Positions 1 to 35,299 of a stretch of DNA of 35,299 nucleotides are shown piece after piece. Source of the DNA: Chloroflexota bacterium (GTDB lineage: Bacteria > Chloroflexota > Limnocylindria > Limnocylindrales > CSP1-4); assembly GCA_003141955.1 (NCBI GenBank), contig PLOC01000046.1, forward strand, positions 1 through 35,299, in the 5' to 3' direction. The translations under genes were made by a program, and so were the position numbers. A model generated the notes under the pieces. That model was given only the letters and a program-made list of their open reading frames with translations, had not been told where the DNA came from and ran no database searches. Position 1 is the stretch's first letter. Each line of letters begins with the position of its first letter.

Positions 1-87
1 CCATCGGTGGATCCGGGCTTAGTCTGCGCCGGCCGAAGCTGGCCCTGGCTGGTTCGCCTGGACGCGAATCCGCGCTCCAGGTCAGAT

Positions 88-116
88 TTGTCGGGAGGCC
101 CGATCGGGCGTAGGCT
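88..116 (+). promoter_or_regulatory. candidate promoter with palindrome in the spacer
   Basis: A -35-like TTGTCG (88-93) and a -10-like TAGGCT (111-116) are separated by exactly 17 bases. Inside the spacer lies a perfect 12-bp palindrome, GCCCGATCGGGC (98-109), a possible operator. It would transcribe the glycosyltransferase remnant (ATG 175) and the two glycan genes that follow. This rests on hexamer similarity only. The rest of 1-174 holds no gene I can support. Confidence 0.35.
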
Positions 117-174
117 GCCTGGACTGCCGACTGGCAGCGCCGCTCCGCGTGGTCGATCCTGTTACGGAACGGCC

Positions 175-333
175 ATGTGCGACATGAGCCTCGACAGGAG
201 GCGGATCAATCCCAGAACCGCGTTCGTCTCGAGGCATCTATCGCGCCGGCGTGGAATCGCCACCTTCACCCGCGACCTCGCCGGGGCGGCTCCCGCCGCC
301 GCGACCGGCCCGGCGGGAGCGCTCCGTGGTTGA
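175..333 (+). pseudogene. N-terminal remnant of a GT4-type glycosyltransferase
   Basis: This 52-codon open frame contains RTAFVSRHLSRRRGIATFTRDLAGA (written here as positions 10-34 of the frame). It resembles the first beta strand and glycine loop of GT4 glycosyltransferases that begin with an 'AFVSTYPPRRCGIATFT' pattern. The frame then runs into alanine-rich sequence and stops at 331-333. The roughly 350 residues of catalytic GT-B fold expected next are absent. The C-terminal domain usual for this glycosyltransferase type follows in another frame from 326. I infer an internal deletion with a frame change. The motif is recognised from family memory, and translation of the remnant is uncertain. 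Confidence 0.5.
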
Positions 334-1429
334 GCGGGCGCTCCATCCGGTCTGCCGGATCCACGTCGACGAGCTCGGAGACGAGATCGGCGTGTGGCAG
401 CACGCGGTCGGAGCACGGCCCAACCGGGCGTTCGGCTACTGCACCGATGACGTCGCGCGCGCGCTCGAGGTCGACCTCCTCCACTCGCGCGTCCTGGGCT
501 GGGGCGCGGTCGAGGCCAGCGCATGGCGGTCGGTGACGTTCCTGGCGGCTGCCTTCAACGCGCGTCAGGGCCGCTTCCGCAACTTCCGATCGGCCGGGGG
601 AGAGTGGCTCGAGGAGATCGGCTCGGAGGACTGCCACGCTCGGGCGCTGCTCTCGCTGGGGATGGCCATGGCGGACGCCCCCGATCCCAGGCTGGCCGGC
701 GACGCAGCCCGCCTCTTTCGTAATGCCCTGCCGGCAGCCCAGGGCCTGACCGGCCTGCGTCCCGTCGCCGCGGTTCTTCTCGCGTGCGACGCGGCTCTCC
801 GAGGAGGCGCGGACGGCGAAGCGCCCGCGGCGTTCCGCCCTCTCGCCGCCCGGCTCGCGGGTGCCTTCAAGGACCCTGCCTCCGACTGGCCGTGGCCCGA
901 ATCGATCGTGACCTACGAGAATGCCCTCCTGCCGCGAGCCCTGATCGCAGCCGGCGGCCGGCTCGGCGACGAAAGCATGCTGCAGACCGGCTGCGAGGTG
1001 CTCGACTGGCTGACGGCGGCTCAGACGACCGACTCGGGCACGCTCTCCCTGGTGGGCAACGAACGCTGGTGGCGGCGCGGCGAATCGCCCGCGCGGTTCG
1101 ACCAGCAGCCGATCGATGCCGCCTCGCTCCTGCTGGCGTCCGAGACGGCTCTCAGCGCGACTGGCACGCCACGGTATCGGAATGTGGCCGAAATGGCGTA
1201 CGGCTGGTTTCTCGGCGACAATGACATGAGCGTGTCGGTCGCCATTCCCGCGACCGGCAGCTGTCACGATGGGCTGACCCCCGGCGGCGTGAACCTGAAC
1301 CAGGGCGCCGAGTCGACTCTCATGTGGCTGACCGCGCTCGAGCACATGCGCCGGCTGAGGGCTGCCAGCCGGCCTTCGGAGGTTGCCGTCTCAGGCCCGA
1401 CTTCTTCTGTACCACAGGTGAGCACATGA
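326..1429 (+). CDS. C-terminal domain of a GH130-linked glycosyltransferase, now free-standing
   Basis: The product is 367 residues from GTG 326. That start has a GGGAG at 315-319 six bases upstream; an ATG at 251 in the same frame lacks this support and reads through the remnant's codons. Near the N-terminus it carries a pattern of the type 'DDxGIxQHAxxxxPxRxxGYCxDDxARAL' (here GVWQHAVGARPNRAFGYCTDDVARAL, residues about 20-45). This pattern is found in the all-helical C-terminal half of some GT4 enzymes encoded beside GH130 genes. No GT-B domain precedes it. Its stop overlaps the GH130 start by 4 nt (1426-1429), so the two are translationally coupled and probably act on the same mannose-type glycan. 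The biochemical function of the isolated domain is unknown to me. Confidence 0.7.
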   Translation: MVERALHPVCRIHVDELGDEIGVWQHAVGARPNRAFGYCTDDVARALEVDLLHSRVLGWGAVEASAWRSVTFLAAAFNARQGRFRNFRSAGGEWLEEIGSEDCHARALLSLGMAMADAPDPRLAGDAARLFRNALPAAQGLTGLRPVAAVLLACDAALRGGADGEAPAAFRPLAARLAGAFKDPASDWPWPESIVTYENALLPRALIAAGGRLGDESMLQTGCEVLDWLTAAQTTDSGTLSLVGNERWWRRGESPARFDQQPIDAASLLLASETALSATGTPRYRNVAEMAYGWFLGDNDMSVSVAIPATGSCHDGLTPGGVNLNQGAESTLMWLTALEHMRRLRAASRPSEVAVSGPTSSVPQVST

Positions 1430-2415
1430 CCGATCCGGGCGGCGAGCCGCTCTTCGTCCGCGTTCCGGCCAATCCCATCATCACTCCGGGCGAGCTGCCC
1501 TATCGCGCCAACGCGGTCTTCAACCCGGGCGCAGCCAGAGTCGACGGAGACACGGTCCTGCTCCTGCGGGTCGAGGACTTGCGGGGCATCTCATCGCTCT
1601 ACGTGGCGCGAAGCGAAGACGGCATAACGAGCTGGCGCTTCGACGAGAAGCCGCTGCTGGCGCCCGATCCGGCTCATCCCGAGGAAGTGTGGGGCTGCGA
1701 GGACCCGCGCCTGACGTGGCTGCCCGAGCGTGAGGAATGGGCCATCACGTACACCGGGTTCAGCAGCAGAGGCCCGCTCGTGTCGCTGGCGATGACCCGC
1801 GACTTCCACGAAGCCAGACGTCTGGGGCCGGTGATGCCGCCCGATGACAAGGACGCGGCGCTGCTGCCCATCCGCTTCGACGGCCGCTGGGCGATGATCC
1901 ACCGCCCGGCTCCGCTCCGCGGCGGAGCCCATATGTGGATCTCGTTCTCGCCCGACCTGCGCCATTGGGGCGACCACACGATGCTGATCGAGGCCCGCGA
2001 CGGGGCGTGGTGGGATGCCGGAAAGATCGGCCTGGGACCGCCGCCGACGCTCGTCTCGGACGGCTGGCTGGTCATGTACCACGGCGCCCACATGACCGCA
2101 TCGGGGCCGATCTACCGTGCCGGGCTAGCGTTGCTGGACCGCGACGACCCGACGGTCGTGCTGCGCCGCTCCGAAGAATGGGTACTGGGGCCGACGGCTT
2201 CGTACGAGCGCGTCGGCGACGTCAGCAAGGTCGTCTTCCCGAACGGGTGGATCGTCGACGAGGAGCGGGATACCTTGAGGGTCTACTACGGGGCCGCCGA
2301 TTCGGTCGTCGCTTTGGTAACGGCCCGTCTCTCCAGGGTGATGGAGCATGTGACCGCGATGCCGCAACCGCTGCACCGCCGCGCCTCGGACGTCGATCGG
2401 GTCGCCTGGCGCTGA
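1426..2415 (+). CDS. GH130 family glycoside phosphorylase / hydrolase
   Basis: The product is 329 residues. The start is ATG 1426, inside the ATGA overlap with the upstream gene. Family signatures of the five-bladed beta-propeller GH130 are visible: NPG near residue 33, GCEDPR at about 90-95, KDAALLP at about 142-148, GKIGLGPPP near 200, YHG, FPNG, and a terminal YYGAADS. GH130 enzymes use phosphate to split beta-mannosides (for example mannosyl-glucose or mannobiose), yielding mannose 1-phosphate; a few are hydrolases. The substrate cannot be assigned from sequence alone. There is no signal peptide, so it is cytoplasmic. The coupling to the glycosyltransferase C-terminal domain is the usual genomic context of such loci. 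Confidence 0.87.
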   Translation: MTDPGGEPLFVRVPANPIITPGELPYRANAVFNPGAARVDGDTVLLLRVEDLRGISSLYVARSEDGITSWRFDEKPLLAPDPAHPEEVWGCEDPRLTWLPEREEWAITYTGFSSRGPLVSLAMTRDFHEARRLGPVMPPDDKDAALLPIRFDGRWAMIHRPAPLRGGAHMWISFSPDLRHWGDHTMLIEARDGAWWDAGKIGLGPPPTLVSDGWLVMYHGAHMTASGPIYRAGLALLDRDDPTVVLRRSEEWVLGPTASYERVGDVSKVVFPNGWIVDEERDTLRVYYGAADSVVALVTARLSRVMEHVTAMPQPLHRRASDVDRVAWR

Positions 2416-2523
2416 CTCCGTGTGCCCCGGAGCCTGCGAGGCCCCTGGGCAGCCCGCCGGCCAGATGGGGGTTTTCCGACCTCTGGCGCGCGCCTCTCCC
2501 GGGCGGTAGCATTCGGCCTGCGC

Positions 2524-2547
2524 AACCGACCGACCGGTCGGTCGGTT
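2524..2547. promoter_or_regulatory. 24-bp perfect palindrome, probable TetR operator
   Basis: The sequence is a perfect inverted repeat with half-site AACCGACCGACC. Its core, ACCGACCGGTCGGT, resembles operators of many TetR-family repressors. It lies 36 bp before the tetR ATG and 11 bp after a weak -10-like TAGCAT (2507-2512), so a bound repressor would cover the transcription start. This suggests autoregulation of tetR and, because of the overlap, of the whole men operon. The palindrome is seen directly; its role as an operator is inference. Confidence 0.7.
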
Positions 2548-2582
2548 TGGCTACCTGGCCTTCACCACGCAGGAGACAGCCG

Positions 2583-3248
2583 ATGCGGCGCCAGCGCTCG
2601 CAACCCGCGGACCACGGCCGCGCCAGCCGCGAGACGATCCTCGACGGGGCCTTCGAGGCGTTCACGAAGGGCGGCTACCGGGACACCGCCGTCGACGACA
2701 TTGCGGCCGCGGCGGAGATCTCCAAGGGCGGGATCTACTTCCACTTCCCGACGAAGGAGGCGATCTTTCGCGAGCTGATGCGGACAACCGCCGACAAGCT
2801 GGTCGGGAAGGTCGAGACCGCCGTGGCGGCCGAGTCGGATCCGATCCGAAAGGCCGAGGTCGCGCTGGCGACTGTGCTCGAGGTGTTCGCCGGCCATCGC
2901 ACGATGGCTCGCCTCTTCTTCGAGGCCGGCGCCGGCGGACGGGGCTTCCAGGCCGAGACGAACGCCCTGCACGACCGATTCGCCCGGCTGATCCAGTCGT
3001 ACCTGGACGACGCCATCGCCCAGGGCACGATTCCTCCGATCGACACGCGCGTCACCAGCGTCGTCTGGTTCGGGGCGCTGGACGAGGTCGTGGCGCGGTG
3101 GCTGCTGGCGGAGCGGCCGGGGCGACTCGAGGATGCGTACCCGACGCTGCGGGCGCTCTTGCTTCGCAGCGTCGGCGTGGCGGAAGCGACGATCGCCGCC
3201 GGTCCCGACGCGGCGCTCCTCGCCACGTTCCCGGAGCAGCCGAAGTGA
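2583..3248 (+). CDS. TetR/AcrR family transcriptional regulator heading the men operon
   Basis: The product is 221 residues from ATG 2583, with AGGAGA at 2571-2576 six bases upstream. The N-terminal TetR helix-turn-helix spans about residues 17-65: ILDGAFEAF, then DDIAAAAEISKGGIYFHF and TKEAIF, the canonical 'G.iY.hF..Ke.l' end. The C-terminal helical part (70-221) would bind a ligand that cannot be predicted. The TGA stop overlaps the GTG start of menF (GTGA, 3245-3248), so regulator and menaquinone genes are co-translated. With the palindrome 36 bp upstream, this is most likely an autoregulator controlling quinone synthesis. The ligand could be a quinone, CoA ester or redox-cycling compound; that part is speculation. 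Confidence 0.9.
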   Translation: MRRQRSQPADHGRASRETILDGAFEAFTKGGYRDTAVDDIAAAAEISKGGIYFHFPTKEAIFRELMRTTADKLVGKVETAVAAESDPIRKAEVALATVLEVFAGHRTMARLFFEAGAGGRGFQAETNALHDRFARLIQSYLDDAIAQGTIPPIDTRVTSVVWFGALDEVVARWLLAERPGRLEDAYPTLRALLLRSVGVAEATIAAGPDAALLATFPEQPK

Positions 3249-4618
3249 CGGTGCTGAATCGGCTGGCCGCCACCAGCGTCCCGATCAAATCAGTCGACGC
3301 CGTCGCCCTCTATTCGGCGGCGGTCGAGGCCGACCTGGAGGCCGTCCTGTGGCTGCGGCCGAGCGAGCAGTTCGCGCTCGTGGGTATCGGCCGGGCGTGG
3401 TCGATCGAGCCGGCCGGACCGGAGCGATTCCTCGAAGCCGACGCGGCCTGGCGAGCGCTGGTCGACGGCGCCCGGATCTCGCGGCCGGACGAGGTCCGGG
3501 GGCTGGGGCCGGTGCTGCTCGGCGGGATGGGATTCACGGGCCGCGCCCCCGAGTCGAATGGCGCCTGGGCGCCGTTCGAGGCGAGCTCGATGGTCGTTCC
3601 GTCGCTGGCGGTCCTCCTATCCGATGGCGGGTCGTGGTTGACCACCTCGACCGTCGACGATGACTCGGCGGCCAACGCAAAGGCAGCCGGGCTGGAACGA
3701 ACGTGGACGCAGATCGCCGCTCGCGCAGGGGAGCTTGCGCCGCCCGCCGGCGAGCTCGACCCGCCGCCGTCCGACGCCCCTCTCGCGATCGACGGTGAGT
3801 GGCCGACCGTCCAGCAGTGGCGTCACATCGTCGGCCTGGCCACAGGCGCCGTCGGTCGCGGCCGGCTCGACAAGGTCGTCTTCGCCCGCCGCGTCGATCT
3901 GTCCTCGCCAGCCGCGCTGGATGTGCCGAATGCCCTTCGCCGCCTCGCCGCCAGCGCACCCGAGAGCACCGTCTTCGCCTTCCGGCGCGGAACCGCACAG
4001 TTCATCGGAGCCACTCCGGAGCGGCTCGTCCGCGCCGAGGGCCGGAATTATCGCACCGCCGCGGTCGCCGGCTCGATCCGGCGCGGCGCCGATCCCGCGG
4101 AGGACGCCGCCCTGGCCGCCGAGCTGCTGGCGTCGGAGAAGGAGCGCGAGGAGCACGCTGTCGTCGTCCGGGCGATCCGCCGCGGGCTCACGCCTATCTC
4201 CGAGCAGATCGAGATCGCCCCCGAGCCGGGCGTGCTCGTCCTTCGCCACGTCCAGCACCTCGTGACGGAGGTCGCGGGGACGCTGCGGGTCCAGGAAGGA
4301 TTGCTGGCCCTGGCCGGCCGGCTGCATCCCACTCCGGCCGTCGGCGGCGAGCCGCGTGACCTGGCCCTGGCGATTATCGACGAGCACGAAGGCTTCGATC
4401 GGGGCTGGTACGCCGGCCCGGTCGGATGGCTGAGCGCCGACGGCCACGGCGAGCTGATGGTCGCCCTCCGCTGCGGCCTGGTTCAGGATCGATGCGTGAC
4501 GCTCTACGCCGGGTGTGGCATCGTCGCCGACTCGGACCCGGACCGCGAGTGGGAGGAATCGAGGATCAAGATGCGAGCGGTCGCGGCGGCCCTGGGCCGG
4601 GCTGGAGACGAGCCATGA
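3245..4618 (+). CDS. menF: isochorismate synthase MenF
   Basis: The product is 457 residues from GTG 3245, which overlaps the tetR stop. It converts chorismate to isochorismate, the first step of classical menaquinone synthesis. The C-terminal chorismate-binding domain (about 190-450) shows the general-base lysine in LDKVVFARR (K210), the GSIRRG loop, ASEKEREEHAVVV, HLVTEV, LHPTPAVGG, and the GCGIVADSDPDREWEES finger. These match menaquinone or siderophore isochorismate synthases rather than anthranilate synthase. Context (menD next, ATGA overlap) decides for MenF. The N-terminal 180 residues are the variable part of the family. Cytoplasmic, Mg-dependent by family. Confidence 0.95.
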   Translation: MTVLNRLAATSVPIKSVDAVALYSAAVEADLEAVLWLRPSEQFALVGIGRAWSIEPAGPERFLEADAAWRALVDGARISRPDEVRGLGPVLLGGMGFTGRAPESNGAWAPFEASSMVVPSLAVLLSDGGSWLTTSTVDDDSAANAKAAGLERTWTQIAARAGELAPPAGELDPPPSDAPLAIDGEWPTVQQWRHIVGLATGAVGRGRLDKVVFARRVDLSSPAALDVPNALRRLAASAPESTVFAFRRGTAQFIGATPERLVRAEGRNYRTAAVAGSIRRGADPAEDAALAAELLASEKEREEHAVVVRAIRRGLTPISEQIEIAPEPGVLVLRHVQHLVTEVAGTLRVQEGLLALAGRLHPTPAVGGEPRDLALAIIDEHEGFDRGWYAGPVGWLSADGHGELMVALRCGLVQDRCVTLYAGCGIVADSDPDREWEESRIKMRAVAAALGRAGDEP

Positions 4619-6441
4619 GCGCGGGAGGCGGCCGGCCCAGCCAGCTGCGCGCGTTCGTCGAGGAACTGGCCCGGGCAGGGGTTCGCGACGCGATCGTCTG
4701 CCCCGGTTCCCGTTCGACCCCGCTGGCGCTCGCGCTTCGCGCCCACGACGGCATCCGAGTCCGGGTCCTGATCGACGAGCGGTCGGCCGGGTTCTTCGCT
4801 CTCGGGATTGCCCGAACGACGCGGCGAGTGGTCGCCCTGCTCGGGACCTCCGGCACGGCCGCGGTCAACTTCGCCCCGGCCGTCGTGGAGGCGTCGCTGG
4901 CGCGGGTGCCGCTCGTGGTCCTGACCGCCGATCGGCCGGCCGAGCTGCAGGATCGCGGCGCGCCGCAGACGATCGACCAGGACCATCTCTACGGCCGGCA
5001 CGCGAAGTGGTTCGCCGAGCTCGCCCTGATGGACGAGGCCCAGGACACGATGGCCCATGTCCGGTCGGTGGCCGGGCGGGCGGTCGCCACGGCGGTGGAA
5101 GGGCCGGCCGGGCCGGTCCACCTCAACCTGCCCCTGCGCGAGCCGCTCATCCCGGCCGGGGATCTCGGCGCGATCGACGAGCACGAGCCCGCCGGCGTCG
5201 AGGCGCCGTTCGCGGCCGCCGTGACCGGACGACGAACGCTGGACCGCGACCAGGTCGCCACGATCGCCCGGCGGCTGGTCGGCACGGATCGCGGGCTCAT
5301 CGTCGCCGGCCCGCTCGACGACCCGGCCGCCAACGAGCCGATCGCACGCCTCGCCGCCGCGACCGGCTATCCGATCCTGGCCGACCCGCTCTCGGGTCTG
5401 CGATGCGGCCCGCACGATCGGTCGCTCGTCCTCGCACGCGCCGATCACATCGTGCGGCCGGGTCCGTGGATCGACGCCCACCGGCCGGAGATCGTCATTC
5501 GCTTCGGGGCGATGCCGACTTCCAAGCCGGTCACGGAGCTGATGCGCGGCGGCCGCCCGGAGCTGTTCGTCGTCGACGGAGACGGCGGCTGGCGCGAGGC
5601 GGCGCTGGTTCCGGCTACGTTCGTTCACGCCGATGCAGCGTCGGCGGCTGGGGCGCTGGCCGACGCGGCCGAGGGCGTGCGGGCGGCGGGCAAGGAGCCG
5701 AGCGCGGGCGCCGAACCGTGCGGTCGCTGGACGCAGGCCTGGCTCGACGCCGAGCGGGCGGCCGGCCGGGCACTCGACTCGTGGCTCGCCGGATTGGATG
5801 AGCCGTTCGAGGGCGCACCCTTCAGGGCGCTGGGCGACTTCCTTCCGGCGGGAGCGCTGCTGTGGGCGGGCAATTCGATGCCGGTGCGCGACATGGACGA
5901 CTGGCTGCCAGCCGGCGAGCGGGCCATTCGCGTGTTCGCCAACCGCGGGGCCAACGGCATTGACGGCGTGATCTCGACGGCGCTCGGGTCGGCTGCCGTG
6001 GCCGAGGGTCCGGTCGTGCTGGTGGTCGGCGACGTGTCGCTCCTGCACGATCTCGGCGCGCTGGTCACGGCCCGCCTGCACGAGGCGGATCTCCTGGTCG
6101 TGCTGGTGAACAACGACGGCGGCGGGATCTTCTCGCTGCTGGCACAGGCGCGGACGGAGGCACCCGGCGCCGGCCTCCCGGCGCACTATGAGGAGTTGTT
6201 CGGGACGCCGCACGGAATTGCGCTCGGGCCGATCGTCGAAGCGTTTGGGTTCAGCCACCGCGTCGCGGAGGGCGGCGGCTACGCGGACCTGCGGGCCGCC
6301 ATCGAGGCCGAGATGGGCCGGCCGGGCCTGCGCGTGGTCGAGCTGCGGACGGATCGGGAGCGCAACGCCGAACTGCACCGGGCCGCCGCCGGCGCCGTGG
6401 CAGCGGCCCTCGCGGCGCTTGTCGGGGAGGGGACAGGGTGA
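4615..6441 (+). CDS. menD: SEPHCHC synthase MenD (thiamine diphosphate enzyme)
   Basis: The product is 608 residues from ATG 4615, overlapping the menF stop. MenD joins isochorismate and 2-oxoglutarate to make 2-succinyl-5-enolpyruvyl-6-hydroxy-3-cyclohexene-1-carboxylate. Visible signatures are [15 protein letters not shown] (residues about 26-40), the ThDP-activating glutamate in [11 protein letters not shown] (E55, the same number as in the E. coli enzyme), [38 protein letters not shown], and the C-terminal ThDP/Mg site [12 protein letters not shown] followed by [14 protein letters not shown]. The length is slightly above the usual 550-580. Its stop overlaps menH (GTGA, 6438-6441). Confidence 0.97.
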
Positions 6442-7283
6442 CCCGCCTCCGCGTCGACGGCGCGAGCTACGAAGTGGGAACGGGCGGGGACGGCCCGGCG
6501 CTCCTGCTGATTCACGGTTTCACCGGCCGCGGCGCCGATTGGGCGCCGTTCCTGCCGGCCCTGCGCCGCGTGGCGGCGACCATCTCGGTGGATCTTCTCG
6601 GCCACGGCAACTCGGATTCGCCAACCGACCCGGCCCGTCACGCCGTCGAGCGCCAGGCCGCGGACATGGCCTCGATTCTCCGCCAGCTGGGCATGGCGCC
6701 GGCCGACGTGCTCGGCTACTCGCTCGGCGCTCGGGTCGCGCTCCGCATGGCCGTGGCCGAGCCGGACGTCGTCGCCCGGCTGGTCCTCGAGAGCCCCTCC
6801 GCCGGGATCGCCGATACCGCCGCCCGGGCCGGGCGCCGCGCCGCCGACGAGCAGCTTGCGGAGATCCCCGACCGCGAGGGGATCGAGGCCTTCGTGGACC
6901 GCTGGGAGAATCTGCCGCTCTTTGCCCCCGAACGGGCGCTGCCCGCCAGACACCGTGCCCGCCTCCACGCCGCGCGGCTGCGGAACCGCCCGGAAGGGCT
7001 GGCCGCGTCGCTTCGCGGCGCCGGGCAGGGCGCGATGGAGCCGCTCCGCGATTGCCTGCCCTCCGTCACCGCGCCGACGCTGGTCGTGGCCGGGGCGCTG
7101 GACGAAGCCGGCGCGGATCGGGCTCGGACGATCGCCGCCGGGATCCCCGGCGCGCGCCTGGCCATCATGGAAGGCGTCGGCCACGCCCCGCATCGAGAGG
7201 CTCCAGACCGCTTCGCCTTGTTACTTCTCGGATTCATCGCTCGCCCGACCCCACTCGACGCCAGCGAAAGGGAACCGACATGA
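6438..7283 (+). CDS. menH: SHCHC synthase MenH (alpha/beta hydrolase)
   Basis: The product is 281 residues from GTG 6438, overlapping the menD stop. MenH removes pyruvate from SEPHCHC to form SHCHC. The alpha/beta hydrolase fold is clear: oxyanion region [17 protein letters not shown], nucleophile elbow GYSLGAR (S95), the MenH-like ESPSAGI after the elbow, the acid region in [10 protein letters not shown], and the catalytic histidine in GVGHAPHRE (H249). Its position between menD and menB supports MenH over a generic hydrolase. A second alpha/beta hydrolase is fused to menE at the end of the operon, so which one does which step deserves testing. The stop overlaps menB (ATGA, 7280-7283). Confidence 0.9.
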
Positions 7284-8113
7284 CGAACGGCACGAAGATC
7301 GCGTGGACGCCGGTCGTGGAGTACCGCGACATCCGCTACGAGCATTCGGGCACCGGGATCGCCCTGGTCACGATCAACCGGCCGGAGGTCCGCAACGCCT
7401 TCCGCCCCGAGACCGTGGCCGAGCTGATCGACGCCTTCCGCCGCATTCGGGACGACGGATCGATCGGCTGCGTCCTGCTGACCGGCGCCGGGGACAAGGC
7501 CTTCTGCTCCGGCGGGGACCTGCGGGTCAAGGGCCGGGGCGGGTACGTGGGCGAGGATGGGCTGGCCCGCCTGAACGTCCTCGACCTGCAGCGCCAGATC
7601 CGCTCGCTGCCCGTGCCGGTCATCGCCCTGGTGAACGGCTTCGCGATCGGCGGCGGGCACGTGCTCCACATCGTCTGCGACCTCTCGATCGCGTCGGATA
7701 GCGCCATCTTCGGCCAGGTCGGCCCCCAGGTCGGCAGTTTCGACGCCGGCTTCGGCATCGGGCTCCTGGCCCGGCTCGTCGGCGACAAGAAGGCCAAGGA
7801 GATCTGGTTCCTGTGCCGCCGCTACGATGCCAAACAGGCGCTCGAGATGGGCCTCGTCAACGCCGTGGTTCCTCAGGATCGGCTGCTCGACGAGGGCGTC
7901 GCGTGGGCGGACGAGATCCTGGCGATGAGCCCGACAGCGATCCGCTTCCTCAAGTCGGCTTTCCTGGTCGCCACCGACGGCCTGGCGGGTCTGCAGGAAT
8001 TCGCCGGCAACGCGACCGGCCTGTACTACACGACCGACGAGGCGCACGAGGGCTCGAAGGCATTCCTCGAGAAGCGCAAGCCCGACTTCCAACGCTTCCC
8101 GCGGCGACCCTGA
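7280..8113 (+). CDS. menB: 1,4-dihydroxy-2-naphthoyl-CoA synthase MenB
   Basis: The product is 277 residues from ATG 7280, overlapping the menH stop. MenB closes the second ring, turning o-succinylbenzoyl-CoA into DHNA-CoA. This crotonase-fold protein has [14 protein letters not shown], the oxyanion loop [22 protein letters not shown], and the MenB-specific [12 protein letters not shown] with the active-site S-F-D. It ends with the family's C-terminal [22 protein letters not shown] tail (split here: [10 protein letters not shown] then [11 protein letters not shown]). The length is typical. Coding frames upstream of 7280 belong to menD and menH, so the ATG in the overlap is the start. Confidence 0.97.
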
Positions 8114-8123
8114 GGCCGTGGTG

Positions 8124-9083
8124 ATGAATGCCGAAGCCTCCGGCCCGGCGCCGCAGTCGGCCCCCGCGATCGACCGCGCGCCTTCGAGCGCCCGAGTCTG
8201 GCTGCTGGCCATTCGACCGGCGACGCTGCCGGCGGCGGTCGGGCCGGTGCTGGTCGGGCTGGGCGCCGCAATCGGCTCGGGCGCCGCGTTTCGACCCGGC
8301 GCCGCGCTGGCCTGCCTGGCGGTGGGGCTCCTGCTCCAGATCGCGGCCAACCTGGCCAACGACCTGGCCGACTTCCGGCGCGGCGCCGACACGCCGGATC
8401 GGATGGGACCGACCCGCGTCGCCGCGGCCGGCCTGCTGACCGAGCGCCGGCTCGAGGTCGGGATCGGCGCCGTCATCGCAGTGTCCGCTGTCTTCGGTGT
8501 CTACCTGGCGGTCGTCGGCGGGATCGGCATGCTGGTCCTGGGTGCGCTCGCGGTCGTCTCCGCCCTGGCCTACACCGGTGGACCGTGGCCGTACGGCTAC
8601 CGCGGCCTGGGCGAGGTCTTCGTGTTCGCCTTCTTCGGCCTGATGGCGGTCGGCGTTACCGCGTACCTGCAGGCCGGCCGGGTCGAAGCGGTGTACCTGC
8701 TCGCGGCCGTCCCGATGGGGGCGCTCATCACCGGGGTCCTGATCGTCAACAACCTGCGCGACATCCCGACCGATCGGGCGGCGGGCAAGCGGACGCTGGC
8801 GGTCACTTTCGGCGAGGGATTCGCGAAGGCCGAGTACTGCGCGACGCTGCTCGTTGGGGCGGCGATCCCGGTGGCGCTGCTCGTCGCGCGCCTGGCCGGG
8901 CCGGCGGTTCTGCTGCCGCTGCTGTCCGTTGTCCTGGTTCCGCCGCTGGTGCGCGAGGTCCGCGCTGTAGGGCCGGCGTCCGATCGACGGCGGCTCAACC
9001 TCGTTCTGAAGGGAACGGCCCGGCTGTCGCTGGTCTACGGGGTCCTGTTTGCGGTCGGGCTGGCCGTCAGGATCGGAACGTGA
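8124..9083 (+). CDS. menA: 1,4-dihydroxy-2-naphthoate polyprenyltransferase MenA
   Basis: The product is 319 residues. I chose ATG 8124 because TGAGG at 8111-8115 lies eight bases upstream; GTGs at 8118 and 8121 are too close to it. MenA attaches the polyprenyl chain to DHNA, giving demethylmenaquinone, in the membrane. The UbiA-type prenyl-diphosphate motifs are present: NDLADFRRGAD with N79/D80/D83, and NNLRDIPTDRAAGKRTLA with D213 and D217. About eight or nine hydrophobic spans are seen. This is the only men junction without overlap (10 nt after menB). Its own stop overlaps menC (GTGA, 9080-9083). Confidence 0.95.
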   Translation: MNAEASGPAPQSAPAIDRAPSSARVWLLAIRPATLPAAVGPVLVGLGAAIGSGAAFRPGAALACLAVGLLLQIAANLANDLADFRRGADTPDRMGPTRVAAAGLLTERRLEVGIGAVIAVSAVFGVYLAVVGGIGMLVLGALAVVSALAYTGGPWPYGYRGLGEVFVFAFFGLMAVGVTAYLQAGRVEAVYLLAAVPMGALITGVLIVNNLRDIPTDRAAGKRTLAVTFGEGFAKAEYCATLLVGAAIPVALLVARLAGPAVLLPLLSVVLVPPLVREVRAVGPASDRRRLNLVLKGTARLSLVYGVLFAVGLAVRIGT

Positions 9084-10249
9084 GCGGAGCCAGCAGGCCG
9101 GCCCGCGGCGGCCGGCCGGACGGTGGCGGCGCCGTCGTCGCGGCGGAGGCGATCCGAGTTCGCGTGCCATTCAGGCGCCCGATCGTCACGTCGGCCGGGC
9201 GCTGGAGCCACCGCGAGTCGTGGATCGTGCGGCTCTTCGACGTCGCGGACGAGGTCGGGGTCGGCGAGGCGGCGCTGGATTTCGACGCGGGCGAGGCCGT
9301 GGTGGCCGGCCTGGCCCGGCTGGTGCGCGAGGCGGTCGAGAGCGCGCGCGACGTCGGTCGACTCCCGTCCACTGCCGAGCTCGAGGCCGAGCTCCAGGCG
9401 GCCGGCGTGGCGCGCCGGGCGCTTCGGTGCGCTCTCGACTCGGCACTTCTGGACCTGCGGCTCCAGGGGTCCGCGGCTCCCCACGGCGCCCCTCGCTCCG
9501 TGGCGGTCAACGCCACGATCGGTTTCCTCGACGTGAGCGAAACCGAGGAGGCGGCGCGGGCCGCTGTCGCTGCCGGCTTCGGGACGCTCAAGCTCAAGGC
9601 GGGTCCGGAGCGCGACGCGGCCGCGCTCGTGCAGCGCGTGGCCGCCGTGAGGGGTGCGGTCGGGCCGGAGGTGCGCCTGCGACTGGATGTCAACGGGGCG
9701 TGGGACGTGGCCACTGCCCGGGAGCGCATCGCTGCCGTGGCGCCGTATCGGATCGAGTACGTGGAGCAGCCTGTGGCCGCGGGCCACCCGTCCGATCTGG
9801 CGGCGGTCCACGAGCGGTCGCCCGTGCCGATCGCCGCGGACGAGGCGGTGGGTTCGGTGGCGGCCGCCCGCGAGCTGCTCGCGGCTCGGGCCGCCGACGT
9901 ACTGGTCGTCAAGCCGGCACGGGTCGGCGGCCCGGCGGCGGCGTGGGAGATCGCGGATCTGGCCGCCACGGCGGGAGTGCCCGTGGTCATATCCACGCTC
10001 TTCGAGACGGGAGTCGGCCTCGCGGGGGCGCTCGCGGTCGCGGCTGGCCTGCCGGCGGTCGGCGGCGCCACGGCCGCCCTCACCCACGGCCTTGCGACCG
10101 CCGAGCTGCTCGAGTCCGATCTGCTGACCCGCGCCCCGCGGGTGGTGGACGGACGCATGATCGTGCCCGAAGGACTGGGGCTCGGGATCGCCCTGGACGA
10201 AGAGGCGCTTCGGCGGTACGCGGTCGAGTGGCAGGGGTGCCGGCCGTGA
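9080..10249 (+). CDS. menC: o-succinylbenzoate synthase MenC (enolase superfamily)
   Basis: The product is 389 residues from GTG 9080, overlapping the menA stop. MenC dehydrates SHCHC to o-succinylbenzoate. The complete enolase-superfamily active site is visible: KxK in LKLKAG (K171, K173), metal ligands D203 (LDVNGAW), E229 (VEQP) and D254 (ADEAV), and the second acid/base lysine K278 (VVKPARVGG). An N-terminal tail of about 20 Gly/Arg/Ala-rich residues precedes the first strand and may be unneeded. Muconate or dipeptide-epimerase relatives are alternatives by fold, but the position in the men operon settles it. The stop overlaps menE (GTGA, 10246-10249). Confidence 0.94.
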   Translation: MSGASRPARGGRPDGGGAVVAAEAIRVRVPFRRPIVTSAGRWSHRESWIVRLFDVADEVGVGEAALDFDAGEAVVAGLARLVREAVESARDVGRLPSTAELEAELQAAGVARRALRCALDSALLDLRLQGSAAPHGAPRSVAVNATIGFLDVSETEEAARAAVAAGFGTLKLKAGPERDAAALVQRVAAVRGAVGPEVRLRLDVNGAWDVATARERIAAVAPYRIEYVEQPVAAGHPSDLAAVHERSPVPIAADEAVGSVAAARELLAARAADVLVVKPARVGGPAAAWEIADLAATAGVPVVISTLFETGVGLAGALAVAAGLPAVGGATAALTHGLATAELLESDLLTRAPRVVDGRMIVPEGLGLGIALDEEALRRYAVEWQGCRP

Positions 10250-12561
10250 CCGCCGCGCCGCCGTTCGCCGCGGCCGCGCGAGCATACGCCCGCCTTCGAC
10301 CCGACGACCCCGCCATCCTCGACGGCGACCTGCGCTGGTCGTGGGCGGAGCTGGACAGCCGGGCGGACGCCGTCGCGGCCGGGCTGGCTGCGGCCGGAAT
10401 CGAGCCGGGCGATCGCGTCGGGCTGCTCGCCGTCTCCTCGGCCGGAACAGTCGCCGCGTTCCACGGCATGGTCCGGGCCGGCGTCGTCGCCGTCCCGCTC
10501 GGGCCGCGGCTGGCACGGCCGGAAGTGGCCGCGATCGCCGCCGGTGCGGGCCTGCGCGCGATGGTCGCGCCGCGGGCCACCCCGCTCGCGATCGAGGGCG
10601 TCGCGGCCCTGGCCCTCGAAGTCCTGCTCGAGGCCGGCGCCCCATTCCCCCCTCGTCGCACCGCGCCCCCTGGCACGCCTGCGGCCATCGTCCCCACGTC
10701 CGGAACCACAGGCCGGCCGAAGCTCGTCCGGCTGGGAGCGTCCCAGCTCGACGCCAGTGCCGAGGCATGGTCCGCGGCGCTGCCGCCCGCGACCGGCTGG
10801 CTGCTCTCGCTGAACCTCGCCCACGTCTCGGGCATCGGGATACTGGTGCGGGCGGCCCGGGCCGGCGTGCCGGTAGTCGCGCCCGCCTCTGAGGACGACG
10901 AGCCGATCGTTCCCGGCCTCCGGGCCGCGCGGTCGGCGGGCATGAGCGTCAGCCATGTTTCGCTCGTGACCCCGCAGCTCGTCCGCCTTCTCGACGCCTC
11001 AGAGGGCGCGGCGCCGCCTTCCGAACTCCGCGCAATTCTCCTGGGCGGCGGCCCGATCCCCGAGGCGCTGGTGTCCCGGGCGCTGGCGGTCGGCTGGCCG
11101 ATCGTCCCCAGCTACGGCATGACCGAGACGGCCTCGGGCGTGGTCGCCATGCCGCTCGGCGATGCCGGCCGGCGCCCCTGGTCGGCCGGCCGAGCGCTGC
11201 CCGGCGTCGAGCTTCTGATCGCGGCTACCGACGCTGCGACGGTCGCTCCCGTCGCACCATGCGCGGACGGCGAGATACTGGTCCGCGGCCCGATGGTCTT
11301 CGACGGCTACGAGAGCGACCCCGAAGCGTCCGCGGCCGCCCTCGACTCGGAAGGCTGGCTGCACACCGGCGATCTGGGCGGCCTGGACCGGGAAGGCTGG
11401 CTCCGCGTCGTGGCCCGCCGCGACGAGATCATCATCTCGGGCGGCGAGAACGTCGCTCCCGCCGAGATCGAAGCGGTGCTGGCGAGCCATCCGGCGGTGG
11501 CAGACGTTGGCGTCGTCGGTTTCCCGGACGAGAAGTGGGGCTCCGTCCCCGTCGCTGTCGTCGCGTTCCAGGCTGGTGCCCGCGAAGACCCGGAAACGCT
11601 TCGGGCGTTCGTCCGCGACCGTCTGGCCTCGTTCAAGGTGCCGGCCCGCATCGTCGAAGCCGCGGCCGTCCCCAGGTCGCCGTCCGGCAAGCTGCTCCGG
11701 CGCTCGCTGCTGACCCTGGCCGGCGCCGCCGGGCGCCGCCCATCGCTGGCCGGCACGACGAGAGTCGAAGCCGACGACGGCCAGCCGCTTGCGATGCGCG
11801 ACCTGCCCGGGCCGCCGGGCGCGCCCACCGTCGTCCTTCTACACGCGACCCTTTCGACCTCCCGCCAGCTGCTGCGACTCGCCGGTCAGTTGCGGCCCGA
11901 CGCCCGCGTCCTGCTGCCGGATCGGCGGGGGAGCGGCGCGAGCGAGATGGAGATCCCGGCGCCGGTTTCGATAGCTCGCCACGTCGCCGATCTTCTGGCC
12001 GTCCTCGACGCCGCCGCCGTAGCCCGCCCCGTCATCTTCGGCCACAGCTTCGGCGCGCTGCTGGCCCTCGAGTTCGCGGCTCGTCATCCCGAACGAGCGG
12101 CCGCCGTCGTGGCCTACGAGCCGCCCTATCTGGCGGTCGCCTCCGCGGCGCTGCTGGCGCGGTTCGGTCAGCTGGCCTATGCCGTCGCCGTCGCGCACGC
12201 CACCGGCGGCCCCGCCGCGGCGGCTCAGCTGTTCGTCCGCGCGGTCGCCGGCGACCAGGCCTGGGAGAGCCTCGCACCCGCCCAGCGCGCCTCGCTGGAG
12301 GCCGAGGGTTCGGGCGCCCTGGCCGACACTTCGATGAACGACCTCGACCTCGCCGGGCTGTCGCGCATCGCCTGCCCGGTCGTTCTCGCCACGGGCGGCG
12401 GCTCGGACGACTTCTACGCCCCGATCGCCGACGCGCTCGCAGCCGCCATCCCCAACTCGCTCCGGGTCGTCCTGCCGGGCCTGCGCCACGTCGCGCCGGT
12501 CACGGACCCGGAGCTGATTGCTACGCTGATCCGCGACGGCGGAGCGGCGGTCGACCGCTGA
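10246..12561 (+). CDS. menE: fusion: o-succinylbenzoyl-CoA ligase MenE plus alpha/beta hydrolase
   Basis: The product is 771 residues from GTG 10246, in the overlap with menC; AGGGG at 10233-10237 is eight bases upstream, and GTG 10237 is a weaker alternative. Residues 1-490 form an adenylating enzyme: PTSGTTGRPK (about 150-159), YGMTET (290-295), GWLHTGDLG, SGGENVAP, and the A10 lysine in SPSGKLLRR (K482). This is MenE, which makes o-succinylbenzoyl-CoA. After a linker, residues about 510-771 are a complete alpha/beta hydrolase: LLHATLSTS, PDRRGSG, GHSFGAL (S601), GGSDDFYAP (D721/D722), LRHVAP (H748). One uninterrupted frame covers both. MenE is normally about 450-500 residues, so the second domain is extra. 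It may hydrolyse DHNA-CoA or duplicate MenH; its role is unproven. Confidence 0.92.
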   Translation: MTAAPPFAAAARAYARLRPDDPAILDGDLRWSWAELDSRADAVAAGLAAAGIEPGDRVGLLAVSSAGTVAAFHGMVRAGVVAVPLGPRLARPEVAAIAAGAGLRAMVAPRATPLAIEGVAALALEVLLEAGAPFPPRRTAPPGTPAAIVPTSGTTGRPKLVRLGASQLDASAEAWSAALPPATGWLLSLNLAHVSGIGILVRAARAGVPVVAPASEDDEPIVPGLRAARSAGMSVSHVSLVTPQLVRLLDASEGAAPPSELRAILLGGGPIPEALVSRALAVGWPIVPSYGMTETASGVVAMPLGDAGRRPWSAGRALPGVELLIAATDAATVAPVAPCADGEILVRGPMVFDGYESDPEASAAALDSEGWLHTGDLGGLDREGWLRVVARRDEIIISGGENVAPAEIEAVLASHPAVADVGVVGFPDEKWGSVPVAVVAFQAGAREDPETLRAFVRDRLASFKVPARIVEAAAVPRSPSGKLLRRSLLTLAGAAGRRPSLAGTTRVEADDGQPLAMRDLPGPPGAPTVVLLHATLSTSRQLLRLAGQLRPDARVLLPDRRGSGASEMEIPAPVSIARHVADLLAVLDAAAVARPVIFGHSFGALLALEFAARHPERAAAVVAYEPPYLAVASAALLARFGQLAYAVAVAHATGGPAAAAQLFVRAVAGDQAWESLAPAQRASLEAEGSGALADTSMNDLDLAGLSRIACPVVLATGGGSDDFYAPIADALAAAIPNSLRVVLPGLRHVAPVTDPELIATLIRDGGAAVDR

Positions 12562-12578
12562 CGGCGATCCGACCGCGC

Positions 12579-12596
12579 CCTGCCGGGCCCGGCAGG
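12579..12596. terminator. GC-rich perfect hairpin after the men operon
   Basis: CCTGCCGGGCCCGGCAGG is an 18-bp perfect palindrome 17 bp after the menE stop. There is no T-run after it, so it would be a hairpin-only terminator or an mRNA 3' stabiliser. The spacer to the next gene (12562-12728) otherwise holds a -10-like CATACT at 12618-12623 and no ORF of note. Confidence 0.4.
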
Positions 12597-12728
12597 CGTC
12601 GAGCCCGGAAGCCTCCCATACTTGAGCCTCATGGGACGACCATTCTGAACGGCAACCGAGAGCGACCTCGGGCGGAGGACGCGGGCCGCGATGCGAGGGA
12701 CGTCCCCGCCGCAACCCTCGATCGGGCG

Positions 12729-13973
12729 ATGGCGCCCACGCCCTGGACCCTGCGCGCCATCTACACCGCGATCGGCCTTTCGACGGCCTCGATCGCCCCG
12801 TTCGTCCCCGTCATCCTCCAGGCGCGGGGCCTGGACCCGGCCGCGATCGGGCTCGCGGCGGCCCTCGGCGCCCTCGCGTCGACGGTGGTCGTGCCCGCCT
12901 GGGGCCACCTCGCGGATTCGCTCGTGGGTCGGGCGCGGGCATTTCGGATCGGGCTGCTCATCGCCGCCTGCATGGCAGCCGGCCTCCTGCTCGACATTCC
13001 GCTTGTCGCGGTCGTCGCGATGTTCGCCAGCTTCACCGTGTTCGCGAGCCTGTTCATCGGGCTCGCCGATGCCCTGGCGGTCGTCGACCTGCCTGCGCCG
13101 GAACGGCAATACGGCGCCCTCCGCGCCCACGCGAGCCTGTCGTTCACCGTCGGCGTCGTCGCGGTCGGCTTTCTCTACAGCTGGGCCGGGTACGGGGCGG
13201 CCCCTGCGGTCTTCCTGATCTGGGCGGGCGCGCTGCTGCTGCTCGTGCGCCGGATCCCCGATCGCCGGACGGATTCGCAGGTCCGGCCGCACGCGGACGG
13301 GTCGGCAGGCGAACGAGGGCGTCGCTTTGGATCACTGGGTCGGGCGTTCGCCGTCCAGCCTCGGCTGTGGGTCCTGCTGGCCGTCTTCGCGTTCGCGTTT
13401 GCCGGGCTGCAGGGAGCGCTGACCTTCATCGGCATCCGCATCGTCGATCTCGGCGGTCGGCCGTCGGACGTGGCGCTCTCCTTCGGGCTGGCCTCGGTGG
13501 CCGAGATACCGGGGCTCGTAGCCGCCGGCTGGCTGGGTCGCCGGGTAGGGCTCCGCCGGCTCTTCGTCGGCTCGCTCGTCCTGTACGGCCTGTGCATCAC
13601 GTCGTGGGGCATCCTGCCGTACGTGGTGGCGATCAACGCGACCCGCCTCGTCACCGGCCTGTGCAACGGCTCGCTGATGGCGGCCCGGGTGCTGATGGTG
13701 CCGCGGCTGCTGCCGCAGTCGTTACAGGCGACGGGGCAGGTCCTGTTCCAGTCCGCGACACTGGGCTTCGGAACCGTGATCGGCAGCGTGATCGGCGGCG
13801 TGGTCTACGGCTGGTTCGGACCGACCATCTTCTTCGCGGCCGCGGGTGGCGTGGCGATCGCCGGCGGGGTCGGGGCATGGTTCGTCCTTGCGGGTCCGGT
13901 CGGCGCGCGATTGACGGGCCGGGCAGTCGATCCGTTCGAGCCGGCAGAGGCGGCCGAGACGGCGCGGACGTAG
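12729..13973 (+). CDS. MFS transporter
   Basis: The product is 414 residues from ATG 12729, with no clear Shine-Dalgarno. Open frame extends upstream without an ATG or GTG between the menE stop and this site. About twelve membrane segments are predicted by eye, in two halves separated by a charged loop near residues 175-205. The loop after span 2 has GHLADSLVGRARAFR, and after span 8 WLGRRVGLRR, the repeated MFS 'G.laD..GRR' type signals. It resembles the LacY/nucleoside-permease-like MFS_1-like group. The substrate is unknown. It is separated from menE by a hairpin and 167 nt, so it is probably not part of the men operon. The oxidoreductase gene follows after 12 nt. Confidence 0.85.
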   Translation: MAPTPWTLRAIYTAIGLSTASIAPFVPVILQARGLDPAAIGLAAALGALASTVVVPAWGHLADSLVGRARAFRIGLLIAACMAAGLLLDIPLVAVVAMFASFTVFASLFIGLADALAVVDLPAPERQYGALRAHASLSFTVGVVAVGFLYSWAGYGAAPAVFLIWAGALLLLVRRIPDRRTDSQVRPHADGSAGERGRRFGSLGRAFAVQPRLWVLLAVFAFAFAGLQGALTFIGIRIVDLGGRPSDVALSFGLASVAEIPGLVAAGWLGRRVGLRRLFVGSLVLYGLCITSWGILPYVVAINATRLVTGLCNGSLMAARVLMVPRLLPQSLQATGQVLFQSATLGFGTVIGSVIGGVVYGWFGPTIFFAAAGGVAIAGGVGAWFVLAGPVGARLTGRAVDPFEPAEAAETART

Positions 13974-13985
13974 ACTCTATCGATC

Positions 13986-14888
13986 ATGAGCCTGACGCGA
14001 CTTCACGGCATCGATCCCGGCCGCATCGGCGTGTTCGCCGGTCCGCTCAACGGCCAGCCCGCGGTAGTCCAGCGGGAATTCGCGCGCGAGATGGAGCGGC
14101 TCGGCTATGGAACGCTCTGGTACGGCGAGGCGCTCGCGAGAGAGGCGTTCGCCCAGGGCGCGATCTACCTTGCCGCGACCGAGCGGCTGGTCGTCGCCAG
14201 CGGCATTGCCAACATCTGGGCGCGCGACGCGGCAGCCATGGCGAATGGCGGCCGGACCCTCGCCGAAGCGTGGCCCGGGCGATTCATCCTGGGCATCGGG
14301 GTCAGCCATGCTCCGCTGGTGGAGCTTCGCGGCCACGATTACGAGCGGCCGTACACGGCGATGGGCGAGTACCTCGATGCGATGGCGGCGGCGCCCTGGC
14401 GCGGGCCGGAGGCCCCGCTGCCGCCGATCGTGCTGGCTGCGCTGGGGCCGAAGATGGTCGGCCTCGCCGACGAGCGTGCGGCCGGCGCATACCCGTACTT
14501 CACAACGACGAAGCACGTCCGCGAGGTCAGGCGCATCCTCGGACCGGAGCCGTTCCTGGCCGTGGATCTGCCCGTCGTCCTGGCCGGAGATCTGACCGCG
14601 GCGCGCGCCATCGGCGATCGCCACCTCGCCTACTACCTAGGGTCCGACAACTACCGCAACAACCTGCTGCGGATCGGATGGTCGGAGGCCGATCTCGAGA
14701 AGCCGGGTTCGGACGCGCTCTTCGAGGCCATCGTCGCCTGGGGCGACCTCGATCGAATCGGCGAGGCGATGCGCGAGCGTTTCGAGGCTGGCGCCGACCA
14801 GGTCGCCCTCAATCTCGTGGCCGCCGATCCTTCCGTTCCGCCCCTCACCGAGCTGCGGACGTTGGCCCCGCTCACGCACGGGACCTAG
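13986..14888 (+). CDS. LLM-class (F420 or FMN) oxidoreductase
   Basis: The product is 300 residues from ATG 13986. The TIM-barrel luciferase-like family is indicated by EFAREMERLGYGTLWYGEA at the N-terminus, LVVASGIANIWARDAAAMA, the RFILGIGVSHAP segment (about residues 98-110), and a C-terminal GADQVALNLV. In high-GC phyla many such enzymes use coenzyme F420; FMN is the alternative. The substrate is unknown. There is no Shine-Dalgarno before the ATG, and TAGACT at 13971-13976 overlaps the MFS stop. The gene may be leaderless or simply coupled to the MFS gene 12 nt upstream. Confidence 0.85.
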   Translation: MSLTRLHGIDPGRIGVFAGPLNGQPAVVQREFAREMERLGYGTLWYGEALAREAFAQGAIYLAATERLVVASGIANIWARDAAAMANGGRTLAEAWPGRFILGIGVSHAPLVELRGHDYERPYTAMGEYLDAMAAAPWRGPEAPLPPIVLAALGPKMVGLADERAAGAYPYFTTTKHVREVRRILGPEPFLAVDLPVVLAGDLTAARAIGDRHLAYYLGSDNYRNNLLRIGWSEADLEKPGSDALFEAIVAWGDLDRIGEAMRERFEAGADQVALNLVAADPSVPPLTELRTLAPLTHGT

Positions 14889-14914
14889 CCCGAGGGTTCG
14901 GAACCGGAGTCGGG
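14889..14914. terminator. candidate bidirectional hairpin between convergent genes
   Basis: CCCGA (14889-14893) can pair with TCGGG (14910-14914), enclosing a second inverted repeat GGTTC/GAACC (14895-14905). It lies directly between the stops of the plus-strand oxidoreductase and the minus-strand esterase. No T-run is present, so terminator function is a guess. Confidence 0.35.
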
Positions 14915-14922
14915 GACTGGCG

Positions 14923-15825
14923 CTACCGGGAGTGGCGCGCCAGGAAGTCCCAGCTCACCCTCGTCGCGTCGAACGTTCGGCTCGTCCGTCCGAAGAGTAG
15001 GGCGGGCAGCGAGAAGCGGCTGCTGGGCCAGGTGTGGCCGCCCCCTTCGATCCGATAGAAAGTGACGTCGGCGGACGGCGTTGGGCCGTGCCAGGTCCGG
15101 ATCGTGATGTCGGGTGGGAGCGCGCTGAGAACCGGACCCTCGAGCGCGCCGTTGGCGGCGGTCCAGAACCGGGCCCAGTCGTCTATGCCGACGCTGGGTC
15201 CGGCGGCGTGCCTGAGCACCACCCGCCCGCGCAGACTGTGGCGGACTCCGCCTTCGTACGGGGCGTAGTCGTCGGCGCTGCCGTGGATGTTCAGGATCGG
15301 CACGGGGCACCCGGGACGGCAGGTCGCTGCGACGCCGGCCCCGGCCGTGCCGGCCACCTGTGCGACGGCGGCGATTCGGTCGGTCAGTTGGCAGGCGAGC
15401 CGGCCCGCCATAGTGGCGCCGTTGGACATCCCGACTACGTAGATCCGCCCCGGATCGATGGGCAGTCGGGCGGTCGCGTCATCGATCACGGCCGTCAGAT
15501 AGCCGACGTCGTCCGGCCTTCGTCCTTCGGATGCGATGTCGCGGCCGTCGTTCCAGATCTCACCGACCGCGCTCGGCATCGCCAGCGCGAAGCCCTCCTC
15601 GCCGGCAAGGGCGCCGAAGCCGGTCATCCGATCGAACGTCTCCGCGTCGATGCCGCGACCGTGAAGCTCCAGTACCAGCGGCAGGCGGTCCCCGGCCGTG
15701 CCTGCTGCCGGCGGTGCCTGGAGCAGGTAGGGGCGGTCGATCCCGTCGTGGGTCAGCGGAACGGCGTGGCGGCCGGCAGGTGCTGTTGCTTGCATCGGGC
15801 CTCGGTGGCCGGGCGACGCTGCCAT
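14923..15825 (-). CDS. PHB-depolymerase-like (LpqC-type) esterase
   Basis: The product is 300 residues from ATG 15825; ATG 15795 (residue 11) with GAGG four bases ahead is an alternative start. The fold is the poly(3-hydroxybutyrate) depolymerase / feruloyl-esterase-like alpha/beta hydrolase: LVLELHGRGIDAE (oxyanion), nucleophile GMSNG (S134), acid in HGSADDY (D185/D186), and base in GGGHTWP (H264). Members cleave polyester or aryl esters and are often secreted. Here no convincing signal peptide is seen, so it may act in the cytoplasm or use an unrecognised export signal. It is a single gene, convergent with the oxidoreductase and divergent from the ABC importer. Confidence 0.82.
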   Translation of the reverse strand: MAASPGHRGPMQATAPAGRHAVPLTHDGIDRPYLLQAPPAAGTAGDRLPLVLELHGRGIDAETFDRMTGFGALAGEEGFALAMPSAVGEIWNDGRDIASEGRRPDDVGYLTAVIDDATARLPIDPGRIYVVGMSNGATMAGRLACQLTDRIAAVAQVAGTAGAGVAATCRPGCPVPILNIHGSADDYAPYEGGVRHSLRGRVVLRHAAGPSVGIDDWARFWTAANGALEGPVLSALPPDITIRTWHGPTPSADVTFYRIEGGGHTWPSSRFSLPALLFGRTSRTFDATRVSWDFLARHSR

Positions 15826-16015
15826 TCGGCGGGCCGCCCTTCGGCGTGAATCTGCGGCTGTGACATTGTCGCGCGATAGCCGAGCACGGGCTGCCTTCGA
15901 TGGGCAGGCGATTGCAGCCCGTGCTGCCGGGGTTCGCCTGCGGCCCTCGGCGTTGTGGCAGCGGCGCCGCGGCCGCGAACACGCCGCCGGGCGAGTTTGG
16001 GGGCGCGGTCTCGAT

Positions 16016-16021
16016 TAGACT
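16016..16021 (+). promoter_or_regulatory. -10-like TAGACT before the ABC importer
   Basis: TAGACT lies 37 bases before the lipoprotein ATG, with no good -35 at normal spacing. The same hexamer precedes two other plus-strand genes (13971 and 32993). It sits in the 233-bp divergent gap 15826-16058, which otherwise shows no ORF that I believe. Confidence 0.3.
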
Positions 16022-16058
16022 CTTGTCTTCGAATCCGCCACACTTTCGAGGATGCCCG

Positions 16059-17024
16059 ATGACTCGTCGATCTCTCAGGATTCTGTCACTGCCCTTGCTC
16101 GCGGCCTTGATCGCCGCGTGCTCCGCATCCGCCTCGCCGACCCCGGTACCGACGCCGCCGCCGACGCCGGCCCCGACTCAGGCCGCGGCCACGCCCGTCG
16201 TCACGGTTGCCCCGACGCCCACGGCGAACCCCTGCAACAAGTCGCTGCTGACGACGCTGACCGCCGGCAAGCTCACCATCGGCACCGACAACCCGGCCTA
16301 CCCGCCCTACTTCGAGCCGCCCGCCAGCGGCAACGCCCCCGCTCCGTGGGAGCTCGGCGACCCGACCAACGGCCAGGGCTTCGAGAGCGCCGTCGCGTAC
16401 GCCGTCGCCGGCAAGCTCGGCTATGCGAACGCCGACGTCGTCTGGACGGTGGTCCCGTTCGACGACTCGTACAAGCCCGGCACCAAGCCCTTCGACTTCT
16501 ACCTGGCCCAGGTTTCGTACACGCCTGACCGCGCCCAGCAGGTCGACATGTCCGACGGCTACTACTACGTCGCCCAGGCGGTCGTCTCGCTCAAGGCCAA
16601 CCCGATCGCCGGCGCCACGTCGATCGCCGATCTGAAGAACTACAAGTTCGGTGCTCAGCAGGGCACGACGGCGTACGACACGATCCAGAACGTCATCGCG
16701 CCGTCGACCACGACCTCCGTCTACGACAGCAACGACGCGGCCATCCAGGCCCTCAAGGCCAAGCAGATCGACGGCCTGGTGGTCGACCTGCCGACCGCCT
16801 TCTACATCACCTCGGCCCAGCTGGACAACAGCGTCATCGTCGGCCAGTTCCCGGTCGCGCAGGGCGCCAGCGCCGAGCATTTCAGCCTGGTTCTGGCCAA
16901 GGGCAGCCCGCTGACGACGTGCGTCAACAGCGCCATCACCTCGCTCAAGGCCGACGGCACGCTCGCCCAGATCACCACCGAGTGGCTCTCCGAGAAGGCC
17001 AGCGCGCCGGTCTTCGCCCAGTAG
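16059..17024 (+). CDS. amino-acid-type ABC transporter substrate-binding lipoprotein
   Basis: The product is 321 residues from ATG 16059, with GAGGA at 16048-16052 six bases upstream. A lipoprotein signal ends in LAALIAAC (lipid-modified C21). A Pro/Thr-rich tether (about residues 25-57) leads to a periplasmic-binding-protein type 3 domain: LTIGTDNPAYPPYFE, GFESAVAYAVAGKLGY, DFYLAQVSYTPDRAQ, FGAQQGTTAYDTIQ, DGLVVDLPTAFY. This cluster II fold typically binds polar amino acids, cystine or opines. The ligand is not predictable here. It is first of a three-gene importer, 22 nt before the permease. Confidence 0.92.
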   Translation: MTRRSLRILSLPLLAALIAACSASASPTPVPTPPPTPAPTQAAATPVVTVAPTPTANPCNKSLLTTLTAGKLTIGTDNPAYPPYFEPPASGNAPAPWELGDPTNGQGFESAVAYAVAGKLGYANADVVWTVVPFDDSYKPGTKPFDFYLAQVSYTPDRAQQVDMSDGYYYVAQAVVSLKANPIAGATSIADLKNYKFGAQQGTTAYDTIQNVIAPSTTTSVYDSNDAAIQALKAKQIDGLVVDLPTAFYITSAQLDNSVIVGQFPVAQGASAEHFSLVLAKGSPLTTCVNSAITSLKADGTLAQITTEWLSEKASAPVFAQ

Positions 17025-17046
17025 CCGCCATTCGCGGCCAGCCCGC

Positions 17047-17940
17047 GTGAGCGGCTTCTTCGGTCTACCGAGCGGCCCGCGCGACTCGGGGGAGCTTCTG
17101 CGCCTCGAGTCGGGCGGGCCGCCTCGTTCCCACCGGCGCATCGACCGGGCCGCCGTCAAGTCGACCTCCATTGCGCTCGTCAGCAGCGTCGTCTTCTTCG
17201 GCCTGCTGGCAGTCGTCGTCGTCAACGCTCCCAACTGGCCGGCGGTTCAGAACTACTTCTTCAACTCTGAGATATTCGACTACTCGCTCCCGAAGGTCAT
17301 CGACGCGTTCTGGGTCAACGTCCGGCTCTTTCTCATCGCCGAAGTGCTGATCCTCGCCCTGGCACTGCTGCTGGCCGTTCTGCGCAGCTTGCCCGGGCCG
17401 GTGTTCTTTCCGCTGCGGCTGCTGGCCACGATCTACGCCGACGTCTTCCGGGCGATCCCCGGATTGCTGATCATCGTCTTGCTCGGCTTCGGCATACCCG
17501 GCCTGGGCATCGCCGGCGTGCCCACCGATCCGTTCCTGTATGCGGTCGTCGCGCTGACGCTCGTGTACTCGGCGTACGTCTCCGAGGTCTACCGGGCCGG
17601 CATCGAATCCATCCACCCGAGCCAGGAGGCGGCGGCGCGCTCGCTCGGGCTGAGCAGGATCCAGGCGCTCCGGTACGTGATCCTGCCGCAGGCGGTCCGG
17701 CGGGTGATACCGCCGCTCCTCAATGACTTCATCGGCCTTCAAAAGGACACGATCCTGGTCTCCTACATCGGCGTCGTGGAGGCCTTCCGCGAGTCCTCGA
17801 TCATCGAGTCGGCCCGCTTCAACTCCACCCCGTACGTGGCCCTGGCGCTGGTCTTCCTGGTCATCACCATCCCGCTGGCGCGGTTCACCGACTGGCTCGT
17901 GGCTCGAGATCGGCGGCGCTTCCTGGCGAACGCGCGATGA
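17047..17940 (+). CDS. polar amino acid ABC transporter permease
   Basis: The product is 297 residues from GTG 17047. After a polar N-terminus of about 38 residues there are five or six membrane spans. The HisM/GlnP-type coupling motif is clear: [25 protein letters not shown] (residues about 180-204, shown here in part as [10 protein letters not shown]) followed by [20 protein letters not shown]. It forms the membrane channel, probably as a homodimer since only one permease gene is present. The stop overlaps the ATPase ATG by 4 nt (17937-17940). Confidence 0.93.
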
Positions 17941-18725
17941 GCGGGCTTGCGGAGGCGCGCCCGGAATCGTCCGCGAGTGCGCGGCCCGCCCTGGAGATCG
18001 CGGGGCTCTGGAAGTCGTTCGGTCAGCTGACGGTTCTGCGCGGCGTCGACCTTACCGTCGCCGAACACGAAGTCGTCTGCCTGATCGGGTCGTCCGGTTG
18101 CGGCAAGTCGACGCTGCTTCGTTGCGTCAACCTGCTGGAGCCGATCGACGCGGGCCGCATCCTGGTAGAGGGCGAGGAGATCACGGCGCCGGGCGTGGAC
18201 GTCAACCGGATGCGGCGGCGCATTGGGATCGTGTTCCAGTCGTTCAACCTCTTCCCGCACATGTCGGTCCTGCGTAACGTGACGCTCGCGCCACAGAAGG
18301 CCACCGGCAAGTCGAGGGCGCGGGCGGAGGCCGACGCGACTGAGTTGCTCGAGCGATTCGGACTGGCCGACAAGCGCAACGAGTATCCCGACCGGCTCTC
18401 GGGCGGCCAGCAACAGCGTGTCGCCATCGTCCGAGCCCTGGCCATGGCGCCCGACTTGCTTCTCCTCGACGAGATCACGAGCGCCTTGGACCCGGAGCTG
18501 GTGGCGGAGGTTCTCAACGTGATCCGCGAGCTGGCGCGAGGCGGCATGACGATGGTCATCGCCACTCACGAGATGGGGTTCGCGCGCGACGTCGCGAGCC
18601 GGGTCTGCTTCCTCGACGGGGGAGTGATTCTCGAGCAGGGCGCGCCGGCGGACATGTTCAGCCACCCGCGCGAGGCCAGGACACAGCAGTTCCTGGAGCG
18701 GATCATCGCCGCCGGCAGGCTGTAG
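17937..18725 (+). CDS. polar amino acid ABC transporter ATP-binding protein
   Basis: The product is 262 residues from ATG 17937. All nucleotide-binding elements are visible: Walker [10 protein letters not shown] (51-59), Q-loop [10 protein letters not shown] (Q101), signature LSGGQQQR (154-161), Walker [15 protein letters not shown] (174-187), and switch histidine ATHEM (H211). The C-terminus ends in the family-typical [14 protein letters not shown]. It energises the importer formed with the two genes before it. The short 73-nt gap to the convergent glycosyltransferase gene has only a weak CGCGG/CCGCG hairpin. Confidence 0.95.
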
Positions 18726-18798
18726 CGCGGCAGCCCGCGGCGGGGCGCGACCCATGCGCGGCTCGACGAAGCGAGGCCCTCCTGATTGGCGTCGGAAG

Positions 18799-20373
18799 CT
18801 ACGGCACCTTGAAGAGGCAGGAGGTATACCCGCGCCACACGGCACACGTCATCGTCTGGCGGGCCGACCACGCGCTGGCAGGCACGCCGATGGGAGCGGG
18901 GTCGCTCTGGGCCTGAAGGTACCAGCGTACCCCGGTCGCGTACAGGTCGGCGTTCTCCAGCGCCGGGTTGAGCGCACCCGTCGTGATGGCAATGGCGTAC
19001 GACTTCATGAAGAACAGCGCTGCGGGATAGCCGGCCACGGTCTGGCCATCGGGAACTGTGTTCGCGAACTGGTTCTCGATCTGGGGAAGCGAGTACGTCG
19101 CGCCGTTCATCCACGAGGCGTACTGGACGATCCCGGGCGCGGAGACGAAGACGACTGCGGCTATGACGAGCAGGTTCGCTGTCGAGAACCGAAGGCGGCG
19201 CTGCCCGGCCGTGGGGGCCTCCGGCGCGGCGTCCGGGGTCACCTCATTCAGGGCGGCCGCTCGCTCGTCGAGCCACCGGCGGACCGCCGATAATGCGACG
19301 GCGACGAGAACCGCCAGCGCCGGAACATCTTGAATGACGTACCGGTTGGGCCTGTAGGTGACCACCAGGAGGATCCCGAAGCTGAACACGAGCCACCCCA
19401 GGGACGCGAGCGCGAGCCGGCCTTCCGCCGCCGTCAGCCGCTTCCTGAGGCCTATGATCGCCGCCACCGCTGCCCCGGCGAGTGCGAGCAACGGGCCGAG
19501 CATCCACCCGACCACGCCATCGCTGCGAACCGGGTAGGCGAGGGCCTGAACTACCCATTGGATCGGATTCCGGGGCAGCGTGTTCTGCGGCCAGATCTGG
19601 AGGTCGATCGAGACTGCGGCCCGATTTGGCAGCCACACGAAAACGGCCCAAGCGGTACCTGCCAGCGCGATTACCGCGAGGCATCCCACGATCCAGCGCC
19701 AGGTCCCCTTACGCTGGAATACCGCGAGCGCGAAGAGGATGCCGGCCACCGGGAACGCCGCGTTGGGCTTCGTGCCGATGGCGATCGCGAAGCAGACGCC
19801 CGCCACCAACCCCCAGCGAAAGGTGAGCCGATCGGTGCGGGCCAGGACGAGGAAGCCGAGCGTCAGCCCCAGGACGACCAGGTCCTCGAGGTACGCCAGC
19901 CTGCCGTAGAAGAGGATGAGCCCGCTCGTGGCAAACGCGACGCCCGCGACAATCGCCGGCACGCGACCGACGACTCCACGCAACCCCCAGGCGAGAGCGG
20001 CGGAGGCCAGCGAAACGCAGGCGATGGTTACGAGGCGGGCCTGGATCATGCCGACCCCGAGGAGCTTGAAGCCTGCCGCGATGAGAACGCTGAACGGCAG
20101 GTTGACGAGATAGAGATTCCACGGGTCGACGCTCCATCGGCCCAGCTGGATCAGATTCCGAGCGTTCACCACGTTGTAGGCTTCGTCGGTGAACGGCGAT
20201 GTGCTGGCCGTTCCGGCCGCGCTGGGATCCGCCCCGACGAACAGCGCCAACACCGCGAACAGGCCCAACCCGACCGCGACCGCTTCCCAGGGGACTCGCC
20301 GGATGCGATCGACTAGATTTGCGAACCCGGCTCTGGGCGCCCCTCGGAGTATCTTCGGTCGCGTCTCAGCCAC
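18799..20373 (-). CDS. GT-C membrane glycosyltransferase (ArnT/PMT-like)
   Basis: The product is 524 residues from GTG 20373, preceded by GGAGGAG seven bases upstream. A first membrane span is followed by an extracytoplasmic loop with FTDEAYNVVNARN (D63/E64), the acidic pair typical of polyprenyl-phosphate-sugar-dependent GT-C enzymes. A second signal is GRLAYLEDLVVLG. About ten to twelve hydrophobic spans follow, then a soluble C-terminal domain (about 420-524). It should transfer a sugar from a lipid carrier to a cell-envelope acceptor; donor and acceptor are unknown. On the minus strand, CATAAT at 20464-20459 is a good -10 about 85 bases before the start. Confidence 0.82.
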   Translation of the reverse strand: MAETRPKILRGAPRAGFANLVDRIRRVPWEAVAVGLGLFAVLALFVGADPSAAGTASTSPFTDEAYNVVNARNLIQLGRWSVDPWNLYLVNLPFSVLIAAGFKLLGVGMIQARLVTIACVSLASAALAWGLRGVVGRVPAIVAGVAFATSGLILFYGRLAYLEDLVVLGLTLGFLVLARTDRLTFRWGLVAGVCFAIAIGTKPNAAFPVAGILFALAVFQRKGTWRWIVGCLAVIALAGTAWAVFVWLPNRAAVSIDLQIWPQNTLPRNPIQWVVQALAYPVRSDGVVGWMLGPLLALAGAAVAAIIGLRKRLTAAEGRLALASLGWLVFSFGILLVVTYRPNRYVIQDVPALAVLVAVALSAVRRWLDERAAALNEVTPDAAPEAPTAGQRRLRFSTANLLVIAAVVFVSAPGIVQYASWMNGATYSLPQIENQFANTVPDGQTVAGYPAALFFMKSYAIAITTGALNPALENADLYATGVRWYLQAQSDPAPIGVPASAWSARQTMTCAVWRGYTSCLFKVP

Positions 20374-20458
20374 TCCAATTCTCCTCCGGTCCTGCTCTCC
20401 GGGCGTGTTGGCGCATCCGGCCGAGTCCCTCCAGCGACGGACAGCCCAGGAGAGGCGA

Positions 20459-20464
20459 ATTATG
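20459..20464 (-). promoter_or_regulatory. -10-like CATAAT before the glycosyltransferase
   Basis: CATAAT on the minus strand matches five of six positions of TATAAT. It lies in the 173-bp gap between the VWA gene and the glycosyltransferase. No good -35 is seen at 16-18 bases. Confidence 0.35.
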
Positions 20465-20546
20465 CGCCCGGCGTTGAAGGGTTTCTCGAACCACCCAGGG
20501 GTAGCTCTGCGGATTCACGACAGGTGACGGCCCGCGACCGCCTGGT

Positions 20547-21656
20547 TCAGGGCAGCGGGCGCCAGGCCTTGTTCAGCAGGATCGCCAGCGCCGCGGTGAA
20601 CGCACCCGCCCCCACGAACACGAAGCCGACCTCCGTCGTTTCGTGCTTCGTGATCAGGTTCGTCGGGAGCTTCTCGAAGACGCTGTCGAGCTGGCTCGCC
20701 GACTCGGCGGGGTAGTAGGTGCCGCCCGTCATGGCCGCGATCTGCTTCAGCGTCGCTTCGTCGATCCCTCGGGAGTTGGTGAAGCCGCCGCCACCACCCC
20801 CGCCGCCGCCACCCTGCCCGTAGGCTCCGCCACCGAACCCACCGCCGCCGGCAGCCGCTCCGCCGCCCGGCTCCCGGCCGACGAACTGAGGCGCGCAGGT
20901 CGGGCTCATGGCCCCGCCGTTCGCCGTCCCGAAGCCGATGGTGTAGACCCTCACGCCCCGATCGGCCGCCTGCTGGGCGGCGGCGATCGGATCCGTGCCG
21001 GTGTTGTTCTCGCCGTCGGTCAGCAGGACGACGATGTCGGGGGCGTAGTCGCCCTTGGGCACAGGCGCCGGCGCAACCCCCGTCGACGAGTCGGTCTGGC
21101 TCTTGGCAACCCCCGGGTCGATCTCCGAGATGGCGTCGATCGAGGCCAGGATGCCGTCGCCGATGGCGGTCCTTCGCCCGGTTGCGAGGCTGTCGAGGGC
21201 TTCGATCAGCGCCGTCCGGTCGCTAGTCGGCGCCTGGACGACTTCCGCGAAGCTGCTGAACGCGACGATCCCAAATCGCGTCGCCGAGGACTGGCTGTTG
21301 ATGAACGAAGTGGCCGCGGCTTCGGCGGCCTGCAGCCGGCTAGGCGGGATGTCGGACGAGCACATGCTGCCCGAGACGTCGATCGTGAGGATGATGGTCG
21401 TCTGGTTCGTGGGCACGGCCACGACGGCCACGGGTCGAGCCATGGCGAAGATCAGGGCGGCGAGCGCAGCGACGAACAGCGCGAACGGCAGGTGGCGGCG
21501 CAGCCGCGACGATCCGGGCTCGGCGTCGCGCACGAGGGCGAGGCTCGAGTAGCGCACGCCGGATCGACGCCGCCGGCGCATGCTCCAGACGTAGACAACG
21601 ACCGGCACCGGCAGGAGCAGGAGCAGGAACAGCAAGCTCGACCACTCGAAGTCCAT
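20547..21656 (-). CDS. BatA/B-like membrane VWA protein with glycine-rich insert
   Basis: The product is 369 residues from ATG 21656. The layout is an N-terminal membrane span (about 8-25), basic loop, second span (about 57-75), a von Willebrand A domain with an intact metal site DVSGSM (93-98), TDGEN (213-217), and a C-terminal span (about 340-360). Between the VWA core and the final helix is a very glycine-rich stretch (about 260-292) containing runs of four and ten glycines. Such proteins work with MoxR ATPases and DUF58 proteins in envelope stress or metal-insertion roles. It is 41 nt downstream of a paralogue of the same layout. Confidence 0.88.
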   Translation of the reverse strand: MDFEWSSLLFLLLLLPVPVVVYVWSMRRRRRSGVRYSSLALVRDAEPGSSRLRRHLPFALFVAALAALIFAMARPVAVVAVPTNQTTIILTIDVSGSMCSSDIPPSRLQAAEAAATSFINSQSSATRFGIVAFSSFAEVVQAPTSDRTALIEALDSLATGRRTAIGDGILASIDAISEIDPGVAKSQTDSSTGVAPAPVPKGDYAPDIVVLLTDGENNTGTDPIAAAQQAADRGVRVYTIGFGTANGGAMSPTCAPQFVGREPGGGAAAGGGGFGGGAYGQGGGGGGGGGGFTNSRGIDEATLKQIAAMTGGTYYPAESASQLDSVFEKLPTNLITKHETTEVGFVFVGAGAFTAALAILLNKAWRPLP

Positions 21657-21697
21657 CTAGAGCCGTCCTTCCTGGCGCCCGAAGCGCGCAGGCCCTG

Positions 21698-22717
21698 TCA
21701 TGGCAGTCGACCGAGCCATATGAGTGAGGTCAGGCCGCCCGCGACCAGCATCAGCAGGCCCAGGCCGGCAACGAGCGAGGTTATTTCCATCTCCTGTGGT
21801 TGGACGACGAGCTGAGTGTCGAGGTTGTCGTAGATCGAGAGGAGCTGCTGCGCGTCGGTCGCGCCGTAGTAGGTGCCGCCGGTCAGCTGGGAGATCTGCT
21901 GGAGCGTCGCCTGGTCGAGCTGCGTGAAGACCTGGAAGCCATCCAGATTCAGCGTCGAGCCGGCCGCGCTCCCGATGCCGACGGTGTAGATCCGCACCCC
22001 CATGTTGGCGGCCGTTTGCGCAGCGGCCATCGGGTCTGGGTTCTCGTTGTTCTCGCCGTCGCTGAGCAGAACTATGACGGCAGGGGCGTGCGTTCCGGCC
22101 GGCACCGGCGTCGGCGTGGGCGTCGGCGTCGGGGCGGGGCTCTGGTTGCTGTAGTAGTTGTTGGCGAAGGGCCCGGCTTCCGCGACGGCGATGGCGTTGA
22201 GTGAGGCCGTGATGCCCTGGGCCACTGACGTCCCCCGCTCCGGCGTGAGGCGGTCGATCGCCGAAAGCACCGTGGCCTGGTCGTTGGTCGGCGTCTGGAC
22301 GGAGACGCCCGAGTCGCTGAACGCCACCACACCGATCGAGATGCCGTCCGGCTGGCGCGCCACGAAGGCCTTCGCCGCCGCCTTGGCCGCATCCATTCGT
22401 GTCGGCGCAATGTCGGTTGCGCCCATGCTGGCGGAGACGTCGAAGGCGAGGATGACCGTGCCCTCCACGCGAGGCAGGTCCACGACTGCCTGTGGCCGGG
22501 CCATCGCGACCGTCATCAGGACCATCCCGGCCAGGATCAGCACCGTAGGAGCCCGGCTGCGCAGGCCCGCCGGTCGGCGGGTGGTCCCCTGCCCGAGCCC
22601 CATTCCGCCACGGGTCTCGAGGATACGGTGGCGTCTCCGGTCCAGTGCCCAGCACAGCAGGGCACCGATCGGGACGAGTGCCACCGTGAGCAGCATGGGC
22701 GGCCAGATGAACGACAT
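21698..22717 (-). CDS. BatA-like membrane VWA protein
   Basis: The product is 339 residues from ATG 22717, three bases after the DUF58 stop. It has two N-terminal membrane spans, a VWA domain with DVSASM (93-98) as the metal site, SDGENN, and a C-terminal hydrophobic span before the end. The layout and residue numbering match the next gene, so the pair is a tandem duplication. A Pro/Thr repeat (PTPTPTPTP) sits in the VWA domain at about residues 195-205, encoded by a GC repeat near 22098-22143. Expected partner of MoxR and DUF58. Confidence 0.88.
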   Translation of the reverse strand: MSFIWPPMLLTVALVPIGALLCWALDRRRHRILETRGGMGLGQGTTRRPAGLRSRAPTVLILAGMVLMTVAMARPQAVVDLPRVEGTVILAFDVSASMGATDIAPTRMDAAKAAAKAFVARQPDGISIGVVAFSDSGVSVQTPTNDQATVLSAIDRLTPERGTSVAQGITASLNAIAVAEAGPFANNYYSNQSPAPTPTPTPTPVPAGTHAPAVIVLLSDGENNENPDPMAAAQTAANMGVRIYTVGIGSAAGSTLNLDGFQVFTQLDQATLQQISQLTGGTYYGATDAQQLLSIYDNLDTQLVVQPQEMEITSLVAGLGLLMLVAGGLTSLIWLGRLP

Positions 22718-22720
22718 CGC

Positions 22721-23545
22721 CTACCTCCGGCGCCGGCGACGAAGCGCCGCCATGCGCACGATGGCGCGCACGAGGTCGTCGTCCGTGGAAAGCGAGAGGG
22801 CCTCGACCCCGGCTCGCCCGAAGGCGCCGTTCACCTGCGCCTCGCGCCGCTGGGCCGCGTCCCGGAAGCGGCGCCGGAAGGCTGCGTCGTGGGTGTCGAC
22901 AAAGAGCTGCTCGCCGGTTTCGGCGTCCTCCATGATCAGCGGGCCGACGTCGGGCAGCTCGATCTCGCGCGGGTCGAGCAGCCGGACGGCGACCACCTCA
23001 TGCCGTCGATTGAGCAGGCCCAGCGGGCGCTCCCACCCGGGCGCGCTTATGAAGTCGGAGACGATGAAGACCAGCGAGCGGCGCTTGATGGTCTGCTGGC
23101 CGGCGTTGAGCAACGGCGACAGATCGGTGAATGGGGCATTAGCCAGGCGCGGGTGCGAGATCAACTCGTCGATCAGGCGGAGAACCTGGTCGCGCCCGCC
23201 TCGCGCCGGAATGATCCGTTCGACCGTGCTGCCGTAGAACATCGCGCCGACGCGGTTTCCGCGTCGGGTCAGCAGCCGCGCGAGCGTCGTAACGAAGTCG
23301 ATCAGGACCGTCCGCTTGACCCGCTCCGAGTCCACCGTGCCGAAGTCGACCGAGGGGCTGAGATCCAGCAGGAACCAGGCCGTGATGTCGCGGTCCTCGA
23401 CGTACTCGCGGACGTACGGCGTGTCCATCCGCGCCGTGACGTTCCAGTCGATCGCCCGCACGTCGTCGCCGGGCTGGTATTCGCGCAGGTCCACGAGGTC
23501 GATGCCGTTGCCTCGGAAGAGGCTCCGGTAGTCGCCCTGGAGCAC
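22721..23545 (-). CDS. DUF58 protein (MoxR partner)
   Basis: The product is at least 274 residues from GTG 23545. Family hallmarks are GDYRSLFRGNGIDL, REYQPGDDVRAIDWNVTAR and a degenerate VWA-like domain (LLDLSPSVDFG). Homology clearly continues upstream in the same frame (PEKILQRVEWQVIRRLDG), which belongs to the family N-terminus. The frame is open to the stop at 23729-23731, but that extension contains no ATG, GTG or TTG; only a CTG at 23626 or an ATT. The true start is therefore unresolved, or a frameshift lies near 23600-23660, where ATG 23667 opens another frame. It lies between moxR and the VWA genes in the usual order. Confidence 0.85.
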   Translation of the reverse strand: MLQGDYRSLFRGNGIDLVDLREYQPGDDVRAIDWNVTARMDTPYVREYVEDRDITAWFLLDLSPSVDFGTVDSERVKRTVLIDFVTTLARLLTRRGNRVGAMFYGSTVERIIPARGGRDQVLRLIDELISHPRLANAPFTDLSPLLNAGQQTIKRRSLVFIVSDFISAPGWERPLGLLNRRHEVVAVRLLDPREIELPDVGPLIMEDAETGEQLFVDTHDAAFRRRFRDAAQRREAQVNGAFGRAGVEALSLSTDDDLVRAIVRMAALRRRRRR

Positions 23546-23696
23546 GCCGTCGAGCCGGCGGATGACCTGCCACTCGACGCGCTGGAGAATCTTCTCGGGG
23601 GCGGAGACGGCTCGAGTACGGCGCAGGTCCCCGTCGCGCCCGTCGTCGGGGCGCGGCTCCTCGTCATGCCACCGCGAGGCGGTCCAGGGGAAGGCC

Positions 23697-24734
23697 TCAG
23701 GCGCTGGCGCGGGCGTGGGAACGCTCCCTCAGCGGTACCACCGGCACCGGAACTCGCTTGAGGATAGTTGTCAGCACGTCGTCCGCGGACACGTTGTCCG
23801 AGAGCGCCTCGAACGACAGAACCAGCCGGTGGCGCATCACGTCGCGGGCCATGTCGAGGACGTCCTGGGGGAGCGCGTAGTCGCGGCCGCGCACGAACGC
23901 CAGCGCGCGGGCCGTGAGGATGAGGTTGATCGAGGCGCGCGGACTGGCACCGTACGTGATGTAGCGCTCAAGCTCCGGCATGCCGTGCAGCTTGGGGGCC
24001 CGGGTGGACGTCGCCAGGCGCACGGCGTATTCCATCAGCGCCGGATCGACGTAGACGCGGTCGGCCTCCTGCTGCAGCTCGATCAGGCTCCTGGTCGAGA
24101 GCACTGCCTGCACCGGCTCGAGCTGGCCGGTCATCCGCTCCACGATGACGAACTCCTCCGTCGCGCTCGGATAGCCGACCAGCACCTTGAGCATGAAGCG
24201 GTCGACCTGCGCCTCGGGTAGCGCGTAAGTCCCTTCGGTCTCGATCGGGTTCTGGGTCGCGAGGACGAGGAACGGGTCGGGCACCTTGTGGGTCTCGTGG
24301 CCGATCGTGACCTGCCGCTCCTGCATCACCTCTAGCAGCGCGCTCTGGACTTTGGCGGGAGCCCTGTTGATCTCGTCCGCGAGCAGGAGGTTGGTGAACA
24401 CCGGACCCAGCGACGTGTTGAACTCGCCGGTCTTCTGGTTGTAGATCCGGGTGCCGATCAGATCCGCCGGGACGAGGTCCGGCGTGAACTGGATGCGCTT
24501 GAAATCGCCTCCGATGGCCCCGGCGAGGGTCTTGATGGCCATCGTCTTGGCCAGTCCCGGTACGCCTTCGACCAGAATGTGGCCCCTCGCCAGCAGCGCC
24601 ACGGCCATCCGCTCGAGCAGGTGGTCCTGGCCGACGATCACCTTCTTGACCTCGTACAGCAGGCGCTCCATCGGCAGGGTCGGCGTTTCGGACCCGCCGG
24701 GCGCTGTGTCGGGCTGTTCGTGCATCGTCTTCAC
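23697..24734 (-). CDS. MoxR-type AAA+ ATPase
   Basis: The product is 345 residues. Three starts are possible (GTG 24743, GTG 24734, ATG 24725). GTG 24734 has AGAGG nine bases upstream, while 24743 directly abuts it, so I chose 24734. Walker A is EGVPGLAKT (about 56-64), Walker B LLLADEINRAP (about 116-126), sensor 1 VLATQNPIE, and the family phrases PEAQVDRFMLK and ASPRASINL follow. MoxR ATPases act as chaperones with VWA proteins, remodelling or activating envelope and metal enzymes. The DUF58 and two VWA genes follow at close spacing, so one operon is likely. Confidence 0.95.
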   Translation of the reverse strand: MKTMHEQPDTAPGGSETPTLPMERLLYEVKKVIVGQDHLLERMAVALLARGHILVEGVPGLAKTMAIKTLAGAIGGDFKRIQFTPDLVPADLIGTRIYNQKTGEFNTSLGPVFTNLLLADEINRAPAKVQSALLEVMQERQVTIGHETHKVPDPFLVLATQNPIETEGTYALPEAQVDRFMLKVLVGYPSATEEFVIVERMTGQLEPVQAVLSTRSLIELQQEADRVYVDPALMEYAVRLATSTRAPKLHGMPELERYITYGASPRASINLILTARALAFVRGRDYALPQDVLDMARDVMRHRLVLSFEALSDNVSADDVLTTILKRVPVPVVPLRERSHARASA

Positions 24735-24809
24735 TTGCTGCACCTCTTTGCGATGGGCCGATCCGGTCCGCCGGCGTCACTCCAGCGATATGTCCGCAGC
24801 GGTCAGCGG

Positions 24810-25718
24810 TTAGTCGGGCGGCAGCCCTGCGGCTCCGCCGGCGACGTCGATAGGCACCGCCAGGCCGATGCCGATGAACACGCCTTCGTTCGTGGGATTG
24901 ACGAGCGCGTCCACGATCCCGATCACCTGGCCGTCGCGGTTGACCAGCGGACCGCCCGAGTCGCCGGGGTTGACCGCCGCGTCGACCTGGATCAGGCCCG
25001 TGAGCTCCGGCCCGTTGTTGGGGAGCTGGTAGGAGCGGTTCAGGCCAGAGACGATTCCGGCGCTGATGGAGCCGTACAGGCCGAATGGATTACCGATGAC
25101 GAAGGCTTCGCTGCCGATCTGCACGCTCCTCGGATTACCGAGGACGGCCGGGACGATGTTGGCCGGGGGTTGAGTCGCCTGCAGGACCGCGATGTCGTCC
25201 TCGGGTTGCGTGGCCTGAATCGTGGCCGGCGATTTCGTCCCGTCGGCGAAGGTCACCTGGATGGACGTCGCGTCGGCGACCACGTGCAGGCAGGTGAGAA
25301 TGTCGCCGCTGGCGTCCACGACCACGCCACTGCCCAGCGTGCCGTCCGCGGCGGGGATGCCGCCGCTCGGCGCTGCGGTGCTGCCCGGCGCGGGAGTGCC
25401 GCCCGGCGCGGCGGTGCTGCTCGCATCCTGCGTCTGGACCAGGACGAGCGAGGGCGCGACGGCCTGATACGCCCGCTGGGAATAGGCAGGTCCGGGAGTC
25501 ACGGAGGCCAGCGCCGACGAGATGCTCTGGTTCACGTCCTGCTGGCTCAGCGGTCGCGGTGGAGGCACGAGGGCGCCGTAGAGCGCGACGGCGACCAGGG
25601 CGGCCACGAGGCCCGAGGCGAACGGAACGCCCCCACGGAGCCGCGCCTTGATGCGAACGGACCGCTGGCGCCAGGAGCTGCTTGCGGACGGAGCAGGCGA
25701 ATCCTGCGGGTTTGTCAT
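24810..25718 (-). CDS. membrane-anchored trypsin-like serine protease without PDZ domain
   Basis: The product is 302 residues from ATG 25718. A TTG at 25799 would add 27 residues; neither has a close Shine-Dalgarno. A single N-terminal span (about 32-51) anchors it. An Ala/Pro/Gly/Ser/Thr-rich linker (about 98-124) precedes an S1C-type protease domain with H145 in LTCLHVVAD, D175 in PEDDIAVL and S254 in NPGDSGGPL, a complete triad. The protein ends right after the barrel, so the PDZ domain usual in HtrA/DegP is missing. It is 75 nt upstream of moxR on the same strand, which suggests shared transcription and an envelope quality-control role. Confidence 0.88.
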   Translation of the reverse strand: MTNPQDSPAPSASSSWRQRSVRIKARLRGGVPFASGLVAALVAVALYGALVPPPRPLSQQDVNQSISSALASVTPGPAYSQRAYQAVAPSLVLVQTQDASSTAAPGGTPAPGSTAAPSGGIPAADGTLGSGVVVDASGDILTCLHVVADATSIQVTFADGTKSPATIQATQPEDDIAVLQATQPPANIVPAVLGNPRSVQIGSEAFVIGNPFGLYGSISAGIVSGLNRSYQLPNNGPELTGLIQVDAAVNPGDSGGPLVNRDGQVIGIVDALVNPTNEGVFIGIGLAVPIDVAGGAAGLPPD

Positions 25719-25903
25719 GAGGCGAAGCCGAACTCCAGTCCGTGTCGCCAGCCGAGCGAGCTTCTTCCATGACCGCGGCGGAAGAGCCCTTGCGGGCAAG
25801 TCTTTGGAGTCATGCTGCGATCTGCCTGAAAACCGACCAACAATTGTCCGCCCCGGTGCGCAGGCCGGGACGGGCGGCTGCCCGGCCGAGGATACGCCCG
25901 GAA

Positions 25904-27532
25904 CTACGGGGATGTGGGCGTCGGGTCGACGGTCGCGGCCGGTATCCCCGGGATGAGCGGACGTGTCAGGTCGTAGATCCGGAGGTCGGTGTCCGATTTG
26001 ACGAGCGCGTATCGACCGTCGAGGAAATCGACCAGGTCCTGAACATCGGCCGGTGCCACCGTGATCACGAAGTAGTGCGGATTCGAGGCCTTGATGAAAT
26101 CGGCGAGTCGCTGCTCGTCGGTCTCCGGCGGGAGGCCCATGATCGAATAGAACTTCAAGTCATCGGCAGTCGGCCAGGCCGTGACGATCACCTTGCCGTA
26201 GTACATCAACGACTTGCCGTAGTACGGGGCGTAGGAAATGACCTGCTGCCCCGGTCCCAGCTCCTGTCCGATGGCTTCGAACCGAGCCGCGTCCGGCGAC
26301 GTGCCGGGAGGGGTTTGGTAAAGGTTGCGGGGAGCCAGGCCGAACGTCAGCAGCACGCCGACGCAGAGTGCGGAGCCGACCGCCAGACTGCGTCTGAGGG
26401 ATCCACGCCGGACTGTCTGAGCGATGGCCTCGCCCAGTCCCCCCAGGCCGATCGCGACGATGACGAGGAGGCATACCTGGTAGTAGTCGTGCGTCATCGC
26501 GTGGTAGGAGAATGTGTACGAGTAGCCGAGGTACGCCGCCCCGAGCGCCACCGCGAGCAGCCATAGCCGGCGGTTCAGCAGGAACCCCAGGCCGGCGCCG
26601 ATCAGCGGGACCACGCCGGCGGCTCGAAGGACGTTCTTGCCCCAGCCGACATAGAAGCTCCGGTCTATCCAGAGCTGCGGCATGATCTTCGAGTCTGCCT
26701 GGTTGGGAATCACGATGAGCGCGTAGAGGACAGCCGGGATGACTGTCAGCGCAACGAGCACGGCAAGTCGCAGGAGCCGCCGCCGGTCGAGGAGCGAGCC
26801 TCCCTGCGCGGCCGACAAGACGTACATGGCGGCGATGAAGAGGAGGAGCGTTCCCGGTTTCGTGAGGCCGGCCAGTGCGCCGATCACGGCTGCGATCGCG
26901 AAACGGCGCCCCTGCGTAACGTCGCCTCGGAGCGCGTACCAGATCACGACCGACATGGCCAGCACCACCAGAGGCTCCGGCTGGAAGCTCTGACTGACGG
27001 CAACGCCGAATGGGGCCAGCAGGATGTATGCAAAGGCGAGGAGGGCGCCCGGCCAGCCAGTCAGCCGGCGGACGGCGCTGAAGATGAACGCCGACGCAGC
27101 CAACCAGGCCACGGACGTGAAGATCACGGCTGTCCAGGGCCGCTCGACGCCGTCGGGGAGGTAGGTGAGCGCTGTGAGAGTCTGGAGCACCGGGGGCTCG
27201 ATAAAGCGGCCGATGTGCTCCTGCACCCAGACTTGCTGCCACCCACCCGAATTGGCCGACGTCAGGGCCAGGTAGATGGTGCGACTGGCGTTCGCGGAAT
27301 CGAAGTCCAGCGTCGGGCGGAACCCGATCGGCCATTGCCCGAAATGAACGGCCCGCACCGCAAAGCCGATGGCGAAGATGCCAATCGCGGCGGCCCACCG
27401 AAGCCTCGGGTGGGCCTCGGCGATTCCGGCCAGTCGGGCCCTCAACGAGGGCTCCCGCCCGGCGTCAACGAGTCGGCCCCTACGCCGTCGCCCGGACGCA
27501 TGGGTGCAAGCAGCCTGCCTGGAGGGGACCAC
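25904..27532 (-). CDS. GT-C membrane glycosyltransferase (PMT-like)
   Basis: The product is 542 residues from GTG 27532, which has only an adjacent GATGAG upstream; a later start is possible since the first 40 residues are polar. About ten membrane spans start near residue 47. The first outer loop has an acidic site, PTLDFDSANASR (D76/D78), in the position expected for the GT-C catalytic aspartate. The soluble C-terminus (about 400-542) contains SNPHYFVITVAPADVQDLVDF. It resembles the other GT-C enzyme at 18799-20373 in layout only. Likely function: sugar transfer from polyprenyl phosphate onto envelope glycans; substrate unknown. Confidence 0.78.
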   Translation of the reverse strand: MVPSRQAACTHASGRRRRGRLVDAGREPSLRARLAGIAEAHPRLRWAAAIGIFAIGFAVRAVHFGQWPIGFRPTLDFDSANASRTIYLALTSANSGGWQQVWVQEHIGRFIEPPVLQTLTALTYLPDGVERPWTAVIFTSVAWLAASAFIFSAVRRLTGWPGALLAFAYILLAPFGVAVSQSFQPEPLVVLAMSVVIWYALRGDVTQGRRFAIAAVIGALAGLTKPGTLLLFIAAMYVLSAAQGGSLLDRRRLLRLAVLVALTVIPAVLYALIVIPNQADSKIMPQLWIDRSFYVGWGKNVLRAAGVVPLIGAGLGFLLNRRLWLLAVALGAAYLGYSYTFSYHAMTHDYYQVCLLVIVAIGLGGLGEAIAQTVRRGSLRRSLAVGSALCVGVLLTFGLAPRNLYQTPPGTSPDAARFEAIGQELGPGQQVISYAPYYGKSLMYYGKVIVTAWPTADDLKFYSIMGLPPETDEQRLADFIKASNPHYFVITVAPADVQDLVDFLDGRYALVKSDTDLRIYDLTRPLIPGIPAATVDPTPTSP

Positions 27533-27609
27533 CTCATCTGGGTGAATCTACAACAAATCGGATGGGCGTCTGCTCGCCGCCGGAACCGGGGCACGCCGCG
27601 TCCGCGCGG

Positions 27610-29394
27610 TCAGCGCTGCTTCATCCTGGGCAATGCGGCCGAGCCCTTGAGCCCAGCCGCCGGCTCCGGGGCCTGCTCTGAGGCCGTCGCTTCCGCCCCG
27701 CCTACCTCGTAGTCGTGGATGTACCGGCGCCCCCGCAACCACGACGCGGCCGCGGCGCCGAGCGACAGCACGACGCAGACCGAGAACGCGATCTGCAGCC
27801 CGTCGTGGAAGGGGCCGGCCAGCAGCTGCGGGAAGAATGAGTTCGCGAGGACCGTCGAGCGCGCCGCGCTCGGGAGCCCGGCGAGCACCGACGGCGGGAT
27901 GAGGGTCGCCATCGGGTTGTAGCCGAGGAACGCCGCGAAGAGCGCGCCGATCGGCGGGATGCCGGAGATCTGGGTCGCGACGCCGGTTGGAATGCCCGCG
28001 GCGGTCAGCCGCCCGTACAGCGCGCTCGGCAAACTCGCCGATAGCCCCGCGACGACGAGCGTGAAGATGAGCGTCAGGCTGAGGCTGGAGGCGACGTTCT
28101 GGAACGTTGCGCGCATGCCCGACGACGCGCCGCGGTGCTCGGGCGGGACGGCGTTCATGATCGAGGCCGTGTTGGGCGAGGCGAAGGCGCCCATGCCGAT
28201 CCCAAGCATCAGGAGGAGCAGCGCGAAGGGGACGTAGTCGAAGTCGGCCGGAAGCGTGAGGAAGCCCACGAAGGCCGCCGCCGTGATCAGCATGCCGCCG
28301 GTCGAGAAGTAGCGAGCGCCGAATCGATCCGACAGTGCGCCGCTCAACGGCCCGGCGATCAGGAACCCGGCCGTCATCGGCAGCATGTACACGGCCGCCC
28401 ACAGCGGGGCGTCCTGGAAGGCGTAGCCGTGGAGCGGCAGCCAGATCCCCTGCAGCCAGACGATCAGGAGCAGCTGGAGACCGCCGCGGGCGAGCGACGA
28501 GAGAAAGCCGGCGATGTTTCCGGCCGCGAACATCCGGATGCGGAAGAGCTCCAGGCGGAACATGGGATCGGACACCCGCCTCTCGACGCCGACGAACACG
28601 GCTAGCAGGGCGAGCCCGCCGGCGAGTTCCCCGATCACCCACGGGTTGCCCCAACCCATGCTCGCACTCCCGTACGGCTGGATGGCGTAGGTGAAGCCGA
28701 TCAGGACGAGCGTGAGCCCCACGGCGAACAGCACGTTGCCCGGAATGTCGAGCCGCTGGTGCGCGCGGATCGTCGCCGTCTCGTGGAGCATGAGATACGC
28801 CCATACGGTGCCGAAGAGCCCGAACGGCACGCTCATGAGGAAGACGGCGCGCCAGTCGAACGTCGCCAGCAGGCCGCCGATGAGCAGCCCGCCGAATGTC
28901 CCCGCGAGCATCCCGATCTGGTTCATCCCCATGGCCAGGCCGCGCTTGTCGGGCGGGAACGCGTCGGTCAGGATGGCCGCCGAGTTGGCGAAGAGGAAGG
29001 CGCCACCCACGCCCTGGACGATCCGGAAGACGATGAGCTCGAGGGCCGCGGTGTTGCCTTGCCCCTGGACGAAGAAGCACAGGATCGACCCCACCGTGAA
29101 CACGGCGAAGCCCGCGTTGTAGAGACGGACCCGGCCGTACATGTCGGAGATGCGTCCCGCGCTGACGAGCAGCGTGGCGGTCACGAGCGTGTACCCGACC
29201 AGCGTCCAGAGCAGGTAGTCTGACTCCCCCGGCGCGAGCGGATCCACGCCGATGCCCCGGAAGATGGCCGGCAGCGCGATCATCACCACGCTCCCGTTGA
29301 GTCCGGCCATGAAGACGCCGAGCGTCGTGTTGGAGAGCGCGATCCAGCGGTAGTCGATGTGGGCCAGGCGGCGGGGACGGTGAGCCGGCGTCAT
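27610..29394 (-). CDS. DHA2-type 14-span MFS exporter
   Basis: The product is 594 residues from ATG 29394; there is no obvious Shine-Dalgarno. It starts with the drug-exporter pattern LSNTTLGVFMAGLNGSVVMIALPAI, where LNGSVVMIALP resembles motif D1. Motif A follows span 2 (GRISDMYGRVRLYN), and motif C-like GGLLIGG lies in span 5. Fourteen spans fit the DHA2 (EmrB/QacA) group, and the length is above the usual 470-530 because of a long loop between the last spans. It probably exports drugs, lipids or siderophores; substrate unknown. It is divergent from the duplicated-domain gene across 200 bp. Confidence 0.88.
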   Translation of the reverse strand: MTPAHRPRRLAHIDYRWIALSNTTLGVFMAGLNGSVVMIALPAIFRGIGVDPLAPGESDYLLWTLVGYTLVTATLLVSAGRISDMYGRVRLYNAGFAVFTVGSILCFFVQGQGNTAALELIVFRIVQGVGGAFLFANSAAILTDAFPPDKRGLAMGMNQIGMLAGTFGGLLIGGLLATFDWRAVFLMSVPFGLFGTVWAYLMLHETATIRAHQRLDIPGNVLFAVGLTLVLIGFTYAIQPYGSASMGWGNPWVIGELAGGLALLAVFVGVERRVSDPMFRLELFRIRMFAAGNIAGFLSSLARGGLQLLLIVWLQGIWLPLHGYAFQDAPLWAAVYMLPMTAGFLIAGPLSGALSDRFGARYFSTGGMLITAAAFVGFLTLPADFDYVPFALLLLMLGIGMGAFASPNTASIMNAVPPEHRGASSGMRATFQNVASSLSLTLIFTLVVAGLSASLPSALYGRLTAAGIPTGVATQISGIPPIGALFAAFLGYNPMATLIPPSVLAGLPSAARSTVLANSFFPQLLAGPFHDGLQIAFSVCVVLSLGAAAASWLRGRRYIHDYEVGGAEATASEQAPEPAAGLKGSAALPRMKQR

Positions 29395-29594
29395 TTCAGG
29401 GCGCTGCCTGCGGGCATGTCATGCACTCCCAATTCGGGGAAATCCAACAAGACGTGAGTATCCCAGAGTGGGCCGGCAGACGCGTGGCGGCCCCCACTTC
29501 CTTTGCGGCTTGTATCGTAAGCGCCGCCGCCGTCCTCGCCAGCTCGCGCGAACCGGAAGGCCTGGTGGAGAGCGTGCCCAGGAGGAGATGCCCG
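29395..29594. promoter_or_regulatory. divergent intergenic region
   Basis: The 200-bp gap separates the minus-strand MFS exporter from the plus-strand duplicated-domain gene, so it must hold promoters for both. A GCATG-T-CATGC inverted repeat (29414-29424) lies 20 bp before the exporter start and could be an operator. TATCGT (29513-29518) is a weak -10 for the plus gene. No local regulator gene is present. Confidence 0.35.
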
Positions 29595-30356
29595 GTGGAC
29601 TTCTTGATGCGCAAGATGACCGGAATCGCGGGCCCCGTTAAGAACGGCGTACCCAGTGACGCGATGATCGAAAGCATCGCCGAGACCGGCACGACGATCA
29701 CATCGCCGTCCGTCGGGCCTGATGCGCCCGTGTACCAGCTGGGTCTGCAGGTCACTCTAATCGGTGGCGCCGGCGCGCCCTATCAGGTCACGGTCAAGTC
29801 GGCGATTCCGCGCCTCTACATCCCGATGGTCCTGCCCGGTGCGCGCATCGGCGTCATGGTCGACCCGCTCAACCCGATGAACGTCTCGCCCGATTTCACC
29901 CGCGTCGGCGGCGCCGCACCAGCAGCGCCTGTCGCACCCGGCGGCTTCAACATGGACTTCCATGCCAGCGGACAGCCGGCGGCCGGCGAAGTCGCAGCGG
30001 TGGCCAGCGGCGTTCGGAGCGGCTCGGTCAACACGATCAAGGGCAGTGCGGATGAGCTCCTGGCAACCGGGACGCACGGCACGGCGGTCATCACCACGGC
30101 CATGCCCCTCGGCAAGACCGTTCGAGACATCAACCCGGCTGCGGATCCTTCGCGCCTGAACGACCCGGTCTGGATCTTCACCGTCGAGGTCACCCTCGCC
30201 GGTCAAAAGCCGTTTCCTGCGGTCTTCGGTCACCGCGTTCCACTGGCCAAGGTGGCCTTGGTAGCGCCAGGGGTGAAGGTCGCGGTCGCGGTCGATGAGG
30301 CGAACAAGAACCAGGACGTCGCCATCGACTGGGACAAGTCGCCTATCAGCGCCTGA
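29595..30356 (+). CDS. unknown protein with two copies of a small beta domain (DUF3592-like)
   Basis: The product is 253 residues from GTG 29595, chosen because GGAGGAG (29581-29587) is seven bases upstream; the frame is open further back to 29421. The same pattern occurs twice: residues about 18-101 and about 159-247. Each copy has G.p..A.i, an extended strand (YQLGLQVTLIGGAGAPYQVTV versus WIFTVEVTLAGQKPFPAVF), then P..R/.. V.PG..v.V.VD.. NP/N and a final acidic phrase (VSPDF, AIDWD). The closing 'V.vD....DVAIDWD' resembles actinobacterial DUF3592-like proteins. No signal peptide or membrane span is evident. Function unknown. Confidence 0.72.
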   Translation: MDFLMRKMTGIAGPVKNGVPSDAMIESIAETGTTITSPSVGPDAPVYQLGLQVTLIGGAGAPYQVTVKSAIPRLYIPMVLPGARIGVMVDPLNPMNVSPDFTRVGGAAPAAPVAPGGFNMDFHASGQPAAGEVAAVASGVRSGSVNTIKGSADELLATGTHGTAVITTAMPLGKTVRDINPAADPSRLNDPVWIFTVEVTLAGQKPFPAVFGHRVPLAKVALVAPGVKVAVAVDEANKNQDVAIDWDKSPISA

Positions 30357-30408
30357 GAGCGAGCGCCCTTCGAGGGTTCTCTGGCGGCAGCGCTCCCAGG
30401 CCCGCATC

Positions 30409-30426
30409 GGCTCGGCCGGCCGAGCC
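30409..30426. terminator. 18-bp perfect GC palindrome
   Basis: GGCTCGGCCGGCCGAGCC is a perfect palindrome 53 bp after the duplicated-domain gene and just before the antiporter's signals. There is no T-run. It could end transcription as a bare hairpin or be an operator: the TTGACG -35-like element begins seven bases later. Confidence 0.35.
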
Positions 30427-30432
30427 TGCCGG

Positions 30433-30461
30433 TTGACGTGAGGAGATGTGCGCGTGACTAT
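30433..30461 (+). promoter_or_regulatory. candidate promoter of the antiporter gene
   Basis: TTGACG (30433-30438) and GACTAT (30456-30461) are 17 bases apart. Start of transcription would be near 30468. In that case the short ORF 30454-30501 would not be fully transcribed, so the promoter and leader-peptide models compete. Confidence 0.35.
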
Positions 30462-30501
30462 CCCGCTCATGTGGGCCTCTATCGCGAACGCCGATGTTTA
30501 G
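30454..30501 (+). CDS. possible 15-residue leader peptide overlapping the antiporter start
   Basis: GTG 30454 has AGGAG (30441-30445) eight bases upstream, the best ribosome site in the gap. It would encode MTIPLMWASIANADV and stop at 30499-30501, eight bases into the antiporter gene whose own ATG (30494) lacks a Shine-Dalgarno. This geometry would couple antiporter translation to the leader. No attenuator-type codon run is present. Conservation is untested. Confidence 0.3.
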   Translation: MTIPLMWASIANADV

Positions 30502-31699
30502 CTCCCTGCTCGTCATCATCCTGGCCGGGCTCGCCGGCCCGCTCCTGGCGTCAGGGCGACGGCCCCTGATCCCGGCCGTCGTTGGGGAGCTGATTGCCGG
30601 CATTGCCATCGGTCGCACGGGCCTCGACTTGATCGACCCGACGACTCCGGCCAACGCCCTCCTCTATGGCCTCGGCTTCGCGATGTTGATGCTCGTGGCG
30701 GGCTCCCGCGTGGACCTGGACTCTCCCGGCCTCCGGGCGGGTGTTCGCGCCGGCGTCGTCGCGGCAGGGATCGTGGCTCTCCTGTCGGTGCCGGTCGGGC
30801 TGGCCATAGGCGCGATCATCGAGCCCAGCGCGCCGGCTCTCCTGTTCCCCATCCTTCTCGCCGGAAGCTCGGCCGCCGTTGCCTTCCCGATTCTCGAGGA
30901 GCGCGGCTTGATCGGGCCCGGAGTTGGCGTGCTGCTCGTCTGGATCCCTTTGGCCGACGCGTTCACCGTCCTTCTCATGCCCCTCACCCTGATCGGCGCC
31001 GAGAAGATCCCGGCGGCGCTCGGCGGCGACGCGCTGATCGTCGCCTGCACCGTCGCCGCGCTGTGGTTCGGCCAGCGGATCGCCCGCTCGCCGCGCGCCA
31101 TGACGCTGCGGGACCGGTCGCAGACGCGCGGCTGGGCGCTTCAGCTGAGGGTGACGCTGCTGATCCTGGTCGTCCTTTCGCTGATCGCGACCCAGACGGG
31201 CGGCTCGACCCTCCTCGCGGGCTTCGGGGCGGGGCTCGTCCTCGCCCGGCTCCGCGAGCCGGCCCGCCTCGAGGTGCAGCTCTCGGGCATCGCCGAGGGG
31301 TTCTTCGTCCCGGCGTTCTTCGTTCTCCTTGGCTCCGAGCTCGACCTCCGGGCGCTCGCCGGCGATCCGTCGGCAATCGTGCTGGCCTTCGCGATGGCGG
31401 CGGGCGCTCTGGCCACTCACCTGGCCGCGGCCCGAGTCGTGGCGCCTCCGCCGTGGAGCGGGTTCGGCCTTGCCGCCGCCGCCCAGCTCGGCCTGCCGGC
31501 CGCGGCCGCCTCACTCGGCCTCGGAACTGGCGCCCTCTCACCGGCACTCGCGGCCGCGATCGTGCTGAGTGGCTGCCTTACCGTTCTGCCCGCGTCGATC
31601 GGCACCCGCCGGCTGGCCGACGCGCTCGCCGCCCCGCCGCCCGGAGACGCCGGCGGCCGCCCCGCGACGGTCGAGAACCGGCACGAGGTCGCTGTCTGA
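30494..31699 (+). CDS. CPA2-family cation/proton antiporter
   Basis: The product is 401 residues from ATG 30494. It is highly hydrophobic with about twelve or thirteen spans and no soluble regulatory C-terminal domain. Sequence signs of the Na/H exchanger fold include PAVVGELIAGIAIGRTGL after span 1 (typical 'iP.vvGellaGi.lGp'), FAMLMLVAGSRVDLD, and FFVPAFFVLLGSELDL, the KefB/NapA-like 'f.p.FFv..G..ldl'. The middle 'ND/DD' ion site is not obvious by eye; IPLADAFTVLL carries a single aspartate. It would exchange Na+ or K+ for protons in pH or ion balance; direction and ion unknown. Start: see the leader peptide. Confidence 0.85.
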   Translation: MFSSLLVIILAGLAGPLLASGRRPLIPAVVGELIAGIAIGRTGLDLIDPTTPANALLYGLGFAMLMLVAGSRVDLDSPGLRAGVRAGVVAAGIVALLSVPVGLAIGAIIEPSAPALLFPILLAGSSAAVAFPILEERGLIGPGVGVLLVWIPLADAFTVLLMPLTLIGAEKIPAALGGDALIVACTVAALWFGQRIARSPRAMTLRDRSQTRGWALQLRVTLLILVVLSLIATQTGGSTLLAGFGAGLVLARLREPARLEVQLSGIAEGFFVPAFFVLLGSELDLRALAGDPSAIVLAFAMAAGALATHLAAARVVAPPPWSGFGLAAAAQLGLPAAAASLGLGTGALSPALAAAIVLSGCLTVLPASIGTRRLADALAAPPPGDAGGRPATVENRHEVAV

Positions 31700-31919
31700 G
31701 CGAGCGCCGTGACGCAGCGACCGAGCGTGGTTGCCGCGACAGCCGGCGCTGGCGCGGATCGCGGCGTACGAACGCCTGACGCGTGGCCGGCGAGCTAGCG
31801 CTTCCCCCGTGGGCGCCGGACCGCCGGTACGAACTGGTGATATGTGACCGGTTCGAATCTGCCTCAAAGTCTCTGCCAGGGACCACGCTCGCTGGCTGAA
31901 TTGTGAGGTCGAGAATCTC
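31700..31919. other. 220-bp intergenic gap with no supported feature
   Basis: I see no ORF, tRNA or clear promoter. A GGTTCGAATC stretch near 31850 looks like a tRNA T-loop but has no matching stem or acceptor arm. Confidence 0.5.
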
Positions 31920-32891
31920 TTGAGCGAGAGGGGCCCACTCGCCGCGGTTTCCCGTGCAGCGTCGCTGGCTGTGGCAATCCTGCTTCTTGCGTCGGTCGCT
32001 CCGGCGACGACGAATGTTGCGACTTCGGAGGTGCGAACCGCCTCGTCGCCGTCGGTGAGTGCCGCCCCCACGGCACCGCCAGGTGCCGACCCGGCCGAGC
32101 CCGCTCCTACAGCCGTCCCAACCCCACACTCTGCTGTCACCTCCGCGCCGAGGGCGACCGTGGCTCCTGCCACCGGCCCGGCATCGACGGCCAGCATCTC
32201 TCACACCTCAACGCCCGAGAAGTCGACCTGGACCTTCGATCTCTACGACCCACGAGCGGAACGCTGGCAGGACCCCGACTCCACGGCCTGCACGGCCGCT
32301 TCCGCCGAATCGATGCTGAACACCATCGCTTACACCGGGTCGGATTCCACTCTGCTGTGGCGGCCTACGACGTCCTTCTCGGTGCAGGAATCCATCCTCC
32401 ACTTCGAGCGAGCGCACATGACGATGCGCACCAGATCGCCCGGCTCGGATCCGCATGGCTGGCGGAATGCCCTCAACTACTACGGCTGGGGCAGCATCGA
32501 CGCGGGCGTCTATCGTGATTCCGCCTACCCGTCGCTGGCCCAAGCCGAGAAGGCTGTGGTATCGGCCATCGCCATATATCACAAGCCGGTCGGGGTCGAA
32601 AGCCAGGGCGGCGCCCACGCTCAGTACATCACGGGCTACAAAGTCACGGGCGACGACCCGAGCACCGGCTCGTTGGATTTCAGCATCGTCGGTGTCTACC
32701 TGACCGATCCCTGGCGCTCGGCCCGCTATCGCGATAGCTGGATCACAGCCGCGAGATGGCACTGGGGATGGTCGTGGTTGCAATTCGACCCGTACCGGCA
32801 GACCGACTCCCCGTATCGAGACCCCATAGATGGCCAGATCGGCAGGACCGAGTGGGACGGCAAGTGGGTCATCATCGAGCCGGTGAAATAG
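31920..32891 (+). CDS. secreted C39-like putative cysteine peptidase
   Basis: The product is 323 residues from TTG 31920; no strong ribosome site is seen, but this start gives a proper signal peptide (charged n-region, then LAVAILLLASVAPA, cleavage near residue 30-33). A low-complexity Ala/Pro/Ser/Thr linker (about 35-98) follows. The C-terminal domain fits a papain-like C39 fold: Q117 before C124 in ACTAASAESML, H233 in GGAHAQYITGYK, and D263 in VYLTDPW, in the order Gln-Cys-His-Asp. By family it would cleave peptides or peptidoglycan-linked substrates outside the cell. Assignment rests on motif order only. It is monocistronic. Confidence 0.68.
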   Translation: MSERGPLAAVSRAASLAVAILLLASVAPATTNVATSEVRTASSPSVSAAPTAPPGADPAEPAPTAVPTPHSAVTSAPRATVAPATGPASTASISHTSTPEKSTWTFDLYDPRAERWQDPDSTACTAASAESMLNTIAYTGSDSTLLWRPTTSFSVQESILHFERAHMTMRTRSPGSDPHGWRNALNYYGWGSIDAGVYRDSAYPSLAQAEKAVVSAIAIYHKPVGVESQGGAHAQYITGYKVTGDDPSTGSLDFSIVGVYLTDPWRSARYRDSWITAARWHWGWSWLQFDPYRQTDSPYRDPIDGQIGRTEWDGKWVIIEPVK

Positions 32892-33080
32892 AGGTCGGGA
32901 GACTCGCCCGCGCAGCGTGATTCGGCAGCCGCCCGAGGGGCCGAGCCGCAAGACAGCCCTCGCGAGCGTGGGCCGTGACGGGCTCCCGGTCCTAGACTTG
33001 AGCGCAGCGGCTCGGAGCCGCTCGAGCGGCGCGGCAGCAGCCGGCGCCCCGTGCTCTTGAACATCGGGAGGCATCGCGGC

Positions 33081-33827
33081 ATGGAGCTCGACGGCGCGGT
33101 CGTCATCGTCACGGGGGCCTCGTCAGGCATCGGCGCGGCGACCGCCCGACTGGCGGCGGGACGCGGGGCGAAGGTGGTGCTGGCCGCGCGCCGCGGTGAG
33201 CGGATCGAGGCCCTGGCCCACGATCTGCCGGACGCGTTGGCGGTGACGACGGATCTGCGGGACCCGGGCCAGATCGTGCGGCTGGTGGATGCGACCCTGG
33301 ACCGCTTCGGACGCGTCGACGTGCTGGTCAACAACGCCGGGCAGGGCCTCCACGTGCCGGTCGAGCAGGTCCGGCTCGCAGACCTGACGGCGATCACCCA
33401 GCTCAACTTCTACGCGCCTCTCCTGGCGATGCAGGCGGTCATCCCGCCGATGCGCAGGCAGGGCGGGGGAGTGATCGTGAACGTCAGCTCCATGACGTCC
33501 CGAATGGTCCTCCCCGGCGTGGGCGGCTACTCGGCCACGAAGGCCGCGCTGAACATGCTCTCGCAGGTCGCCCGTAGAGAGCTTGCGCCCGACGGCATCG
33601 TCGTGTCGCTCGTGTATCCGGCCGTGACCGCCACGGAGTTTCACCAGTCGCTGGCCGCGGGCGGCCGGGTCGGCGGTGGATCGTGGGCCCCGACGCCACA
33701 CTCGGCGGAGCATGTGGCCGAGGCGATCGTCGGCGTGATCGGGTCCGGGGAGGAGGAGGTCCTGCTCACACAGGGTTGGGACGGAGGCCCGTCTGATCCA
33801 CGCCGCGGCTCTGGACGGACGCCGTAG
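33081..33827 (+). CDS. short-chain dehydrogenase/reductase (SDR)
   Basis: The product is 248 residues from ATG 33081, with GGGAGG (33066-33071) nine bases upstream; a GTG at 33051 is less likely. Classical SDR signatures are complete: TGASSGIG (11-18) for NAD(P), NNAG (84-87), catalytic serine in NVSSMTS, and YSATK (Y150, K154). Arg/Lys-rich residues after the second strand (AARRGER) favour NADPH. The C-terminal 25 residues are Gly/Asp-rich. Substrate unknown. TAGACT at 32993-32998 may be its -10, giving a leader of about 75 nt. Confidence 0.92.
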   Translation: MELDGAVVIVTGASSGIGAATARLAAGRGAKVVLAARRGERIEALAHDLPDALAVTTDLRDPGQIVRLVDATLDRFGRVDVLVNNAGQGLHVPVEQVRLADLTAITQLNFYAPLLAMQAVIPPMRRQGGGVIVNVSSMTSRMVLPGVGGYSATKAALNMLSQVARRELAPDGIVVSLVYPAVTATEFHQSLAAGGRVGGGSWAPTPHSAEHVAEAIVGVIGSGEEEVLLTQGWDGGPSDPRRGSGRTP

Positions 33828-33947
33828 AGGGTCGCTACCCTTTGGTGCCGCGCTATCGATGAGGGAGGGACATCATGGCCACGGTTGAACGATGCCCGCG
33901 CCGCCCGGTGCTCGGCGGACTTCAAGTCGGAGTGCGAGTAGGCGATC

Positions 33948-34334
33948 GTGATCGATGCGGCAGTCTGGTCGTACGATCCCTACGCTCCACCGTACGTGAT
34001 CGTCACGTGGACTCCCGCCCAGCCGGTCTATCGCGGACCGAACCTCCCGGCGGCCACGTCGTTCCTGCTCAGCGGCAGGCTGACGCAGGTCGGCTCGTGC
34101 CCGAGCGGTCAGCTCGCACCGACTCCTAACACCACGGCGACCCCGGCCGGCGGCTACTGGAAGGTCGGCGGTGTGGCGATCAGGGCGGTTGTCGACATCC
34201 CGGCGAACCTGGTTGGCCGGCTCGTCGTGGTGGCGGTCGTGCGATCGAAGATCTTCGATTGCGCCCCGACATCGTCGACTTGCAGCCCACAGCCAGTCCT
34301 GGTCGTGACCGAGAGCTCATGGAGTGGGCCGTAG
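33948..34334 (+). CDS. small unknown protein, possibly a frameshifted gene
   Basis: The frame from GTG 33948 codes 128 residues with strong G/C third positions and beta-type sequence (YVIVTWTPAQPVYRG, LVGRLVVVAVVRSKIF), so I think it is read. Its own ribosome site is poor. The best Shine-Dalgarno in the area (GGGAGGGA, about 33863-33870) serves ATG 33875 in a different frame, which overlaps without protein-like character. A stop (33939-33941) closes the coding frame just upstream. Either this is a short gene with a weak start, or one base change split a gene that began at 33875. Two Cys pairs occur; there is no signal peptide. Function unknown. Confidence 0.5.
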   Translation: MIDAAVWSYDPYAPPYVIVTWTPAQPVYRGPNLPAATSFLLSGRLTQVGSCPSGQLAPTPNTTATPAGGYWKVGGVAIRAVVDIPANLVGRLVVVAVVRSKIFDCAPTSSTCSPQPVLVVTESSWSGP

Positions 34335-34531
34335 CCGACGCAGCCGGCACTGCAGCCTGAGCGCCGCCAGGCCCGCGCCTGCCGGTCAGTCACCCGCTAC
34401 AGGCCGGGCGGGTGTAGCAGGTCACGTGACGTTCTCACCTTGTGCAGCAACTCGGTGGCGAACCCTTCATCGGAGAAGCTGCGTGACCCTGAGGCTGGGG
34501 TGAATGTGGAATCCCCGAAGTGCACCCCTGT
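34335..34531. other. intergenic, no gene seen
   Basis: No credible ORF. GTCACGTGAC at 34421-34430 is a 10-bp palindrome of unknown meaning. Composition shifts to more A/T from about 34500. Confidence 0.5.
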
Positions 34532-34569
34532 CAGTGTCATATAGATCGACTCTGACAAAATCGACACTG
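34532..34569. repeat. inverted repeat at the broken end of the ATP-grasp pseudogene
   Basis: CAGTGTC (34532-34538) and GACACTG (34563-34569) are perfect inverted arms separated by 24 bases. Inside them GATCGA and TCGA repeat the theme. Homology of the neighbouring pseudogene ends 16 bases away (34585). The arrangement recalls ends of IS21-type elements, but no transposase is present. It may be a solo insertion-sequence end or a deletion scar. Confidence 0.35.
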
Positions 34570-34584
34570 GCCGAAAGACGTCCT

Positions 34585-34995
34585 GATCATCTTGCGCTCC
34601 AGGTTTCTGTATTGCGTTTCCCTGGCGAAAGGGAACAGGTTCTTTTTCGAGTAGTCCAAGAAGTCCACCAGGCTCTCACGTGGCACTGCTTGATCCAGGA
34701 AGAGCACACGGCCAGAACTGTGGGTTGGTTTCGCCACGACGTGCTTGCCAATGAATGGCTCGAACCAGGCTTCGAGTTCTTCGGGAGTTGTCTTGCCCTC
34801 GATACGGCAGATGGATAGTGTCCTGCGACTTTGACATCTCTGGATAGCCCGAGCGCGACTACCTTGGCGTGCTCTTTGTCGACGCACGTCCGTTGGAGTG
34901 TCGTGCAGTTATCGCGAATCATCGTTGCGAATATGTAGTCGTTTATGCAGTCGGAAGGTGAAGTTGCGCGGACAGCGCCTATTTCCCCGCCAGAA
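34585..34995 (-). pseudogene. decayed TupA-like ATP-grasp polysaccharide gene, three frames
   Basis: Three successive minus-strand frames together reproduce the order of a TupA-like ATP-grasp protein. Frame 1 (about 34995-34912): CPRNFTFRLHKRLHIRN, like 'PktFNeKlqwlklydR'. Frame 2 (about 34922-34825): LQRTCVDKEHAKVVALG, like 'l.DKyavReyv'. Frame 3 (about 34820-34585): TPEELEAWF, then HVVAKPTHSSGRVLFLD, like 'FVlK.nHGSG', and ARETQYRNLERKMI, like 'srEwqYknikpriI'. The frame then runs into unrelated sequence at 34584, so the C-terminal third is missing. At least two frameshifts plus truncation make it non-functional. Such genes belong to capsule or teichuronopeptide loci. The lower GC suggests acquisition by transfer. 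Confidence 0.7.
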
Positions 34996-35158
34996 GAGAG
35001 GAGCGGCGATCGCGTAGTTCAGGACGTGGCGGCAGGGCGAGAATTGTCTTGAGGATGAACGGCGAGATGGTGTAGGCCTCGACGGACGGGCTCCGTTCGG
35101 GCGATTCTCGAGGTCGGCGGCGAGCCACTGGCGACTCGAGTCCCCGCCGGCAGCAAGA

Positions 35159-35195
35159 AGCCCTCGCCGCCTGAGGGGGGAAGGCGGCGAGGGCT
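35159..35195. terminator. very strong hairpin (14-bp perfect stem, 9-base loop)
   Basis: AGCCCTCGCCGCCT (35159-35172) pairs perfectly with 35182-35195 around the loop GAGGGGGGA. There is no T-run on the plus side and only TCTT on the minus side. It could be a terminator for either strand or the first stem of a structured leader continuing off the window. Between 34996 and 35158 I see no gene. Confidence 0.5.
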
Positions 35196-35299
35196 CGGAC
35201 GCGGCCACTCCGGGTGGAGAAGCGGCCGTTTGCGAGACAGTTTGGGGCCGCGATGATAAGGCGCAGATAAGCCCCGGTGCGTAGCGTGGTGAAACCCTC

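Follow-up and report, generated by a model that had tools for sequence, protein, structure and literature searches.

The men operon and its missing step

How does a menaquinone operon that encodes the other classical steps release DHNA from coenzyme A? The question is raised by a contig from a family of uncultured Chloroflexota (the host family), analysed here over its whole length of 35,299 nucleotides (the window); it forms contig 117 in a host genome of 2.8 Mb and 95.6% completeness. Many bacteria encode the enzyme for DHNA release outside the menaquinone operon, and its identity has been guessed from promiscuous hotdog proteins. The characterised DHNA-CoA thioesterases named in the literature searched are hotdog proteins (PMC8918352, PMC5030760), and no report of a non-hotdog one was found in the literature searched. 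In this operon the last gene joins a hydrolase to MenE, which offers a concrete candidate for DHNA release or for recycling the breakdown product of OSB-CoA. The latter activity has been postulated, and no assignment of it was found in the literature searched.

The operon has the order F-D-H-B-A-C-E on the forward strand, and its genes mostly overlap or lie a few bases apart. The products of menF (isochorismate synthase, 3245..4618), menD (4615..6441), menH (6438..7283) and menA (8118..9083) score over the cut-offs of the NCBIfam models TIGR00543, TIGR00173, TIGR03695 (211.7 bits against 208.55) and TIGR00751, and the menB model TIGR01929 (396 bits, over its cut-off) confirms the DHNA-CoA synthase gene at 7280..8113. 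The o-succinylbenzoate synthase gene menC (9080..10249) has PRK02901 as its best match, below the cut-off, and a conserved position. No hotdog protein is encoded in the operon. The description in the earlier note, that all classical steps except a DHNA-CoA thioesterase are present and that MenH is a separate gene, therefore holds, and this MenH also carries the diagnostic residues discussed below. MenG is encoded away from the operon in the host genome (G000:C1:18818-19480). In relatives from two genera (G024 and G095) it lies directly behind the hydrolase, so that these clusters encode the route from chorismate to menaquinone except for a known DHNA-CoA thioesterase. The E. coli DHNA-CoA thioesterase gene lies outside the men operon, so the absence of such a gene from an operon proves little.

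Upstream of menF there is, judged from the sequence, a gene for a TetR-type regulator (about 2600-3248, forward strand) whose end overlaps the GTG start of menF at 3245 by GTGA. The regulator may thus be translated together with the men operon and may also control it. Further upstream, at 251-2415 on the same strand, are two genes resembling glycoside-active enzymes, the second of which looks by eye like a GH130 phosphorylase.

The MenE-hydrolase fusion and its conservation

The fusion gene (10246..12561, forward strand) is one uninterrupted frame of 771 amino acids with a GTG start that overlaps the menC stop. The MenE-type ligase, an o-succinylbenzoate-CoA ligase, takes up about residues 1-490 (10246..11733) and has the AMP-binding and AMP-binding_C domains (PF00501 and PF13193). 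Its score against TIGR01923 (menE) is 306.7 bits (E 3e-91), under the curated cut-off of 330.15, so the MenE name rests on this being the best model and on the conserved operon position. A linker and the hydrolase domain follow (11734..12558), the hydrolase forming the last 260 residues or so with its core starting at about 11782. The domain matches Abhydrolase_6 (PF12697, E 5e-15, over the cut-off) and its AlphaFold (AF2) model has a mean pLDDT of 93.3. Pfam, the model and a fold search all give an alpha/beta-hydrolase and not a hotdog fold, and an alignment of 28 homologues adds the serine nucleophile elbow, the histidine and an acid. The joining of the two enzymes in a single frame, as first noticed from the sequence, is thus borne out.

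For conservation, the domain was searched for in 60 related genomes, where it was found in the same position behind MenE, and the DNA was read around these hits and around strong matches to menB among 150 sampled genomes of the class. In the host family, 28 operons from 11 genera have the 3' side of menE on the contig, and the hydrolase lies directly behind MenE in all 28. It is fused in frame in 23 of these operons, is a separate overlapping reading frame in four (L045, L214, L218 and L226, where its ATG or GTG start overlaps the menE TGA as ATGA or GTGA) and is broken by a frameshift in one. In that one (L038, genome G013) the shift falls close to the 3' end of the menE portion and puts MenE and the hydrolase in different frames; since the sequence has an ambiguous base at this place, it probably reflects a fault of sequencing or assembly. 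Other MenE-hydrolase fusions thus exist, as the earlier note proposed to find out, and an assembly error as the source of the fusion is rejected since it recurs in 23 species. The MenE-hydrolase is a conserved domain fusion within the classical pathway, and no description of it was found in the literature searched. One host-family operon (L046, from G033, a genome only 54% complete) has no MenH between menD and menB and keeps the fusion. Three genomes of one genus (G002, G012 and G020) have a MenG/UbiE-type methyltransferase over the cut-off, but no menB over the cut-off; about half of that genus is without such a menB.

The active site

A Ser-Asp-His triad of S601, D721/D722 and H748 had been proposed for the domain. 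The serine and the histidine of this assignment stand: Ser601 in a GHSFG motif (12046..12048, forward strand, as are all residues given here) and His748 (12487..12489) are conserved in 28 of 28 aligned domains. The aspartates (12406..12411) do not stand, as position 721 is Asp in 15 domains, Glu in seven and another residue in six, and position 722 is also variable. The catalytic acid is probably Glu625 in a YEPPY motif (12118..12120), which is acidic in every domain (Glu in 27, Asp in one) and which the AlphaFold model places right after strand beta6 (domain residues 124-128). Glu126 of zearalenone hydrolase presumably also sits after beta6. That enzyme uses a Ser102-His242-Glu126 triad and shows that a glutamate can serve as the acid in this superfamily (PMC5505240).

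The domain shares the alpha/beta-hydrolase fold, the Ser-acid-His arrangement and the menaquinone operon with MenH, the SHCHC synthase, which was once credited with DHNA-CoA hydrolysis (PMC5030760). However, the conserved acid of the domain is at beta6 and that of MenH at beta7, and the substrate-binding residues differ. In E. coli MenH the anionic substrate is bound by Arg90 and Arg124, and Tyr85 and Trp147 are also important (PMC3630204). Equivalents of Tyr85, Arg90 and Arg124 are present in all 31 separate MenH proteins of the host family and in none of the 28 fused domains. Their absence would suit an acyl group that bears no charge, like that of DHNA. In a tree of 154 proteins the MenH sequences group in a single clade, and the fused domain falls in a different one, beside uncharacterised hydrolases of the Acidimicrobiia. 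When fewer proteins were put to an approximately unbiased (AU) test, a grouping of the fused domain with MenH was not rejected (p 0.31), so it is the residues and not the tree that show the domain is not a second MenH. For these sister proteins from Acidimicrobiia, the surrounding genes gave no functional clue; several of the proteins are encoded, by eye, beside a 2-oxoglutarate-dehydrogenase-like gene.

In structural comparison the best match is 3r0v, an uncharacterised alpha/beta-hydrolase from Sphaerobacter thermophilus (Z 28.4, 28% identity) that shares the EPPY motif and has no known link to menaquinone synthesis. Zearalenone hydrolase and the 3-oxoadipate enol-lactonase PcaD are also close in fold (Z 25-28), but they have only about 15-22% identity to the domain, act in other pathways and are free-standing.

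A candidate DHNA-CoA thioesterase

The fused domain is the best candidate for releasing DHNA from coenzyme A, the sole step missing from the operon, because it is found behind MenE in every host-family species with a readable operon. The reading preferred here, which is put forward tentatively, is that DHNA-CoA in these Chloroflexota is hydrolysed by the C-terminal domain, a thioesterase of alpha/beta-hydrolase rather than hotdog type that was recruited at the 3' end of menE. It is reached by elimination and from the fact that the domain is never missing. As to its substrate and reaction, and why it came to be fused, we infer the following. The domain would be a serine hydrolase dedicated to the menaquinone pathway that converts DHNA-CoA to DHNA and CoA. 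The nucleophile attacking the thioester would be Ser601, with His748 and an acid, most probably Glu625, to activate it; water would then release DHNA for MenA. Joining the hydrolase to MenE would hold it next to the enzyme that uses the CoA set free, and one protein would both open and close the CoA part of menaquinone synthesis. The reaction and the pathway position would be those of the hotdog DHNA-CoA thioesterases (the cyanobacterial type, E. coli YdiI and MenI of Listeria and S. aureus), which differ in being unrelated in fold and mechanism and in being small separate proteins that are not fused to MenE. Plant PHYLLO, a MenF-D-C-H fusion, also joins enzymes of the phylloquinone pathway including a member with the hydrolase fold, but it has other partners, no MenE and no thioesterase role.

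Several points speak against a thioesterase. The characterised enzymes for this step named in the literature searched have the hotdog fold. Among solved structures, those nearest to the domain belong to esterases and lactonases. MenE, instead of MenB or MenA, is an odd fusion partner for an enzyme that acts two reactions later, and a hydrolase placed there risks wasting OSB-CoA. The unlinked hotdog proteins of the genome could also serve.

Alternative functions

Why should a hydrolase be fused to MenE, of all enzymes in the pathway? The main rival reading answers this directly. OSB-CoA is unstable at physiological pH and breaks down spontaneously to a spirodilactone, and an esterase would be needed to recycle this product (PMC6210188). 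The domain could be a metabolite-repair lactonase or esterase that opens the OSB spirodilactone to OSB, which is returned to MenE. Among the proteins that resemble it in fold are the enol-lactonase 2xua (Z 28.2) as well as zearalenone lactonases (Z about 26), with zearalenone hydrolase having the Ser-His-Glu126 triad described above (PMC5505240). The best NCBIfam matches of the domain are PcaD-type enol-lactonases, under the cut-off. However, plain esterases and dehalogenases are also fold neighbours at similar Z, and fold similarity does not decide the substrate. For a repair gene, presence in all 28 operons is a high rate of retention, and the thioesterase step would stay unfilled. A repair role is a serious possibility but a somewhat doubtful one.

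It is rather unlikely that the domain is an esterase of some other function that happens to share the operon, and that DHNA-CoA is left, as in E. coli, to a hotdog protein encoded elsewhere. The earlier note had raised the possibility of a hotdog thioesterase elsewhere in the genome, and the outcome is divided. The host genome has three PF03061 hotdog proteins, which are YciA-like, PaaI-like and MaoC-like. No 4HBT_2 protein was found in it or in four relatives (G003, G009, G014 and G015), and several other host-family genera have unlinked ones, which this reading could use. None of the PF03061 matches listed lies in a host-family men operon. The gap in the operon is thus real, yet an unlinked hotdog could fill it, as unlinked PaaI-like and YciA-like proteins exist. 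The PaaI-like protein (the L002 type, L002:1255-1815) occurs in 14 of 16 men-positive genomes, but it is about equally common in men-negative ones (16 of 21; Fisher p 0.67), and searches did not find it in G036 or G022, both of which bear the pathway. It does not follow the pathway, and none of the types examined (PaaI-like, YciA-like and 4HBT_2) tracks the men-positive genomes. The domain, by contrast, is strictly coupled to MenE.

An editing role, in which incorrect or stalled acyl-CoA or acyl-AMP products of MenE are removed by the domain in the manner of type II thioesterase proofreading, is unlikely. The partner is an adenylating ligase and the domain has the serine alpha/beta-hydrolase fold, which would suit such a role, but its match to Thioesterase (PF00975) is weak and below the cut-off. 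Editing activities are usually dispensable, whereas the domain is universal in host-family operons. Finally, duplication onto MenE of a MenH paralogue, which was another option of the earlier note, or of the true SHCHC synthase is rejected as highly improbable: the shared superfamily, the AU result and the operon that keeps the domain without a MenH would allow it, but the diagnostic residues are missing in 28 of 28 domains, TIGR03695 gives only 32.6 bits against a cut-off of 208.55, the clade in the tree is distinct and 31 host-family operons have a separate MenH.

Other Chloroflexota men clusters

Variations in how the operon ends are seen in other Chloroflexota. About 30 men clusters from outside the host family were read, and most end with neither this hydrolase nor a hotdog protein, which also weighs against the domain as the thioesterase. 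Two genomes, G245 (L269; 97% complete) and G163 (L258), have men operons but neither a PF03061 nor a 4HBT_2 hotdog protein, which leaves their DHNA-CoA step lacking an enzyme of known type. The first of these suggests that Chloroflexota have some way of carrying out the step other than by a hotdog protein, or at least by one that is recognised. In two distant families (G258 and G297) a similar hydrolase gene overlaps the end of menE, which counts in favour of the thioesterase reading. A quick tree suggested independent, convergent recruitment in these families, but in an AU test one clade uniting their genes and the host-family domain was not rejected (p 0.58), so that recruitment may have happened once or twice. 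Another cluster (G271) has a hotdog gene just past the men operon on the opposite strand. In an outgroup from the same class (G118) the men cluster has the order F-D-B-C-E-A with no MenH in it, and alongside menF is an alpha/beta-hydrolase gene (L205:5313-6149, reverse strand) that is oriented divergently and has the motifs GHSAG and DEPA.
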